The notes beneath the pieces are model-generated. The model made no database searches. It was not told the DNA's origin and was given only the letters and a program-made list of their open reading frames with translations. This document shows positions 1-64,000 of a stretch of DNA of 64,000 bases, piece after piece. Both the position numbers and the translations under genes were made by a program. The stretch covers positions 744,001 to 808,000 of the forward strand of contig NZ_FXUE01000001.1 in the NCBI RefSeq assembly GCF_900182935.1, in the 5' to 3' direction. This DNA is from Fibrobacter sp. UWB10. Lineage in GTDB: Bacteria; Fibrobacterota; Fibrobacteria; Fibrobacterales; Fibrobacteraceae. Every line of letters begins with the position of its first letter. Position 1 is the stretch's first letter.

Positions 1-2169
1 CTTTTCACTGTAATCTTCAAGATCGTAGAAGGCGTCGGTGTACGAGCCCTTGTATGCATACTGCGAAGCCACCACCCAGCCGCCACCATTGCTGCTCTTG
101 TAGCTTTCAAGCTTGTTGTTATCCTTCACATACCATTCGCCATCAAGGTCTTCAAGCGTATTTTCGGAGTAGCTTGCGCCGGCACCCTTCGCAATATATT
201 CACAAGTTTCCTTGCTTCTCGTATAGGTCGAATTGGCAAAATAAATATCTTCGCCCTTCAGCTTTTCGCCAACACCCTGCGACTGGCTCTTACCTTCGTC
301 GGTCAAGTGGCCGTTCTTACCGGTATCATCGCTACGCTTGGCATGGCGCAAGAAGAAGATGACCTTTTCGCCCGACTTCAGATTCTTGTAAACATCTTCG
401 ATGTCTTCGAATTCCTGAATGTCATCGCTAGTCGCGACTCGCCATTTTTTGTTTTCATCATCGTAAACGTAGTACGTTTCTTTATCAACGCGACCGTTCT
501 TGATTTGGCCCGGATATTCGCCCTTGCCGTAACCGTAGGTGTCTTTTTCGACAGCAGTTGCAGCACGCCATTCATGCGTATTGGCATCGCAAATAAAGCG
601 AACTGTCGGACCCGGCTGATCGTAGCCACCACCGCAGAAGTAGGCACTCAAACTGTTCGAAATACACTTGACCGTATCGGCATTCTGCGCATTGCAATCG
701 CCAAAGTTATAAGCCCTAGACCAGAAACGCTTCAGGTGCTTTTCAAAGTCGGGCACCTTGCCCATATTCCAGCTAGCAATGTTATTGCGAATGGTCGCGT
801 AAGAACCACTTGTATCAAGCACCATGAGCCAGTCAGCAAGGTCGGCCTTTGCGTTGTTGTCGTCCCAGTTGCCATTGCCCTTAATGCGGTCGGCAATGCC
901 TGCGGCATAAGAAACCATTTCAGAGCCCGAACCCTTGCGCTGCATCATGATAGAGATTGCAAGCAAGGCGCCACTGTATTCATCGCCATCAAAGAGTCCG
1001 ATATCTTCGGCAAAGCGGCCATCGGTCGTGAGCTGCTGCTGTTGCTGTCCACCAAAGTTCCAGCCACCAAAGCCACCGCCATTTCCGCCACTAGAACTGC
1101 CAGAAGACTTATCCCACTGGATTTCAAAGCTTGAAAGAATTTCACGCAAAGCCTGTGCCTTGACAGCGCGAACCGGTTGGTTGTTGCCACTGTTTTCCAC
1201 AAGCTTGAGCACGCGCGGAGCTTCCATGTGAGTCAAGATATTCACGTTCACCGTATCTTTTTCGGTCACATCAACCACGGCTTCAAGAGTCACCGGCGAT
1301 GAAGAAAGTCCACCCGTCAGTTCATTCCTAAAGTAACCGTTTGCCTTAACGCGCAAATACGGCGACACAAAGTCGACGCTGTCAAAATTGAAATTGCCAT
1401 CGCCATTCAAAATACAAGTCTTGTGCGTACGCTTGGAATCGGCCAAATGCTGCGTACTGTCAAGTTCGATTAGCTTAATCGAAGTACCATAGCGGAACGG
1501 GCCCTTTTCGGCAACACCCACAAGATGCGCCCCCACCATACGCGGCACAGCCGAAGAATCATCGACAGCCGATGTATTTACGGAACTGCCACCACCGCCA
1601 AAGTTACCCCAAGGCGAGCTATATCCACCCGTTGAGCCCTTCTCGTCATCATCACCGGCATCTTCGCCAGTCACCATCACGCCATTGCGACAAGAAATTC
1701 CTGCCGTTTGAGCAACAGCGTCAGAAGGGACCCATTCCTTAGCCAAGCAAAAATACAAGACATTTTCGCTCTTGACCAAGAAGGACTCGCCTTCGTTTTT
1801 AGCAGTACATTCCGGCAGGGCATCTACATCGACCACCACCGTGGTATCTTCAATAACCGGATCTTCAACACCAATAACAGGACCCGTCGAAGAACTGGAA
1901 TTGCCAGACTCGGAGCCCCCTTGACCACCGGAAGAGCCTCCGGCACTAGATGACAAAGGACGTCCTAAAGAATCTTTCTGGACAACGCCGCTGGATTTTT
2001 TATCCCAACGAGAACCGCTCGAGCGGCCATTATCGTCGCCATCATCATCGTATCTGTCACCATATTCATCAGGATCATTTTCATCTTCAAAAGAAGAGGA
2101 ATTGCCAGAACACGCCTGCAAAGAGAAGGCGAACCAAGCAGAGATTATAATCCAAAACAGGCGATTCAT
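1..2169 (-). CDS. Lipoprotein with C-terminal histidine-phosphatase domain (3' end off window)
   Basis: The frame is open without a stop from the ATG at 2169 to the window edge, giving 723 codons with the C-terminus missing. The N-terminus is a short hydrophobic signal ending in the lipobox LQAC (Cys20), so it should be a lipid-anchored envelope protein. An acidic/Ser-Gly-rich linker follows, then a region with an Ig-like or carboxypeptidase-regulatory look (about residues 200-330), then a helical part. From about residue 600 the motif FFLRHAKRSDD and, downstream, STYTRSKETCEYIA match the phosphohistidine RH(G/A) loop and the second Arg motif of histidine-phosphatase branch 1 (SixA/phosphoglycerate-mutase type). 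The second catalytic His would lie beyond the window. Substrate unknown. AGGATCG upstream could serve as ribosome site. A surface lipoprotein carrying this domain is unusual. Confidence 0.75.
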   Translation of the reverse strand, partial: MNRLFWIIISAWFAFSLQACSGNSSSFEDENDPDEYGDRYDDDGDDNGRSSGSRWDKKSSGVVQKDSLGRPLSSSAGGSSGGQGGSESGNSSSSTGPVIGVEDPVIEDTTVVVDVDALPECTAKNEGESFLVKSENVLYFCLAKEWVPSDAVAQTAGISCRNGVMVTGEDAGDDDEKGSTGGYSSPWGNFGGGGSSVNTSAVDDSSAVPRMVGAHLVGVAEKGPFRYGTSIKLIELDSTQHLADSKRTHKTCILNGDGNFNFDSVDFVSPYLRVKANGYFRNELTGGLSSSPVTLEAVVDVTEKDTVNVNILTHMEAPRVLKLVENSGNNQPVRAVKAQALREILSSFEIQWDKSSGSSSGGNGGGFGGWNFGGQQQQQLTTDGRFAEDIGLFDGDEYSGALLAISIMMQRKGSGSEMVSYAAGIADRIKGNGNWDDNNAKADLADWLMVLDTSGSYATIRNNIASWNMGKVPDFEKHLKRFWSRAYNFGDCNAQNADTVKCISNSLSAYFCGGGYDQPGPTVRFICDANTHEWRAATAVEKDTYGYGKGEYPGQIKNGRVDKETYYVYDDENKKWRVATSDDIQEFEDIEDVYKNLKSGEKVIFFLRHAKRSDDTGKNGHLTDEGKSQSQGVGEKLKGEDIYFANSTYTRSKETCEYIAKGAGASYSENTLEDLDGEWYVKDNNKLESYKSSNGGGWVVASQYAYKGSYTDAFYDLEDYSEK

Positions 2170-2310
2170 TCGTCGATCCTAAAAAGCTATTCGCAATATA
2201 ACAAGAAACTACTTTTTTTTCAATAAAAAAGCCAATAGAATTCACCAAAGACCCCCGCCTGTACAGGGGCAATGAGTAGAATCACGAAAAAACTGCAAAA
2301 ACGGAACTTT

Positions 2311-3798
2311 TTAGCGCATTTTTCCAGTTTCGAGGAACCTGGAATGCATTTCAAAAGCCCTTTCCAAGGCCAAAGGCATGTGCAAACCCTTCGCATGTTT
2401 CAGGCTATATTCCAAGAAATCGGTGAGCGGTTCGCGGAAATCCGGGTGCGCACAATTCTTGATAATGAGTCTTGCACGTTCTTCGGCAGCAAGGCCACGC
2501 AAGTCGGCAAGACCCTGTTCCGTCACGAAAATCATGGTATCGTGATCGGTCTGGTCCACATGGCTCACGTAAGGTACAATCGAACTGATGGCGCCGTCTT
2601 TTGCGACCGATGGCGTCAAGAAAAATCCGAGAGCACAGTTGCGGGCAAAATCCGCTGCGCCGCCGATTCCGTTCATCATCGAAGAGCCCGACACCAGACT
2701 GCTGTTCACGTTGCCAAAGATATCAGCTTCAAGCGCCGTATTCATAGAAATCACACCCACGCGGCGAATCACATCAGGGCTGTTGCTCACTTCTTGCTGG
2801 CGAAGCACCAAGTGTTTTTTCCATTCGCCCGCATTTTCGACAAATTCCTTCTGCGCGCCTTCAGACAAAGTAAGAGCGGTACCCGAAGCGACGCCGAGTT
2901 TACCCTTCTTTAAAAGCGGGAACACAGCTTCTTGAATGACTTCGGTAAAAAGATCAATCGTTCCAAGGCGGCTGTCATCGGACATAGCGCTAAGGACAGC
3001 GTTTGCCACCTTGCCCACGCCACTCTGGAAGGCCATTCCCTTGGGGAGTCGGCCCTTGCTTTCTTCAAAGCAAATAAAGTCCAGAATGCGTTCGCCAATG
3101 TTTCTAGAGACAGCATCTGGTTCCACAAACGGATTCACTTCGTCGAGGCGAGATGTTTCGACAACGGCGATGACCTTGTTCGGGTCAATTTTTACGAATT
3201 CAGAACCCACACGATCGCCGGCACTGTAAATGGCAAGCGGCTTTGCATGCGGCGGGAGTTCCGGAAGCGCGGTATCGTGAATTCCCATGAAGGAATCACC
3301 CAGGCGCGTATTCAATTCCAAAATAATCTTGGGCGCCATCTCGAGGTAAGTCACCGAGTTTCCGCCCGAAGTCGAAAGGCATACACGACCGTCGCTCAAT
3401 ATGGCAGAGACTTCGATGACAGCGACCGTCGGCGCAGGCACTGCACCTGTACGCACCAAGTAGCCCATTTTGCCGAGATGGGCATCGATATACTTGATTT
3501 GGCCAGCGTTAATCGCCTTGCGTAAACTCGGATTGCTCTGGTAAGGCATTCGAAGCGACACCGCCTGCGCCCGAGCTAAAGCCCCGTCGCAGCTGTCGCC
3601 CGTAGATGCTCCAGAAAAAAGCGTGATCTTAAAAGGCTTGCCTTCGGCATGCAACTTTTCGGCACGCGCGGCCAAAGCCGTGGGCACATCTTTGGGGTAA
3701 CCGGCCAAAGTAAAACCGGAAACACCCAGCACATCACCATCATTGATCATCGCTGCGGCATCGGCCGCTGAACACTTTTTCGCATCAATCCAAGTCAT
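2311..3798 (-). CDS. Acetyl-CoA hydrolase / succinyl-CoA:acetate CoA-transferase family protein
   Basis: This 495-residue protein has the full length of the acetyl-CoA hydrolase/transferase family. Members move CoA between acetate, succinate or other acids, or hydrolyse acetyl-CoA, in the cytoplasm. Visible family features are the N-terminal NDGDVLGVSGFT region, the TEVIQE motif with the probable catalytic Glu286, GVASGTALTLSEG, the glycine-rich MNGIGGAADFARN loop and the EQGLADLRG motif near the C-terminus. The ATG at 3798 (MTWIDAKK) was chosen because family homology begins there; the frame stays open further upstream, but that extension has no family-like sequence and would overlap the divergent gene at 3833. 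In a succinate- and acetate-producing fermenter it plausibly links the succinyl-CoA and acetate pools. Exact specificity cannot be read from sequence. Confidence 0.85.
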   Translation of the reverse strand: MTWIDAKKCSAADAAAMINDGDVLGVSGFTLAGYPKDVPTALAARAEKLHAEGKPFKITLFSGASTGDSCDGALARAQAVSLRMPYQSNPSLRKAINAGQIKYIDAHLGKMGYLVRTGAVPAPTVAVIEVSAILSDGRVCLSTSGGNSVTYLEMAPKIILELNTRLGDSFMGIHDTALPELPPHAKPLAIYSAGDRVGSEFVKIDPNKVIAVVETSRLDEVNPFVEPDAVSRNIGERILDFICFEESKGRLPKGMAFQSGVGKVANAVLSAMSDDSRLGTIDLFTEVIQEAVFPLLKKGKLGVASGTALTLSEGAQKEFVENAGEWKKHLVLRQQEVSNSPDVIRRVGVISMNTALEADIFGNVNSSLVSGSSMMNGIGGAADFARNCALGFFLTPSVAKDGAISSIVPYVSHVDQTDHDTMIFVTEQGLADLRGLAAEERARLIIKNCAHPDFREPLTDFLEYSLKHAKGLHMPLALERAFEMHSRFLETGKMR

Positions 3799-3832
3799 AG
3801 TGCCGTAAAAATAATTTTTTAGATTTTCCCGT

Positions 3833-4246
3833 GTGAAACATTTTATCAAATACAACTTGATTGGCGTTATGAACACGCTCATTACCCTAGCATCTGTCTG
3901 GGTGATGCACCAAATACTCGACTGGAATCTGGAACTTTCGAATTTTCTCGGGTTTATCTTTGGAGCCATTAACAGCTACTTGATGAACCGCATTTGGAAT
4001 TTCAAGAGCCATAACCGCAAACGCACCGAAATCATTCGATTCATTATCGTGTTCCTTGCGGCCTACGCCTTGAACTTTGTAACGCTCGAAGCCACCGTTT
4101 ACGTTTTGAACACCGCCTGGTGCAAACCGTTTACCGACTTCATTTCGCAATTCATGAAACCCGGCTTCTTCGCAAACATCGTTGCAAACGGTGTATACGT
4201 CATCGCAAGCTTTACGCTCTACAAGAAGTGGGTTTTTAAAAAATAA
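3833..4246 (+). CDS. GtrA-like four-helix membrane protein
   Basis: A 137-residue hydrophobic protein with four predicted membrane segments and the GtrA-family pattern: an N-terminal FIKYNLIGVMNTLITL helix, the FGAINSYLMNRIWNF signature after helix 2, and a C-terminal basic KKWVFKK end. GtrA-like proteins are thought to help translocate polyprenyl-phosphate-linked sugars or assist surface polysaccharide synthesis. The start is a GTG at 3833; an internal ATG at 3869 is the alternative but would cut into helix 1. It diverges from the CoA-transferase gene with only 34 bases between the starts, so promoters must overlap the coding ends. No glycosyltransferase partner is adjacent. Confidence 0.8.
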   Translation: MKHFIKYNLIGVMNTLITLASVWVMHQILDWNLELSNFLGFIFGAINSYLMNRIWNFKSHNRKRTEIIRFIIVFLAAYALNFVTLEATVYVLNTAWCKPFTDFISQFMKPGFFANIVANGVYVIASFTLYKKWVFKK

Positions 4247-4276
4247 CTCTAAAAAAAATCGTTGTTCGCATATACA

Positions 4277-4306
4277 AAAAGGGCGCCTTGCGGCGACCCT
4301 TTTTTG
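4277..4306. terminator. Rho-independent terminator, probably bidirectional
   Basis: AAGGGCGCC-TTGC-GGCGACCCTT with one bulge and flanking A and T runs lies between the convergent ends of the GtrA-like gene and the OmpA-family gene. A second small inverted repeat (GCAGC-TGA-GCTGC) follows at 4306-4318. Confidence 0.75.
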
Positions 4307-4340
4307 CAGCTGAGCTGCACAAGCTTTTCAAAAATTCCGA

Positions 4341-6788
4341 TTAGAACGGTACGAGTTCAACACGGCGATTCTTGGAGCGGCCCTTCTTCGTCTTGTTGTC
4401 GGCAATCGGCTTGTCGGAGCCGAAGCCCACAGCGCGAACGCGGTCAGAAGAAATACCGTTCTGGATGAAGTAATCCACCACAGACTGAGCACGATCCTGA
4501 GAAATCTGCTTGTTCCTGTCTTCGTCGCCCGTGTTGTCGGTATGACCCTGGACTTCGATGTTGGCGGTGTTGAACTTCTTCATGAGTTTCACGATGTTGT
4601 TCAGGGTCTTGTAGCTTGCCTTCGTGAGCTTCGTAGAACCGCTCTGGAAGTTAATACCCTTCTTCAACTGTTCGAGGTCTTCAGCCTTGTTGAGCGGGCA
4701 ACCCTTCTTGTCGATACGCACGCCTTCGAGGGTGTTCGGGCACTTATCGAGGAAGTCAGCCACGCCGTCCTTATCGCTGTCAACCGGGCAGCCCAAGGTG
4801 TCAACAGATGCACCCTTCGGAGTATCCGGGCACTTGTCGAGACCATCGTACACGCCATCCTTGTCAGCGTCAGCGGCACAACCCACAGAGTCAACCGGCA
4901 CGCCGGCCTGGGTGTTCGGGCACTGGTCAATTCCATCAGGTACGCCGTCCTTGTCGAAGTCGAGCGGGCAACCCGTGTTGTCAACATTCAAGCCGGCCTT
5001 AGTATCCGGGCACTTGTCGAGAGCATCAGGTACACCATCCTTATCTGCGTCAGCCGGGCAACCGGTAGAATCAACAGCCACGCCCTGCTTGGTGTTCGGG
5101 CACTGGTCAGCGGCATCCGGAATACCGTCGCCGTCGAAGTCGCCTTCGCAACCTTCAGCATTCACCTGAGCACCTTCGCGGGTGTTCGGGCACTTGTCCA
5201 TAGCATCGGGCACGCCATCCTTGTCTGCGTCAGCCGGGCAACCGAGGGTGTCAACCGGGAGACCAGCAGGAGTATTCGGGCACTTGTCGAATGCATCAGC
5301 AATGCCGTCCTTGTCAGCGTCAGCCGGGCAACCGGTTTCATCGACCTGGAGACCAGCCGGAGTATTTTCGCACTTGTCGAGACCGTCGTACACGCCGTCC
5401 TTATCGGTATCCTGCGGGCAACCGACAGAGTCTGCCTTCACGCCAGCCTGGGTGTTCGGGCACTTGTCGAGAGCATCAGGTACGCCATCCTTGTCGAAGT
5501 CCGGTTCGCAACCGAGAGAATCAACCGGAGCGTTTTCGCGAGAGTTCGGGCACTTGTCAAGACCATCGAGGATACCATCCTTGTCGGAGTCCATCGGGCA
5601 GCCAACGGTATCGATCGTTGCACCAGCCGGAGTACCTTCGCACTGGTCAAGACCATCCGGCAGGCCATCCTTATCGCTATCGACCGGGCAGCCAACAGAA
5701 TCAACAACAACCTTTTCAATCGTGTGTTCGCACTTGTCTTCGCCATCAGGTACGCCATCGCCGTCTTCGTCACGCTTGGCATTGCCGCCAAAGCGCCAGG
5801 TCAGAGCAGCAGTCACAGCAACCGTCGGGGTCGGAGCATAGCCGTAGCTAACCGGGCCAGTCGTGTTGTCGTGATGAATGGTGTGTTCCTTGACGTTCTT
5901 CATTTCTTCGTCAATGTCATAACCGAGGTTAGCCAAGGTGCGGAAAGCAATGTCTGCACCCAAGGCAATGTCGATGTTCCACGGCAGGTGGAAACGGAAA
6001 CCCGGAGTAAGGAGCATCGGGTCGTCCATCGGGTCGCGACGGTAAGCACCTTCTTCGACACGCATTTCACCAGAGTATTCAACAAAGATATCCATCCAGC
6101 TGGTCGGCATGACGTTCAAAGCCGTACCGTAAACCAAGGTGTTGGTTCCCTTGCCGGCATAGACAAAGCCTGCATGGGTGTTCCACAAGACCGGCACTCC
6201 AAGTGCGCCGAAGTTCAAGGAGAGCACCAAGGTTCCAGCAAAGTTAAATTCGGTAGAAGTATACGGGTTGGTCTTATCACCATCGTCATTCAAATACCAA
6301 GCATGACGGGGACGCACGCCCACGTTTTCGTCACCGGTCGGGATATAGACATCGCCCTGGATAGCAAGGCCAAAGAAGCTGTTGGCATCGCCAACGAGAC
6401 CGGCCTTCAACCAAATATCCACGTCACCGCGGCTGGCTTTCCAAATATCGCCTTCACCCTTTTCCTTCAGGTTAGCGTGGTCGTAGTACAGCGGAAGAGC
6501 CACACCGAGGTCCAAGAAATCGCGCAGACCGATTGCGGCATGAACATTACCCGAAAGGGTTCCTGCCTGACCATGGAAAGCACGTTCCTGATTTCCCTGA
6601 TAGATCACGCCACCACGAGACTGAGACCAGGAGTCCGTAGAGATATCGCCACCCGTACCGAGTTCAATACCCCACTGGCCCAACGTATAGGCGTTGTGTT
6701 GATGAATACCGGAGGTACCGCCCTGAAGCCCGGACTGGGCAAAAGCAAGACCGCCAGCGACTAGTGACAAAGCAATGATTTTTTTCAT
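4341..6788 (-). CDS. OmpA-family outer-membrane protein with twelve thrombospondin type 3 repeats
   Basis: An 815-residue protein in three parts. A signal peptide (MKKIIALSLVAGGLAFA, cleavage before QSG) leads into about 310 residues of alternating aromatic/glycine strands that look like a beta-barrel. Residues about 337-697 hold twelve 30-residue repeats of the type D-x-D-K-D-G-V-P-D-x-x-D-K-C-P-N-T, ending in GCP: calcium-binding thrombospondin type 3 repeats with two cysteines each. The last 110 residues are an OmpA domain (INFQSGSTKL, GHTDNTGD, RSKNRRVEL) expected to bind peptidoglycan. It probably tethers outer membrane to wall through a long calcium-stiffened stalk. The start is supported by GAGGGA 8 bases upstream. 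The gene is monocistronic between a terminator and a divergent promoter region. Confidence 0.9.
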   Translation of the reverse strand: MKKIIALSLVAGGLAFAQSGLQGGTSGIHQHNAYTLGQWGIELGTGGDISTDSWSQSRGGVIYQGNQERAFHGQAGTLSGNVHAAIGLRDFLDLGVALPLYYDHANLKEKGEGDIWKASRGDVDIWLKAGLVGDANSFFGLAIQGDVYIPTGDENVGVRPRHAWYLNDDGDKTNPYTSTEFNFAGTLVLSLNFGALGVPVLWNTHAGFVYAGKGTNTLVYGTALNVMPTSWMDIFVEYSGEMRVEEGAYRRDPMDDPMLLTPGFRFHLPWNIDIALGADIAFRTLANLGYDIDEEMKNVKEHTIHHDNTTGPVSYGYAPTPTVAVTAALTWRFGGNAKRDEDGDGVPDGEDKCEHTIEKVVVDSVGCPVDSDKDGLPDGLDQCEGTPAGATIDTVGCPMDSDKDGILDGLDKCPNSRENAPVDSLGCEPDFDKDGVPDALDKCPNTQAGVKADSVGCPQDTDKDGVYDGLDKCENTPAGLQVDETGCPADADKDGIADAFDKCPNTPAGLPVDTLGCPADADKDGVPDAMDKCPNTREGAQVNAEGCEGDFDGDGIPDAADQCPNTKQGVAVDSTGCPADADKDGVPDALDKCPDTKAGLNVDNTGCPLDFDKDGVPDGIDQCPNTQAGVPVDSVGCAADADKDGVYDGLDKCPDTPKGASVDTLGCPVDSDKDGVADFLDKCPNTLEGVRIDKKGCPLNKAEDLEQLKKGINFQSGSTKLTKASYKTLNNIVKLMKKFNTANIEVQGHTDNTGDEDRNKQISQDRAQSVVDYFIQNGISSDRVRAVGFGSDKPIADNKTKKGRSKNRRVELVPF
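4690..5775 (-). repeat. Twelve tandem 90-bp repeats encoding TSP3 units
   Basis: The DNA encoding the thrombospondin type 3 part of the OmpA-family gene consists of twelve diverged units of about 90 bp. Short blocks such as GGGCACTTGTCGA and ACGCCATCCTTGTC recur in most units. Units with near-identical nucleotide stretches suggest expansion by in-frame duplication. Confidence 0.85.
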
Positions 6789-6939
6789 TGTATCCCTCGC
6801 ATGTCTTTATTACATTTTGTTTCCAATGTAGTATTTTCAGCAAATTAAAACTCCATGTGACGCCGCTCACACCCCAAAATGACCGCAATTTCTGTAGATT
6901 TGCAACCAAATGTTCTTAATAGGCATCTAATTAGCGATT

Positions 6940-7692
6940 ATGGACCCGATTTTATCAATACAAAATATCCGCCGAGACTTCAAAATGGGCGATGAAACAG
7001 TCCACGCATTGCGTGGAGTTTCTTTTGATATCTACCCCGGTGAATTCGTGACTATCATGGGTACAAGCGGATCTGGCAAGTCGACCATGCTGAACATTTT
7101 GGGTTGCATGGACAAGCCGACCTCCGGTGAATACATTCTAGACGGACAACACACCGAAAAATTAAAGCGCGACGCACTCGCGAAAATCCGCAGCAAAAAA
7201 CTCGGGTTTGTGTTCCAAAGTTACAATTTGCTCAGCCGTACCACGGCTATCGAAAACGTAGAACTCCCTTTGTTGTATAATTCCAGCGTGTCTGCCGCAG
7301 AACGCCACCGCCGCGCAATCGAAGCATTAAAAATGGTCGGACTCGAAAGTCGTATGAACCATTTGCCGAACCAACTTTCGGGCGGCCAGCAACAGCGAGT
7401 CGCTATCGCACGCGCCCTTGTCAACGACCCGGTGATTATCCTCGCCGACGAAGCAACCGGTAACCTAGATACGCGAACCAGCTACGAAATCATGATGATT
7501 TTCCAGGAGCTAAACCGTCAAGGAAAAACCATCGCCTTCGTGACGCATGAACCCGACATTGCCACCTTTAGTGGGCGTACCATTACGCTGCGCGACGGGC
7601 TCCTTAAGAAAGATGTGAAAAACGAAAACGTGCAAGACGCCAAGGCCGCCTTCGAAGCACTCCCTCCGCCAGAAACGTTTGAGGAGGAATAA
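6940..7692 (+). CDS. MacB/LolD-type ABC transporter ATP-binding protein
   Basis: A 250-residue ABC ATPase of the MacB/LolD/FtsE class. It shows Walker [11 protein letters not shown]-loop FQSYNLL, signature [15 protein letters not shown], Walker [14 protein letters not shown] and the switch His in FVTHEPD. These ATPases drive FtsX-fold permeases that do mechanical work on periplasmic substrates (lipoproteins, toxins, peptides) rather than classical import. The stop overlaps the permease start (TAATG), so the two are translationally coupled. The C-terminal tail after residue 225 is acidic and outside the domain. No membrane-fusion protein gene is adjacent, so the pathway cannot be named. Confidence 0.9.
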
Positions 7693-8900
7693 TGTCGCCA
7701 TTCACTCTAATCAAAATCGCACTCAAGGCATTGCTCCGTAACCGCATGCGCACCTTCCTTTCGGTGCTCGGCATCGTGATTGGTGTTGCGGCGGTAATTG
7801 CCATGGTCGCCATGGGCGAAGGATCCCGAATTTCTATCAAGGAACAGATGACGGCGATGGGTTCAAACGCCATCATTATCATGCCAAACCGTGACCGACG
7901 CGGCGGTGTGCAGCAGGAATCTACCAGCGAACTCCTTGAAGAAGCCGACATCATCGCTATCCGCGAAAATGCTACCTACATTAACGGCGTCTCTCCCATG
8001 ATGACTGTGGGCGGGCAAGCGATTGTAGGCAACAACAACTCCCCCACAACTTTGAGCGGTATTTCTGCCGACTACCTCAAGATTCGTAACTACGAAATCG
8101 AAGACGGCGTGATGTTCGATGACGTCACGGACCGCATGTCTAAAGTCTGCGTTATCGGGCAAACCGTTGTCAAAAACCTGTTCCCTGAAGGCGACCCGAT
8201 TGGCAAGACGATTCGCTACAAGAACATTCCCCTGAAAGTCATCGGGACCTTGAAAGCAAAAGGCTCCGGCGACTTCGGGCAAGACAACGATGACGTGATT
8301 TTCACGCCATACCAGACGGTCATGCGCAGGTTTTCTGCAACCACAAACATCCGCCAGATTTTTGCAAATTCTATAGGTGAGGGTTACGCCGAAAAGGCAA
8401 CCGAAGAAATCATGGGAATCCTGAAGGAACGGCGCGGCTGGACCAAACCCGTTGACCCGTTCCGCGTATTTACGCAAGAAGAAATGATTCAGACCATTAC
8501 GAGTACTTCTGACATGATTTCTTTGGTGCTCACGATTATCGCAGGAATTAGTTTGTTTGTAGGCGGTATCGGTATCATGAACATCATGTATGTGTCTGTC
8601 ACGGAGCGTACCAAAGAAATTGGCCTGCGCATGGCCATCGGTGCCCGCGGCAAAGACATCATGTTCCAGTTTTTGTTCGAATCGGTGATTATTAGCCTGC
8701 TTGGCGGCGTTATCGGAATTGCGCTTGGCATTGCCGCCTCCGAAATCGTAAAAATCGCCTTCAATATGCCCATGAGCGTCTCTGTTACCAGCGTCATCGT
8801 GAGTTTTGCCGTATGCTTTGCAACAGGCGTATTCTTTGGCTGGTATCCCGCCCGAAAGGCAAGCCGTCTTGACCCGATTGAGGCATTAAGATTCGAATAA
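7692..8900 (+). CDS. MacB-type FtsX-fold ABC permease
   Basis: A 402-residue permease with the MacB topology: one N-terminal membrane helix (FLSVLGIVIGVAAVIAMVAMGEG), a periplasmic core of about 210 residues, then three C-terminal helices of the FtsX domain (MISLVLTIIAGISLFVGGIGIMNIMYVSVTERTKEIGLRMAIGA region and the terminal FFGWYPARKASRLDPIEALR). GAGGAGG just upstream of the ATG overlaps the end of the ATPase gene. It forms a dimeric complex with the preceding ATPase. Substrate and outer-membrane partner are not evident from this window. Confidence 0.9.
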   Translation: MSPFTLIKIALKALLRNRMRTFLSVLGIVIGVAAVIAMVAMGEGSRISIKEQMTAMGSNAIIIMPNRDRRGGVQQESTSELLEEADIIAIRENATYINGVSPMMTVGGQAIVGNNNSPTTLSGISADYLKIRNYEIEDGVMFDDVTDRMSKVCVIGQTVVKNLFPEGDPIGKTIRYKNIPLKVIGTLKAKGSGDFGQDNDDVIFTPYQTVMRRFSATTNIRQIFANSIGEGYAEKATEEIMGILKERRGWTKPVDPFRVFTQEEMIQTITSTSDMISLVLTIIAGISLFVGGIGIMNIMYVSVTERTKEIGLRMAIGARGKDIMFQFLFESVIISLLGGVIGIALGIAASEIVKIAFNMPMSVSVTSVIVSFAVCFATGVFFGWYPARKASRLDPIEALRFE

Positions 8901-8965
8901 AATGTAGAATAAGGTGAATGCGGTCACACAAAATTGCAACCTGAAGCATTTGTTGACACACCTGC

Positions 8966-8994
8966 TTGAAAGTTAACTCTCCTTTACTTATAAT
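8966..8994 (+). promoter_or_regulatory. Sigma-70-type promoter of the GH9 cellulase gene
   Basis: TTGAAA at 8966-8971 and a perfect TATAAT at 8989-8994 are separated by exactly 17 bases. The start of transcription would fall near 9001, leaving a leader of about 20 bases containing the ribosome site GGAGG (9012-9016). A second TTGACA at 8953-8958 is too far from the -10. Confidence 0.7.
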
Positions 8995-9021
8995 TACCTT
9001 ATATTACTTTTGGAGGAAATT

Positions 9022-12000
9022 ATGAGAAGGAATAAAAAAATTAGGCCAATTGCAGTTGCCGCGTCTCTTGCATTTTCGGCTACGGCTGCAATGGCCGCAA
9101 CCACCCCTTACGACCTGATTCGCCCGACCTGGCCTTTGAGCTGGGATGCGAAGGTATTCGAAAATTTCGATACGACGATAACAAAAAAGACAGGCATGCT
9201 TCCGAAAGATGCAACTCCTGCAAGTTTCAAGGCGGGCGCCCTGTTGCCCGACACCTTGAACCAGGCCTACTACGACGCTATTAACACAAAGATTTCTCCG
9301 ATCCGCGTAAACCAGGCAGGTTACCTGAAGAGCGATACGGAACGACAGTTCTACTATGTAGGCTCCAAGGCCACCGAATTCGAAGTCGTGGATGTTGACG
9401 GCAAGTCGCTGAGCACCAAGGTAACCGGAACTTTTACCGCAACCGAAACTGAAACCCAAAGCGACTGGGCCATTATTGCCGGCACTGACGCAGCAACTAA
9501 TGATCAAAAGCGTTACAAGGTTGAAATTACCGGACCTTCCGGCAAAATCTTTGTCGGTAAAATTCCGCAAAGCGTACCTACCGACAAACGCCTGCGCATC
9601 AAGGTAGGCGACGAAATTTCCAGCACCTTTATTGTGAGCGACAACGTCTACACCATGGCAAAGGATGCCGCCCTCAAGTTCTTAGGTATCCAGCGTAGCG
9701 GTAATTCCGAGTCGTGGTTCCACGCTGCGAGCCACACCAAAGACGGCGCAGGCAAAGTGGTAAACATCGTTACCAATGCCACCCCGGAACTTACATCGAA
9801 AGAAGGTGCACTGCAAGGTGGCTGGTACGATGCCGGAGACCACCTGAAGGAATCCCAAACACAGGCTTTTGCCTTTATGGCTTTGGCTGTGATGTCTGCC
9901 ACCAACCCCGCTAAGGACGTAGACCACTACGCCTACAATCACGCTGAATTTGTAAAGACCGATGGAATTCCCGACGTATTGCGCGAAGCCGCGCACGGTG
10001 CAGACTTTTTCTTGAAGGCTTACAAACTTGCCAACGGAGTCATTGATGACATGCCGGTTTCCATCGGAAACTTTGGTAGCGATCATAGCTGGTGGGGACG
10101 CCCGGAAGCCCAGGATTACTTGAATGTAGAACATCGCGGAGGCCCTGCTGAACGAGATGTGCGACTCGGCGAACTCGGATCCAACATTTCTGGCGAAATC
10201 GCTGCCGGTCTTGCCATTTTAAGTAAAGAATACGCCAACTACGACAAAGATTTCGCAAAAGCCTGCTTGACGGTCGCCGAAAAGATGTATGACTTTGCTA
10301 AGAATCTCGCCCAAGGCAAAGACAAATATGATGGCGACAAGTCCTTCGTAAACAACAAGACTGCAGCAGGTTGGGCAACCCCTGCTTACGTAGGCAACAA
10401 CGAATTCGAAGACGACTTGGCTCTCGCTTCGGTCGCGCTCCTTTACGCTACCGGCAAAAAAGAATATGCCGACGACATGATCCGCGCAAAGGATCTCTTC
10501 AAAAGCCAAGCTACTGGTACCGGAGCAGGATTCTTTGAAGGCGGCTGGTTCTCTACCACCGAAAAAGGCATGCTAAAAAATGCCAAGAACACTAGCTGGG
10601 CAAATGCACATACCTACGCCCTGTACGCCCTGTATAAGTTGATTCTTGCAGACAAGACCAAGGCTACAACCGATTACGGGCTTTCTGAAGAAGAACGCTT
10701 AGCCGCTATCGAAGACTGCCTTGCCGATATGATTTACAATCTAGGCGATGTAAGCGACGGTACAGCATCGATCGTTCTCCCGACTGGTGACGTTGGCTTC
10801 AAAGGCAATACGATCAAGTATGACCCGACTTGGTACACCATGCAGACAGACCAAGCCTGGATTTTCAACCATTATCAACTCGGAAATATCTTTGACGTAT
10901 TGGCATACGCCGATGTCGCAGCCGATATCGAAAAACAGAAAATCACACTTCCGACCATGGCTAGCACAGGCCTCAAGGCTAGTGAAATGCTCCAGCTCGG
11001 TATCAACCAGCTGAACTACCTATTCGGCGTAAACCCCTGGGATATTTCCTTTGTATACGGCGTAGGCGACAAAAATGACGCTCACCCGCACCACAGGGCA
11101 TCTAATCCCGAAGGCAAATCGACACCCGGTTTTAGTTACAAATATTCCGTTCCTACCGGTGGTCTGATCGGATGGCAATCCCCTGCCAATACTTCAAAAG
11201 ATGATGATAGTAAAATGGATTGGGAAAACTTCTATACTTCTGAAGCCACTCTTAACGCTGCAGCACTTTTGACGTCTGCACTGACGTTTGTAAGCAACGG
11301 CGGCAGCGACTACTATGAAAAGAAGTGTGACAACTGCGATTCCACGGAACGTTCTCCCTTCTCCGGTGAAATTTATGCAACGGCATATCATTACACTTTC
11401 GGCGACATGGATTTCTTCAACATCAACCTCTTTAACGAGACCCTTGAAGACGCCGACAGCCTTGTTGCCTACATCTACTTTGAAGCAACTGAAGAAGAAA
11501 TGAACGCTTGTGGAGTCCTACTTGATTTAGATATCTGCCAAGCTTACGACGTGGCAGGTTTCAACAAGCCCTGCGAAAACGTTGACGAACTCAGAAGCTC
11601 TATGAGAAATCAAAAGGCCATAAAAGTCGAAGACACTTACAATAAAGACAAAAAGACCTATACTTGGGAACAAGCCATCAATCTCGGAACCATCGGCCTT
11701 GGAAGAAGGATGAGACTCGACATTGGCGTATCCTCCGGAATGAGCTCGGGCGGACAATGCGACATTCTCATGCAGCACTCCAAGGTTAACGTGGGTGACG
11801 GATGGAGCTTTACCACCCACACCGCCACCAAGGACGCCCCCGCTTACGCAGGCGCCCCCGATTGGGAAAAGGACCGAGGCGATCTCCAGCAAGCTCCGCA
11901 GGATCCTTACATTGTTCTCCGCAGCAAGGGCAAGCTCTTGTGGGGCTACGGTCCGGGCAACACCACCAGCGACCGCGTCGGTTTCATGAAGTCCATCGCA

Positions 12001-12234
12001 ATTGCGAAGGCTCGCATGCAGGTTGCCAAGAACAAGCTCTATGTGCTAGCAAGCGCACAGGGCACCAAGACCGTGAAGATCTTTGATATGCTCGGCAACC
12101 AGCTGATGGCCAAGGACTTCTACGGAACCCGCGCCGAAGTGAACCTCGCGAAACTTCCGCACCGCGGCGCCCTGATTGCAAGAGTCGTTCAAAACGACAA
12201 GGTTCTTGCCACCCAGAGCATTATGGTGAAGTAG
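9022..12234 (+). CDS. Secreted glycoside hydrolase family 9 cellulase with sorting domain
   Basis: A 1070-residue endoglucanase-type enzyme. The ATG at 9022 follows GGAGG; the frame is also open from a TTG at 9010. A signal peptide ends at AMA (residue 25). An Ig-like N-terminal domain (IRVNQAGYL, from about residue 91) precedes the GH9 (alpha/alpha)6 domain. Catalytic base motif GGWYDAGDH has D270 and D273, the substrate His motif DAHPHHR covers residues 686-692, and the probable catalytic acid is E741 in TSEATLN. Residues about 775-985 form a beta-rich module ending in LLWGYGPG, resembling cellulose-binding modules. The last 75 residues (VKIFDMLGNQL to QSIMVK) match a type-A C-terminal sorting domain used by type IX secretion. 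It should cleave beta-1,4-glucan outside the cell. A strong promoter and terminator bracket the gene. Confidence 0.92.
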   Translation: MRRNKKIRPIAVAASLAFSATAAMAATTPYDLIRPTWPLSWDAKVFENFDTTITKKTGMLPKDATPASFKAGALLPDTLNQAYYDAINTKISPIRVNQAGYLKSDTERQFYYVGSKATEFEVVDVDGKSLSTKVTGTFTATETETQSDWAIIAGTDAATNDQKRYKVEITGPSGKIFVGKIPQSVPTDKRLRIKVGDEISSTFIVSDNVYTMAKDAALKFLGIQRSGNSESWFHAASHTKDGAGKVVNIVTNATPELTSKEGALQGGWYDAGDHLKESQTQAFAFMALAVMSATNPAKDVDHYAYNHAEFVKTDGIPDVLREAAHGADFFLKAYKLANGVIDDMPVSIGNFGSDHSWWGRPEAQDYLNVEHRGGPAERDVRLGELGSNISGEIAAGLAILSKEYANYDKDFAKACLTVAEKMYDFAKNLAQGKDKYDGDKSFVNNKTAAGWATPAYVGNNEFEDDLALASVALLYATGKKEYADDMIRAKDLFKSQATGTGAGFFEGGWFSTTEKGMLKNAKNTSWANAHTYALYALYKLILADKTKATTDYGLSEEERLAAIEDCLADMIYNLGDVSDGTASIVLPTGDVGFKGNTIKYDPTWYTMQTDQAWIFNHYQLGNIFDVLAYADVAADIEKQKITLPTMASTGLKASEMLQLGINQLNYLFGVNPWDISFVYGVGDKNDAHPHHRASNPEGKSTPGFSYKYSVPTGGLIGWQSPANTSKDDDSKMDWENFYTSEATLNAAALLTSALTFVSNGGSDYYEKKCDNCDSTERSPFSGEIYATAYHYTFGDMDFFNINLFNETLEDADSLVAYIYFEATEEEMNACGVLLDLDICQAYDVAGFNKPCENVDELRSSMRNQKAIKVEDTYNKDKKTYTWEQAINLGTIGLGRRMRLDIGVSSGMSSGGQCDILMQHSKVNVGDGWSFTTHTATKDAPAYAGAPDWEKDRGDLQQAPQDPYIVLRSKGKLLWGYGPGNTTSDRVGFMKSIAIAKARMQVAKNKLYVLASAQGTKTVKIFDMLGNQLMAKDFYGTRAEVNLAKLPHRGALIARVVQNDKVLATQSIMVK

Positions 12235-12260
12235 TTCTCAATACTGCAGAATTTAAAATA

Positions 12261-12285
12261 GCGCCCGAAAGGGCGCTTTTCTTTT
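12261..12285 (+). terminator. Rho-independent terminator after the GH9 gene
   Basis: GCGCCC-GAAA-GGGCGC forms a perfect six-pair stem with a GNRA-type loop followed by TTTTCTTTT, 26 bases after the GH9 stop codon. Confidence 0.9.
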
Positions 12286-12373
12286 ACAATTTTTGTTACG
12301 ATTAAAAATGAAGAATGAAAAAATGGGAAAAAATATTGTTCATTTTTAATTTTTAATTATTAATTTTAAGGGC

Positions 12374-13003
12374 ATGAATCTGCTTGAATTTTTACAACCG
12401 ATGCCGGTCGTGGGCATTCTCCGCGACATTCCCCAAGGCGCCGAAGAAGCATGCGTCAAGACCGCTGTTGAATGCGGCCTCAAGGCGATCGAAGTCACCA
12501 TGAACACCGCAAATGCCGAATCGATTATTGCAACCCTCAAGGCTGCCGCCAAGCCTCACGGCATTACCGTGGGCGCAGGCACAGTCCGCCACGGGAGCGA
12601 CTTGGACAAGGCTATTGCCGCAGGCGCTGAATTTATCGTGACGCCCAATACACGCAACGAAATCATCCGCCTTTCGGCCACGGCTCGCATCCCGATTATT
12701 CCGGGCGCACTCACCCCGACCGAAGTGCAAAAGGCATTCGACTTAGGCGCTACTGCCGTCAAGATTTTCCCGGTGAACTGCGTAGGCGGCCCCGAATACA
12801 TTAAGGCTCTGCGCGGGCCGTTCCGCGACATTCCCTTGATGGCATGCGGTGGCGTGAACCCAGAGAACGCAGCAAGCTACTTGAAGGCCGGCGCAAACCT
12901 GCTTTCGTTTGGCGCAAGCATTTACGACCCGAAGCTGATGGCCGCAGGCGACTGGGCAACCATTGCCGAGCGCCTGAAGAAACTTCTGAAGTCCATTCAA
13001 TAG
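12374..13003 (+). CDS. eda: 2-dehydro-3-deoxy-phosphogluconate (KDPG/KHG) aldolase
   Basis: A 209-residue class I aldolase of the KDPG/KHG family, the normal length. It shows AIEVTMNT with the catalytic Glu40, the GAGTVRHGSDLDKAIAAGAEFIVTPN strand region, and the Schiff-base lysine K130 in AVKIFPVN, followed by the phosphate-binding ACGGVN and LLSFGASIYD. It splits KDPG to pyruvate and glyceraldehyde-3-phosphate, or KHG to pyruvate and glyoxylate, in the cytoplasm. No kinase or dehydratase of the Entner-Doudoroff or uronate pathway is adjacent, so its role here (uronic acid breakdown or other) is inferred only. It is flanked by terminators and appears monocistronic. An AT-rich leader of about 85 bases precedes it. 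Confidence 0.88.
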   Translation: MNLLEFLQPMPVVGILRDIPQGAEEACVKTAVECGLKAIEVTMNTANAESIIATLKAAAKPHGITVGAGTVRHGSDLDKAIAAGAEFIVTPNTRNEIIRLSATARIPIIPGALTPTEVQKAFDLGATAVKIFPVNCVGGPEYIKALRGPFRDIPLMACGGVNPENAASYLKAGANLLSFGASIYDPKLMAAGDWATIAERLKKLLKSIQ

Positions 13004-13005
13004 CT

Positions 13006-13027
13006 GATGCTGAACCAAGTTCAGCAT
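13006..13027. repeat. Intergenic palindrome ATGCTGAAC-..-GTTCAGCAT
   Basis: Just after the aldolase stop codon, ATGCTGAAC-CAA-GTTCAGCAT followed by GAC forms a nine-pair stem. On the minus strand it begins GTCATGCTGAAC, similar to short palindromes scattered between genes in many bacterial genomes. Only one copy is seen in the window. Confidence 0.55.
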
Positions 13028-13054
13028 GACTCAGGCACGAAAATCAAACAACAA

Positions 13055-13085
13055 AAAAATCCTGCTTTTAAGCAGGATTTTTTGT
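13055..13085. terminator. Rho-independent terminator after the aldolase gene
   Basis: AAAAATCCTGCTT and AAGCAGGATTTTT pair around a short loop, with A and T runs on both sides. It can serve the aldolase gene (plus) and the diguanylate cyclase gene (minus). Confidence 0.85.
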
Positions 13086-13159
13086 TTAACTCAAAAACGC
13101 AATGTGGAAAGACAAATGTGAAATGAATCATCACACATTTGTACATCACTCATCGCTCA

Positions 13160-14020
13160 TTATTTCCTCATTTCCTCTTTCATCTTGTACATGGAAACGT
13201 CGGCACTGTGCAGCATGTCGTCAACTTCCTTGTAGTCTTCGCTGGAATGCGCAATACCGTAGGCAAACGAAGCCTGGTTTTCGACAATCTTAATGCCAGA
13301 CACAATCTTTTCCATACGTTCCGCGCAAACAAACGCACCCTTCACATCGGTTTCGGGGCAAATGACCATGAACTCGTCGCCGCCCATTCTAAAGAGTTGG
13401 TCGGTTTCACGCAGAATTTCTTTAATCGAAGTCGAAACCGAGCGCAACAGCAAATCGCCAGCCTGATGACCATACCTATCGTTCGTTTCCTTCAGGCCAT
13501 TCAAATCAAAATAAATGATGGCAAACTGCGTACCGTAACGCTTGGAACGCGAGAACCATTCACGCAGCGAAAACATGCCATGACGGCGGTTAAAACAACC
13601 CGTCATGTCATCGGTCAAAGAAATTTCTCTAAGGTTATGCAACGAGCGGCACAAGCGAATATGCACATTCACGCGCGCAAGCAAAATTTCGGCAATGGCA
13701 CTCTTGCTCACAAAGTCCGAAGCCCCGGCCTGGAATCCTTTAGTCACACTATCGGAATCTTCGCGGTTCGTGAGGAATATGACAGGGAGGTCGTCCAAAG
13801 CATGGCGCTGTCTGATTCTGAGGCAGACATCAAAACCGTTCATCTTCGGCATGTTGATGTCGAGCAAAACCAAATCCACTTTATTGTCGCTCAAATAAGC
13901 CAGCGCGTCTTTTCCAGAATTGCAGCATTCAACGCTATAACCGACGCGTTCCAAAAGATCCTTGGTCTTTTCCAAGATTTCTTCATTATCATCAACAACA
14001 AGAATTTTTTCTTCTACCAT
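13160..14020 (-). CDS. Response regulator with GGDEF diguanylate cyclase domain
   Basis: A 286-residue two-domain protein. The N-terminal receiver has the acidic pair VVDDNEE, the phospho-acceptor Asp in LVLLDINMP and the conserved Lys in SKSA. The C-terminal GGDEF domain has an intact RMGGDEFM active site and, five residues upstream, RETD, a canonical inhibitory I-site (RxxD). This is the PleD/WspR-like layout: phosphorylation should activate synthesis of cyclic di-GMP, with product feedback inhibition. The start at 14020 is supported by GAGGAGG; the frame is open 18 bases further upstream. No histidine kinase is adjacent, so the signal is unknown. Confidence 0.9.
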   Translation of the reverse strand: MVEEKILVVDDNEEILEKTKDLLERVGYSVECCNSGKDALAYLSDNKVDLVLLDINMPKMNGFDVCLRIRQRHALDDLPVIFLTNREDSDSVTKGFQAGASDFVSKSAIAEILLARVNVHIRLCRSLHNLREISLTDDMTGCFNRRHGMFSLREWFSRSKRYGTQFAIIYFDLNGLKETNDRYGHQAGDLLLRSVSTSIKEILRETDQLFRMGGDEFMVICPETDVKGAFVCAERMEKIVSGIKIVENQASFAYGIAHSSEDYKEVDDMLHSADVSMYKMKEEMRK

Positions 14021-14080
14021 CACATCCTCCTCGATCAACCAAGGACTGTTAACTTAAAATAACATTGTTTAGGGGGAATG

Positions 14081-14899
14081 TCAATATAAAAATTCAAGCG
14101 TTGGAGCCTTTTCGATCAGTCCAAGAGCCGCGGCATGCTCAAAAAATAGCGAAAGCGAACTTTTACGCTCATCGGTAAAGCGATAATCAATAGCCGAGTA
14201 ATAGTTTTCGACTATGGAACGAGGCAAGTCCACCGGGTAGCAGGCCAACCAACGGTCAAGCGCCTGAATGGGATTTTCACGGAACTTTTCAACGCTATCG
14301 CGAGTCGCCTGCAAATACCGGAACAAAGTTTGTTCTAAATCGGGTTTGAGAGCGCTCTTTGCAATAATCCAGGCACCAAAAACAAAAGGCACATGCTGCC
14401 AGTCTTGCCAAAGCGCACCCAAGTCATAATCGTAAGCAAAACGGTGGCGTTCGTTTTCTTCGAGAGCCTGGTCGCCGATCAAAAGGCAAGCGTCATCAGT
14501 CGACTCGTAGGTTCCAGATTTATACACCGGTTCAAGCCCAAACCGTTCCTGCAGCAAAATCTTGAGCAGATTGATAGAGGTCATGCTCTGTGCCGTAAGG
14601 CACACCATCTTGTGTGACAGTTCTTCGATAGGCATCTTCGAAAACAGCTTCACGGAGCGCACTTCAAAAGAACACGAAGTACAAATGTCAGGAGCAAGTA
14701 CAAAGGCATCCGGCTTTTGCGCAAACGTAATAGACGACGCCGGCGACAAATGGATAGACCCATTCTTAAGCCCAGCACAATGCGCACTCGGCGCCCCATC
14801 CACAAATTCCACGTCGCTAAATTCGGACTCTCGTCCAAGGAAGTCATGAAAAAACGGCGCACAGACCAAAAAAGGGATTCGTCCAACTCGTAAAGCCAT
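14081..14899 (-). CDS. mqnA: Chorismate dehydratase, futalosine menaquinone pathway
   Basis: A 272-residue protein of the MqnA/MqnD periplasmic-binding-protein fold, cytoplasmic here with no signal peptide. Recognisable family blocks are the N-terminal RVGRIPFLVCAPFFH strand, LKNGSIHLSPASSITFA, the LAPDICTSCSFEVRSVKLFSK block, LTAQSMTSINLLKILL and LIGDQALEEN, followed by DLGALWQDWQHVPFVFGAWI. MqnA dehydrates chorismate to 3-enolpyruvyl-benzoate, the first step of the futalosine route to menaquinone, used for fumarate reduction in succinate producers. Other mqn genes are not in the window. The divergent neighbour is the small EF-Tu-domain-2-like gene. MqnD is the nearest alternative, less likely because of the block order. 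Confidence 0.8.
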   Translation of the reverse strand: MALRVGRIPFLVCAPFFHDFLGRESEFSDVEFVDGAPSAHCAGLKNGSIHLSPASSITFAQKPDAFVLAPDICTSCSFEVRSVKLFSKMPIEELSHKMVCLTAQSMTSINLLKILLQERFGLEPVYKSGTYESTDDACLLIGDQALEENERHRFAYDYDLGALWQDWQHVPFVFGAWIIAKSALKPDLEQTLFRYLQATRDSVEKFRENPIQALDRWLACYPVDLPRSIVENYYSAIDYRFTDERKSSLSLFFEHAAALGLIEKAPTLEFLY

Positions 14900-14984
14900 G
14901 TAAAAAAGTTAATTTTTCGCCACGACCTACAACAGGGTCAAAAAATAAAATAACCAAAGAATAACCGAAAATGGCTAAGGTATA

Positions 14985-15275
14985 ATGGCTGTATTTCATG
15001 TAAAGAAGACATCGCTCGGCGACGACCAGACGTCTCTGGTGTTCAAGGGCAAGATTGTTGAAGGTCCCATTAGCAAGGGCATGACAGTAGAAATCCCCGT
15101 CACACAAGAGGCGGTGGTAAGAATGAAGATTTTTGATGTCGTCCTGTTCGAAAAGCAGAAGGACGAATCCAAGAAGGTTGGACTGGTAGTCGATTTCAAG
15201 GATCTTCCCGATGACATGGAAGTCATCATGAGCCTGAACATTGCCGAAGAAGACCTCACGATTGTAAACGAGTAA
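14985..15275 (+). CDS. Small EF-Tu domain 2-like beta-barrel protein, function unknown
   Basis: A 96-residue acidic protein with no signal or membrane segment. The pattern FKGKIVEGPISKGMTVEIP, then VVRMKIFDVVLFE, then VGLVVDFKDLP resembles domain 2 of translation GTPases, where a V-x-G-x-V-x-x-G-x-I-x-x-G block is followed by a K-x-V-G-L strand, but no GTPase domain is attached. The ATG at 14985 is preceded by CTAAGG. It lies 37 bases upstream of the GH5 gene and in the same direction, so co-transcription is likely. I do not recognise a named family; the structural resemblance is an inference from pattern. Confidence 0.65.
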   Translation: MAVFHVKKTSLGDDQTSLVFKGKIVEGPISKGMTVEIPVTQEAVVRMKIFDVVLFEKQKDESKKVGLVVDFKDLPDDMEVIMSLNIAEEDLTIVNE

Positions 15276-15312
15276 GGCAATTCAGCCTTTTCGCACACAC
15301 ATAGGTGATACA

Positions 15313-16386
15313 ATGATTAAAGAGAGACTGCGGGGGGTGAATTTGGGTGGATGGTTCAGTCAGGTAGACTGCATCCAGGAAAAAGATCCCGTAGGGTTTC
15401 CCGGGATCATTGAACACATCAAGACATTCCTCGGCGACGCGGATTTCAAGCGCATCCGCGGTGCGGGGTTCAACCACGTGCGCCTGCCGGTGGACTACTT
15501 CAACTTGTTCGACGAAGGAACGATCAAGCCTAAAGAAGAAGTTTTCGCTCTGCTGGACAAGGCCATCAAGGACATTCTGGCAAATGACCTATACGTGATT
15601 CTTGACCTGCACAAGTGCCCGGGCCACGACTTTCATCTCGGCTCTTACCAGGAGCAGCCCTTCTTTGTAAGTGCCGATGCCCGCAAGGATACCGCCAAGG
15701 TCTGGTCGTTTATGGCCGAACGTTACAGCGGCGAGTCCCGCGTGATGATGGAACTCCTGAACGAGCCCGCCGCCGCCGACTCCCTGGTTTGGGACAAAGT
15801 AAAAGACGAAATTTTCTGGGCCATTCGTAAGCACGCTCCGAAGAACACGATTGTGGTCGGCAGTAACAAGTGGAACAGCGCCCACGAATTCAAGTACCTG
15901 ACCCCGATGGACGACGACAACGCCATCTACAGTTTTCATACCTACACTCCGGTGACCTTTACGCACCAGGGAGCCGCCTGGATTAACGATCCGTTCTTCA
16001 AAATTGAACGCCCGTGGCCAGGCGACTACGCCGCTCCCGAGGCCGGCGCCACCACCCGCCTCAACGTGGAATTCGGCAAGTGGGACAAGGCTCGCCTGCA
16101 AGAAAGCATCCAGAACGCACTCGACTTCCGCGCAAAGTACGACCTGCCGGTCGCCTGCAACGAATTCGGCGTCTACGTGCAAGTCGCCCGCAAATACCAG
16201 CTCGCCTGGATGCACGACTTCATGGAAATTCTGCGCGATGCCGACGTGGGCTACAGCTACTGGAACTACAAGAACCTGGACTTCGGTCTGGTTTCCAAGG
16301 GCGAATCCCTGCACCAGAACCTGAAGCAGTACGACAATCCGGACCGCCTCGACAACGAGCTCATGGAACTGCTCGCTAAAGGTTAA
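15313..16386 (+). CDS. Cytoplasmic glycoside hydrolase family 5 enzyme
   Basis: A 357-residue single-domain GH5 (beta/alpha)8 hydrolase. The start RGVNLGGWF, RLPVDYFN, DLHKCPGHDF and the acid/base Glu151 in MELLNEPA, then the nucleophile Glu284 in VACNEFGVY and YSYWNYKNLDFG, give the complete active site. There is no signal peptide and no binding module, so it should act in the cytoplasm on imported oligosaccharides (cellodextrins or other beta-glucans) rather than on polymeric cellulose. The ribosome site is AGGTGA. The preceding small gene is probably in the same operon, and a strong terminator follows. The GH5 subfamily cannot be fixed by eye; the RGVNLGGW start resembles exo-beta-glucanase-like subfamilies. 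Confidence 0.88.
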   Translation: MIKERLRGVNLGGWFSQVDCIQEKDPVGFPGIIEHIKTFLGDADFKRIRGAGFNHVRLPVDYFNLFDEGTIKPKEEVFALLDKAIKDILANDLYVILDLHKCPGHDFHLGSYQEQPFFVSADARKDTAKVWSFMAERYSGESRVMMELLNEPAAADSLVWDKVKDEIFWAIRKHAPKNTIVVGSNKWNSAHEFKYLTPMDDDNAIYSFHTYTPVTFTHQGAAWINDPFFKIERPWPGDYAAPEAGATTRLNVEFGKWDKARLQESIQNALDFRAKYDLPVACNEFGVYVQVARKYQLAWMHDFMEILRDADVGYSYWNYKNLDFGLVSKGESLHQNLKQYDNPDRLDNELMELLAKG

Positions 16387-16500
16387 AGTTGGTAGAACTT
16401 AGATCGCTACGCTGTAGAACTTAGAAAAAGCGCCCCCGAAAGGGCGCTTTTTAAACATCCACTTAATAGACTAAGCTCTAAGTTCTGCCAACTAAGTTCT
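16386..16500. repeat. Inverted AGAACTTAG repeats around a terminator
   Basis: Two direct copies of TAGAACTTAGA (near 16393 and 16415) and two inverted copies (TCTAAGTTCT near 16470, CTAAGTTCTA near 16491) flank the terminator. AGTTGGTAGAACTTAGA at 16386-16402 is the inverse of 16470-16486 with one mismatch, so the whole interval can form one extended stem with the terminator at its tip. Confidence 0.6.
16425..16453. terminator. Bidirectional rho-independent terminator
   Basis: AAAAAGCGCCC and GGGCGCTTTTT pair around a short loop between the convergent GH5 and DksA-like genes, with A and T runs suitable for both directions. Confidence 0.9.
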
Positions 16501-16969
16501 ATTTACCGGCAGCGCGTTTCTGCATTTCACGGCGCTGGGCTTCGGCAAGCATACGAGCCATTTCAAGGCGGCTATCTTCCTTTTCCTTGCGCTTGGTTTC
16601 TTCCTTACAGTTCACGCACTTGGTGGCCGTAGGAACAGCAATCAAGCGAGCCTTAGGAATGAGTTCACCGCAAACCTTGCAAATGCCAAAGGTCCCCTTC
16701 TTGATGCGCTTGAGCGCTTCTTCAAGGTAAACCAGATACTTGCCTTCGCGGGCGGCCAAGGAGAAGTTCGTTTCAAGAGCGTTATAGTCGGTTGCAAGGT
16801 CGGCACTGTTAGATTCGCCACCTTCACCCGCCTGCGCCTGATTCTTGAACGTTTCGGTCTTGTCAAAGTCGGTCTGTGCCGTAACAATCTGCCTACGTTT
16901 TTCAATCAACATATCCTCAAAAAACTTGAGGTCAGCATCGCTCATTTTTACAGGTTTCTTTTCAGCCAT
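16499..16969 (-). CDS. DksA/TraR-type C4 zinc finger protein
   Basis: A 156-residue protein with an N-terminal helical coiled-coil part and a four-cysteine zinc finger (Cys97, Cys100, Cys118, Cys121) in CKVCGELIPKARLIAVPTATKCVNC, the TraR/DksA signature. DksA-type proteins insert their coiled-coil tip into the RNA polymerase secondary channel and tune transcription with ppGpp. The exact DxxDxA tip motif of DksA is not obvious, so it may be a DksA paralogue of another specificity. A highly charged C-terminal tail (EEAKRKEKE-like, then AQRREMQKR) follows the finger. Ribosome site AAGGAGA. Gene stands alone between the MCE gene and the GH5 terminator. Confidence 0.85.
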   Translation of the reverse strand: MAEKKPVKMSDADLKFFEDMLIEKRRQIVTAQTDFDKTETFKNQAQAGEGGESNSADLATDYNALETNFSLAAREGKYLVYLEEALKRIKKGTFGICKVCGELIPKARLIAVPTATKCVNCKEETKRKEKEDSRLEMARMLAEAQRREMQKRAAGK

Positions 16970-17053
16970 GGTTTTCTCCTTGGTTGCGATTATACTCGTT
17001 TGTACCGATAAAGTGATAAATAACTTTTTTTTCGGGAAAGGGGTAAACTTTTT

Positions 17054-17971
17054 TTAAAAAATATCGACATTAATATCCAAACCGCTCTTTTTGATGTCTT
17101 TCAGCAAGGCATCTGTGTCTAAAAGCAGCTTATCGAGAGCCTTATTGAACTCAGACGTCGGGTTCAAATACAATCCGGCAGTGTTATCCCCCTGCGCTAG
17201 TTTGCCCAAAATTTGCACGGATTGTTCCTTAAGAGCCTTAACCGATTCCAGTAATTTCCGGGTACGTTCTACCAAGTTGGTCAAGTCATGAACTTTGGCG
17301 GCCCCCGTATTGGCAATTGTTTCCAATGCCGCCTGGGCACTGCTCAAACTGCGGTCGGATTCATCCAGAAGCGCCTCCACCTCGCGTTTCCATTCGTTCA
17401 CGTTCACCTTGGTCTTACGAACCACGCTGTTCGCCTTCTTCGAAACTCGATCCAGCTGCGCACCGGCCTGGCCGTCAGAAAGAGAGTCCATGACCGATTT
17501 CAGAGAATCCTTGAGTTCGGCCATGTCTGCCATAATAGCGCCTAGCTTTTTACCAAAACCAGCCATACCTTCGTCGAAGCGCCCGATTAGCGTATCGCCA
17601 TCGCGCACCAAGTCTTTAGAATTGCCGGTCAAAATGCACATTTCGCGTTCACCCATCAGGCCTGCAGTAATCAAGCGGAACTCAGAATTCCGAGGAATCT
17701 TGGTATTGGCAAGAACTTCGACCGACACGTAGACAGCCTCATCAGTCAATTCGACCTTGGTAATCTGTCCACGGGGAATGCCGCGCACTTCGACTCGGTT
17801 CCCCGGAGAAAGAGTTCCCACAGCATCGAACGAAACCACAAAGGACATGCGTTCGTGATACGGACTGGACGGATGAAAAAAGAACCACGCCGCAGAGCAT
17901 GACGTCACGAGAATGACGAATACGACAAACGGAAAAAGGTTCTCTTTAATGCGTCTTGTGACCCTATTCAT
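17054..17971 (-). CDS. MCE/MlaD-family membrane-anchored lipid-transport protein
   Basis: A 305-residue protein with one N-terminal membrane helix (FPFVVFVILVTSCSAAWFFF) followed by an MCE domain: VVSFDAVGTLSPGNRVEVRGIPRGQITKVEL and AGLMGEREMCIL. The C-terminal half is long alpha-helical, typical of MCE proteins that form needles or rings across the periplasm to move lipids between membranes. Its start overlaps the hprK end by 8 bases, so it belongs to the lptCAB-rpoN-hpf-hprK transcript. The ATPase and permease normally found with MlaD are not here, so they must be elsewhere or different. Confidence 0.85.
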   Translation of the reverse strand: MNRVTRRIKENLFPFVVFVILVTSCSAAWFFFHPSSPYHERMSFVVSFDAVGTLSPGNRVEVRGIPRGQITKVELTDEAVYVSVEVLANTKIPRNSEFRLITAGLMGEREMCILTGNSKDLVRDGDTLIGRFDEGMAGFGKKLGAIMADMAELKDSLKSVMDSLSDGQAGAQLDRVSKKANSVVRKTKVNVNEWKREVEALLDESDRSLSSAQAALETIANTGAAKVHDLTNLVERTRKLLESVKALKEQSVQILGKLAQGDNTAGLYLNPTSEFNKALDKLLLDTDALLKDIKKSGLDINVDIF

Positions 17972-18995
17972 AGTAAGACCAGTTTTGATTGTCGAAATCT
18001 AACAAATCATCGACATACTCGCCCTTGGCCTTGGCCTTAATCTTTTGCATTAGGGCTTCATTGAAGTCCTGAGCCACGTTCTGACCGCTATATTTCATCA
18101 AAGTATTCATCGCAATCACTTCAGAAATCACAGTCAGGTTCTTACCCGGAGCAACAGGAATCACGACTTTCGGGATTTTAACCCCCATGACCTCTTCTTC
18201 CTGTTCGTTGAGCCCTGTGCGATCGTAACCGCCATCGCGGTGCCACTGTTGCAGTTCCACGATGGTTTCGATCTTTTTCACCTTACGAATAGCGTGAATA
18301 CCGAACATAGCGCGGATATCGAGAATACCCACACCGCGGATTTCCATGTGATGCTTGATCAAGGGGTCCGGACGTCCGATAATGGCACGACCCACGTTAC
18401 TGATGTGCACCACGTCGTCAGCCACCATGCGGTGTCCGCTTTCTACAAGATCCAGAACACATTCGGACTTGCCCACGTTGCTGTCGCCCACATAAAGCAT
18501 ACCGACGCCATAGACGTCGACCAAGCTGCCGTGAATAATAGCGTGCGGGGCAAAGAATTCTTCAAGAATACGCTGGGCAATCTTGTTGAATTCGTAAGTG
18601 TGAAGCGTGGTCGAGAACAGCGGGATGTTCAATCGATCGCACATGGCCTTGAGTTCGGGGTGCGGCATTTGCGAATGCGTCACCACCCACATCGGGGCCT
18701 TGAATACAGACAAGTTCTCAAAAACTTTCGCGCGGCCTTCGGGGCCAATCGATTCCAGATAGTTCCATTCAGTGTGCCCGACTACCTGAATCTGCTGAGA
18801 ACTGTAAACTTTGGTATAGCCAGCCATGGCAAGACCCGGACGGTGAATACCGCTTTCGGCAATAGGGGCGTCCATGGCAGACTCGTGAGAATGGCAGGCC
18901 ATTTGCAGGTCTCTGCCGTAATGCAAAAAAAAGTCCCGCACCAGGAGACGTTCCCGGTGCAGGATCTTTATGTCTTTTAATCTAGACTCAGCCAC
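17964..18995 (-). CDS. hprK: HPr kinase/phosphorylase
   Basis: A 343-residue protein with the two-domain HprK layout. The C-terminal kinase shows His155 in IIHGSLVDVYGVG, a P-loop GDSNVGKS (residues 170-177), HRMVADDVVHI and the HprK signature EIRGVGILDIRAMFG (from 218). The usual P-loop here is G-x-S-G-x-G-K-S; the Gly to Asn change is a variation worth noting. HprK phosphorylates and dephosphorylates a serine of HPr. In Gram-negative bacteria it is often encoded beside rpoN and hpf and acts in a regulatory, non-transport PTS. No ptsH or ptsN gene is present in this operon. The start is a GTG at 18995, 12 bases after the hpf stop. Confidence 0.9.
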   Translation of the reverse strand: MAESRLKDIKILHRERLLVRDFFLHYGRDLQMACHSHESAMDAPIAESGIHRPGLAMAGYTKVYSSQQIQVVGHTEWNYLESIGPEGRAKVFENLSVFKAPMWVVTHSQMPHPELKAMCDRLNIPLFSTTLHTYEFNKIAQRILEEFFAPHAIIHGSLVDVYGVGMLYVGDSNVGKSECVLDLVESGHRMVADDVVHISNVGRAIIGRPDPLIKHHMEIRGVGILDIRAMFGIHAIRKVKKIETIVELQQWHRDGGYDRTGLNEQEEEVMGVKIPKVVIPVAPGKNLTVISEVIAMNTLMKYSGQNVAQDFNEALMQKIKAKAKGEYVDDLLDFDNQNWSYYE

Positions 18996-19007
18996 GATTG
19001 CAACCGG

Positions 19008-19325
19008 TTATACAACTTCGGAAACGGGCTGGGCACGGTGATCGTTCTGCTTGTCGTTTGCCTTCTTGAGCTGCACCTTAATGCGTTCGAGAGTTACATC
19101 AACTGCCTTGCCCATGTTTTCTTCGTCGGCGGAGGCAACCACCTGGGAGCCGGTAATGTTCACAGTAATTTCGCAATGACGCTGATGTTCAACTTCGTGG
19201 TCAAGGATAACGGAGGCACTGGTGATATTCGGGTAGAATCGAGCTAATTTATCCATTTCTTCTTGAATACGATCCTGGAGTCCGGCAGAAGCATTAAAGT
19301 GACGAGCAGAGAACTGAATATCCAT
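19008..19325 (-). CDS. hpf: Short ribosome hibernation-promoting factor
   Basis: A 105-residue protein of the HPF/YfiA (RaiA) family: MDIQFSARHFNASAGLQDRIQEEMDKLARFYPNI, then LDHEVEHQRHCEITVNI and the C-terminal LERIKVQLKKANDK. It is the short form without the dimerising C-terminal domain. It binds the 30S decoding region and stabilises idle ribosomes in stationary phase. The start at 19325 is fixed by AAGGAGG; the frame stays open 35 codons upstream but with no family homology. It follows rpoN by 176 bases, the classical order, but that gap holds a palindrome, so it may have its own promoter. Confidence 0.9.
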   Translation of the reverse strand: MDIQFSARHFNASAGLQDRIQEEMDKLARFYPNITSASVILDHEVEHQRHCEITVNITGSQVVASADEENMGKAVDVTLERIKVQLKKANDKQNDHRAQPVSEVV

Positions 19326-19446
19326 AATATTAACCTCCTTAAAAAGGGTTTTCGTATGTATTGCAGAGCTTTTTGCTCCACGTCTAGAGTATATACATCT
19401 TTTTTTGTTCAAAAACAAAGTGTTTTTCAAAAATTTTCAAAAAAAT

Positions 19447-19465
19447 TTATTCCAAATTGGAATAA
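19447..19465. promoter_or_regulatory. 19-bp near-perfect palindrome between rpoN and hpf
   Basis: TTATTCCAA-A-TTGGAATAA has nine-base arms around one central base in an A/T-rich spacer, 37 bases after the rpoN stop and about 120 bases before the hpf start. It lacks a following T run typical of terminators, so it may be an operator for a hpf promoter; this is inference. Confidence 0.45.
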
Positions 19466-19501
19466 TTGCAAAAAAAGCAGTCTTTTTAGGCAAAAAAGGG
19501 C

Positions 19502-21127
19502 CTAAATGAGCTTTTTTCGCTTGCTAGCAGGCAACAAATGAAGTTCTTCTTCGCGGTATTTTGCCACCGTACGGCGTGCAACCTTGATACCCTGTTCCAT
19601 CAATTTGTCTGCAATCGCCTGGTCCGAAAGAGGCTTTTTCTTGTCTTCTTCGTCGACAAGCTTTTTGATGGCATCCAGGATGGTTGCCGAGCTGAGTTCT
19701 TCGCCATCGGGCGAGGAATCTTGCTTGACACCCGAAGTAAAGAACTGCTTGAGTTCGAAAATGCCATAGGGCGTATCCACATACTTGCCGTTGACCGAAC
19801 GGTTCACAGTACTCACGTCGCGCTTGATATCGTCGGCAATGTCTTGTTGCACCATGGGCTTCAGGAATGCCGGGCCCTTGGTGAAAAAGTCTTTCTGGCG
19901 CTTGAAAATTGCCCGCATCACAAGTTCCATAGTCGTGTAGCGGTTGTCGAGCGCCTTGATAAATTCGACCGCCTTAAAGAGGTGCGTACGCACGTATTCC
20001 TTGTCGGACTTAGATGCGCCCTTATCGTCGAGAATCGCCTTGTAGGTCTGATTCACGCGCAAGCGCTTTTGCATCGAAGAACGCACGGATTCGACTTCCA
20101 TACGGCCATGCTTGTCGACCACCTTGAGGTCTGCAGCAATCGTCTGCACGCGCGAATTGGACAGCTGGAATCCCGGATGCGGATTCAGCTTAGCAAAGCT
20201 TGCAACAGCACGCTGCACATCTTCGGTCGAAACGCCCAAAGACTTTCCGATTTTGGCATAACGCAGAGCCAGCAAGTCTTCGTAGCAATTTTCAAGAATC
20301 TTGATGGCGAGCGGCGGAAAATTCGGGAGAGCGTATGCTTGAATCAAAAAGCATTCACGCTGGTTACGGGCGCCAATGCCACGCGGATTAAAGCCCTGCA
20401 ACACATGCACCGCCTCACGCACCGGAAGCGAGCATTCCTCTAGCGGGACCTCGTTACGGAGCATGGATTCAATCTCGTTAATGTACGGATCATTCGACAA
20501 ATGCACCGGAGCCACATCAGCAGGGACTTCTTGCAGGAATCCGTTTTCATCGAGAGAATCAATCAGGTATTCTACCAACGAGCGGAAATTCTTTTCAGAA
20601 CAATTGCTTTCGGCCAGCTGTTCCAGCTGTTCGCGAGAGCCCGACCAAAGCAACAACTGGTCACGCAATTTGTCTTGAAGGCTCTTGCCGTGATCTTTAA
20701 TGGGGCGGTCCCATTCATCGTCGGAATCGTTACCCACATTCAAGTCCTTGAAAGGCGCGTCTTCGTTCATGGAGCCGTCTTTCAAGTACTGTTCGTAATT
20801 GATATCGTTGCTGCCGTCCAAAAGGCTGCTGTCGCCCATGGCGCTGTCTTCGAGGCTAGAATAGTCGCCCGAATCGTAATCGTCAAAATCGTCTTTGACT
20901 TCGCGCAGTTCCGCTCCGGAATCCGGTAGTTCGTCTTCGTGAACTTCGCGTTCTTCCATCGGAGCAGCGTCATCAAGTTCCAAAAGCGGATTGCTTTCAA
21001 GTTCTTCTTTGATGGCGGTATCGAGTTCTAGGGAATTCTTCTGCAGAATGGTTACAAACTGCCTAAGCTGGGGCGAAAGATTTTGCTCCAGTCGCTGATT
21101 TGTACCAAGTTGAATCCCAATATCCAC
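19502..21127 (-). CDS. rpoN: RNA polymerase sigma-54 factor
   Basis: A 541-residue sigma-54. Region I is visible at the N-terminus (QRLEQNLSPQLRQFVTILQKNSLELDTAIKEELESNPLLEL), followed by an unusually long acidic region II (residues about 55-150), the core-binding domain, and the C-terminal DNA-binding part with the RpoN box ARRTVAKYRE. It directs transcription from -24/-12 promoters and needs AAA+ activators. It sits between lptB and hpf, as in many Gram-negatives, with 8 bases to lptB. At about 540 residues it is somewhat longer than the typical 480, explained by the acidic linker. Confidence 0.95.
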   Translation of the reverse strand: MDIGIQLGTNQRLEQNLSPQLRQFVTILQKNSLELDTAIKEELESNPLLELDDAAPMEEREVHEDELPDSGAELREVKDDFDDYDSGDYSSLEDSAMGDSSLLDGSNDINYEQYLKDGSMNEDAPFKDLNVGNDSDDEWDRPIKDHGKSLQDKLRDQLLLWSGSREQLEQLAESNCSEKNFRSLVEYLIDSLDENGFLQEVPADVAPVHLSNDPYINEIESMLRNEVPLEECSLPVREAVHVLQGFNPRGIGARNQRECFLIQAYALPNFPPLAIKILENCYEDLLALRYAKIGKSLGVSTEDVQRAVASFAKLNPHPGFQLSNSRVQTIAADLKVVDKHGRMEVESVRSSMQKRLRVNQTYKAILDDKGASKSDKEYVRTHLFKAVEFIKALDNRYTTMELVMRAIFKRQKDFFTKGPAFLKPMVQQDIADDIKRDVSTVNRSVNGKYVDTPYGIFELKQFFTSGVKQDSSPDGEELSSATILDAIKKLVDEEDKKKPLSDQAIADKLMEQGIKVARRTVAKYREEELHLLPASKRKKLI

Positions 21128-21135
21128 GAAGCCCC

Positions 21136-21873
21136 CTAACCTAAGCTAAAGCTATCGCCCAAGTAAATACGACGGGCTTCAGGGTCGTTCGCCAAGTATT
21201 CCGAAGAGCCTTCAGTAAGCACTTGACTCTTGTACATAATATAGGCGCGGTCAGTAATCGAAAGCGTTTCACGCACGTTATGGTCGGTAATGAGCACGCC
21301 CATGCCGCGTTCCTTAAGTCCCGAAATAATGGACTGAATATCAGCCACGGCAATCGGGTCAATACCTGCAAACGGTTCGTCAAGCAAAAGGAAAGACGGA
21401 TCGCTCGCCAAGGCGCGGGCAATTTCCAAACGGCGGCGTTCACCGCCCGAGCAGCTCATGGACTTGGTTTTGCGAATGTGCGTAATCTTAAATTCTTCGA
21501 GCAATTCTTCGAGACGACGCTTGCGTTCGGAACGCTTCATGTTCTGCGTTTCAAGAATTGCCATAATATTGTCTTCGACGCTGAGCTTGCGAAAGATTGA
21601 TGCTTCTTGCGGCAAGTAACCAATGCCGAGGCGCGCACGCTTGTACATGGGCTTGTCGGTCATCTCGATGTCGTCGAGGAATATATGGCCCGACTCCGGG
21701 CGTACCATGCCCACAATCATATAGAACGAAGTTGTCTTACCCGCACCGTTTGGTCCGAGAAGTCCGACAATTTCGCCCTGCGACACGCGAATGGACACGT
21801 CGCTCACCACTTGGCGACCGCCATAGACCTTTCTCAGGTGTTCCGTGCGTATGGTACTCACTAAATTTTTCAT
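21136..21873 (-). CDS. lptB: LPS export ABC transporter ATP-binding protein
   Basis: A 245-residue ABC ATPase with the LptB pattern: [65 protein letters not shown], the variant signature [16 protein letters not shown], Walker [17 protein letters not shown] and the switch His in [10 protein letters not shown]. It powers extraction of lipopolysaccharide from the inner membrane with the LptFG permease. GGGAG precedes the ATG. It follows the LptA-like gene by 11 bases and precedes rpoN, the conserved lptA-lptB-rpoN-hpf order. lptF and lptG are not in the window. Confidence 0.95.
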
Positions 21874-21884
21874 ACACTCCCAAT

Positions 21885-23171
21885 TTACAAATCTTTCGGC
21901 GGAACAATTGGCTTCTTGCGCATTTTTTTCATCTTATCCAAATTAGCTTTCATTCTCTCACTAGGAGATTTGTCGCCAGATTCCACTTTAAGCGAATCCG
22001 CCATCGCCTTCTTGTTGCGCTGTTCCTTTTCCATGTCGATATAGCGACCGCTTGCCATGGTCGCGCGCCCCAAAAGCTTGAGCGACTTGACCGCATTCTT
22101 TTGCGCATCGAACAGAATATGAATCGTATCGCCCGCAGCTTCGTTCTTGCCCGAAACAGAGCGGTCTTTTTTCACATAGAAATAGGTGCTTTGAGCCTTG
22201 CCCGACACCACCGCCTTGTCCATCTTGCCTTGATTAAAGTACAAGTCTAAACGGTCTCCGTCCATAAGGTTGCGATAGTCCTTGAGGTCGGTTTCGTAGA
22301 AGAATCCGCGGGCATTCAAGTTCACATAAAGGCGTTCAATCTTGTCGTTGTCGAACTGGGCGTAAAGCGTATCGCCAAAGGCTTCGGTCACACTGCCAGG
22401 GGCGTTTCTCTTGGGTTCTTCTTGCTGCACGCCGTGAGCGTTGCGGATCACAAGCGCCGACTTGAGTGACTTTCCAGTGGAGTCGAGTACCAAGAAAATA
22501 GAATCACCTGTAAGGTGGTAATTTTTCATGTCGCAAGTCGGGTGGCCCTTCATGCTAAGCCAGTTGTTCTTGCGGTCAAAATAGCCCGTATCGCAAGTGA
22601 CAACCATGTCGTTCTGCGTCACCTTTACCGAATCAAAGGCTTGAGCAAAAGCATCTTTCTTGTTGTAAATAATGCGCCTAGCCGAAATCGTGACCGTATC
22701 GATTTTGCCGCTTTTCAATTTTTCATACTGATAAAGCTTAGGCTTTTGCGGCATGGTAAGAATTTCTTTTTCGCGGTCGTATTCCAGATACTCACCTGTA
22801 AACAAGTAGGAATCCGCCGAATCACCGGCAAACACCTCGTTCGAGGCGGTTGCAATTCCGGACTTCTTTCGATACCATCCATTTTGTGCCTTAATGTAGC
22901 CCGAAGGGTGCGTGAATAGGAAGCCACCACTGCACTGCACGCTCTCGTCATTCTTGTTCCAGAAGGCACGCTGTGTACGGAACTGGATGCTGTCATGAAT
23001 AAAATGCACTCGCCCTTGCAGCAAGAGCGTTCCGCGCTTGCGGGCGACAGCAAGGCTGTCGGCATGTTTCATGATCAAGGGCGAGGTCTGTGCGGCGGCA
23101 CTTGTCGCGAAAATCGCGACAAGGAGCAGCGGCAAAAGCCATTTCAAGCGAAAGCCGGAGCGATTGATCAT
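21885..23171 (-). CDS. LptA/OstA-like LPS transport periplasmic protein
   Basis: A 428-residue secreted protein with a signal peptide ending AAAQ. The OstA/LptA beta-jellyroll repeats show as short strands such as [83 protein letters not shown] and [18 protein letters not shown]-like segments. It is over twice the length of E. coli LptA, like OstA-like proteins of FCB bacteria, and may form a longer part of the periplasmic bridge. The C-terminus is lysine-rich. Its ATG overlaps the stop of the LptC-like gene (ATGA), and lptB follows. Confidence 0.8.
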
Positions 23172-24037
23172 TGCTCGTCCCTCGATTTCGCTCTGGCTCG
23201 GTTACCCCTATTCCTGATTCTATCAATAAACTTCTTTTCGGCTTTTACCGCTGCCGAGTCCCTTGAGGACTCCGCCGCATTCTGCGCTGCAGATTTTGCG
23301 GCATTGACAACCGCGCCTTTAGAAACATTTGCCGGAGGTGCAGGCGGTTGCGCAGGAGCGGTAGTAGTTGCCGGAGTCGGAGCTGGCGTTGGAGCAGGGG
23401 CTGGGGCCGCCGAAGGAGGTGCCGGATTTGCCGCCTGGGCGCTATCACGCGTTTCAATTTCCTTAGCCTGCGACTTGTCTTCTTCTTTCAAGCGGCGAGC
23501 TGCATCTTGGAAAATGCCTGTTACGTTCGAAAGAATGCGCCAGTTGTCCATGTGGGCGTCGCTCACAAAGCCACGACCTTGCAACACGTCGCCTTCTTCG
23601 CTCACCACGCGCACGTAGCTTTCAGTCGTCACCAAATTGTCGCCCTTGTTCCAAATCAAGGAGTCCGAACGCACCGAAGCACCCTTGGGCGTAAGCGCAT
23701 ACACATGCCCGTAGGCATACACGTAGGTAAACTTCAAATCCATACGGCCGGAATCAGCTCGCAAAAAAGCGGTACGTTCTCCGAGAGAATCGTAGATATC
23801 CACCAGCACCGGGCGCACAAACACAACTTCTTTATCGCCCCAACGTTCCAAATAGGCAGTCTTTAATTTCCAAGCGAGCACGCCCTTGTCATAACTATCC
23901 ATGAGGGTCGTGTCGGTAAAAAGCATTTCGGGGCGTTCTACCTGCAACCAGGGCTTTTCTTCTTCAATTTCTTCGCAAGCGGTCACAACGAGACCGATCA
24001 GCAATAAAGGTATCAACGCCCACTTTTGAAGAATCAT
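23168..24037 (-). CDS. LptC-like lipoprotein with Ala/Pro-rich tail
   Basis: A 289-residue protein. The start at 24037 gives a compact lipoprotein signal ending LVVTAC; the frame is open 13 codons further. The LptC-type domain follows: MLFTDTTLMDSYDKGVLAWKLKTAYLERWGDKEVVFVRPVLVDIYDSLGERTAFLRADSGRM and VRSDSLIWNKGDNLVTTESYVRVV, GDVLQGRGFVSD. LptC anchors the LPS bridge to the inner membrane; here the anchor appears to be a lipid rather than a helix. Residues about 205-260 are an Ala/Pro/Thr low-complexity linker, then a basic tail. It is first in the lpt operon and diverges from a sulfatase-fold gene with 39 bases between starts. Confidence 0.8.
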   Translation of the reverse strand: MILQKWALIPLLLIGLVVTACEEIEEEKPWLQVERPEMLFTDTTLMDSYDKGVLAWKLKTAYLERWGDKEVVFVRPVLVDIYDSLGERTAFLRADSGRMDLKFTYVYAYGHVYALTPKGASVRSDSLIWNKGDNLVTTESYVRVVSEEGDVLQGRGFVSDAHMDNWRILSNVTGIFQDAARRLKEEDKSQAKEIETRDSAQAANPAPPSAAPAPAPTPAPTPATTTAPAQPPAPPANVSKGAVVNAAKSAAQNAAESSRDSAAVKAEKKFIDRIRNRGNRARAKSRDEQ

Positions 24038-24076
24038 AGGCCAAATATACATAATTTGATTTTCTATTTTAAGCAC

Positions 24077-26146
24077 ATGAAACCTTCTATTCTCGGCTTT
24101 TTGAAGAATGCGGCGGCAAGTTTAGCCCCCTTCCAGAAACTAGTTCTTATTTCGCTTGCGGCTTGGGTCACGCATATTTTGCTTCGCGTACTGCTCCTGT
24201 TCCGCAGCAACCCTTACGGATTCCCGTTTGTCTCTAAACCGGACTGGTTCATTTTCCATGCCGTTTGCATTGATTTTCTGTGGATTGTGAACGCCCTCGT
24301 GGTATTCCTGATTTTAGGCGGAATCGTTTACCGAATCACCGCTAGCAAGGCAACAGTCAAAGCGATTGTCGTGAAAATCGTCACCGTACTCTACGCCGTA
24401 TTCCACACCGCGATTTTGCTTTTGACGCTTTTAGATAACGAGACCCAACGATTCCTGGGCGGTCACCTGACCTTCGGGCTTGTCGACACCTACAAGGACA
24501 CGTCCTCTATCATCGTGTTCTACGACTACGTGGCAAACGACCTTTCTGTACCGTACCTGCAGTTTGTGGTGTTGGCCCTCATGCTCCCGCTGACTTACGG
24601 TGTTTACCGACTGTTCTGCAAGTGGTACCGCCCGAACGACGGATTCTACGTGAAAAAATCCGTCATCGCAATGCTTGTATTCTACATCGCCTCTTACTTG
24701 TTCGTTTACTTTATCTGGACTGGCAACGCACGCATGACGAAGCTCCGTCCGGTTGTTGCACTAATTTATAACGATCTGTTCATTGCGAAAAAAACCGTCA
24801 GCCTTTCCGAAGCAGATCTGAATACTTACCGCACCGCTTACCAGAACTTGTGGCAAAAAATCGAAGGCGATTCCGACTGGCAATTCTCCGACGCCAAAGA
24901 AGGCAACGGGCTCCCGCTCTACCGCGTACCGAACGCAAGTCTCTTGAACAGTGAAAAACTCAAGGCCCAGCGTGAAATGCAGCCCAACTTTATTTTGGTG
25001 CTTATGGAATCGCAGCGTGGTCGCAATACGGGCTACATGAACCCGCAAATTCAGCCTTCACCCACCCCGTTCATGGATTCGCTCGCAGCCCATTCCCACG
25101 CATGGGTACGTATGCATACAAGCGGCGTTCCTACCACCGGCGGAGTGCTTTCGACGCACATCGGCATTCCTCACCATTCTCGCTTGGCTCAAGCAACTGA
25201 CTTAGCCCACGTTACCATCCCAAGCTTTGTGCAGGTTCTGACAGAAAACGGCTACAGCACGCATTACATGTCGGCCGCCGACCCTGCCTGGGATAATCTG
25301 GGCGTTTGGATGTCCAAGTGGTACACCGCACAGCATTACAACCGCGAACGCGAAGATGATTCCACCTTCGTAGATCACGCCATTGAATATGTGCGCGATA
25401 CGCTTTCTAAAGAAGGCAAGCCCTTCTTTGCCACACTCATGACGCGTTCGAACCACTATCCGTTCAACTTTGCCGCTGGCATGACCGACGAAGAAAAGAA
25501 CCGCCCGTTGCAAGAACGCATCAACGTGACCATGAATTACGCCGACAGGCAAATTGCACGATTCATTCACGCTGTTGAAAACGAGGAATGGTATAAGAAC
25601 ACCTACGTGATTATTATGGCAGACCACGGATTCCCTCTGGGTGAAAACGGTGTTTCGACGATGAACGGTGGCGGATTTTCAAACATCAGTTGGATTCCGT
25701 TCTTTATTCACGGAAAGGGCTTAGAAGCCATTCGCGACACGATGACCGCAGCACAAATTGATGTCGCCCCCACTGTACTTGAACTCGCCGGTTTTGCAGT
25801 TCCGAACATATTCATGGGACATAACTTGCTGCGCGGAAATGTAATGAAGGCAGACTCTGTTGCCAATGATTCTGCCGCAGTCGATTCCACGATTAGCACC
25901 GAAGCAAAGGAAATTGCAGGCCTTTCGCTCGGCGCATACTCGGGCTATGCCGCCATTGGCCTTGACGGCTACCGCTTTATTGCGAAGTACCCCGCCCAAG
26001 ATGAAACGCATATCTTTGCCGATAGCGACCTGCGCCAGGAAACCGAACTGACCGGCAAACTACAAAAAGAAGAGGGCCACTTGTCAGCGACCCTCGATAC
26101 ATTGCTCAAGATTTCAGACTACAGCCTAGAGCACGGGTTACTCTAG
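24077..26146 (+). CDS. LTA synthase/sulfatase-fold membrane phosphotransferase A
   Basis: A 689-residue protein with about five N-terminal membrane helices (residues 1-240) and a large extracytoplasmic sulfatase-fold domain. Metal and nucleophile motifs of the LtaS/MdoB group are visible: FILVLMESQRGR, a TSGVPTTGG segment whose Thr is the probable nucleophile, FATLMTRSNHYPF, IIMADHGFPLG and the DVAPTVLELAG block. Relatives transfer glycerol-phosphate or phosphoethanolamine from phospholipid to surface glycans. The ATG at 24077 (MKPSILGF) was preferred to an upstream TTG. Its end overlaps the convergent nucleotidyltransferase gene by 9 bases. It probably decorates an envelope polysaccharide. 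Confidence 0.85.
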   Translation: MKPSILGFLKNAAASLAPFQKLVLISLAAWVTHILLRVLLLFRSNPYGFPFVSKPDWFIFHAVCIDFLWIVNALVVFLILGGIVYRITASKATVKAIVVKIVTVLYAVFHTAILLLTLLDNETQRFLGGHLTFGLVDTYKDTSSIIVFYDYVANDLSVPYLQFVVLALMLPLTYGVYRLFCKWYRPNDGFYVKKSVIAMLVFYIASYLFVYFIWTGNARMTKLRPVVALIYNDLFIAKKTVSLSEADLNTYRTAYQNLWQKIEGDSDWQFSDAKEGNGLPLYRVPNASLLNSEKLKAQREMQPNFILVLMESQRGRNTGYMNPQIQPSPTPFMDSLAAHSHAWVRMHTSGVPTTGGVLSTHIGIPHHSRLAQATDLAHVTIPSFVQVLTENGYSTHYMSAADPAWDNLGVWMSKWYTAQHYNREREDDSTFVDHAIEYVRDTLSKEGKPFFATLMTRSNHYPFNFAAGMTDEEKNRPLQERINVTMNYADRQIARFIHAVENEEWYKNTYVIIMADHGFPLGENGVSTMNGGGFSNISWIPFFIHGKGLEAIRDTMTAAQIDVAPTVLELAGFAVPNIFMGHNLLRGNVMKADSVANDSAAVDSTISTEAKEIAGLSLGAYSGYAAIGLDGYRFIAKYPAQDETHIFADSDLRQETELTGKLQKEEGHLSATLDTLLKISDYSLEHGLL

Positions 26147-26866
26147 CGGAATCGTAGACTTCGCGTTTTCGAAATCCTCGACCGTATCGAGTTCGCAAGA
26201 GAAATAGTCCGACGCATCCAGAACAGAATACGTATGACCCTGCGGGATCATGCGTTCAAAGGCGAGTTCGTAGAACGTATTTTCCAAATGTTCCACGTTC
26301 ATCATCTTTTCAAGTTCTGCATAAAGAGCGCTGGAGTAAGCTGCACCAATTTTTTCGATGCCGAGGCTTTCGCCTACAGCGGCCTTCGGGGAGCAGGTCT
26401 TGCTAATTTCAGAAATATTCCCGTCGGCGCCCAAGACAACCTTCATTTCTTCTTCGCCGAGTTCATGACGAATGAGCGTAAGCACGTTCGCCGCCTTGGA
26501 CGCGAGCACGTTCTTCACGATTTGCGGGTCATAAAGCAGGTCGCTGTCGAGCAACAGAAATTTCTTGCCCGCAACCGCCTTGCCTGCAAGCCAAAGCGAA
26601 TAAATATTATTCGTAGAATCGTAAAGAGCATTATGAATGAAAGTGACGCGAATGGAATCACCATAATGATCCTTCACGAAGTTTTCAATCATGTGATTCA
26701 GGTAACCCGTTACAATCACGAATTCCTGAATGCCAGCGCCCTTCAATGCGTCCATGGAGCGTTCCAAAAGCGAGCGACCCTTCACATCCAAAAGGCACTT
26801 AGGCGTGTTATCGGTCAGCGGGCGCAAACGCTTCGCCATTCCTGCAGCAAGAATTACGGCAATCAT
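26138..26866 (-). CDS. LicC/PntC-like nucleotidyltransferase (sugar- or alcohol-phosphate cytidylyltransferase)
   Basis: A 242-residue GT-A fold nucleotidyltransferase: LAAGMAKRLRPLTDNTPKCLL (nucleotide loop), STNNIYSLWLAG, LLLDSDLLYDP and GESLGIEKIG. The STNNIYSLWLA motif and short length resemble LicC and related CTP-dependent phosphocholine, phosphoethanolamine, aminoethylphosphonate and inositol-phosphate cytidylyltransferases more than glucose-1-phosphate enzymes. The start at 26866 overlaps the stop of the aminotransferase gene (ATGA); four more codons are open upstream. Operon partners are a HisC-like PLP enzyme, LicD and a flippase. It most likely makes a CDP-activated head group for LicD. 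The substrate is inferred, not shown. Confidence 0.8.
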   Translation of the reverse strand: MIAVILAAGMAKRLRPLTDNTPKCLLDVKGRSLLERSMDALKGAGIQEFVIVTGYLNHMIENFVKDHYGDSIRVTFIHNALYDSTNNIYSLWLAGKAVAGKKFLLLDSDLLYDPQIVKNVLASKAANVLTLIRHELGEEEMKVVLGADGNISEISKTCSPKAAVGESLGIEKIGAAYSSALYAELEKMMNVEHLENTFYELAFERMIPQGHTYSVLDASDYFSCELDTVEDFENAKSTIPLE

Positions 26867-27897
26867 ACGGCAGCACAACGCTTGATGGTGTCCACCACCA
26901 CCTGAATCTGTTCTTTACGGCCTAAGGTAATGCGCAAGCAATCTTCGAGGCCCTTGTCGCTCATGAACTTGATCTTGTAATCCTGTTCGGCCATGGCCTT
27001 CTGCAAGGCTTCCTTGATGCGGGTCGGGTACTTGATCAGAATGAAGTTTGCGACACTCTTGTAAACCTTGAAGCCCGGGAGATTGCCAAGTTCTTTCTTG
27101 AACAGCTGGCGGTCCCATTCCATATCGTCGGCGACCTTGCGATAATGATCTTCGCTTTCGATAGCGGCCATTGCCACAGCTTCGCTAAAGCGGTTGTAGC
27201 CGAGGTACTTGTTGGCATAGCTCAGGAACGATTCATGACCCTTACCCATAAAACCGAAGCCCATGCGCAGGCCCGGGAGGCCGAAGAACTTGGAAAGCGT
27301 GCGAGAAATAATCAGGTTCGAATACTTGCTCACGAGCGGAGCAATGTAAGCGGTATCCGTCGTGATGAACGATGCGTAAGCTTCGTCAATCAGCACCATC
27401 GTATCGTTCGGGATATTTTCCATGATGCGGCCGATTTCTTCGGGCGTCAGGCAGTTACCGGTCGGATTGTTCGGAGAAGCGAGAAGCAACATACGCGGGT
27501 GAATCTTGTTCGTGAGCGCGATGACTTCGTCAACATCGTAGGCGAAAGTATCTTCTTTTTCGTGGAGCGGATACATTTCAAAAGAACCGCCACATTCACC
27601 GGCAATACGGTTATAGTACCACCAAGAAAATTCCGGAATCATGATGGTCTTGTTTTCGCCCACCATCAGGTAATAATGGACAGCGTTCTTGAGAATGTCT
27701 TCGCCACCATAACCGAGCAGCACCTGTTCTTCAGGCACGTTGTAAATTTCAGAGAGCTTTACCGAGAAAATGCTCTTTTTGCCTTCGTCATAAATACGGG
27801 TGTAAAAGCAGAGCTGTTCGGGGTCAAAATTCTTGACCGCGTCAAGCACCTTCTGCGAAGGTTTGAAGTTGAATTCGTTTCTGTCCAAGTAGTTCAT
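26863..27897 (-). CDS. HisC-like class I/II PLP enzyme (aminotransferase or decarboxylase)
   Basis: A 344-residue fold-type I PLP protein. It shows GYGGEDILKNAVHYYL, the SPNNPTGN motif, VLIDEAYASF, the lysine region SRTLSKFFGLPGLRMGFG, and the C-terminal CLRITLGRKEQ. These are shared by histidinol-phosphate aminotransferase and by CobD-like amino-acid-phosphate decarboxylases. Its position between LicD and a LicC-like gene, away from any his genes, argues against a role in histidine synthesis. In Campylobacter capsule loci such proteins decarboxylate serine phosphate to ethanolamine phosphate or make serinol phosphate. Either would supply a substrate for the neighbouring cytidylyltransferase. 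A GC-rich hairpin lies just before its ribosome site. Confidence 0.8.
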   Translation of the reverse strand: MNYLDRNEFNFKPSQKVLDAVKNFDPEQLCFYTRIYDEGKKSIFSVKLSEIYNVPEEQVLLGYGGEDILKNAVHYYLMVGENKTIMIPEFSWWYYNRIAGECGGSFEMYPLHEKEDTFAYDVDEVIALTNKIHPRMLLLASPNNPTGNCLTPEEIGRIMENIPNDTMVLIDEAYASFITTDTAYIAPLVSKYSNLIISRTLSKFFGLPGLRMGFGFMGKGHESFLSYANKYLGYNRFSEAVAMAAIESEDHYRKVADDMEWDRQLFKKELGNLPGFKVYKSVANFILIKYPTRIKEALQKAMAEQDYKIKFMSDKGLEDCLRITLGRKEQIQVVVDTIKRCAAV

Positions 27898-27910
27898 ATT
27901 TTACCTTTTA

Positions 27911-27925
27911 CGGGGCCGGGCCCCG
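27911..27925 (-). promoter_or_regulatory. GC-only hairpin ahead of the HisC-like gene
   Basis: CGGGGCC-G-GGCCCCG is a perfect 7-bp-arm palindrome in an otherwise A/T-rich spacer between licD (ends 27959) and the HisC-like start (27897). It sits directly before AAAAGG, the probable ribosome site, and has no T run, so it may limit translation or protect an mRNA end rather than terminate. Confidence 0.5.
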
Positions 27926-27958
27926 ATTTCAAATTTCTTTCAAAATATAAGTTTTTCC

Positions 27959-28768
27959 TTATTTCCACCACACGTCAAGACCGTGATTGTAGCGTTTTTC
28001 TTCGGGCGGAAGCTGCATATAGTCGCGGTAGAATTCCGACAGGTAGTAATCATAGTTCTTGTAACCGCTAAATTTGCGGTTTTCGAACGGATAATCGACC
28101 GTTTCCGCAATTTTTTCCAAATCGAGGATACGGTCTGTTTTGGTATCGAAGAAGAGCGTTGCCACTCGGCCCGAATGGTTTGTCGGATAGCGGCGAATCA
28201 CGCGTTCCACATAACGGCAGAAACGCTTTTTGCCCACAACGCAGGCAACGGCGTAGAAGAACCGCTTATACAAAAGCGTCCAGGCATCGTAACCCTTCGA
28301 CTTAAAGTCCGTTGTAATAGCAAGCGTAATCACGCGCAAAAAGCTACAATACAGCACGAACGCCTTTTCCCAGAAACGGGATTTCGGAAGGCCATCAAGC
28401 GGGAAGATATCGACCCAGATACCCATTTCACCCTTATGGCGTTCCATCTTGACCGTAGTGCGGTTATCGTAGGCTTTGGCAAACGGATAAAAGTAACCAT
28501 CGCAAGTGTCATCGACCAACGTGAGCCATTCCTTATGAGCAGGCGCATTCTTGTCCTTGAGAATGGCAATCAGCTTTTCATAGTCTTCGCGCAAAAGGCA
28601 AATGTCGATGTCATCGTCCCAAGGAATGTAACCCTTGTGGCGCACCGCCCCCAAAAGCGTGCCGTAAGCAAGGCTATACTTCAAGTTGTTTTCTTTGCAA
28701 ATGCGTTCAATTTCGTCCAGAATGCTCATCTGGATTTCGCGACATTCTTGCTGTTCAATCTTTTTCAT
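27959..28768 (-). CDS. LicD-family phosphotransferase
   Basis: A 269-residue protein with the LicD/fukutin nucleotidyltransferase-fold signature: an N-terminal helix (REIQMSILDEIERICKENNLKYSLAYGTLLGAVRHKGYIPWDDDIDICLLREDY) containing GTLLGAVRHKG and WDDDIDI, the metal-binding acidic cluster. LicD transfers phosphocholine, phosphoethanolamine or a related head group from a CDP donor to a glycan at the inner face of the membrane. Its start overlaps the flippase stop by 4 bases, and the HisC-like and LicC-like genes follow, so donor synthesis, transfer and export of the decorated glycan are encoded together. Confidence 0.9.
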   Translation of the reverse strand: MKKIEQQECREIQMSILDEIERICKENNLKYSLAYGTLLGAVRHKGYIPWDDDIDICLLREDYEKLIAILKDKNAPAHKEWLTLVDDTCDGYFYPFAKAYDNRTTVKMERHKGEMGIWVDIFPLDGLPKSRFWEKAFVLYCSFLRVITLAITTDFKSKGYDAWTLLYKRFFYAVACVVGKKRFCRYVERVIRRYPTNHSGRVATLFFDTKTDRILDLEKIAETVDYPFENRKFSGYKNYDYYLSEFYRDYMQLPPEEKRYNHGLDVWWK

Positions 28769-30213
28769 TTCGAGCTCCCCGATGTAATAGCATTACGGTC
28801 CTTGTCCATCTTTTTCTTGACCACAAGGCCATAAGCGCCCAAGGCCAAGAGAATCAAAACGTAAACGCCCGCCTTTTGGGGCATAGACAAGACAATCACC
28901 TGTGTATTGATGGCGATATAGAAAGCGACCAAGGCGATAATCCAACCCACCTGCGACAAGAGGCGCAAGGAATACGGTTGCAGGCCCATTTTCAAGAGGT
29001 AAATGTTATTGCAAATGATGGCGACCACATTGTAGCAAAGCATGGAAAGTGCTGCACCCACCAAGCCGAAGGTCGGAATCAGCAGGTAGCCCGACGCAAG
29101 CGCCACACCAAGCGAGATGATGTCCATAATGAGCGAATAAAGGCTCTTGCCCATTCCGTTCAAGACCACCAAGGACATGCCACCAAAGCCAGCCACCAAG
29201 TGCACCAAAAGCAAAATACCAAGCGTTTCCGGCTGCACAATGAAATCCTTACCTGCAATGCCCAAAATCAAATCTGGGAACAGCACGATAAAGAAACCAA
29301 TCATAAGCTGGATAAAGGTGACCATGAAAACGCAGTAGCTGTAAACCGGCTTGAGGTCCGTCTTAAGGCGACCTTTGTCCATGCCCGCCACCACCGGCGT
29401 AAGAATCGGCGTAAAGCCCACGCGAATAGTCTGCAGTGCATTCGAAATCGTGACCATGATACCATAAGCACCCGCTTTTTCAGGTCCAAGGAACAGCATG
29501 ACCATCCAGAGGCTCGAACGGATCAAGAAAGAGGACACAAATTCATCGACACCCAGCGGGAGCGAGTAGCGCAACAGCACCCAAGAAACGGTCTTGTGCG
29601 GGCGCAAAGGCATTTCGGGGAACTGACGACGTAACAGAACAAAATGCACACAGAAGCCCACCACCTGGCCCACCAAGAGACCAAGCGGAAGCGCATGCGG
29701 AATGCCCATAAAGTGGAGCGCAATCGAAGTGGCCGGAGCAAGCGTCACTGTCAAGAAAGAATTCACGAACACCGCATTTTGCGGGCGACGATTTCCTTCA
29801 GATGCGGTACTGAAAACGTACGTACCCACATAGAACAGGAGCGACAACGCATACCACGGAAGTTCCTTGGAAATGTAGGGCGTAAACGAGCCCACAAAAA
29901 TCACCGCGGTGCAAAGAATTGCAATAGCCGCCGAAATCCAGAAGGATTCCATAATACCGTCGTAACGGGGACGACCCTGCAAGCCATTTTGTGGCAGATA
30001 CCAATACAGACCCTTATCGAGGCCGAGTGTTGCCGAATGCGCAATCGTCAAAAGGAGCGTCTGCGCCGAGACAAAGATTCCAAATTCGGCGGCGCCAAAA
30101 ATACGCGCCATCACAAAAGTCAAAAGCGGTCCGCAAACCTTGAGGATTGTCCCCACCACGTTTACGATCATCGCCTTTTTTAAGAACTTACTGTCTGTTT
30201 CCAGATTTCCCAT
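28765..30213 (-). CDS. Wzx-like oligosaccharide flippase (MOP superfamily)
   Basis: A 482-residue integral membrane protein with about 12-14 hydrophobic helices and the MOP/Wzx features: an N-terminal SKFLKKAMIVNVVGTILKVCGPLLTFVMARIFGAAEFGIFVSAQTLL, central SLPLGVDEFVSSFLIRSSLWMVM, and GLVGAALSMLCYNVVAIICNN. It should flip a lipid-linked oligosaccharide across the inner membrane. The start at 30213 (MGNLETDSKF) is preferred; the frame is open upstream for 15 codons without homology. First gene of the flippase-licD-HisC-LicC operon. It diverges from a sulfatase-fold gene across a 136-base promoter region. Confidence 0.88.
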   Translation of the reverse strand: MGNLETDSKFLKKAMIVNVVGTILKVCGPLLTFVMARIFGAAEFGIFVSAQTLLLTIAHSATLGLDKGLYWYLPQNGLQGRPRYDGIMESFWISAAIAILCTAVIFVGSFTPYISKELPWYALSLLFYVGTYVFSTASEGNRRPQNAVFVNSFLTVTLAPATSIALHFMGIPHALPLGLLVGQVVGFCVHFVLLRRQFPEMPLRPHKTVSWVLLRYSLPLGVDEFVSSFLIRSSLWMVMLFLGPEKAGAYGIMVTISNALQTIRVGFTPILTPVVAGMDKGRLKTDLKPVYSYCVFMVTFIQLMIGFFIVLFPDLILGIAGKDFIVQPETLGILLLVHLVAGFGGMSLVVLNGMGKSLYSLIMDIISLGVALASGYLLIPTFGLVGAALSMLCYNVVAIICNNIYLLKMGLQPYSLRLLSQVGWIIALVAFYIAINTQVIVLSMPQKAGVYVLILLALGAYGLVVKKKMDKDRNAITSGSSK

Positions 30214-30349
30214 AATCGCTCGCAATATAGAAAAATACACCCCGCCCCCAAAGCACATTTGGGCTAGGAACAGTAAGTAGTCGATGATTAGGCGATTTAC
30301 AAGGATGAATTACACAAGTTACCCGTAAAAAAATGCTATCTTCACTACC

Positions 30350-32320
30350 ATGAGCAAAGATGTAAAAAAACAGCCGATTAAACACACATTTCCCTTTTAT
30401 TGGTTGGTTTTTGCTGCAATTCTCATTGTCGGACGTTTTGCGCTATTGTGTATACTTTACATGATGGACACCCCCACGGGTTCATCGCTCGTGCCCGATT
30501 ACAACCGCTTTATATGGCATACGCTGTACGCAGAAATCGGTTTTTCTTCGGCACTTGCACTCCTGTTTTCAGGACTGACTCTTGCATTCCATAAAAAGAA
30601 CCTGAAAGCAATCAAAATAACCGCCATTGTTTTCGCGGCTATTTACCTCGTACTCAGTGGAGTCGATGACGAATTGCAGCGTTGGATGAGTCAGAAACTC
30701 TCCTTATCGTTTATCAAAACCTATACGTATGCTTGGACCGATTCGACGCTCGTTTCAAAAATCGCCCTAGGCGGTCTTGGACACTTCTTGCTGACCCTGG
30801 GTATAGTCATACTTTCCATAACGGGGCTTATTGTTCTCGCTAAAAAAGCAACCCCGATTAAGATTGGTTCCAAAACAATCGAAAGAAAGCTCTACATTTC
30901 TACAGGCATCATTTTTGTTCTTGCCGCATTAGGTTGCACTTCACACTTGTGGTACAACTATTCGCAACGCCGCTGGGACCGCATTCGACCAGTCGTATAC
31001 AATCTGGCAGAAAATTTATTCGAAGATGTCGGCTTTGAAAAAGAGCCCGAGAACCTTCGCGAAGGAATTGCCCTTTTAGGCGGAAACCCGGATAAGGAAT
31101 ATCCGTTCTGGAAAGAATCGACCAACGAACAAAAATCTATCGAAGAATTCAAGAACAAGTCTCTCGAAGAAAAGCCCGATATTCTTTTGATGACAATCGA
31201 ATCGCTTCGCGGATGGACATTCGACATGCGAATCCCTGCCAACTGCGAACGTTTCCCCAACATTTGCAAACTTTCCCAGAACAGCCTGTATTTCCCGAAC
31301 ACTTACAGCGTAGGCAACCCCTCTGTAGAAGGCCTTTTGGGAATCATGACCGGCGTAATCAGCCTCCCGACAAAGACTCTGTTGCGCGATTTCCCGAACA
31401 CAAACCTTAGAAGTTTTTCTGAAATACTTTCAGAAGCCGGATATTATTCAGAAGTCATTCTTGGCGCAGACCCTCGATTCGATAACGAAGAATCTTGGTA
31501 CAGCAAGTGGTTTGACTACCATGAATTCAAGCAGGAATACGCAGACGATGTTTCTTCGGCAATACGCTTTGTCGAACGTTACAAGGAACGCCCCAAAGAC
31601 AAGCCCACGTTCTTCCATTGGATGAGTTTGTCGATGCACACCCCGTTCACCCTGCCCAAGAAAATGGGTGAAACTCCGCCGAATATTGATGACGCCTACC
31701 TTAGAGCCGCCGTTTACATGGATAGCGCAGTAGGCATTATTCTAGATTCCTTGGCAAACGACCCTCGCTTTGAAAACACGCTTATCATACTGACCGGAGA
31801 CCACTCCGCACCGAACGGGCGCCAACAGCAAGATGCAGAACGAATCGGAATGGCAAGCGAAGGCTTCACCTGGATTTCGCTTATGTTCAAGGGGCCAGGC
31901 ATTACTCCTTCGACTATTCCCAACGTAACATCGCAACAAAACATTGCTAGTTCTGTCATTGGATATTTAGGGTTAGACGTATCGAACCATTTTATGGGAG
32001 TCGACCTAATTAACAACCCGCTTCACGATACAAGTATTCAACCGATTTATTCATTCCGTTACGGAACAATGGCCATGAGGCAAGACTCTACAGCCTATTA
32101 CGTTTTACCTGTTGACGGAACCGGAAACGCGATTGCTCAAACGGTCTACCTAAACCCGACCTGGTACACCGACAATACCGTGAACAGCTTTGTCACAGGA
32201 GAACCTGTCACAATTGCGCAAGACTCTTTGGAAACAATTACAAGAAAAATGCGAACAGCGGCAAAAGCATGGGAATACATTGTTTATAAGAACAGGATTA
32301 TGCCGCCGAACAAGCAATAA
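30350..32320 (+). CDS. LTA synthase/sulfatase-fold membrane phosphotransferase B
   Basis: A 656-residue relative of the protein encoded at 24077-26146, with five N-terminal membrane helices and an external sulfatase-fold domain: ILLMTIESLRGW, a YSVGNPSVEGLLGIMTG segment, FHWMSLSMHTPF, LIILTGDHSAPNG and the C-terminal VTSQQNIASSVIGYLGLD. At the position where LtaS-type enzymes have Thr as nucleophile, this one appears to carry Ser in NPSVEG. It probably moves a phosphorylated head group onto a surface polymer. It lies 11 bases upstream of the MMPL exporter and likely shares its mRNA. Confidence 0.82.
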   Translation: MSKDVKKQPIKHTFPFYWLVFAAILIVGRFALLCILYMMDTPTGSSLVPDYNRFIWHTLYAEIGFSSALALLFSGLTLAFHKKNLKAIKITAIVFAAIYLVLSGVDDELQRWMSQKLSLSFIKTYTYAWTDSTLVSKIALGGLGHFLLTLGIVILSITGLIVLAKKATPIKIGSKTIERKLYISTGIIFVLAALGCTSHLWYNYSQRRWDRIRPVVYNLAENLFEDVGFEKEPENLREGIALLGGNPDKEYPFWKESTNEQKSIEEFKNKSLEEKPDILLMTIESLRGWTFDMRIPANCERFPNICKLSQNSLYFPNTYSVGNPSVEGLLGIMTGVISLPTKTLLRDFPNTNLRSFSEILSEAGYYSEVILGADPRFDNEESWYSKWFDYHEFKQEYADDVSSAIRFVERYKERPKDKPTFFHWMSLSMHTPFTLPKKMGETPPNIDDAYLRAAVYMDSAVGIILDSLANDPRFENTLIILTGDHSAPNGRQQQDAERIGMASEGFTWISLMFKGPGITPSTIPNVTSQQNIASSVIGYLGLDVSNHFMGVDLINNPLHDTSIQPIYSFRYGTMAMRQDSTAYYVLPVDGTGNAIAQTVYLNPTWYTDNTVNSFVTGEPVTIAQDSLETITRKMRTAAKAWEYIVYKNRIMPPNKQ

Positions 32321-32331
32321 CGAGAGAAATT

Positions 32332-34911
32332 ATGAACCTAATCAACAAATTTTCGAGTTGGTACATTCCTCTTATCTGCAAGCACCAATACAAGGCTCTT
32401 GCATTTTACCTAATCTTGGCACTCTTATGCGCCATCCCCATTCTCTTTAAGCCTGGTCTCAAACTGGATGCCGACCTATCGCACTTGCTGCCCGAAGGCA
32501 CCCCCAGCGTTAAGGCCCTTGAAGAGTCTTACCAGCGATTCGGTTCTACTGACCAGTTCATGATCGCCATCCAAAGTGACGACGTTTATCTGGTCGCCGC
32601 CTTGCAGGATTCCATACGCGAATACATCCACAAGAACTGGCAAGGTGATTTCGTTTCGACCCAGGTCGACAACGAAAACCAATTCTTCATGGATAACGCC
32701 CTGCTTTATTTGCCCATAAAGCACCTTGAAAGAATCCGCGACAACCTGGAAGACCTGCAACTCGAAATCGGCCGCAAAAATGGTCCCCTGGTCGTTGACC
32801 TTCTAGAAGCATCGTCTGCAGACTCCGCATCGACTGAGAAAAAAGAACGCGTTTGGTTCAGCGCCGACATTCCTCAGGAACTTGGTCTCCCCGATGAAGC
32901 CGCAGGCGCATTCGATTCCTTCTTCAAGAAGAAAAACGAGAATGCCTCTATTGATGGCAAAGAATGGCACAAGAAAAAGCCCGTACCCGTTGCCCTGAGA
33001 AACCGCTTTATCGGTTGTCCGCCTCCCGACAGCACCGGAAAAATCTTGTTCAACGGCGTTGTAAACGCCAAGCTTATCAAGCCCTCGACCGACTACGAAT
33101 TTGTAACTCACATTCTTGCCCGTACAGACACCCTGCTCGCCTACTTCAGCAACAAGACTTATCCGGTTCCTACCCGCTTTTCTGTAGAAGGCACTTACGA
33201 AGGACTTAAAGAAGTCGACGAAGTCGCAAACGATTCCATCTTCTCTTTTGCTATTAGCCTTGTTCTGATTATCATCCTCACCATCTTCTTCTTCAGAAGT
33301 GTGAAGGGCCCAATCTTGGTGACCGCCTCGGTGCTTTACGCTTGCCTTCCGACTCTTGCATTTACAGCCCTGTTCTATGGCAAGCTGAATCCCTTTACCG
33401 TATTTGTTGCCTCCATTATCTTGGGTATCGGCATTGACTACGCTATCCATATTTTGGGAACGTCGCAAAAGTTAATGCGCACGTACGCCACCCTCGAAGA
33501 AGTCCTGGAAGCTGCTCAACGCAAAATGCTCAAGCCATTTGTGCTTGCAAGCTTTACCACGATTGCAGCTTTCCTTACACTTTTGGCGGCCCACTTCCGC
33601 GGCTTCTATGAATTTGGCGTGGTAGCCTCGATGGGCGTGCTGTTCAGCATGCTCACCTCGGTCCTTGTACTTCCGGTATTCATCAAGTGCATGGGCGGTA
33701 TCCCGAAGGCTCCCGATAACTCGCTGCTGCCAAAGTCTTGGGACGAAGCGAAAATCCTGCGTTTCTTCAAGTATGCAGCCTTTGCGGGTTTCGCCCTCGG
33801 AATCGTTTCGCTCTGGTTCGCTCAAGACGTAGACTTTGAACATAACCTGCGTAACTTGCGCCGCGTTTCAACAGAAAAAACTCAAGTAAAGAAAGGTATC
33901 CGCACAGGCGTTACAAGAATCAACAACCGTTCTTCTTCTACACCTGCCGCAGTCATGGGTAGCTCCTCGAAGCAGCTCGACCTTCTTTACGACACATTGA
34001 TGGTGCGCCTGCATGTAGAACACGATTCTACCCTTCGCAGTTTCCTCACCCTCAAGACTTTCGTTCCGCCTCAGGATTCACAAGAAAAGCGACTCGAAGT
34101 CATCGAAGAAATCCGCGACCTTGTAGACGCACGCGTGTTTGACCGAGCCGAAGGCGATGATTCTGCAAACGTTGCAAATCTGCGCAAGCTCGCCAGCATC
34201 GAAAAAACATTTACTGCCGAAGACATTCCTGGTTGGGCTTTGGACCTGCTTCGTGAAAAAGACGGTAGCTATGGAAAGATTGGCTTTATTTACGGCGATT
34301 TCCCGAGCTGGGACGCCAAGGCTCTACACCGTTTCCAGGAGCGTTACAGCCACTGGAACTTTGACGGCGAAGACCTTCGCACCTTCTCTTCGCAATTCAT
34401 TCTTTCCGACGTTATTGACTTGGTCAAGAAGGATAGCTTTAGACTTGCGCTCGTCATTATCCTCGTCATTTTCGGCACCCTCATCATTTCCTTCCGCAAG
34501 CCCAAACTATTCTTGGCGGGCTGTGTCTCGTTTGGTATGGGTATTGTCTTGACGCTTGGACTTCTCGGGTTCTTGACAGACTTCTTTGAATTCGGAAAGA
34601 TTAGCATTTACAATGTGATTGTGATACCCATGACACTCGGTATTGGCATTGACGCCACAATCCACATGATTACCTCTTGGATGTCCGACAAGAACTTGAC
34701 GCTCCGTCAGTTAATGGACACTACCGGCCGTAACGTGATGGCCAGTTCCACTACCACCATCGCAGGCTTTGTCGGGTTCTTGTTCACCACTCACCGTGGT
34801 CTCAAGGGCATTGGCGACCTTGCATGCCTCGGTATAGCTATGTTCCTTATCACAAGTATCATCTTCAGCATGTACTTGTGCGGAAGCTGGCTTAAAAAGA
34901 ATAAAGGTTAA
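32332..34911 (+). CDS. MMPL/RND-superfamily exporter
   Basis: An 859-residue RND-type protein with a duplicated layout: a membrane helix, a large periplasmic domain (about residues 45-295), a five-helix bundle with the signature GIGIDYAIH, then a second periplasmic domain and a second bundle with GIGIDATIH. This resembles MMPL and HpnN-like transporters that carry lipids or lipid-linked molecules outward. Position directly after a sulfatase-fold transferase suggests a lipid or glycolipid substrate, but this is inference. The second periplasmic domain is long (about 230 residues) and includes a low-complexity NRSSSTPAAV segment. It ends overlapping the convergent GT4 gene by 4 bases. Confidence 0.85.
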   Translation: MNLINKFSSWYIPLICKHQYKALAFYLILALLCAIPILFKPGLKLDADLSHLLPEGTPSVKALEESYQRFGSTDQFMIAIQSDDVYLVAALQDSIREYIHKNWQGDFVSTQVDNENQFFMDNALLYLPIKHLERIRDNLEDLQLEIGRKNGPLVVDLLEASSADSASTEKKERVWFSADIPQELGLPDEAAGAFDSFFKKKNENASIDGKEWHKKKPVPVALRNRFIGCPPPDSTGKILFNGVVNAKLIKPSTDYEFVTHILARTDTLLAYFSNKTYPVPTRFSVEGTYEGLKEVDEVANDSIFSFAISLVLIIILTIFFFRSVKGPILVTASVLYACLPTLAFTALFYGKLNPFTVFVASIILGIGIDYAIHILGTSQKLMRTYATLEEVLEAAQRKMLKPFVLASFTTIAAFLTLLAAHFRGFYEFGVVASMGVLFSMLTSVLVLPVFIKCMGGIPKAPDNSLLPKSWDEAKILRFFKYAAFAGFALGIVSLWFAQDVDFEHNLRNLRRVSTEKTQVKKGIRTGVTRINNRSSSTPAAVMGSSSKQLDLLYDTLMVRLHVEHDSTLRSFLTLKTFVPPQDSQEKRLEVIEEIRDLVDARVFDRAEGDDSANVANLRKLASIEKTFTAEDIPGWALDLLREKDGSYGKIGFIYGDFPSWDAKALHRFQERYSHWNFDGEDLRTFSSQFILSDVIDLVKKDSFRLALVIILVIFGTLIISFRKPKLFLAGCVSFGMGIVLTLGLLGFLTDFFEFGKISIYNVIVIPMTLGIGIDATIHMITSWMSDKNLTLRQLMDTTGRNVMASSTTTIAGFVGFLFTTHRGLKGIGDLACLGIAMFLITSIIFSMYLCGSWLKKNKG

Positions 34912-36071
34912 ACCTTCAGAATAAAATTCACCGTTTCTTCGAGATCGGCGATCTGACGGGTATGCACTTCGACATAGCGCTTGGGCGCACGGGCCGCATA
35001 CTCGTCATAAATTTTAGAATCAAGCAATTGCACTAGGCGGTTCTTGATTTCGCTTACAGAATACGGGTCAAAGTACAGCACCGCGTCACCGCAGACTTCA
35101 GGAATCGAAGTCGTACCGCTTGCGGCCACAGGCACGCCGTAGCGCATGGACTGCACCGGCGGATAGCCAAAGCCTTCGTTCAAGCTCGGGAATACAAAGG
35201 CGTAGGCATTCTTATGCAGGAATTCCAGTTCCTTGTTTTCGACATAGCTGAGTAATACAAAACGGTCTTTATGCTTGAGATGGCGCAAGTAAGCTTTGGG
35301 GTTTGCGGCCCCGGTAATCACCATCTTAAAATCAAACGGCTTGCCCTGCGACTGATACATACCGACTAGTTCATCGAAAGCCATCGCAGCACGCAGGTTA
35401 TTCTTTTCCCAGCGGGCGCCGCTCGTGAGTAAGAAATACTTTTTCGCAGCGACTCCCGGCGGCAAGAATCCTTCGGGTTCGTATGCCGTCATAGGGCTGT
35501 AGAAAACCGGAATTTCCAAATCCAGAAGTTCCGGGAAGAACGACTTGATGGAAGCACGGCTATGTTCGCTCACCGTAATAGTGCGGGCCTTGCCTTCGGC
35601 CATGCGCTTGGCCAAATCCTGGTACTTGGGTTTGTAGTAATGCTTTTTCCAGCTTTCGCGGTAACGGACCAACGCTTCGAACTTCTGTCCGAGTTTTTTG
35701 GCGAAACCGACACCGGCCCAGCTGTACTGCATTTCGAGAGCGCGCACACCATGCCAAGTGAACACGAAATCCTTGACGTTAATGTCCCACTTTTTTTCGA
35801 GCGAGTAAAGCGGGGTATAAAAGGTATCAATCTGGTTTTCGTCGATAATCTGCTGCGGCAATTTTTCGTTGATATCGAACAGCGGAATGTTCTGCGTTTT
35901 GCAGGCATCGAGAATCATAGGATCCAAGTACTTTTTGCCGTCGTAGGCGCAGCTGAATTGCACACCGCGCTTGACCAGCGCCCAGAAAATCACTTCGCCG
36001 TAGGAACCACCGCCGTGGAACTTGGCACTATGAATCGGCTGTACTGCGACCAGATTGAAAAGCAGATTCAT
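34908..36071 (-). CDS. GT4-type (GT-B fold) glycosyltransferase
   Basis: A 387-residue glycosyltransferase of the GT-B type. The donor-binding half shows YFLLTSGARWEKNNLRAAMAFDELV, VITGAANPKAYLRHLKHKDRFVLLSYVENKELEFLHKNAYAFVFPSLNEGFGYPPVQSMRYGVPVAASGTTSIPEVCGDAVLYFDPYSV, a classic GT4 block including E-G-F-G-x-P and PEVCGDA. It uses a nucleotide-sugar donor for surface polysaccharide. RBS GGGAGGT. It follows the GT8-like gene at 36073 by one base and so belongs to the same transcript. Acceptor unknown. Confidence 0.87.
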   Translation of the reverse strand: MNLLFNLVAVQPIHSAKFHGGGSYGEVIFWALVKRGVQFSCAYDGKKYLDPMILDACKTQNIPLFDINEKLPQQIIDENQIDTFYTPLYSLEKKWDINVKDFVFTWHGVRALEMQYSWAGVGFAKKLGQKFEALVRYRESWKKHYYKPKYQDLAKRMAEGKARTITVSEHSRASIKSFFPELLDLEIPVFYSPMTAYEPEGFLPPGVAAKKYFLLTSGARWEKNNLRAAMAFDELVGMYQSQGKPFDFKMVITGAANPKAYLRHLKHKDRFVLLSYVENKELEFLHKNAYAFVFPSLNEGFGYPPVQSMRYGVPVAASGTTSIPEVCGDAVLYFDPYSVSEIKNRLVQLLDSKIYDEYAARAPKRYVEVHTRQIADLEETVNFILKV

Positions 36072-36072
36072 G

Positions 36073-37089
36073 CTACCTCCCCAAGATTTTTCCGAAAACT
36101 CTCAAGGGAAGTACTAGAATCGGCATGTGCTTGTAGATCCAGGCGAGCGACTTGGCGAAGGCGTAGCTGCGGATAATGTAGGCGCCACCGGCACCCACCT
36201 TGCGAGTCTGGAATTCAAATTCTTCCTTGGCGTGGGCAATCACGTCGTCATAATATTCGTTGATGGAAATGCTCTTGTCAGCGTCGACCTTCACCGGAAT
36301 ATTTTTCAGGTTGGTGTAGAAGTCCTTGCGCAAAATTTTCGGCAAGAACAAGTCCATGCTGGCGGGCACCTTGTGACCACGGGTATCGATGATTCGCGAG
36401 CCAAAGAAGTGCAGCACCTTCGCCGTCGGGAGGAACCTGTTGCCGTAAGCCAGCTGGCAGTTCCAGCCACCGGGCATTTTCTGCGTCACATAGCCAAACT
36501 TGAAGTTCGTTTCGGCGAGGCTTGCCATGTCGTACGGGAAATTCTTGGACACGCAATAGAGCCAGAGTTCGTGCCAAGTTTCAAAGAACTTGTGGGCTTC
36601 GGGAGTGTCTGCAGCAAACATCACGCCCCCGTTAAAGATTTCGTCGTTCAGAATCGGCGAGAAGCCCATCATTTTCGCGTTGTTCAAAACCTTCTTGCGG
36701 TTGATGGCCTTCGAAAGATTGGTGTGGAAATCGAGCACCGCATAAATGCCGCCCTTCCATTCTTCGGGAATCGAGAGATCGCCTACAATAGCAATGTCGG
36801 AATCCATGTACAGAAAATCGCCGTCGACGACATTGCGCATGACCGTCTTGAGGTAACGGGAGCGGAGCATGGGCGTGAACTTTTCGTCGAGGGTGAGCAC
36901 CTTGAGTTCATCGACCGCATCTTTAAGGACCGCACGTGGGCCGGTCAGAGTCGCCGCCGTCTTGTCGTCGGTCAGGAGCGTTACGAAAGCGCCCGGGTTA
37001 TGGACGCGGAGAGACGCAATCGCCACCAGCGTCTGTTCACAGAAAAAATCCTTCGGGGAACTAGTCAGAACAAAAAGGTACTTTGTCAT
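36073..37089 (-). CDS. GT-A fold glycosyltransferase-like protein (GT8-like)
   Basis: A 338-residue soluble protein starting MTKYLFVLTSSPKDFFCEQTLVAIASLRVHNPGAFVTLLTDD, with a metal-binding FLYMDSDIAI (DxD) and the FNGGVMFA motif, GGWNCQLAYGNRF and KVLHFFG, together resembling GT8 and related GT-A enzymes. It would transfer a sugar from a nucleotide donor in envelope glycan synthesis. It is paired with the GT4 gene and opposite in direction to the LTA/MMPL pair. A C-terminal amphipathic/hydrophobic stretch (SLAWIYKHMPILVLPLRVFGK) may attach it to the membrane. Sugar specificity unknown. Confidence 0.78.
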   Translation of the reverse strand: MTKYLFVLTSSPKDFFCEQTLVAIASLRVHNPGAFVTLLTDDKTAATLTGPRAVLKDAVDELKVLTLDEKFTPMLRSRYLKTVMRNVVDGDFLYMDSDIAIVGDLSIPEEWKGGIYAVLDFHTNLSKAINRKKVLNNAKMMGFSPILNDEIFNGGVMFAADTPEAHKFFETWHELWLYCVSKNFPYDMASLAETNFKFGYVTQKMPGGWNCQLAYGNRFLPTAKVLHFFGSRIIDTRGHKVPASMDLFLPKILRKDFYTNLKNIPVKVDADKSISINEYYDDVIAHAKEEFEFQTRKVGAGGAYIIRSYAFAKSLAWIYKHMPILVLPLRVFGKILGR

Positions 37090-37169
37090 GGGTCAAATAT
37101 ACCTTTATTAAACGAAAAACTCCGAGTCCCTCATCGGAAATCGGATAAATTGCAAAATCTTGCGGTTAA

Positions 37170-37514
37170 TTAGCCTGCCTTAGCGGCTTCGAGCTTGCTG
37201 ATTTCGCCAGCCTGCTTGTCGCAGAGGTTTTTCAGGTTGCCGATTTCGGCATCTTTCTTGGCGACCTGGTCCTTGAGGTCTTCGCACTGGGCGGCATAAG
37301 TCTGTTCGGACTCGATGCGGGAGCTCAGTTCACTCTTGAGGCTATCGATAGAACTGCGAAGCGTTTCTGCAGCGTTTTCGGCATCCTTAAGGGCGGAGCT
37401 GTCGCAATCGCAAGAATCATCTTCATCGTCGCAAAGGGCCTTAATTTTCTTGGAAGCGGCAATGGCGGCCGCGGCACCTACAGCAAGACCCACAATAAAA
37501 CTTGATGCTTTCAT
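37170..37514 (-). CDS. Small membrane-anchored coiled-coil protein, function unknown
   Basis: A 114-residue protein with a glycine/alanine-rich N-terminal membrane helix (SSFIVGLAVGAAAAIAA), a short acidic Cys/Asp patch (CDDEDDSCDCDS) and a continuous coiled coil of about 75 residues with heptad leucines and isoleucines. The start at 37514 is fixed by AAGGAG; an ORF extension upstream has no homology. It resembles YtxH-like single-helix coiled-coil proteins in layout, but no family is assigned. The acidic Cys-Asp patch could bind metal. It lies downstream of the tRNA-Ser terminator in the same direction. Confidence 0.7.
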   Translation of the reverse strand: MKASSFIVGLAVGAAAAIAASKKIKALCDDEDDSCDCDSSALKDAENAAETLRSSIDSLKSELSSRIESEQTYAAQCEDLKDQVAKKDAEIGNLKNLCDKQAGEISKLEAAKAG

Positions 37515-37595
37515 ATTTGCTCCTTGGAAAACTTTTCCTATAATATCCATTCTGAAAATAGAAAAATCAAGTAAAAAAAGGAACTTTTTCACGCA

Positions 37596-37627
37596 AAAGA
37601 CCCTCTGGATTGCTCCAGAGGGTCTTT
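37596..37627 (-). terminator. Rho-independent terminator after tRNA-Ser
   Basis: A 14-pair perfect stem, AAAGACCCTCTGGA with TCCAGAGGGTCTTT around a four-base loop, begins 5 bases after the tRNA and is followed on the minus strand by TTTTGCG. Confidence 0.9.
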
Positions 37628-37631
37628 GCAG

Positions 37632-37720
37632 CGGGAAGAGCGAGATTCGAACTCGCGATAGGATTAAGTCCTATACGTCCTTAGCAGGGACGCGCCTTCG
37701 GCCAGCTCGGCCATCTTCCC
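37632..37720 (-). tRNA. tRNA-Ser (anticodon GCU)
   Basis: On the minus strand the RNA starts GGGAAGATGGCCGAG and ends TCTTCCC-G, giving a seven-pair acceptor stem. The anticodon loop reads CTGCTAA, so the anticodon is GCU for AGC/AGU serine codons. A long variable arm (TATAGGA/TCCTATC region) and the T-loop GTTCGAATC confirm a class II serine tRNA of about 89 bases. CCA is not encoded. A promoter and a terminator bracket it. Confidence 0.95.
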
Positions 37721-37735
37721 ATCTTGGGGACACAA

Positions 37736-37764
37736 ATTTTAGATAAAATTCAGTAAAATTTCAA
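37736..37764 (-). promoter_or_regulatory. Sigma-70-type promoter of tRNA-Ser
   Basis: On the minus strand, TTGAAA (37764-37759) and TAAAAT (37741-37736) are separated by 17 bases. Transcription would start just before the tRNA 5' end, near the GTGTCCCC leader. Confidence 0.65.
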
Positions 37765-37857
37765 GGGTATCGACCCAAAAATGGCAAATTTAGCCCCATA
37801 ATGGCACTTTTTTTTACATTACATGGAGCGAAAAACCAAATTTTCTAAATTTTATAT

Positions 37858-40800
37858 ATGCGTCACTTCTCCAAATTGTTCAAAATCGTGGCCGCTTTCG
37901 CTTTAGTCGGCCTCATTTGCTGCATTCCCGCCTACATCGTAGTATTCAAGATACTCCCGACCCAGGATCCGGACAACCAGTTCAACCGTTCCACCATCCT
38001 GCAGGTGCTTTCAGGCGAAACTCGAGTCTATTATAATGATGGCGAAGAACTTTTGGGCGCCTTCTTTGACGCAAACCACCGCGTGTACGTACCTTACGGT
38101 GATATTCCGGCCAATATCGTGAACGCCTTGATCGCCGCCGAAGACGCCGGCTACTGGACGCACTCCGGATTCAGCATTTACGGCTTTACCCGCGCCATGA
38201 TTTCAAACATCAAGAGCGGGCACATGCGCCAAGGCGGTTCTACGCTGACCCAGCAGACCGTCAAGAACATTTTTGGCCGTGAAGAACGAAGCATCAAGGA
38301 AAAGGGCAAGGAGCTCATTAATGCGCTCCGCATGGAAAAGCACTTTAGCAAAGAAGACATCCTGGAATTCTACCTGAACCAGTTCCACGTTTCGGGTACC
38401 GGAAAGGGCGTAGCTATTGCCGCCCAGTACTTCTTTAACAAGGAACTCAAGGACCTGACACTTGCCGAATGCGCCTTTATTGCAGGTTCGGTGAAGGGCC
38501 CGTTCAACTACGACCCGTTTATCCAGCGCAACGCCGAACGCCGCGAAAAAGCCTTGGCCCGCGGCAAGGAACGCTTGGAATACGTACTCGGCCGCATGGT
38601 CGAAGAGAATTACATTTCTGAAGAAGAAATGAACGAAGCACTCGCTAAGCCGCTGGAATTCAACCACGGCAACTTCCGCTTTAGCGTGAGCACCATGCTC
38701 GACCGCATTGAAGAAAAGCTGGACGGCGAATTCTTCCAGAAAAAATTTGAAGCCGAAGGCATCGAAGACTGGCGCAAGGCTCAGCTTTCGATTACTACCA
38801 CAGTAGATGCCCGCAGCCAGGACGCAGCAAAGACTGCTTTGCAGGCAAACATCAGCGGACTCCAGATGCAGCTCGGTGGCTTTGTGCTCCCGAAGGCCCA
38901 GTTTGCAAACCGCGCACAGACGGCACGTAAGGGCGACTACCTGTACGGCACTGTCGACAGCATCATGGTCGATGACCAGGGCGGTCTCAAGGCATTAACG
39001 CTCAACTTCGGACAGCTCAAGGGTTTGGTTTCGGAAGCAGCCGTGAAGGACTTTGCGAAAAAGGCCGGCGGCGATGTGAACAAGATTTTGGCACCGCAGC
39101 TCAAGAAGGGCGCCATTCTTTTGGTGAGCGTGATGGATGACAAGATTGTCGACGGATTCGCTCCTTGCCAGATTGAAACCGAACCCGTGTTGCAGGGCGC
39201 TCTTTTCGCCATTCAGAATGGTAACGTCGTCGCAAGCCAGGGCGGTTTCCACAATACCGGATTCGACCGTAGCTTTAAGGCCGTGCGTCAGCTGGGTTCT
39301 AGTTGGAAGCCGATTCTTTACGCGCTCGCCCTCAAGTACCACTGGAATTATCTGGACATGCTGGAAAACGACTTCAACGTTTTCCAGTTCACGAACCAGT
39401 TCTACTTCCCGCGCCCGGACCACAAGAACAAGGGTGATGTCGTAAGCATCGCTTGGTCTGCCACGCGTTCTGAAAACATCGCCAGCATTTGGCTCTTGGA
39501 ACACTTGCTCGATAAACTTTCGCTTGAAGAATTCTACGACATCGCCGCCGTGAATGACATGGCCCGCCACGAAGACGAAGACACCAAGAAGTTCTTTGAA
39601 CGCTTGCGCGACAAGTACGGCCTGATTCTGAAAGAAGACACCAAGCGCGAAATCGAATTCACCAAAGCCCGCGACGCTCTTGCCGAACGCTACAGGCTCG
39701 AAGGCAAAGACGACAAGGCCCGCGATGTGCTGAACCTGCGCTACGGAACCTTCAACGATGTCGCCGTAAAGCAGTCCAAGAAAGACGCCAAGACTCTTAG
39801 CTTTATCAAGCACAACTACAAGCGCTATTCTGAAATCTTGCGCGAACGCCAGGCACAAGAACTTGACCCGACGATTGAGCTCCCGCCGCTGGATTCCGTA
39901 GTGTTGCTCAACCACTTTACGCTCGCCGACATGAAGCGCCTTTCGACCATGATCGAACCTGTGGATAGCGAAGTGGATTACTTGGATGCAGAACACCTGC
40001 GTTACTGGCCCGATTACAGACGTTCGCTCGCCTTTGCCGAATACGCACGCTTCGCCAAAGAAATCGGTATTCACCAGAAGTTGCAGAAAGTGTTCAGTAT
40101 GCCGCTCGGCGTGAACGACATTACGCTGGCTGAAATTTCGACTGCTTACCAGACGCTCTTAACCGGTAAGGTATTCAAGTGCTTGGATGGTGACTGGACC
40201 GATCCGTGCTTCATTAAGGAAATCAAGAACCGCGACGGCAAGGTGATCTTTAGAAACAAGAGCGAAAGCAAGGTAGTGCTCGGTGATTCGATTACCTCGC
40301 AGATTGCAGTGATGTTGCATTCCGTGTTCACGAACGGTACCGCTCGTAGCCAGTACACACACATTACGGTGACCTCGCCGGATAAAGCCATTACGCTGCG
40401 CTACCCCGCCCTCGGTAAGACCGGTACTACGAATGATTACCGCAACGTGGCCTTCCTTGGCGCACTCCCGACTTACGTGAATGAAAAGAATGGCATTGCC
40501 ACCGACTCCGTGATTGCTATCGGTAGCTATGTGGGCTTTGACGATAACAAGCCGCTGAAATCTGGACGCACGCGTATTGCAGGCGCCAGCGGTGGTTTGC
40601 CGCAATGGGCTGACTTTGCCAAGAAAGAAATCAACATTTTGGGTCTGCCCGAAAAGATTGACTTCCTCGACATTTCGATGCTTGCCGCCGGCGAAGTTCC
40701 GCTGGTACTCCCGAACGAACGCGGCCAGCTGACCGTTGACCCGATGACCGGTAGCATTATCGCAGGCGGTAGCGCCGAACAAGGTCGCCCGCTCCCGTGG

Positions 40801-41118
40801 ATCGAAGTTCCGGGATTCACGCCGCCGCAGGTTCACGCCGCGGCCGCAGAAACCGCCGCTGCTCACGGCATCATGATCAGTTTGCCCATGCCGACAGCAG
40901 CTCCCGCAGCATCAACCGATTCTACAAATGTAGCCGAAGCTACCCCGAGCGCACCTGCCGAAGGAGCAACCGCGGAAGGCGCTACTACGCCGACAGTTCA
41001 ACCACAGCCCACGCAGCCGGCACAGCCGAAGGCTGCCGCTATGCCCAAGGACGACGACTGGGATTTGCCTGAAGGCTTTGACAGCAAGAACGCCTTTGTG
41101 CCTATTGAAGCAGACTAA
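37858..41118 (+). CDS. Class A penicillin-binding protein (PBP1a-type)
   Basis: A 1086-residue bifunctional peptidoglycan synthase. One N-terminal helix anchors it; the GT51 transglycosylase has AAEDAGYWTHSG with catalytic Glu95, and RQGGSTLTQQTVKN. The transpeptidase has SxxK as S481-S-W-K484, SEN at 538-540 and KTG at 854-856. The 313-residue gap between SxN and KTG is much larger than usual and contains a charged helical insertion (about residues 560-700). The C-terminus is an Ala/Pro/Thr-rich tail of about 90 residues. It polymerises and cross-links murein in the periplasm. A lipoprotein gene follows after 46 bases, probably co-transcribed, and could be a PBP activator in function, though homology is not evident. 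Confidence 0.93.
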   Translation: MRHFSKLFKIVAAFALVGLICCIPAYIVVFKILPTQDPDNQFNRSTILQVLSGETRVYYNDGEELLGAFFDANHRVYVPYGDIPANIVNALIAAEDAGYWTHSGFSIYGFTRAMISNIKSGHMRQGGSTLTQQTVKNIFGREERSIKEKGKELINALRMEKHFSKEDILEFYLNQFHVSGTGKGVAIAAQYFFNKELKDLTLAECAFIAGSVKGPFNYDPFIQRNAERREKALARGKERLEYVLGRMVEENYISEEEMNEALAKPLEFNHGNFRFSVSTMLDRIEEKLDGEFFQKKFEAEGIEDWRKAQLSITTTVDARSQDAAKTALQANISGLQMQLGGFVLPKAQFANRAQTARKGDYLYGTVDSIMVDDQGGLKALTLNFGQLKGLVSEAAVKDFAKKAGGDVNKILAPQLKKGAILLVSVMDDKIVDGFAPCQIETEPVLQGALFAIQNGNVVASQGGFHNTGFDRSFKAVRQLGSSWKPILYALALKYHWNYLDMLENDFNVFQFTNQFYFPRPDHKNKGDVVSIAWSATRSENIASIWLLEHLLDKLSLEEFYDIAAVNDMARHEDEDTKKFFERLRDKYGLILKEDTKREIEFTKARDALAERYRLEGKDDKARDVLNLRYGTFNDVAVKQSKKDAKTLSFIKHNYKRYSEILRERQAQELDPTIELPPLDSVVLLNHFTLADMKRLSTMIEPVDSEVDYLDAEHLRYWPDYRRSLAFAEYARFAKEIGIHQKLQKVFSMPLGVNDITLAEISTAYQTLLTGKVFKCLDGDWTDPCFIKEIKNRDGKVIFRNKSESKVVLGDSITSQIAVMLHSVFTNGTARSQYTHITVTSPDKAITLRYPALGKTGTTNDYRNVAFLGALPTYVNEKNGIATDSVIAIGSYVGFDDNKPLKSGRTRIAGASGGLPQWADFAKKEINILGLPEKIDFLDISMLAAGEVPLVLPNERGQLTVDPMTGSIIAGGSAEQGRPLPWIEVPGFTPPQVHAAAAETAAAHGIMISLPMPTAAPAASTDSTNVAEATPSAPAEGATAEGATTPTVQPQPTQPAQPKAAAMPKDDDWDLPEGFDSKNAFVPIEAD

Positions 41119-41164
41119 TTTGTAAGAATTTGGCCGTTAACAGAACTTAGCGAAAGAAGAAAAA

Positions 41165-42370
41165 ATGCGAATCAAAATCCTTAGTTTGTTATCAGCAAGT
41201 GCTTTTGCGCTGACGGCGTGCGTCGGCAATGCACCCTCTCCCGAAACAGAACCGACCAACGTTTCTGCTGCAGAACCTTCTGAACAAGAACCGTCCAGCA
41301 TTCCGTCGAGCGATTCGTCGCTTCAACCGGAATCTAGCGAACAATCGGGTGTATATTTCAATTCGCAGGCACTCGATGACCACCGATTGGCTACCCCGGA
41401 AAATATTCCGACTGTCCCCGATTACAGCAGTTCTTCGAGCAATGGCCAAACAAGCGCCGCAATTTCCGACCCGTACACAGCAATTCCTGCTATTGTCCAA
41501 AGCATTTTTGATTACGCCAACACCTTGTACCAGGCAGGCTATACCGATTCCGCAAGCGCCTACCTGGAACGTTTCCGCGTCATCAAGCCCTTGTGGGAAC
41601 AGTGGGAATCCAAGGCCGATTCCATGCTAAATGAATTCGGAAAGACTCGCGCCGAAAAGGCAAAAGCATTCGAGCCGATGGTATTCCAGATTCAGAACAT
41701 GAACCGCGCCAATTCCGACTACGGTCTTGTGGCACAAACCGCAGACAGTTTGATTGCGCTAGCCCCGGGCGATTCCCTGACACAATGGGCCAAGGCACAA
41801 AAGAGCGTTGCCTACAAGAACACGCTCACAAAAGCAAAGAAGGAATACGCCACCATCAAGGATTTAGCGGACAACCAAGCGCAATTCGCTGAAGCCGAAA
41901 AGCAGGCTCTTACATTCCAGATGCGCTACCGCGACTTCGAAAACGACCTGCACATTCAGGCGCTCATCGACCACATTCGCGAACTGGCGCAGGCAAATGA
42001 TGCAGCAGCCACCAAGTATTGGGAATCGCACGACCCGGCACAGGCTCTCGCCAAGGCAGACACGCTCTTGCAAAAGGAAAAGTTCAACGAAGCCAAGGAA
42101 CTTTTGATGAAGCTGAGGGCAAGCAAGCTCCGCAAAGAAGCCAACGAGCTCTACACAAAGCTTGCAGATGCTTTCTGCACCAAACAGCGCAAGACAACAA
42201 GTCAAACTTTTGCCAAGGCACAAAAGCAAAAGGATGCCGCCAAGAAGAAAAAGTTGTTGCAAGACGCAATCGCACCGCTTGACAAATGCCTGACGGAATA
42301 TCCGGACAATCCGCAAAAGCAGAAAGTCATTGAAAACAAGCAGTTCCTAGAGCAGGAATTAGGGAAATAA
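41165..42370 (+). CDS. Lipoprotein, helical repeat protein of unknown function
   Basis: A 401-residue lipoprotein with signal MRIKILSLLSASAFALTAC and lipobox LTAC. A Ser/Pro/Glu-rich linker of about 100 residues follows, then a long alpha-helical part with TPR-like spacing (FDYANTLYQAGYTDSASAYLERFRVIKPLWEQWESKADSM, ALAKADTLLQKEKFNEAKELLMKLRASKLRKEANELYTKLADAF). Such modules bind other proteins. Being downstream of a class A PBP it might link outer membrane and wall synthesis, in the manner of lipoprotein cofactors of PBPs, but no sequence match to LpoA or LpoB is claimed. RBS GAAAGAAG. Confidence 0.78.
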   Translation: MRIKILSLLSASAFALTACVGNAPSPETEPTNVSAAEPSEQEPSSIPSSDSSLQPESSEQSGVYFNSQALDDHRLATPENIPTVPDYSSSSSNGQTSAAISDPYTAIPAIVQSIFDYANTLYQAGYTDSASAYLERFRVIKPLWEQWESKADSMLNEFGKTRAEKAKAFEPMVFQIQNMNRANSDYGLVAQTADSLIALAPGDSLTQWAKAQKSVAYKNTLTKAKKEYATIKDLADNQAQFAEAEKQALTFQMRYRDFENDLHIQALIDHIRELAQANDAAATKYWESHDPAQALAKADTLLQKEKFNEAKELLMKLRASKLRKEANELYTKLADAFCTKQRKTTSQTFAKAQKQKDAAKKKKLLQDAIAPLDKCLTEYPDNPQKQKVIENKQFLEQELGK

Positions 42371-42371
42371 G

Positions 42372-42833
42372 CTACAGCTCTACCAGAATTCCCGCCTGCA
42401 CGTAGGCGTAGCCTTTGCCGTCGTGGTCAAGGAACTGGTAGCCACCCATTACCATGATGGATGAGAAATCACCATTCTTGATATCAAGGCCACCTCCGGC
42501 ACGCCAGAACATTTGGTGATTCGAGCCGCATAAATAGCCCCAGTCACCTGTAGCCACAGGCAAAACAGTGCTTCCGATAGGCAGGCGAACCCACACGCTA
42601 CCCGATACCGGAATCAAGCTCACGTTATCGATTTCTTGATAACCCGTGCCAATACCGAAAAAGAGCATTTGATCAATCGGATACCAAAAGTGACCGAATA
42701 TGTTCAAGTTGAACTTGCCCATTTCGCTCACATGATTGACGATGCCACCCTGCACATCCATGGTAAATGCACTTGCCGGCATAACGGCAAACGCTAAAGC
42801 CAACAGCAGGGATTTAAACGTCAAGTTCTTCAT
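42372..42833 (-). CDS. Small predicted outer-membrane beta-barrel protein
   Basis: A 153-residue exported protein with signal peptide MKNLTFKSLLLALAFAVMPASA. The rest alternates aromatic and glycine residues in strands (GKFNLNIFGHFWYPIDQMLFFGIGTGYQEI, GSVWVRLPIGSTVL, RAGGGLDIKNGDFSSIMVMGGYQFL, YAYVQAGILVEL), typical of a small eight-strand-like barrel, ending in a hydrophobic strand. Function unknown. The start at 42833 is preferred; an in-frame ATG three codons earlier is possible. A hairpin-repeat element (42838-42870) ends 4 bases before the start codon. It follows the GT2 gene in the same direction. Confidence 0.7.
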   Translation of the reverse strand: MKNLTFKSLLLALAFAVMPASAFTMDVQGGIVNHVSEMGKFNLNIFGHFWYPIDQMLFFGIGTGYQEIDNVSLIPVSGSVWVRLPIGSTVLPVATGDWGYLCGSNHQMFWRAGGGLDIKNGDFSSIMVMGGYQFLDHDGKGYAYVQAGILVEL

Positions 42834-42837
42834 GAAT

Positions 42838-42870
42838 GCCACACGGATTGGATTTTACTCACGTAAAATC
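42838..42870 (-). repeat. Variable-stem hairpin element with GTGTGGC tail (copy C)
   Basis: On the minus strand: GATTTTAC-GTGA-GTAAAATC followed by CAATCCGTGTGGC, immediately before the start codon of the small barrel gene. The same stem arms recur at 57799-57818, and the tail recurs at 48947-48959. Confidence 0.7.
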
Positions 42871-42882
42871 AAATTATAAAAT

Positions 42883-44034
42883 TTACTCGTCGCTGCGGGC
42901 TTCGCGAGCCCAACCGCCGCTCTTTTCGGGTTTGAACGCCATAAAGAAACCTTTAAGCATGGCGTAGTTCATCGAGAGGAAGTAGTAACCGCTCGGCACA
43001 ATCTTGAAAGCCGCAACCAGCAAGGCAAGCGACATCGCGCCAAAGAAAATCTGGTAGAAGAGTCCGCTTGTAAGCAAGAGCGCGTTAGCGATATACAGCA
43101 AAATCAAAATGTGCGGAGAGAACCAGCGCAGAATCTTGTGCGAGAAGAACAAGTAGGCAAGCAGCGGGTGCAGCGGATTCAACAGCGGCAAATAAGAGAA
43201 CAAGAAGTTAAAGTTCGCGCGGCCGATACGCACCTTACGGCGGAATTCACCGCTCGATTCCTTAGACGTCTGTTCAGTACCGATAGCGCTTGTCACGAAC
43301 GTGCAGTAATAACCTTTTTCAAGCACCTTGGTTGTCACAAAGAAGTCATCCATGACGCTCTTCTTGATCGGCAGTTCCGTATACAAGTTGCGGCGGATTG
43401 CATAGAGGGCGCCGTTGCCACCAATCAGCATATCGAGCACGCCTTCGAACTTCTTGATTTCAGATTCCAAATCCCAGTAAGAACTTTCGCCGCGACCCAG
43501 CGTAGAGCCGCTCTTGTCCGACAGAATCAAGTGACCGCAGGCGCAACCGATTTTCTTGTCTTGGAACGGAATCACGAGCTTGCGCACCACATTCGGGAAA
43601 AACATCGTGTTCGCATCGCAAAAGAGCAAAATGTCATTTTTCGCAATCTTGTTCAAGCGATTCAGCATAGCGGCCTTGCCCGCATTCTTGGGAGCCTTGA
43701 CCAGCGTGATCCCCTGCGATTCGTAGCGAGCGACAATTTCGGCAGTTTTGTCTGCAGAGCCATCATCGCCAATCAAAACTTCCAGTTTGTCCTTGGGGTA
43801 ATCGATTTCCAGAATGTTCTGAATCTTGCGTTCAATCACCGCCTCTTCGTTGTAGGCAGAAATCAGAATCGATACCGTCGGGAGTTCGACATTGCCCTGT
43901 TCCGGAGCCTTGCGACGCTTGAAAATTTCACTCACGAACGGGAGCGTCATCGGGAACAGCAAATAGCCATGCACCAACAAAAAGAGCATCGCCCAGAAAA
44001 CCACTTGTACATAAAAAAGGAATTGTTCGTTCAT
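42883..44034 (-). CDS. Membrane GT2 family glycosyltransferase
   Basis: A 383-residue membrane glycosyltransferase. An N-terminal helix is followed by a GT-A domain (TVSILISAYNEEAVIERKIQNILEIDYPKDKLEVLIGDDGSADKT; LLFCDANTMF as the metal site; GGNGALYAIRR; MDDFFVTTKVLEKGY) and SSGEFRRKVRIGRANF, corresponding to the Q/R-x-x-R-W-like acceptor motif of processive enzymes. Three C-terminal helices complete the topology. It may polymerise or extend a membrane-linked glycan, as in hyaluronan- or PGA-synthase-like proteins. Its start overlaps the stop of the thioredoxin-like gene (ATGA). Substrate unknown. Confidence 0.85.
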   Translation of the reverse strand: MNEQFLFYVQVVFWAMLFLLVHGYLLFPMTLPFVSEIFKRRKAPEQGNVELPTVSILISAYNEEAVIERKIQNILEIDYPKDKLEVLIGDDGSADKTAEIVARYESQGITLVKAPKNAGKAAMLNRLNKIAKNDILLFCDANTMFFPNVVRKLVIPFQDKKIGCACGHLILSDKSGSTLGRGESSYWDLESEIKKFEGVLDMLIGGNGALYAIRRNLYTELPIKKSVMDDFFVTTKVLEKGYYCTFVTSAIGTEQTSKESSGEFRRKVRIGRANFNFLFSYLPLLNPLHPLLAYLFFSHKILRWFSPHILILLYIANALLLTSGLFYQIFFGAMSLALLVAAFKIVPSGYYFLSMNYAMLKGFFMAFKPEKSGGWAREARSDE

Positions 44035-44528
44035 CGAGACATCCACTCCTTCTCTTTTTCAAGGAACTGGTACAGCATGTATTGCAACTCTTGCGGCGAC
44101 ATAGAATCAGTCACCGTCAAAATACTCATGCCCTTCGGGGCAACAAGCACGAAAGCCGGAAGCGCATTCAGTTTCCATACATCAAAATAGCAACGTTGCA
44201 CCGTTTTCTTTTGGCCGTCGCACATAATGGAATCCTGCGATTCGGCATTGAGTTTAACGGCATAAAAGCGCGTATTCAAAAGCGAAGCCACCGTGGGGTC
44301 GCTGTACACGTTTGCTTCCATCACGCGGCAAGGAATGCACCAGTCCGCATACAAATCCACAAAAATCAGCTTCGGTCCCGTCTTCGCCTTTTCAAGCGCT
44401 TCGTTATAATCCATCCAATGCACCAAGGATTTTTTAGCAGCCTTCTTGGCAGGCACCGCATCGTTCAGGGGGGCGGCAAAAGTAACCGATGCGCAAAGCA
44501 CCACAAGCACCAACAAGCGTAAAATCAA
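44031..44528 (-). CDS. Exported thioredoxin-like protein (CIPC motif)
   Basis: A 165-residue protein with signal peptide MILRLLVLVVLCASVTFAAP and a thioredoxin fold: LIFVDLYADWCIPCRVMEANVY with the redox pair Cys64-Ile-Pro-Cys67, and the cis-Pro loop LNALPAFVLVAPKG. The YADWC-x-x-C-K/R-x-M layout is like the C-terminal domain of DsbD and other thioredoxin_7-type proteins, so it probably acts as a periplasmic disulfide reductase. Two further Cys (in IMCDGQ and QRCYF) are additional. It overlaps the upstream lipoprotein gene by 4 bases and the GT2 gene by 4 bases, so it is translated as part of one operon. Confidence 0.85.
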   Translation of the reverse strand: MILRLLVLVVLCASVTFAAPLNDAVPAKKAAKKSLVHWMDYNEALEKAKTGPKLIFVDLYADWCIPCRVMEANVYSDPTVASLLNTRFYAVKLNAESQDSIMCDGQKKTVQRCYFDVWKLNALPAFVLVAPKGMSILTVTDSMSPQELQYMLYQFLEKEKEWMSR

Positions 44529-44956
44529 TGTACACCTCCCTTATGCGCAGGCATTTGAGGCATCATTTTTTTCGGGCCGTTTCCTTTCGCCGGCGTATTT
44601 TCTGCCGTCGCATTCGGTCCCGGCGGAGGCGCCAGCAGAGAATCGATGCGAGCGGTTACCGCTTTCTGGAACGGCACCCACTGGCGTTCATCATTCAAGA
44701 TTTCGTCAGTTTTCGCAAGGAACTGTTCGCGCGTGTAACCTGCGGCCTTCAAGGCATCTTGGCGCACCAAGCGACCCACTGGGGAATCCTTGCCATAGGT
44801 GATTTCAGCCACGCGCAATTCGACAAACAAGTCAACGAACTTCTGGTCGACCGAGACTTCGCCGCTACAGCCGCCCATGCCGAAAACAGAAAACAAAAGA
44901 AGCGCAACGGCAAAAACCGCACGCGCCCCCATCGTCTTGTTTTCGACTAAAGCCAT
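44525..44956 (-). CDS. Small lipoprotein, DUF4296-like
   Basis: A 143-residue protein with a short basic N-terminus, hydrophobic core VFAVALLLFSVFGMGGC and lipobox, so it is probably lipid-anchored. The mature part (QKFVDLFVELRVAEITYGKDSPVGRLVRQDALKAAGYTREQFLAKTDEILNDERQWVPFQKAVTARIDSLL) has the helical pattern of DUF4296-type lipoproteins of FCB bacteria, where a three-helix domain of unknown function is seen. The C-terminus is Pro/Asn/Lys-rich. The ATG at 44956 follows the ftsY stop by 11 bases; a GTG two codons upstream is an alternative. The next gene overlaps by 4 bases. Confidence 0.7.
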   Translation of the reverse strand: MALVENKTMGARAVFAVALLLFSVFGMGGCSGEVSVDQKFVDLFVELRVAEITYGKDSPVGRLVRQDALKAAGYTREQFLAKTDEILNDERQWVPFQKAVTARIDSLLAPPPGPNATAENTPAKGNGPKKMMPQMPAHKGGVH

Positions 44957-44967
44957 AGACACCTATC

Positions 44968-45891
44968 TTACTGGTCGTTTTCTTCCAGAGCGTTTTCGAA
45001 AAGGCCTTCCACGTATTCAGCCTTGCTGAAAGGCACCAGCTGGTCGATTCGTTCACCCATACCAATCCAGCGGATAGGAATCTGCAGCGAGCTTGCAATC
45101 GAAAGCACTGCGCCGCCACGGGCCGTACCGTCGAGCTTGGTCACCACAAGGCCGGTGAGCGGGAAACTCTGGTTGAAAATCTTCGTCTGGTTGATGGTAT
45201 TCTGTCCGGTGTTGCCGTCGATTACAAGCCACATGTCGTGCGGCATGTCGGGGCTTACCTTCTTGATTACGCGGACAATCTTCTTGAGTTCTTCCATCAA
45301 GTAGTCTTTGTTGTGCAGACGGCCGGCAGTATCGATCAGAACCACGTCGCAGCCGCGGGCCACGGCCGCATTGCAGGCATCGAACGCCACAGCCGCAGGG
45401 TCAGAACCTTCCTGATGTTTCACGAATTCGGCGCCCGAACGCTCAGCCCAGGTTTCAAGCTGGTCGATGGCTGCAGCACGGAACGTATCGCAAGCCGCAA
45501 TCATCACCTTCTTGCCTTCGTCTTTAAGGCGGGCGGCAAGCTTACCGATTGTAGTCGTTTTACCGGCGCCGTTCACGCCAATCACAAGCACCACGTGGGG
45601 TTTGCCCTTGAGTTCAAACGGCGGCGGATCCTTGAGCAGGCGTTCCGCTTCGCTGCGCATAATGCCCAGCACCTGTTCGGTCGTGAGCGACTTGCCCAAA
45701 GCTTGTTCGCGCAAGGCATCAGTCAACAGGAATGCCGCTTCGACGCCCACGTCGGCCTTGATCAGGTGTTCTTCGAGTTCCTCAAGAGTGTCGTCTGTAA
45801 TTTTGCCTGCACCGACAATACCCTTGAGTTCGCCCATCAAGGCGTCGCGGGTCTTGGCAAGGCCACTCTTAATGGCAGAAAAAAGTCCCAT
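44968..45891 (-). CDS. ftsY: Signal recognition particle receptor FtsY
   Basis: A 307-residue SRP GTPase with the N and G domains but no acidic A domain, as in many bacteria. Motifs: GVNGAGKTTTIGKLA (P-loop), DTFRAAAIDQL, VLIDTAGRL and VVTKLDGTARGGA. It recruits ribosome-SRP complexes to the inner membrane for co-translational insertion. It ends at 44968, followed by the DUF4296-like lipoprotein, and starts 21 bases after clpP. Full-length by family standards for an NG-only FtsY. Confidence 0.96.
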   Translation of the reverse strand: MGLFSAIKSGLAKTRDALMGELKGIVGAGKITDDTLEELEEHLIKADVGVEAAFLLTDALREQALGKSLTTEQVLGIMRSEAERLLKDPPPFELKGKPHVVLVIGVNGAGKTTTIGKLAARLKDEGKKVMIAACDTFRAAAIDQLETWAERSGAEFVKHQEGSDPAAVAFDACNAAVARGCDVVLIDTAGRLHNKDYLMEELKKIVRVIKKVSPDMPHDMWLVIDGNTGQNTINQTKIFNQSFPLTGLVVTKLDGTARGGAVLSIASSLQIPIRWIGMGERIDQLVPFSKAEYVEGLFENALEENDQ

Positions 45892-45912
45892 TCGAAAATT
45901 TCCGTAAAATCG

Positions 45913-46494
45913 TTAAACGATGCTTTCGACCTTGTCGACCAGGCCGTAGGCCTTGGCTTCTTCGGCGCTCATAAAGTTGTCGCGTTCCGTGTCGCGGTCG
46001 ATTTCTTCCATGGTGTGGCCAGAGGTTTCAGCAAGAATCTTGCCCGTAATGTTACGGATACGGAGCATTTCTTCGGCCTGAATCTGGATATCGCTTGCAG
46101 GGGCAACGATTTCACCGTGAATGAGCGGCTGGTGAATCATGATGCGAGCATTCGGCCAAGCGTAACGCTTGCCCTTCGCACCCGAAGTCAAAAGCACGGC
46201 GCCCATGGAGGCTGCCTGGCCGCAGCAAACCGTGACCACATCGCTCTGGATAGCGTTCATGCAGTCGTAAATGGCAAGGCCGCTAGAAATCACGCCACCC
46301 GGGCTGTTGATGAAGAAATAGATGTCTTCGTGGTTCAGAGAATCCAGGTACAAGAGTTCCTTCACAATACGTTCGGCGCTTTCGTCATCGACACCGCCCC
46401 ACAAGAAAATTTTGCGCTTGGAGGCAAGGAATTCTTCAGCCTTCTTCATGATCTCGGAAGGGGCATTCTCTTTCTTTTCGTTGCAATCAGCCAT
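45913..46494 (-). CDS. clpP: ClpP-type serine protease subunit
   Basis: A 193-residue ClpP-family peptidase. The catalytic triad is Ser96 (GQAASMGAVLL), His121 (IMIHQPLIHG) and Asp172 (ERDNFMSAEEA), with SPGG of the substrate-binding strand. ClpP forms tetradecameric barrels that degrade unfolded proteins delivered by ClpX or ClpA. No ATPase partner gene is adjacent. The N-terminus (MADCNEKKENAPSEIMKKAEEFL) lacks the usual propeptide and axial-loop pattern, so it could be a secondary ClpP paralogue. RBS AAGGAT. It precedes ftsY in the same direction. Confidence 0.9.
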   Translation of the reverse strand: MADCNEKKENAPSEIMKKAEEFLASKRKIFLWGGVDDESAERIVKELLYLDSLNHEDIYFFINSPGGVISSGLAIYDCMNAIQSDVVTVCCGQAASMGAVLLTSGAKGKRYAWPNARIMIHQPLIHGEIVAPASDIQIQAEEMLRIRNITGKILAETSGHTMEEIDRDTERDNFMSAEEAKAYGLVDKVESIV

Positions 46495-46709
46495 AATAAA
46501 TCCTTTTTGTTCAGGTACAATTTAGAAAATTCAATATATTATCGTCTTTTCATACCCATTTGTAAAGCAAGGATTTTAAAGGATTTGCTTGTGATTCCGG
46601 CGCAAAAAATTTTTTCTGCAAAAACAAGGGTCAAAAGTAGACACTTTGGCTCATTTTGGCGTGTTAATAAAAGAGGGAGTGCTCCACAATTTAACACGAA
46701 AGGAAAAAA

Positions 46710-47498
46710 ATGAATATCAAGTCTTTTGATGACCTTGACATAACAGACCCGATTATGTTCGGGCTCGTTTTCAGCAACAAGCACATCGCAAAGCCCTTCA
46801 TAGAACACTTGCTGGGCATTGAAATCGACCACTTGGAAACTCCGGTTCCTGAGGCGGTCTTGAGCTACGATGCGGAACACAAGGGCGTCCGCTACGATGT
46901 GTTCGCGCGTGAAACTAACGAAAATGGTGAAACAATCCGTTCCTTTGATTTGGAGATGCAAATGGTTGATACTAAGGAGCTTCCGCAGCGCGCCAGATAC
47001 TATCAAAGCGTGGGGGACGGCGTAGCCCTTTCGAAGGGAAGCTTTTACACCAATCTCAAAGAACAGTATATCATCTTTCTTTGCCCTATGGATATTTTTG
47101 GGCGGGACTTTCCTGCGTATCATTTCGAAAACAGGGCGCGCGAAGATTTCAACGTCACATTGAACGATCTCACTTACAAGAATTATTATATATTTACAAG
47201 GTACAAGGATTTCAAAGACCCAGTCGTCAATGCGTACATGAAGTATTTTGCGACGAGGAATGTGGACTCCCGTGAAACTAAAACCATCAACGACCAAGTG
47301 TCTTATTACAAAGCCGACACTCTCATAAGGAACAGGTATATGACTTTCGAATATGACCTTTATGAAAGCAAGGAAAAAGGCAAAGCTGAAGCCAAACTCG
47401 AAATGGCAACGGCAATGCTTGCTGACGGCGAACCTATCGAAAAGATTGTCAAGTATTCGGGTCTTTCTGAAAAGAAAGTACTTGAATTAAAACCTTAA
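46710..47498 (+). CDS. Rpn-family recombination-promoting nuclease (PD-(D/E)XK)
   Basis: A 262-residue protein of the Rpn/PDDEXK_2 transposase-like family: LDITDPIMFGLVFSNKHIAKPFIEHLLGIEI, an Asp63 in GVRYDVFA, and the catalytic SFDLEMQ (Asp80, Glu82, Gln84). Known members are DNA endonucleases linked to horizontal transfer that raise RecA-independent recombination. The C-terminus has the usual basic/acidic EKGKAEAKLEMATAMLADGEPIEKIVKYSGLSEKKVLEL tail. RBS AAAGGAAA. A terminator follows directly, and a degraded second tail lies just behind it, which indicates past duplication and loss. Confidence 0.87.
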   Translation: MNIKSFDDLDITDPIMFGLVFSNKHIAKPFIEHLLGIEIDHLETPVPEAVLSYDAEHKGVRYDVFARETNENGETIRSFDLEMQMVDTKELPQRARYYQSVGDGVALSKGSFYTNLKEQYIIFLCPMDIFGRDFPAYHFENRAREDFNVTLNDLTYKNYYIFTRYKDFKDPVVNAYMKYFATRNVDSRETKTINDQVSYYKADTLIRNRYMTFEYDLYESKEKGKAEAKLEMATAMLADGEPIEKIVKYSGLSEKKVLELKP

Positions 47499-47511
47499 AA
47501 CCAATTTTGGT

Positions 47512-47537
47512 AGCCCGGCACAACAACCGGGCTTTTT
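47512..47537 (+). terminator. Rho-independent terminator after the Rpn gene
   Basis: AGCCCGG-CACAACAA-CCGGGCT followed by TTTT, 13 bases after the stop codon. Confidence 0.88.
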
Positions 47538-47576
47538 GTATTCGACAGGGCTAGGTGGGCGGAGGGGGGGGCTTGC

Positions 47577-47718
47577 GAGTGGTATGGAAAAAGGTATAGA
47601 AAAAGGTGCTCAGCAGGAACGCGAAAAGAACGATGCGTTGACAACTAAGCGTGCGGATTACTTACGTTCGCAGAACGTGCCTGACAGCGTGATTTCAGCA
47701 ATGTTAGCTCTAAAATAG
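47577..47718 (+). pseudogene. C-terminal remnant of a second Rpn-type nuclease gene
   Basis: The open frame encodes GMEKGIEKGAQQEREKNDALTTKRADYLRSQNVPDSVISAMLALK, which resembles the charged tail of Rpn/PDDEXK_2 proteins (EKGxEKG repeats followed by a short helix). No catalytic domain or ribosome site precedes it. The frame technically extends to 47536 inside the terminator of the intact gene. It most likely records deletion of a duplicate copy. Confidence 0.55.
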
Positions 47719-47743
47719 CGTTTTTGGCAAGTCCGAAACGTCC

Positions 47744-47769
47744 AAGTCGATCCTTTGGGTCGGCTTTTT
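47744..47769 (+). terminator. Terminator-like hairpin after the Rpn remnant
   Basis: AAGTCGATC-CTTTG-GGTCGGCTT with two G-T pairs and a following T run. Confidence 0.65.
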
Positions 47770-47837
47770 AAATTTGAGAAAGAAGAATAATTTAAATTTG
47801 GTGAAAACGGGTCTTTTGAGGTTCTAGGAGGTTTTCT

Positions 47838-48857
47838 GTGAAAAAGTTTTTTGTGTTGTTGACTATTGCCGCTTTGTTTGTCGCTTGTGGCGATGAATCT
47901 AGTAGTTCTGCGCCTGCTTCGGACCCAAGCGAGGAATCGTCTTCGTCAATTGAAAAGACAAACGAATCTAGTTCCTCGGCGACAGTGAAAAATTCATCTA
48001 GCTCCGTCAGCGGAGACAAGAGCAGTTCTTCTGTCAAAAAAGAAGATTCTAGCAGCAGCGCTGTGAAGTCTTCTTCAAGCGTTACGCCGAAGTCGAGCAG
48101 CAGCGAAGAAGTTAAGCGGTCTTCTTCAAGTATTGTGGCTTTGAGCAGCAGCGTGGTGGAACCGTCGAGTAGCAGTTCGTTCGACAAGGAGTTTAATGGA
48201 TCGCTTTGGCGTGCTGGCGCGTATAAAGCATTTGTTGACCCGCGCGACAACCGTGAATACTATTACATACAAATTACCGGCAAAGACACGGCAGGTAAGG
48301 CTGCCACAATCAAGGTGATGGCCGAAAACCTGAATGTCGGCGAATTCGTTTGGGGCTTTGAGGATCAAGAAGATGATTCTAAAATAGAACGCTACTGTTA
48401 CAAAAACGATACTGCTAACTGCAACAAGTACGGTGGCCTATACCAGTGGGCAGAAATGATGCAGTTGCCGAGCCGTTGCAACACCGAAAGCTGTGCCGAT
48501 TTAATCAAGCCAAACCACCAGGGAATATGCCCCAGTGGCTGGCGTCTGTTGACTTATAATGACTACTACATTGTGGTGCATGCTGATAACAATGAAGATG
48601 GAGTAAAGGGAACCCGTGCTGGTTGCTTTGGCGGCAGCGATGATACTGGCTATAGCCTTGTTGGTACTGGGATTAGGACAACTGAAGGGGGGTTTGATGA
48701 TTTTGCTGAAGCAACTTTTTGGTATTATCCTGTTGAACAGTCTTCAAACCCACTTCGAGCTTCGTGTAATGGTATGAGTCGTTCTCAAACAACCATTTCA
48801 CTTGGTTATCAAACAAAAATTTCAGGAACATCTGTCCGCTGCGTAATGGTTGAGTAA
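47838..48857 (+). CDS. Lipoprotein with Fibrobacter succinogenes major paralogous (FISUMP) domain
   Basis: A 339-residue protein. The GTG start at 47838 follows AGGAGG. The signal ends FVACG (lipobox VAC). Residues about 22-110 are a serine-rich linker with runs of Ser. From about residue 140, YYYIQITGKDTAGKAATIKVMAENLNVG, CNKYGGLYQWAEMMQLP, HQGICPSGWRLLTYNDY, and the C-terminal SVRCVMVE match the FISUMP domain (TIGR02145), an expanded Fibrobacter surface domain with a C-type-lectin-like WR/GxY core. Five cysteines in the domain suggest disulfides. Function is unknown; substrate adhesion is often proposed. Two hairpin-repeat elements lie just downstream. Confidence 0.9.
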   Translation: MKKFFVLLTIAALFVACGDESSSSAPASDPSEESSSSIEKTNESSSSATVKNSSSSVSGDKSSSSVKKEDSSSSAVKSSSSVTPKSSSSEEVKRSSSSIVALSSSVVEPSSSSSFDKEFNGSLWRAGAYKAFVDPRDNREYYYIQITGKDTAGKAATIKVMAENLNVGEFVWGFEDQEDDSKIERYCYKNDTANCNKYGGLYQWAEMMQLPSRCNTESCADLIKPNHQGICPSGWRLLTYNDYYIVVHADNNEDGVKGTRAGCFGGSDDTGYSLVGTGIRTTEGGFDDFAEATFWYYPVEQSSNPLRASCNGMSRSQTTISLGYQTKISGTSVRCVMVE

Positions 48858-48880
48858 CCACCATTATCGATGTCTAAACA

Positions 48881-48913
48881 GAAATCACGTTAGTGATTTC
48901 GAATCAGTGTGAC
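48881..48913 (+). repeat. Variable-stem hairpin element with GTGTGAC tail (copy A)
   Basis: GAAATCAC-GTTA-GTGATTTC then GAATCAGTGTGAC, 24 bases after the FISUMP gene. The tail is identical in copy F (57819-57831) although the stem differs. Confidence 0.7.
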
Positions 48914-48927
48914 AATTATATTGTAAA

Positions 48928-48959
48928 AAATGCCGTTAGGCATTTCCAATCCGTGTGGC
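48928..48959 (+). repeat. Variable-stem hairpin element with GTGTGGC tail (copy B)
   Basis: AAATGCC-GTTA-GGCATTT then CCAATCCGTGTGGC, followed by a T run. Different stem from copy A but the same loop; the tail matches copy C. Confidence 0.7.
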
Positions 48960-48973
48960 CTTTTTAGCTTGCG

Positions 48974-49380
48974 TCAAAGGAGGTGCCGGGCAGTGCCCGG
49001 CATGACAGCGGGAGCGTCATGCCCAAAGGCGGAGGAAAGTAAGTCGGTGAGCGGACAGTAAAGGCCGCAGGCCGTAATTTGTCCGCGAAGCGAGCTTATA
49101 CTCATAGAGCATAACTCAACTAAGGCAACGAGTTGCCAAGTTTCGTTTACTTCTGGAGCCGTTTGTAGCCGGGGCGTTGCGGGGCGGCGAGCGCCCGCAG
49201 AGGGGGTGCTGGAAGACCCGGCTATAGGCATAATTGTATATGGCCGAAGCGAATGTTGTTAGCAAGCGAACGAGCCACGGGAATTCCCGTGATAGTGAGC
49301 GGGTAACAACATCGCGAAGGCCATGCACATATGCCGGGGCTGCAAGCAGGGGGACCCCTCCCCCTTCAACATAAGCATAT
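48974..49380. other. Structured non-coding stretch, candidate RNA or dispersed element
   Basis: The longest gene-free gap in the window (48858-49454). No ORF here has protein-like composition or a credible start. Stems that can be seen include TGCCGGGC-AG-..GCCCGGCA (48982-49001), GCATGAC with GTCATGC, GCGGACA with TGTCCGC enclosing GGCC-GCA-GGCC, GGCAAC-GA-GTTGCC, TAGCCGGG with CCCGGCTA enclosing a GC-rich inner hairpin, and a long arm from about 49226: GGCATA, TATGGCC, GCG, ATGTTGTTA pairing with TAACAACAT, CGC, GGCCAT, TATGCC, capped by the perfect palindrome CACGGGAATTCCCGTG. A pyrimidine-rich end (CCCCTCCCCC) then poly-T follows near 49360-49386. Confidence 0.5.
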
Positions 49381-49454
49381 TTTTTTCAGTTTTATGTTCC
49401 ACTGCCCATAAAAAATATACATTATGGGTGTAAACCCTTATATTTAGGATACTT

Positions 49455-50183
49455 ATGGCATTTATTCGTGCAATTTTCTACTACTTGTTCATTGGAGTAG
49501 GGCTTCTCGTTATCGGTCTTCCGTTCATGTTCTACAAAGGCGTGCTTTGCAGGCGTTGGGCCGACAGTACCCGCATATGTATCCCATTTTTCCAGGTTTT
49601 GTTCAAGTTGTCGGGAATCAAGGTCGAAATCGAAGGCAAGGAGAATATCCCGGACCACAAGAAGTTCGTGCTTATTGCAAACCACCAGAGTTTTTTGGAC
49701 ATCAACGTGATTTGGCCCTCGATTACCATGACATCGTTCATTGCGAAGGCGGAACTCTGGAAGATTCCCGTATTCGGTTGGGTCTTGACTAAAATCGGCT
49801 GCATTCCGGTGCACAGGAACCCGCGCAAGAATTTGGGCATGGGCGCCACCGTGAAAAAACGCCTTGAAGACAACGTGACGATTTCGGTGTTCCCCGAAGG
49901 CCACCGCAGCAACGACGGACACATGCTCCCGTTCCAGAACGGCATTTTCCGTATGGCCAAGGAAAACGAATTCCCGCTATTGCCGGTGACGATTGTCGAT
50001 AGCGGCAAGCGACTCGCCAAGACCAAGTGGGCTCAGACTCCGGGTGTGGTCAAAATCGTGGTGCACCCGTTGCAGACGCCCGAAAGTTTTAGAGACAAAT
50101 CCGTCGCCCAGTTGCGCGACGAGATGCACAACATGATTTCATCCGCTTTGCCTTACAGACAAAACGCCCAACAGGAGGCTTAG
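49455..50183 (+). CDS. plsC: 1-acyl-sn-glycerol-3-phosphate acyltransferase
   Basis: A 242-residue membrane-associated acyltransferase with an N-terminal hydrophobic helix. Motif I NHQSFLD (His77, Asp82), the R-N-P-R acceptor region VHRNPRKN and motif III VFPEGHRS (Glu148, Gly149) are intact. It acylates lysophosphatidate to phosphatidate in phospholipid synthesis. Start at 49455. rnr follows after 1 base with its ribosome site AGGAGG inside the plsC end, so the two are coupled. Confidence 0.92.
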   Translation: MAFIRAIFYYLFIGVGLLVIGLPFMFYKGVLCRRWADSTRICIPFFQVLFKLSGIKVEIEGKENIPDHKKFVLIANHQSFLDINVIWPSITMTSFIAKAELWKIPVFGWVLTKIGCIPVHRNPRKNLGMGATVKKRLEDNVTISVFPEGHRSNDGHMLPFQNGIFRMAKENEFPLLPVTIVDSGKRLAKTKWAQTPGVVKIVVHPLQTPESFRDKSVAQLRDEMHNMISSALPYRQNAQQEA

Positions 50184-50184
50184 T

Positions 50185-52596
50185 ATGGCCCAGCATTTAC
50201 CTAGTGAAGAACAGATTATTGCCATTTTACGCGACGAACCGATGGTCGGTAGCCGCTTACGTAGCGCGCTTGGCCTCCCCAAAAAGCAGAAGATGGCCTT
50301 TAAGCAGATGCTCGCGGACATGGTGGACCGCGGGCTGTTGAAGCGTACCAGCCACAAGGAATACCAGCTGGGCGATGGCGAAAGCGTCGAAGAAAAGCGC
50401 GAAAAACGTGTGAAGAAGATTGCGGAACAGTACCCCGAAGACAATCGCCGTCCGGGTGCTCGCAGCCGTAGGCAGAACGACAAGGAAAATGAAACCCGCG
50501 TGAAACGCGGCATTCTGCACCAGACCGGTGAAGAAGACTGGGAAGTGCACGAACTCGAAACCGGAAAGGTGTACGAGATGTGCCACCGCAGGCAGGCCCC
50601 GGGCAAGGAAGGCGAAACCATCAGCTTCACGCTGTATCCGCACCCAAAACTCAAGCACAGCTACCTCGCCAAGGTAGACCGCAGCGCCGAAGCCATGAAC
50701 ATCAGCTGGGACGAAGTCAAGACCAAGTTCATGGAAGATGCGAACTTGCCGAAGGACTTCAGCCCCGCTATCAAGAAGTATGTGGACGGCGTCAAGGAAC
50801 CGTGCGGCAAGGATTTCAAGGGCCGCGTAGATTACAGGCAACTCACGATTCTCTGTATCGACCCCGACGGCGCCATGGACCATGACGACGCCATCAGCGT
50901 GGAACGAACCGCCAAAGGTGGCTACAGGCTGGGCGTGCACATCGCCGACGTGAGCTACTACGTGCCGGAAGGTTCCGAGCTCGACGAAGAAGCTCTGGAA
51001 AGGAGCTACACGCAGTACTTGCCGTGGACCGCTGTGCCGATGCTCCCGGAAAAGCTTTCAAGCAACGTGTGTAGCCTGCACCAGGGCGTGGACCGCTGCG
51101 CCTTCACCTGCATGATGGAACTCGACAAGCACGCGAACGTGCTCAGCTGGGATTTCCACCGCAGTATCGTGAAGATTACCAAGTCCATCACCTACGAACA
51201 GGCGATGGAAATGATGAAGAACGGCGACGACGACATCAAGGCGCTCGCCGAGGTGACCGCGCTTTTGAAACAGAACCGCACCAAAGACGGTCTGCTAGAA
51301 TTCCAGAGCACCGAATTCGGCTGCAAGTTCAACGAAAAGGGCGAACCGGAAAAGATTTACCCGCGCACGACCGACGAATCGAACTCGTGGGTGGAAGAAT
51401 GCATGCTCATCGCGAACAACTGCTGCGCGAAGGAACTCAAGAAGCGCAAGCTCCAGGGCATTTACCGTATTCATGAAGCGCCGGATACCAAGGACATCAT
51501 GGAACTGTACTACATGTACCCGGACCTGTTCAAGGATTCTCCGGTGATGTTGCGCGACCTGGGCAAGCCCCGCAGCGGCGACACGAACCTGAACCCGACG
51601 GCATTCAAGCTTTACGAACACTTGGTGAAGCGTGCCGCAGGCGACGAGACTTTGACCAACCGCATTCTGCGCAGCATGCAGAAGGCACATTACGACAGCA
51701 ACAGCTTCGGCCACTTCGCCTTGAACTGGCAGGACTACGCGCACTTTACCAGCCCGATTCGCCGTTACGCCGACTTGTGGTGTCACCGTGAACTCGCGCG
51801 CAAAGGTGCCGAAATCAACGCCGAACGCAAGAACAGCGTGATTGAAGTCTGCGACTTGATTTCTGCAAACGAAGTCAAGAACCAGAAGACCGAACGCATC
51901 GCTATCAAGGTGTGCAGCTGCTGGATTTTGAAGAGCCACATCGGCGACGACTTCGAGGCAACCGTCTCGGGCATCGAAGAATGGGGTATCTACGTTTCTA
52001 TCGCAGACCCGATTGCCGAAGGCCTGGTGCGCTTCCGCGATATCGCAGGCGATGACTTCTACGTATTCAACCCGGATCAGGGACTCGCCTTTGGCAAGAA
52101 GAGCGGGCGTACGTTCCGCCGCGGCGACAAGGTGCTGGTGCGCCTTTTGAGGGTGGACCCTCTGCGCGGTCAGGCGGACTTCAGCATTATCGAAAAGCTC
52201 TCTAGCGAACCGAAGAAGCGCCGCCGTCAGGGTGATTCGCGCGACGATTATGGCGACTACCGCAACCGCGACGTTCACGAACGCGCTGACCGCGCCGCCG
52301 CGGCGGAAGCCCTCGGTTACGTGAGCCAGCCCGACGAAGATTTTGACGATGACGTTCCGGAATTCGTTTCGGCACACAGCCACATGAATCGCGGCGGTCG
52401 CGGAAAGTCCCGCGGAGGCAGGTTCGATTCCGACGCCCCGAGCTTCGAACGCCGCAGCTCTCGCGGCAGAGGCGGACGCAACGACCGTGGTGACGACCGC
52501 GAAGGATTCCACGTGGCAAGCAAACCGCGTAAGGGAGGCTCCCGCAAGGGTGCCGGCCGTAGCAACAAGAGCCACGGACGCGGCGGCAGAAGGTAA
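50185..52596 (+). CDS. rnr: Ribonuclease R
   Basis: An 803-residue RNase II/R exonuclease. An N-terminal winged helix (QIIAILRDEPMVGSRLRSALGL) and cold-shock domain precede the RNB catalytic domain: DPDGAMDHDDAIS (the four-Asp motif), YLPWTAVPMLPEKLSSNVCSL, and FTSPIRRYADLWCHREL. An S1 domain follows (DDFEATVSGIEEWGIYVSI). The C-terminal 120 residues are an Arg/Gly/Lys-rich disordered tail (RGGRGKSRGG, SRGRGGRND), typical of RNase R forms that bind structured RNA. It degrades structured RNA 3' to 5' and takes part in trans-translation. Operon plsC-rnr-rgpF-like. Confidence 0.95.
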   Translation: MAQHLPSEEQIIAILRDEPMVGSRLRSALGLPKKQKMAFKQMLADMVDRGLLKRTSHKEYQLGDGESVEEKREKRVKKIAEQYPEDNRRPGARSRRQNDKENETRVKRGILHQTGEEDWEVHELETGKVYEMCHRRQAPGKEGETISFTLYPHPKLKHSYLAKVDRSAEAMNISWDEVKTKFMEDANLPKDFSPAIKKYVDGVKEPCGKDFKGRVDYRQLTILCIDPDGAMDHDDAISVERTAKGGYRLGVHIADVSYYVPEGSELDEEALERSYTQYLPWTAVPMLPEKLSSNVCSLHQGVDRCAFTCMMELDKHANVLSWDFHRSIVKITKSITYEQAMEMMKNGDDDIKALAEVTALLKQNRTKDGLLEFQSTEFGCKFNEKGEPEKIYPRTTDESNSWVEECMLIANNCCAKELKKRKLQGIYRIHEAPDTKDIMELYYMYPDLFKDSPVMLRDLGKPRSGDTNLNPTAFKLYEHLVKRAAGDETLTNRILRSMQKAHYDSNSFGHFALNWQDYAHFTSPIRRYADLWCHRELARKGAEINAERKNSVIEVCDLISANEVKNQKTERIAIKVCSCWILKSHIGDDFEATVSGIEEWGIYVSIADPIAEGLVRFRDIAGDDFYVFNPDQGLAFGKKSGRTFRRGDKVLVRLLRVDPLRGQADFSIIEKLSSEPKKRRRQGDSRDDYGDYRNRDVHERADRAAAAEALGYVSQPDEDFDDDVPEFVSAHSHMNRGGRGKSRGGRFDSDAPSFERRSSRGRGGRNDRGDDREGFHVASKPRKGGSRKGAGRSNKSHGRGGRR

Positions 52597-52599
52597 TTC

Positions 52600-53529
52600 A
52601 TGTCTAACGGCAAGGTCATTCTTTACGCAAGCTACCAGACCGGGGAAAAACTCCCCGGGTATGTGCGGTTTGCGCTAAAGCACCTTGCCGAGACCGATTT
52701 TACCGTCATACTGCTCACGAACAAGCGTCCGCTTTCGGCAGAGACGATGTCGTTTCTGGAAGACAACGAAATCAAGCTTTACCTGACCGAAAATCACGGG
52801 TTTGATTTTGGCATGTGGCGCAGGTTCCTGAAGGACCTTGCCAACGGGCGCAACAACCTTGTGGAATTCAACAGCATCACTCGCCTGCTGCTCGTAAACG
52901 ATTCCATCGTATACTTCCAGAACAATTTCGCCGACTTTATCCGCCGCGCCGAAGCAAGTACCGCCGACGTGGTATCGCTCACGCAAAACGACGAAGTTCG
53001 CCCGCACTTGCAATCTTTCTTCTTGTACTTAAAGCAAGAGGCCTTAGGCGCCTTCTATTTGCATCTGTTGGAAACGCCCGAGCAAGAAACATTCTACGAT
53101 GTGGTAAACCGCTTGGAAATCGGCATGGCAAGCGTCTTTGAAGAAGCCGAAATCAAAACGGCATCGCTCTACAGCACGCATTTACCTGCCATGTTCGCCT
53201 ATCCCGAGCTGATTGCACAAGGAGGCGGATTTATCAAGCGCAAACTTTTGCAGTGCCGTTTTGACTTTAAGGAAAAAGTTCACTTTATTCGCCACGGCGC
53301 CTACAAAGCTTTAAATGCCGACTATCACAAGATGGTGATAGATGCAGGCCTTGCAAGCGACTTTAAAAAAGAATGGCTCCCGAAACATGTCGGAAGCTCT
53401 ACAACGCAAGCCATCGATAAAATCTGGCAAAAGGCGTTCTACAAAGTCGGCTGGCCCGTGCTCCGCACCGCCATCAAAACCAAATACAAGATTCTAAACA
53501 GGAAACTCGAAGGCGACGAGTATAAATAA
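52600..53529 (+). CDS. RgpF-like rhamnan synthesis protein
   Basis: A 309-residue soluble protein of the RgpF (rhamnan synthesis F) family, which is glycosyltransferase-like: ILYASYQTGEKLPGYVRFALKHLAETDFTVILLTNKRPL, ENHGFDFGMWRRFL, TRLLLVNDSIVYFQ, VVSLTQNDEVRPHLQSFFLYLKQEAL. RgpF adds side chains or helps assemble rhamnose-containing surface polysaccharides. It begins 3 bases after rnr and ends before a strong terminator, so it closes that operon. The N-terminal part lacks an obvious DxD. Sugar and acceptor unknown. Confidence 0.82.
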   Translation: MSNGKVILYASYQTGEKLPGYVRFALKHLAETDFTVILLTNKRPLSAETMSFLEDNEIKLYLTENHGFDFGMWRRFLKDLANGRNNLVEFNSITRLLLVNDSIVYFQNNFADFIRRAEASTADVVSLTQNDEVRPHLQSFFLYLKQEALGAFYLHLLETPEQETFYDVVNRLEIGMASVFEEAEIKTASLYSTHLPAMFAYPELIAQGGGFIKRKLLQCRFDFKEKVHFIRHGAYKALNADYHKMVIDAGLASDFKKEWLPKHVGSSTTQAIDKIWQKAFYKVGWPVLRTAIKTKYKILNRKLEGDEYK

Positions 53530-53544
53530 ATTTTGTTACTATGC

Positions 53545-53575
53545 AAAAAGCTCCCGAAAAAATCGGGAGCTTTTT
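53545..53575. terminator. Bidirectional rho-independent terminator
   Basis: AAAAAGCTCCCGA-AAAAA-TCGGGAGCTTTTT: a long symmetrical stem between the convergent rgpF-like and yidC genes. Confidence 0.92.
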
Positions 53576-53596
53576 CAGTATAAATTTTGAGTGCAA

Positions 53597-55444
53597 TTAC
53601 TTCACGATTTCGGCGTCGACAACCTTCTTACCGTTCACGGTTTTCGGACTATTATTGCCGTTATCGCGGCGAATTATCTTGTACTGAATAATGCTCCAGA
53701 AGTTAGACACAATCCAGTAGAGCACAAGGCCAGAGGGCATCACTGCGCTGAACAGGAACATCATAGCAGGCATCATCCACACCATCATCTTCTGCTGGGC
53801 AGGATCCATAGCGCCGTTGCCGCTCATAGTCACCTTAGTTTGGAAGTAGGTCGTTACCACCATGATCCACGGGAGGAGAGCGAGGCCATCGGGCATAATG
53901 AACGGAATGCTGAAGCCATGGAAAATCACGTCGCTACGGCTAAGGTCGGTAATCCAGAGGAATGCCGGCATACCGCGGAGTTCGACAGCGCGACCGAGCA
54001 CGAAGAAGAGGCCCATAAAGATCGGCATCTGGATAATCATCGGGAGGCAGCCACCGGTGCAGCTAGCGAGCGGGTTCACACCGTTCTTGGCGTAGAGTTC
54101 CATGACAGCGGCCTGCTTCTTCTGCGGATCGCTACGGTACTTCACGTTGATTTCGTCGAGCTGCGGTTTGAGCTTGCTCATAGCAGAAGTCGACTTGAGC
54201 TGCTTGATGGTGAACGGGGTCGTAATACCGCGAACAATGAAGGTCACGAGGATAATGGCGACACCGTAGTTCGGAATAATCGAGTAGAAGAACTTGAGCA
54301 ACTTGAGCAACATGGCGCAAATCCACACGAACCACACGCTGGAACCCGGGAACCACTTGGAACCGGTCACGATGATTTTTTCGTAGCCCTGGCCGAGAGA
54401 TTCAACTTCGGACCATTCGAGCGGGAGCACCATGAAGTTGTAAGCAACGGAATCACCGCGAACAGCGTCTGCAATGGAGAGGCTGTAGGTACCCGGATCC
54501 GGGTTGCCTTCGGTGGCGGTGTTAATGTGCTTGGCCTTGACCTGTGCGGGCACCGGAGAATCGAACTGCACCGACATAGCCACATACTTACGACGCATGC
54601 CGACCCAGTAGTAGTTGGCGTTGTCGAAGGTCATGGCGTCAGAGAAGGTTTCGCGTTCGGTGATTTCGTTATTCTTGAAAATCACTTCGCTAAAGAAATA
54701 GCTTGTACCGCCGAAGCTCTTGCCCTTCGGAATGATTTCGGTTTCACGCATGCCGCCCTTCCAAGAGAGCTCGTAATTTTCGACGCGGAAACCCTTGAAC
54801 TTGTTCACCTGACGGACAGCGACGCCAGCCTTGGTAAAGCCGTAGCTACGCACCAGCTGGTTGCCATTAGCATCGGTAAAGACAAACTGAACCGTGGTAT
54901 CGTTTTCGACATTGATCCATTCCGGAGCGTCTACATTGAACATGACATCGGAAAGGTCAGCACCGCCGAGCTTCAGGTCGAGGGCACCGAGAGTCGTATC
55001 TTGAATGAGTTCGGGGAAATGGTTTGCGGAATCCGGCAGGGCCTTCACGATGACGCTCTGGACCTTACCGCCCTTGTTAGAAAGGGTCATGATGAACTTG
55101 TCGGTTTCGACCGTAACCGTGCGCTGGGCAATCGGCTTCGGAGCTTCTGCTGCGGCGGAGTCGTTTGCGGCAACCGTGGAATCCTTCACGACGCTATCGG
55201 CAGCTGCGTTTGCGGCACCGAGAACCGGGGCAGCCTTGACTTCGGCCGTGGAGCCCGGGAGCACGAGTCCGCTTGCAGACGGAGCTTCGGCAGAATCGGC
55301 GACCTGAGCGGCAGCTTCCTTGGCTGCGGCTTGCTTTGCGAGCTTGGCCTTTTCGGCAGCTTCGTTATTTGCGCTGGTCGTCATGAACCACCAAATCATG
55401 ATGGCACCGATAAGGATGGATCCGATGAGAGTATTCTTGTTCAT
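53597..55444 (-). CDS. yidC: Membrane protein insertase YidC
   Basis: A 615-residue YidC of the Gram-negative type. An N-terminal helix (LIGSILIGAIMIWWFM), an Ala-rich linker, a large periplasmic beta-sandwich (residues about 90-350) and the C-terminal five-helix insertase core (PNYGVAIILVTFIVRGITTPFTIKQLKSTSAMSKLKPQLDEINVKYRSDPQKKQ; GGCLPMIIQMPIFMGLFFVLGRAVELRG). The ATG at 55444 overlaps the yidD stop (TGATG); a GTG one codon upstream is possible. It inserts and folds inner membrane proteins. Lies in the conserved rpmH-rnpA-yidD-yidC block. Confidence 0.95.
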   Translation of the reverse strand: MNKNTLIGSILIGAIMIWWFMTTSANNEAAEKAKLAKQAAAKEAAAQVADSAEAPSASGLVLPGSTAEVKAAPVLGAANAAADSVVKDSTVAANDSAAAEAPKPIAQRTVTVETDKFIMTLSNKGGKVQSVIVKALPDSANHFPELIQDTTLGALDLKLGGADLSDVMFNVDAPEWINVENDTTVQFVFTDANGNQLVRSYGFTKAGVAVRQVNKFKGFRVENYELSWKGGMRETEIIPKGKSFGGTSYFFSEVIFKNNEITERETFSDAMTFDNANYYWVGMRRKYVAMSVQFDSPVPAQVKAKHINTATEGNPDPGTYSLSIADAVRGDSVAYNFMVLPLEWSEVESLGQGYEKIIVTGSKWFPGSSVWFVWICAMLLKLLKFFYSIIPNYGVAIILVTFIVRGITTPFTIKQLKSTSAMSKLKPQLDEINVKYRSDPQKKQAAVMELYAKNGVNPLASCTGGCLPMIIQMPIFMGLFFVLGRAVELRGMPAFLWITDLSRSDVIFHGFSIPFIMPDGLALLPWIMVVTTYFQTKVTMSGNGAMDPAQQKMMVWMMPAMMFLFSAVMPSGLVLYWIVSNFWSIIQYKIIRRDNGNNSPKTVNGKKVVDAEIVK

Positions 55445-55698
55445 CACTTTTCCTTTTTGGGCGGGACCGGGTCATAGCCGCCCTTGCAAAACGGGTTGCA
55501 CCTTAAAATTCTAAAAGCCGCAAGATAGAAACCTTTAAACACCCCGTGCACCTTGATGGCCTCGATCGCATACTGCGAGCACGTCGGCTGGAACCTGCAC
55601 ACCCCATGAAAGAAAAACGGGTGAATCAACTGGTACAGCCGGATAGGGACTATCAAAAGGGTCTTTGCGACCTCGTTAACCTTGTGCGTCCAGGCCAT
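55444..55698 (-). CDS. yidD: Membrane protein insertion efficiency factor YidD
   Basis: An 84-residue protein with the YidD signature: [60 protein letters not shown]. Conserved PTCSQYA and [14 protein letters not shown] are complete. It is an amphipathic inner-membrane-associated protein that helps YidC. Its start overlaps the rnpA end by 23 bases and its stop overlaps the yidC start. Confidence 0.95.
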
Positions 55699-56026
55699 CG
55701 GTCCATTCCATTTTCTTGAACACCTTGAGCGCCGATTCGCGCATGCGTTCCGAAGACATCACCTCGGAATTGTCGCTCACAATGATCATTGCCCACACGG
55801 GCTTTGCGATATGGGGAACCCTTTCAAAAAACAGGGGCCGCAGTAATCTACGGCACTTGTTGCGGTAAACAGCGTTACCGTTCTTCTTTTTTGCCAAAAA
55901 GCAAAAACGACAAAAACCGTCCGGGCTTTCAATCCAACGCATCGTGAAAGACGGCGTGCGGATGAACTTCCCATGGACGGCTACTTGCCGATAAGCTGGC
56001 TGGTTAGGCAGCCTATAGGAGCGCAA
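55676..56026 (-). CDS. rnpA: Ribonuclease P protein component
   Basis: A 116-residue divergent RnpA. The conserved RNR-type motif is present as [25 protein letters not shown], followed by [31 protein letters not shown], and the N-terminal [18 protein letters not shown] corresponds to the R-L-x-x-x-x-D-F-x-x-V segment. It binds RNase P RNA to mature tRNA 5' ends. The likely start is a TTG at 56026 (the frame has a stop at 56045-56047, inside the rpmH stop, and no ATG before TTG). It lies 18 bases after rpmH and overlaps yidD. Confidence 0.85.
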
Positions 56027-56044
56027 CGAGGCTATGAGCCAATC

Positions 56045-56200
56045 CTACTTTTTGTAGATGGTGTCGCTCACGGTGAGGCGCTTGCGACCCTTGGCGCGAC
56101 GACGGCTCAGAACAGCACGACCCCAACGGTCTTCCATGCGGGCACGGAAACCATGCTTGTTGGCGCGCTTACGATTATGAGGCTGGAATGTTCTTTTCAT
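56045..56200 (-). CDS. rpmH: 50S ribosomal protein L34
   Basis: A 51-residue protein read by eye from the minus strand: [24 protein letters not shown], then [17 protein letters not shown] and a short C-terminal extension (SDTIYKK). The KRTFQPxNRKRxxxHGFRxRM block is the L34 hallmark. It is a little longer than the usual 44-46 residues. AAGG precedes the ATG at 56200. First gene of the rpmH-rnpA-yidD-yidC unit. Confidence 0.97.
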
Positions 56201-56334
56201 TGTAGTAACCTTTAGTAAAAGTCAAATTTTTGAGTCTCAAAATTAGAAAAATTCCTAGATAAATCAAGGGGTCAAGGGGCCTCGTAAGCAAGTTTTACGG
56301 ACATTTTTCACCTTTCCCCCGCGGGCCCTTCAAT

Positions 56335-56354
56335 TTATCAACAATCTATCAACA
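56335..56354. promoter_or_regulatory. Two DnaA-box-like 9-mers upstream of rpmH
   Basis: TTATCAACA (56335-56343) and CTATCAACA (56346-56354) lie one helical turn apart in the spacer between rpmH and the divergent lipoprotein gene. TTATCAACA differs from the strong DnaA box TTATCCACA at one base. rpmH is next to oriC in many bacteria, but dnaA is not seen here. Confidence 0.35.
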
Positions 56355-56425
56355 CCTTTAAAAATCGCAACCAGAATCTACTGTCGATTTTGACATTTTC
56401 ATTTTAGTTATATTTCCCGGCGATT

Positions 56426-57634
56426 ATGAAGAAGAAAATCCTACTTTCCCTTTCGATTTCTGCTTTGGCCCTCTTTGGTTGCACCAAGGGGCTCAAGCCT
56501 AACGACCCGGATGTGTACAAGACCAAGACGGGTATTATCGGCGTGTTCCGCCAGTCGGCATTCTACTGCGAAAACGTAATGCCGCAATACATAACGCTTG
56601 GCGCCCAGAAAGTGATCGTGAAACCGGGCTGGAGCAACGAACAGGACAACCTGTTCATTAGCGAAATGAAGCCAGGCATCGCTCCGCTGTACAGCTACGA
56701 ATACTCCTGCGGCGAAGACGAAACCAAGCTGAAACTCGACACGACCGACAACGGCAAGAAACCTTTCCCGTACGCCGTGAAGATTCCGGACCAGGGATTC
56801 TGCAAGATCGTGATTTCGTTCCTCGAAAACGACAACCTGTTCTCGCACAACGACGACCTTTTGAGCGAATACTTCGAAAAGAACGAAGTGGCCGCCGGTT
56901 ACCCGAACATTCCGTACTGCGACGTGATCGACACCAAGGGTAGCGTGGTGACCTTCATGAACCGCGACTCGCTTTACCGCGAACAATACAACGCCGCTCG
57001 CGAAAAGGCAAAGAACCTGGGTGCCGAAGACATTCAACCGCTGGTTACCATCGGCGAAGGCTCCGACTTGGCTAGCTTGAGCGGCGACAACACTCAAGTC
57101 GTGCTGGTAACTTGGCACAACGACGGCGAGCGATTCAAAGACGGCGAAATCACACACTTGAAAGATGACGAAGTGCTTTGGTCCTTCACCGACAAAGAAT
57201 TCTTGAAATGGTTCCGCGAAAATCACGACAAGGTGGACAACTGGGATATCCGTTTGAAGCAGCTTTTAGGCAAGTCGCCCGACACCGACAACAGGTACTT
57301 TACCGTATTCTGGGTACGAGTGACCGACGTGTTCCGCCCGGCATTCTTCCCCGAAATCAACACCGACATGATGAATACCGCCTTCACGAACACTCTTGAA
57401 GAAGACACAAGCGAAAACGCCATGTGGTTCAAGAACTGGTTCGACAAGACGAATGCTTCTGCTTACCGCAAAGACGGATTCCCGTGGACACGCCTTGGCT
57501 ACACCTACGACTGGGGCAATCCGGACAGCAAGTACGGTCTTTCGGAATTCATTGTGAAGGAAGGTGCCGAAATCGAGGTGAAGTTCACCCGCAAGAACCG
57601 CGCATTCCTCACCTGGATGAAAGACAGAATGTAA
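56426..57634 (+). CDS. Lipoprotein of unknown function
   Basis: A 402-residue exported lipoprotein with signal MKKKILLSLSISALALFGC and lipobox LFGC. The mature protein is mixed alpha/beta with many charged and aromatic residues (FYCENVMPQYITLG, SFTDKEFLKWFREN, GFPWTRLGYTYDWGNPDSKYGLSEFIVKEGAEIEV). No domain is recognised. Four cysteines other than the lipid Cys occur. It diverges from rpmH and ends ahead of a cluster of three hairpin-repeat elements. The start at 56426 gives a typical signal peptide. Confidence 0.72.
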   Translation: MKKKILLSLSISALALFGCTKGLKPNDPDVYKTKTGIIGVFRQSAFYCENVMPQYITLGAQKVIVKPGWSNEQDNLFISEMKPGIAPLYSYEYSCGEDETKLKLDTTDNGKKPFPYAVKIPDQGFCKIVISFLENDNLFSHNDDLLSEYFEKNEVAAGYPNIPYCDVIDTKGSVVTFMNRDSLYREQYNAAREKAKNLGAEDIQPLVTIGEGSDLASLSGDNTQVVLVTWHNDGERFKDGEITHLKDDEVLWSFTDKEFLKWFRENHDKVDNWDIRLKQLLGKSPDTDNRYFTVFWVRVTDVFRPAFFPEINTDMMNTAFTNTLEEDTSENAMWFKNWFDKTNASAYRKDGFPWTRLGYTYDWGNPDSKYGLSEFIVKEGAEIEVKFTRKNRAFLTWMKDRM

Positions 57635-57663
57635 TATCCAACAAAAAGAAATTCTTTTTTGTT

Positions 57664-57691
57664 GCCACACGGATGGTACTAAATGCTAGGC
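57664..57691 (-). repeat. Degenerate hairpin element with GTGTGGC tail (copy D)
   Basis: On the minus strand the tail CCATCCGTGTGGC is present (57676-57664), but the stem upstream is reduced to CTAGCATTTAG. A partial copy of the family. Confidence 0.45.
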
Positions 57692-57743
57692 TCAAAAATA
57701 GACTTGCAAGCAATCCTGCTTCACTCGCCTTACGCATTTATTG

Positions 57744-57763
57744 GGAATCACTAACGTGATTCC
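57744..57763 (-). repeat. Variable-stem hairpin (copy E, tail lost)
   Basis: On the minus strand GGAATCAC-GTTA-GTGATTCC, the same loop and nearly the same arms as copy A, but the tail diverges after CAAT. On the plus strand a TTTTT run follows, so it could also terminate the lipoprotein gene. Confidence 0.6.
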
Positions 57764-57798
57764 TTTTTCGTATCATTTTATTCAATCAACAAAATTCA

Positions 57799-57831
57799 GA
57801 TTTTACGTTAGTAAAATCGAATCAGTGTGAC
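57799..57831 (+). repeat. Variable-stem hairpin element with GTGTGAC tail (copy F)
   Basis: GATTTTAC-GTTA-GTAAAATC then GAATCAGTGTGAC. The tail overlaps the last codons of trmB on the other strand. Confidence 0.7.
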
Positions 57832-58553
57832 ACAAGAACCTTGTATAATTCCTGGCCGGCGGATTGATACTTACGTTCAAAAGCGGTTTCCGGATTTTCA
57901 GGATCAAAGGCGCCAAGTTCCACCTTGAACCGAAGCGAAAGCGCATTACCGAGGACATGAGCGGCTTCGGCGAATTCGCGGGCATAGATATCCCAATTGG
58001 TGCGGAGTTCCGTCACCGGGCTCAGGCGAAGTAACGTCGGAAAAATCGGATGCAAATGAAAACGCCGAGTCGCCTCGCTTTCCTTAGGCCACGGGTTCGG
58101 GTAATAGAGCGCATGGTGCAAGATTCGCCACTCGCCCGCATCTACTTTTTCAATCGCCAGGCGCCAAAAGTCCAAGAGTTCGGCGCGCACCCAGAAGGCA
58201 TTTGCCGGAACATCGCAAGAACCGCCCGCCGAAACTTCGAGCTGTCGTTCATTGCCAGCTTTCGAGAGTCGAACCGCCGACTTGTCGATTCCGATGACCG
58301 GAACATTCGGGAATTTCTTTGCCAAATGCAGAGAGCTTTCGCCGGTACCACAGCCCGAATCCAGCACGAGATCCAAGCGCCCTGTAGCCCTAGCCCCATA
58401 AAAAGAGCGCACGAAGTCCGAGGCCTTGTCAAACGCTTCGCGGGTATGGTCCGCCACCGGACGCAAAAAAGTCGTGGCAGCGTACTTACGCACCACGGCT
58501 TCTAAATTCTTGTATATATCGTCTTGGTTGCTGGTTACAGAGCGGACTGTCAC
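57822..58553 (-). CDS. trmB: tRNA (guanine-N7-)-methyltransferase
   Basis: A 243-residue class I SAM methyltransferase of the TrmB family: LVLDSGCGTGESSLHLAKKFPNVPVIGIDKSAVRLSKA (SAM site), then YYPNPWPKESEATRRFHLHPIFPTLL, the TrmB N-P-(D/W)-P-W-P-K-x-x-H-x-K/R-R-R-type block. It methylates G46 in the tRNA variable loop. The start is taken as the GTG at 58553, coupled to the preceding stop (TAGTG); a TTG four codons earlier is possible. Its 3' end overlaps hairpin copy F. Confidence 0.88.
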   Translation of the reverse strand: MTVRSVTSNQDDIYKNLEAVVRKYAATTFLRPVADHTREAFDKASDFVRSFYGARATGRLDLVLDSGCGTGESSLHLAKKFPNVPVIGIDKSAVRLSKAGNERQLEVSAGGSCDVPANAFWVRAELLDFWRLAIEKVDAGEWRILHHALYYPNPWPKESEATRRFHLHPIFPTLLRLSPVTELRTNWDIYAREFAEAAHVLGNALSLRFKVELGAFDPENPETAFERKYQSAGQELYKVLVSH

Positions 58554-59788
58554 TACTTTTCCCAAATGGAGAGGCGATCGCCACCAATGAGTTCGACGTC
58601 GTCAAGCCAGACTTCTGCGTAGCCGTTGATCGTCTTGAAATCCCATGCCAACTGGTTCACGCACTTGAAAGCGCCCTTGTCACCATTCAGCGGCACACTC
58701 ACGCGCACCCATTCGTTTTCAAGACCGTATTCGAACTGAATCAACTTCTGGTGAGCCGGTTCCAAATTAGAATCGATAATGTTAAAGACAATAGAGCCGA
58801 TTCCCTTAATGCGGAAGGCGACAGAATCCACCGACGAAATATCGTTGCAAAGCGCCTTGTCACTCTTGCCAAGTTCGACACCCATGGTTGCCCAGGCAGA
58901 AATCGCATTTCCGGCCGAATCTTCAGTCGCATAGCCGAAATGGGCTGCCACGTGAGCCGAGATGTTGCCGTTTTCGTTAGCAAGCGTAAAGAGATGGTTT
59001 TCACCAATCACAAAGTCAGGAGTCACATTCTCGGCAAAGTCAAAATACCACCAACCACCGTCGTAGGTACGCGCAGGCATAAAGCGATTCTGGTAGTTAG
59101 AATCCTGGAAGTCTTCCAGCAACAGGGCTCGACTTTCGTTGGCAAACGTGCTAGACTCAGTCTTTTCGCCAGCCACGACCTTCAAATAGGTACTGCTCGT
59201 ATCGCGGTCATCAATGTCCGAAATGAACACAAGGCTCAAGGCGCCTTCGGGAAGGGAATCCAGCGTAAAGACACCGTCGACCACCTTGGCGGAATGGCCC
59301 AGGCCGCGGACCTTGACAACACCGTTAGCGGAGTCGCCCACCACGCCAGAAACAGCGGCCATCTTTTTCAGTTGGTCCTTGCCCAAATCGACACTGGCGC
59401 CAGAAACGCTCACCAGCATCTGCAGGGCTTCGCCGTCAAGTTTCGCTTCGAGAGTGTAATCACCGTCGGCAACGCCTTCAATAGTCACAACACCCTTCTT
59501 GTCGGCTTCGGCAGAGTATGCCTTTTCGACGTCCAGGCCTTCGCTATCCATAAGGCGAACCTTAGCAAGAGCTGCAGGCGTTTTATCGGCTGTGATAATC
59601 TGGGCTGTAATGGCGTTTCCCGCTTCGGTACCGCTCGGGCCACCGCCCGCTGTTTTGGTTTCACCGCACGCCGAAAGACCAAGCCCAAAGGAAAGGGCAA
59701 GAATCGAAGTCGCAGTGAACTTAGCCATATTTGCGGGGCTATTCTTTAGCACATTCCAAAAATAGAAATTTTCGTTGAGGTTGCGCAT
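58553..59788 (-). CDS. Carboxypeptidase-regulatory-like lipoprotein downstream of a TIGR02147 regulator
   Basis: A 411-residue surface lipoprotein with lipobox LSAC. Residues about 55-230 hold two Ig-like/carboxypeptidase-regulatory domains (AQIITADKTPAALAKVRLMDSEG, KKGVVTIEGVADGDYTLEAKLDGEALQMLVSVSG, ISGVVGDSANGVVKVRG-like) and the rest a beta-sandwich with WWYFDFAENVTPDFVIG and GYAEVWLDDVELIGG, resembling a carbohydrate-binding jellyroll. The start at 59788 is coupled to the regulator stop (TAATG) with AAGGGGG before it, giving a 20-residue N-terminal extension before a classical signal that begins at the ATG at 59728. Likely a surface adhesin or glycan-binding lipoprotein. Confidence 0.72.
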   Translation of the reverse strand: MRNLNENFYFWNVLKNSPANMAKFTATSILALSFGLGLSACGETKTAGGGPSGTEAGNAITAQIITADKTPAALAKVRLMDSEGLDVEKAYSAEADKKGVVTIEGVADGDYTLEAKLDGEALQMLVSVSGASVDLGKDQLKKMAAVSGVVGDSANGVVKVRGLGHSAKVVDGVFTLDSLPEGALSLVFISDIDDRDTSSTYLKVVAGEKTESSTFANESRALLLEDFQDSNYQNRFMPARTYDGGWWYFDFAENVTPDFVIGENHLFTLANENGNISAHVAAHFGYATEDSAGNAISAWATMGVELGKSDKALCNDISSVDSVAFRIKGIGSIVFNIIDSNLEPAHQKLIQFEYGLENEWVRVSVPLNGDKGAFKCVNQLAWDFKTINGYAEVWLDDVELIGGDRLSIWEK

Positions 59789-60651
59789 TACACCCCCTTG
59801 TTTTGCGGAGCGGCTCCGGTATCGGGGTCGTCCACCTTGTCAGACAAAGGGAACATCGCAATATTTAAAGCATACACACGGTCAGCGCGTTCACTCTTGC
59901 GGGCAAACTGCAGCAAACCTCTACGGAATTCTTCGATACGGTGACGGATTTCAGGTAAATCAGATTCATCGGCAGTAAACACGACAGAAGAAATATCGCG
60001 TTCTTCGGGTTTGTGACGATCAATCGATTCCTGAGCAAGTTCAATTGTATGCCTGTGGAAGTCGCGAACCGCCTGGCTCTTGACTTCGCCACCCGTACTA
60101 ATAATCTGATCGGTAATGTTCCAACCGCCGTTGCCATCGGGCACGACAAGGCCAAGCTGCTTTAAAATGCCAAGGGCAGAGCGTGCTTCGTCCTGAGAAA
60201 TGGCAGGATTCAAGCTCTTGCCGAGCTTGCCGATATCGCTAGTATCCTTGGTAATGCCAATCAAGGCGCGGAGAGCGGCACAAGCCCAGCTGCCGAAATA
60301 CGAAAGTTCCGGCGTCGACAGGATTCGGGTTTCCATGGAACGCAATTCCATGAGTCGATAGTACAGTTCCGAAAGAGTCTGCTTGGCTTTGGTCTTGTTG
60401 AAACGGTATAAAGTCTTGAAATATTCGGCACGGCGATCATCAAGTCCGCAAATACGGATAAATGCCGGGAGCGTGCCTTCGTTCAAATGCCCTTCTTTCT
60501 GGAACACGCGCACAAGCCAGGCCGGGTCTACACCGGTCTTCTGGCCAAGATAGCGGTACGAGGTGAAGGGGCTGCCTTTCTTGGTTTCGACAAACCAATC
60601 CTTCAGGAACTCGCGGTATTCCAAATAGTCTAATACTTCGGGCATAGCCAT
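59788..60651 (-). CDS. TIGR02147-family (Fibrobacter paralogous) regulator
   Basis: A 287-residue soluble protein of the TIGR02147 family expanded in Fibrobacter: PEVLDYLEYREFLKDWFVETKKGSPFTSYRYLGQKTGVDPAWLVRVFQKEGHLNEGTL is an N-terminal helix-turn-helix-like region with the D-Y-x-x-Y-R-x-F-L-x-x-x-F signature. The C-terminal half is helical and contains IGKLGKSLNPAISQDEARSALGILKQLGLV, a winged-helix-like part. The family is usually predicted to regulate transcription of adjacent surface genes. It overlaps the lipoprotein gene (TAATG), so the pair forms one unit. The signal it senses is unknown. Confidence 0.85.
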   Translation of the reverse strand: MAMPEVLDYLEYREFLKDWFVETKKGSPFTSYRYLGQKTGVDPAWLVRVFQKEGHLNEGTLPAFIRICGLDDRRAEYFKTLYRFNKTKAKQTLSELYYRLMELRSMETRILSTPELSYFGSWACAALRALIGITKDTSDIGKLGKSLNPAISQDEARSALGILKQLGLVVPDGNGGWNITDQIISTGGEVKSQAVRDFHRHTIELAQESIDRHKPEERDISSVVFTADESDLPEIRHRIEEFRRGLLQFARKSERADRVYALNIAMFPLSDKVDDPDTGAAPQNKGV

Positions 60652-60845
60652 AATTTACCCAAATATAGATAGAAAATGTTTACAATCCGTTGAGAGTTAT
60701 AAAGTTCCGTTGCTTTTTTTACAACAGCAATTCTCAACACCCCCAAAGCCCCAAAAATGCGATTTTTAGGAAAATCCGCGAAATTCGTCTAATTTCAATG
60801 ATTTTGGCAGCGAAAACAGGCCACCGCGAGCAAAAACACCGCGTC

Positions 60846-62723
60846 TTACAGCTCGATACCGGTGTCGCGCTCAATGACCGTTTCACAGGCCGACTTGAAG
60901 GTTTCGGGAGTGGCGATGATGGTCACGGACTGTTTGGCGCGGGTGATTCCGGTGTAAAGAATCTGACGATTCAGCAAGGGATGCCCCGGGCGGGTTGGCA
61001 AGAACATCAGCACATGATCGTATTCAGAACCTTGTGCCTTATGCACCGTCGAAGCGTATGCCAGCTCAAAGACATCTTTTGGGAACAGGTATGTCGGATA
61101 AAAGACAAAGTCGTTGCCCTTCTTGAACATCACATAACTTTCGCCGAACTTGTCATAACAGAGAACGCACATATCGCCATTATAAAGCCGGAACGTTTTC
61201 TGGTTCTTGACCAACATGAGCATTTTGCAAACCTTTTTCCCACGATATTTTTCAAAGGTCTGCTTTTCTACGAACTGCTCTATATACTGGTTGATTGAAT
61301 CAGTCCCGATAACGCCCTGCCTTTCTGCCGAAAGGATTTTCGAATGCGTGCAGATATCCCAAACTTTCTGACGCAACAGAGATTCCTCATCTTGCGGAGA
61401 GCATTCCCTTTTCGGGTCGATTTGACTTGCCAAGGTTGCAAAGTCGAGCATGTATTGCTCAAACCATTTCTTAAGCAAGCTATCGATTTCAGCGCGGTTG
61501 ATTTCTGACGAAGTAGCCAGCAATTGCACGGCATTTTGTGCGTCGCCAGGATTCCACGAAGAAATCGGCTTGAAGGCAAAACGATTTTCCACATTTTCGA
61601 GCGAAGCCAATTGACCGATTTCAGAATTCTTGTTAAACCTTCTGGAAACCGTCAACATTACGGTCGAATTGAGTTTTACACCAAGCAAGTCACCGAGTAC
61701 GGCGCCCGCATCGACAGGCGGCAACTGGTCGGCATCGCCCAGCAAGAAAATCTTGGCATTTCGCGGAATCGCTTTCAAGAACGCACCGAAAAGCGTGATA
61801 TCGACCATGCTCGATTCATCAATCACAAAAACAGCGCTTTCAGGAAACGGATTGTCTTCGTCATGGAAAAACTTGTTTTCGTTTGGCAAATAACCCAACA
61901 GGCGGTGAAGCGTATACGTTTCTGCCTTCGCGATCTTGTCGTATACCGCAAAATTATTTTCAAGTTCCTCGGAACAGACCAAGTTCATGGAGCTCACGAT
62001 GCTTTCTTTCATGCGGTCAGCGGCCTTGCCGCTCGGAGCCGCCAAATAAAGCGGATGTTCCAAAAGTTCCGGATGCACGCAATAAAGTTCTCGCAGCAAG
62101 AAGAAGATAACCGTCGTCTTGCCGGTGCCTGGGCCGCCCGTAATAATCAGGTTTTCATAGACACCACGGAGAATTGCTTCGGCCTGAGCCTCTTCGAGAC
62201 GCACCGGATTTCCGGCGCTATCTTTTGTGAATGTGGCAACACGTTCGATGCACTTGGCAACATCGCTCTTGTCGAATGAGTGAGCCACGAACAATTCACG
62301 CACTCTCTTTTCGACGACAAGCTTGGAATAGAAATATTTTGACGGATAAAGATAATTATCCTTCAGCGTAAACGGCTTTTTAAAGAAAGACTCTTCAGAA
62401 TCTCCGCCACCAACGACGCTTTCGTAGTCGCCACCATTCATTTTCGCGACCGCACTTTGAAGCGATTCCATATAAGCGGAATTGCTAGGAACCGCAAAAT
62501 TTTCGAGCGTATTCAAAAGTCGCGATTCCAGTCTATCCAAATCAAGCGGGATTCGCGTATCGCCGCGGCCTTGCCTACAAAGGAGTAACGCGAGCAAGTC
62601 TATCAAATGCGAATCGGCATCGGGGCAAAATTCGGGAATTGCATCAAGCAATCTCTTTTGCAAAAGAGTTACCGCGCCACATTCGACTAACGCATTCATC
62701 AAATTTTCGTTATTCTTGTCCAT
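60846..62723 (-). CDS. recD: Exodeoxyribonuclease V alpha subunit (RecD helicase)
   Basis: A 625-residue SF1B helicase. Walker A is ITGGPGTGKTTVIFFLLREL; motif II VIDESSMVDI; motif III LLGDADQLPPVDAG; the C-terminal STVHKAQGSEYDHVLMFLPTR and LYTGITRAKQSVTIIATPETF complete motifs V/VI. The N-terminal domain (residues 1-150) is short, as in RecD1. It starts 2 bases after the recB stop, so it works with RecB (and RecC, presumably upstream off window) in double-strand break repair and foreign DNA degradation. Full length for RecD. Confidence 0.93.
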   Translation of the reverse strand: MDKNNENLMNALVECGAVTLLQKRLLDAIPEFCPDADSHLIDLLALLLCRQGRGDTRIPLDLDRLESRLLNTLENFAVPSNSAYMESLQSAVAKMNGGDYESVVGGGDSEESFFKKPFTLKDNYLYPSKYFYSKLVVEKRVRELFVAHSFDKSDVAKCIERVATFTKDSAGNPVRLEEAQAEAILRGVYENLIITGGPGTGKTTVIFFLLRELYCVHPELLEHPLYLAAPSGKAADRMKESIVSSMNLVCSEELENNFAVYDKIAKAETYTLHRLLGYLPNENKFFHDEDNPFPESAVFVIDESSMVDITLFGAFLKAIPRNAKIFLLGDADQLPPVDAGAVLGDLLGVKLNSTVMLTVSRRFNKNSEIGQLASLENVENRFAFKPISSWNPGDAQNAVQLLATSSEINRAEIDSLLKKWFEQYMLDFATLASQIDPKRECSPQDEESLLRQKVWDICTHSKILSAERQGVIGTDSINQYIEQFVEKQTFEKYRGKKVCKMLMLVKNQKTFRLYNGDMCVLCYDKFGESYVMFKKGNDFVFYPTYLFPKDVFELAYASTVHKAQGSEYDHVLMFLPTRPGHPLLNRQILYTGITRAKQSVTIIATPETFKSACETVIERDTGIEL

Positions 62724-62725
62724 GG

Positions 62726-64000
62726 CTAGATAATCCCGTTATAAAGATTGCTCAGTTCTTCGTAAGATTCAAACGTACTCGACATGATGCCTGACAATTG
62801 CCCTTCGGCGCAGCCTCTAAAGAATACGTAATAAATACCGCCGAAATACTTTTCGAAAATCTGCTGTTCCGTCAAGTCAGCATAAAAGCCCTTGAGCCAA
62901 CGAATCAACACATAAGAATAGAGAATCTGCTGGACATCATAATGCCTGAGCATCATGTGTTCCTTCATCGATTCATTCCCGTAATCGGCAAGTACGTCTG
63001 ATTTCCAGTCGAGAATGCAGTAGCGACCATTCCGCACAAACAGAAGGTCGATAAAGCCTTTGCAGTAGCGGTCCAGAAGTTCTGTCCCTTTCACGCCATC
63101 TAGCGCCATATGGAACGGCAATTCACTCCGGCGATTTGCGAAGGAGACTTCTTTAAGATTGAACACCTCGTTTTTCTTTTGCGGGCCTTCCACAACTTCC
63201 AAATTGCCATTCAGCGTATGCCACACCATTTCGATGGTGCGCGTCACCCACCCCGGATGATGTTCGATATCCAGGTTTTCTTCGGTAAAGGAATTCTGCA
63301 CCAGCATCAAAAGCGGAAGATATTCCTGCGCTTCGGCAAGTGTCAACTTGCCCACTTCTTCGAAGTCCACCAATTCAAAAATCTTGTGAATGGCATTACC
63401 GAGTTCTGCGCCGCGGGGGTAATTGTCCGCTACCGGTTGCGGAGCGCTCTCTTGTTTTGCGGGCGTATTGTCTACTTCATCTTTTTGCAGACGGCCTTCG
63501 TCCGTTTCTTGTTCCTGCGTTCCGTGGGCAATTTGCGAATACGAAGTGGAATGCGGGAACTTGCGCCAGACTTCGAAAGACTTGAGAATCTGCGCCGTAG
63601 ATTCTACGCTCACCGCCGAGACTGCATTGCCATTTTCTTGCATCGTTTCGAGAATCGATTGCATGGTCTTTTTGCGGTCGGCAAAATGCTTGTCCTGAAT
63701 ATAATCGAAGAACGCCTTATTCTCTTTTTTAGCGCAAAAGCCCGCAAGAATATCGACATACCAATCCATGGCCTTGCAACGGGCACGCATTTTCCCGTTC
63801 TTGTCCATCTTTTCTTTCGGGAACCACGGCAAAATCATGAGGTACGACGCTCTGGTGAACGCGACATAGAAAAGCCTGCGCCACTCTTCTTCGGTTTCAT
63901 GCTGGCAAATATCTTTTCCGTCTTGTTCAAAAGTCATTTCGCGGGAAAGGTCGCCCGACTGACTGTTATAAACATATGGTCCCGAAGACCCCACATGTCC
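62726..64000 (-). CDS. recB: RecB helicase/nuclease, C-terminal part (5' end off window)
   Basis: The open frame runs off the right edge; 424 residues are seen, the C-terminal part of a UvrD-type helicase with a RecB nuclease domain. The segment EEEWRRLFYVAFTRASYLMILP is the helicase motif VI region, and CKGFIDLLFVRNGRYCILDWKSDVLADYGNES carries the PD-(D/E)XK nuclease core (D-x-x-(hydrophobic) then D-W-K-S-D). A Thr/Gln/Glu linker (about residues 170-200 of the visible part) separates the two. RecB unwinds and cuts DNA in the RecBCD complex. Confidence 0.9.
   Translation of the reverse strand, partial: GHVGSSGPYVYNSQSGDLSREMTFEQDGKDICQHETEEEWRRLFYVAFTRASYLMILPWFPKEKMDKNGKMRARCKAMDWYVDILAGFCAKKENKAFFDYIQDKHFADRKKTMQSILETMQENGNAVSAVSVESTAQILKSFEVWRKFPHSTSYSQIAHGTQEQETDEGRLQKDEVDNTPAKQESAPQPVADNYPRGAELGNAIHKIFELVDFEEVGKLTLAEAQEYLPLLMLVQNSFTEENLDIEHHPGWVTRTIEMVWHTLNGNLEVVEGPQKKNEVFNLKEVSFANRRSELPFHMALDGVKGTELLDRYCKGFIDLLFVRNGRYCILDWKSDVLADYGNESMKEHMMLRHYDVQQILYSYVLIRWLKGFYADLTEQQIFEKYFGGIYYVFFRGCAEGQLSGIMSSTFESYEELSNLYNGII

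Follow-up and report, generated by a model that had tools for sequence, protein, structure and literature searches.

The two hairpins at positions 48881 to 48959 of the window, i.e. of the 64,000-nucleotide stretch of the Fibrobacter sp. UWB10 genome analysed here, are best explained as gene-less members, similar to MITEs or Rickettsia palindromic elements (RPEs), of a mobile family whose full members encode a GxxExxY protein. We interpret such hairpins as the ends of a mobile palindromic element and GxxExxY as the protein that would cut these ends and drive movement, a reading to which we assign a probability of about 0.6.

Results

Hairpins of the window

Copy A (48881-48913, plus strand) consists of the stem-loop GAAATCAC/GTTA/GTGATTTC followed by G and the end AATCAGTGTGAC, and copy B (48927-48959, plus strand) of AAATGCC/GTTA/GGCATTT(C) followed by C and the end AATCCGTGTGGC; these are exactly the tandem hairpins with unlike stems and a common loop and tail described in the original prediction. 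A and B form a direct pair, a layout also found at loci L109 and L118. Copy A corresponds to the right half of a composite that has lost its left half, and the linker preceding copy B, ACAATTATATTGT, looks as if it were made of the outermost nucleotides of two ends in direct contact. Copies that stand alone or in direct pairs, as A and B do, may be decayed or rearranged halves.

In the window the loop-and-tail pattern has three matches, with 0.01 expected. Further copies had been proposed at 42.85 kb and at 57.7-57.8 kb, and both places do hold copies, with details that had to be corrected. The solo copy at 42838-42870 (minus strand, GATTTTAC/GTGA/GTAAAATC, end AATCCGTGTGGC) is intergenic and has a GTGA instead of the predicted GTTA loop. 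At 57.7-57.8 kb one of the proposed elements is a bare end and one carries another tail, and with the right hairpin they form a single composite (57664-57831), which comprises a left end with no hairpin (57664-57674, GCCACACGGAT), an inner hairpin (57733-57763, minus strand, GGAATCAC/GTTA/GTGATTCC) with the tail AATAAATGCG at 57733-57742, and a right hairpin (57799-57831, GATTTTAC/GTTA/GTAAAATC, end AATCAGTGTGAC). Positions 57654-57764 also match a second dispersed repeat that occurs in many Fibrobacter species, including some without GTTA hairpins.

A dispersed family of palindromic DNA

The hairpin is dispersed through the 3.48-Mb host genome, as had been predicted: loop plus tail match exactly 41 times and the reversed control pattern not once, and a covariance model built on 40 copies recovers 56 solid copies (E ≤ 2.2e-5). 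Further copies were also found in other Fibrobacter genomes. The consensus is an 8-bp stem, a GTTA loop closed by a C-G pair and the tail AATCMGTGTG. Loop, closing pair and AATC.GTGTG are invariant columns, 6 of the 8 stem pairs change on both sides, and every copy in the alignment has the foot CACACGGATT (or CACACTGATT).

The predicted covariation of the arms is borne out, as 87 stem cells show double changes versus 25.8 ± 3.4 in shuffles, but its attribution to selection on the folded form, if taken to mean an RNA fold, does not hold. An RNA helix under selection is expected to tolerate G-U far more than A-C. The covariation also holds in 268 copies selected on loop and tail alone: their 2144 stem cells comprise 1955 Watson-Crick pairs (91%), 32 G-T and 55 A-C or C-A combinations (25 of these 55 at the outermost stem position, which is often unpaired), and no clear excess of G-U wobble was seen on either strand. 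Since G-U is no commoner than A-C mismatches, the hairpins are a DNA palindrome and not an RNA fold. Selection at the RNA level is likewise countered by the occurrence of copies in either orientation and between both convergent and divergent gene pairs, by outward pairs with unlike stems and by in-frame copies within proteins. No Rfam covariance model matched the hairpins in the window, a tRNA being the sole hit at the gathering threshold.

Usually the unit is one half of a composite of 70-130 bp with outward inverted ends, laid out as GYCACACGGATT-hairpin-spacer-hairpin-AATCCGTGTGRC or, more fully, as [A]TTGYCACACGGATT-n-stem-TAAC-stem-spacer-stem-GTTA-stem-n-AATCCGTGTGRCAAT. Pairs face outwards, with their tails out, in 55 cases and inwards in 2, the distance from CACAC to GTGTG being usually 68-93 bp, and the outer ends are inverted repeats whose conservation reaches RCAAT. 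Identical stems were found in none of 64 pairs, with 7.8 expected; one stem is usually T-rich (GATTTT-) and the other A-rich (GAAA-/GGAA-). Over the 64 pairs no offset or length of a target-site duplication stood clearly above mismatched-flank controls. A complete gene-less copy is thus a unit of about 70-130 bp with inverted outer ends, a short perfect palindrome with a TAAC/GTTA centre inward of each end and an AT-rich spacer.

Distribution and insertion sites

Copies are patchily distributed over Fibrobacter genomes, with 61 in the host genome, 30 in G003 and 15, 11, 3 or 0 in others. The motif is also present in 58 of 116 rumen Treponema genomes, with up to 57 copies, and in rumen Neisseriaceae MAGs, spanning three phyla from sources that are mostly gut or rumen. 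The composite at 57664-57831 is absent in genome G060 of the same species as well as in other species (G009, G029, G003, G019 and G036), and the copy at 42838-42870 is absent at the orthologous site in G029. Copies A and B share a 2.8-kb segment (46578-49372) with an Rpn-family nuclease gene (46710-47498) and a FISUMP lipoprotein gene (47838-48857). This segment is missing in three related species (G009, G029 and G003), where 46577 joins 49373, and no element copies lie at its ends. Base-exact empty sites of gene-less copies were not recovered. The patchy distribution, the presence or absence at orthologous sites and the sharing across phyla argue for a mobile DNA element. The loop-and-tail pattern is also carried by 21 IMG/VR viral contigs (L245-L265).

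In Treponema, copies lie in frame inside GltB (glutamate synthase large chain), HsdS and ABC proteins, where they encode xHGLDFANAKS...ETALAxSNPCDN; the GltB insert is a stretch not present in the homologue 7mfm. Intragenic composites had a length divisible by 3 in 8 of 8 cases checked, the residues 0/1/2 for all 55 composites being 21/17/17. Among sampled loci, 15 of 18 FISUMP genes lie within 300 bp of a copy, and hsdS genes of Treponema and Fibrobacter are unusually often neighbours of an element, 8 of 9 at a distance of no more than 300 bp, or carry one in frame (loci L127, L153, L177, L178, L205, L232 and L167). Both enrichments may reflect shared hot spots or passengers. Fibrobacter FISUMP genes are often bracketed by hairpins (L103, L111, L116, L118, L121 and L218), as if travelling with them. 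We rejected bracketed segments as gene cassettes: above about 0.9 kb their contents are mostly ordinary host or FISUMP genes, and bracketing at this scale therefore mostly reflects neighbouring insertions.

GxxExxY genes between inverted ends

Longer copies of about 0.45 kb contain a single gene with a product of about 125 amino acids. The gene between these same ends is GxxExxY (PF13366/TIGR04256; clear family match, 1.9e-44); at locus L177 its start lies some 12 bp inward of one hairpin and its stop 5 bp short of the other. The first 38 Fibrobacter genomes searched gave four PF13366 hits, all of them next to hairpin ends or enclosed by them, and the same is true of several GxxExxY genes of Treponema and of that on the T. 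saccharophilum plasmid pTS1. Most other GxxExxY genes examined are flanked by other inverted arrays of repeats of about 10 nt (for example CACAGATT, CACAGAG, CGCAGAT, AAAGAT and CAAACGGATT). At locus L289 some dozen TCACACGGATTG-like units stand in tandem and hairpins are absent, so that the window element's tail is one of these repeat units.

Flanking inverted repeats with a score of at least 10 were found for 20 of 23 distinct GxxExxY genes, compared with 6.4% of 500 control ORFs (p = 1e-12), and for 16 of 17 further GxxExxY genes across the phylum, compared with 14% of 22 (p = 5e-6). Five of eight plasmid-borne GxxExxY genes, including those of Bacteroides and Bernardetia, have inverted ends and three do not. 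At the hisG-hisB junction, some Treponema species carry GxxExxY units, of two different repeat types, whereas other species have none. This junction is a recurrent site of GxxExxY insertion with at least two repeat types (L340-L346, L349 and L363).

Genomes with PF13366 are more often hairpin-positive (p = 0.0018 in Treponema, p = 0.02 in Fibrobacter). No GxxExxY gene was found in the host genome with its 61 copies, in G003 with its 30, or in 34 of the 58 hairpin-positive Treponema genomes. Because such copy-rich genomes, including the host, are without the gene, GxxExxY would have to act transiently, be lost or be only a passenger. Relatives of the L177 protein on viral contigs numbered four by profile search and none by single-sequence search.

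GxxExxY as a predicted nuclease

To our knowledge GxxExxY is a widespread family that has no known function and does not figure among the known transposases. The residues invariant in diverse members are E28 (of GxxExxY itself), D68, E78 and K80 (E78xK80) and Q92, and Y96 follows Q92. Judged from these residues, the protein has a complete PD-(D/E)XK site with the QxxxY motif of RecB/Cas4 enzymes. A sequence search of the PDB returned no significant relative of GxxExxY. The AF2 model (pLDDT 88, pTM 0.82) has its best fold match in the Cas4 protein SSO0001 (Z 9.8, rmsd 5.0, 103 aligned residues) and also matches lambda exonuclease. GxxExxY is thus a predicted PD-(D/E)XK nuclease of the Cas4/RecB/lambda-exonuclease type, a fold match alone being no proof of function.

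Discussion

Bracketing by itself cannot tell a mobiliser from a passenger. In the closest alternative the element is likewise mobile palindromic DNA, GxxExxY being merely carried along while host repair, the recombination-promoting nuclease Rpn or another enzyme moves it. We consider this unlikely, although it would fit the many copy-rich genomes without PF13366, the host genome's Rpn genes, 3 of 5 being no more than 2 kb from a copy, and the enrichment of FISUMP and HsdS genes beside copies. Against it, the intact genes in short (<1 kb), tightly bracketed segments of the pattern-sampled loci are GxxExxY, none of the host genome's Rpn genes is tightly bracketed, and GxxExxY genes with quite different end sequences keep inverted ends, so that gene and arrangement go together.

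That the hairpins are REP/REPIN-type elements mobilised by an HUH tyrosine transposase (RAYT) is improbable. Inverted palindrome dimers, a conserved foot and unlike partners do resemble BIMEs and REPINs, RAYTs being the presumed mobilisers of REPs (PMC3116915, PMC8266576). The GTAG/GGAG foot tetranucleotide is absent from the aligned copies, however, and the short bracketed ORF is GxxExxY and not RAYT. The host genome has one Y1 (PF01797) gene, a 145-amino-acid ORF of IS200-like appearance with no copy within about 2.5 kb; as this sole gene is not associated with copies, we rejected RAYT/IS200 as mobiliser. We give still less credence to a structured RNA, i.e. a terminator, mRNA stabiliser or processing signal: the covarying stem and the many copies just downstream of stop codons would suit it, but, besides the lacking wobble excess, the mixed orientations and gene-pair contexts, the in-frame copies inside ORFs and the missing Rfam match, there is no U-run after the stem. 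Least credible of all are integron-like attC sites separating gene cassettes, a reading suggested by the TAAC/GTTA core and by the copies that sometimes bracket Fibrobacter FISUMP genes, since GTTA is always a hairpin loop and never a base-of-stem box, ordinary genes, for example a panC-like ORF, are among those bracketed, and the copies are scattered and form no array.

As palindromic mobile DNA the element falls among known kinds (REP, RPE, MITE), as a variant set apart by its foot, loop and ends. RPEs, some of which are classed as CGTC-REPs, are likewise short palindromic mobile DNA with unlike stems and head-to-head dimers (PMC3733652, PMC10969869), and they too insert into many unrelated genes with the reading frame kept (PMC10969869); a dedicated transposase is not known for them (PMC3733652, PMC10969869). 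The hairpin element shares the in-frame insertion into ORFs and the head-to-head dimers by which CGTC-REPs/RPEs are recognised, whereas the CGTC (TGTC, CCTC) foot and CCA tail that also define them (PMC3733652) are absent from the copy alignment, and it differs from RPEs in its loop and tail, its longer inverted outer ends and its larger relatives with a nuclease gene. With REPs, BIMEs and REPINs it has in common inverted hairpin pairs, a conserved foot and an intergenic, patchy, MITE-like occurrence (PMC3116915, PMC8266576), but it lacks the GTAG foot, has no RAYT beside its host-genome copies, and has stems that change freely in sequence. Classical MITEs of DDE transposons are likewise gene-less units of about 100 bp with terminal inverted ends, and the element is indeed short, gene-less, bounded by terminal inverted repeats and dispersed in multiple copies; it differs in that no target-site duplication was seen and no DDE transposase was found with hairpin ends. 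Its larger relatives with the same ends encode GxxExxY, a candidate mobiliser.

Returning to the mobile element driven by GxxExxY, we propose that the protein would recognise and cut the element ends, probably when these form single-stranded hairpins or a cruciform, that host repair would then copy the element to another place, and that the short gene-less copies may be moved in trans. More tentatively, with chances we put somewhat below even, GxxExxY could define a widespread class of minimal mobile elements, in which a stand-alone Cas4-like nuclease of about 125 amino acids, set between inverted arrays of repeats of about 10 nt or palindromic ends, moves itself and gene-less copies without a known transposase, integrase or reverse transcriptase and enters genes in frame. 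The literature searched, with subscription papers outside its scope, nowhere describes GxxExxY as a mobile element or mentions inverted repeats flanking it, and the tie between GxxExxY and the element is undescribed as far as this literature shows.

The in-frame copies are a case of mobile DNA by which conserved enzymes, glutamate synthase among them, gain additional peptides. We know of no mobiliser for palindromic repeats such as RPEs, and a link to GxxExxY would explain both the palindromic repeats and the protein family, the nuclease and its ends forming a testable pair. If GxxExxY proves to be the mobiliser, this would be categorically new, a way of transposing that relies on a Cas4-like nuclease.
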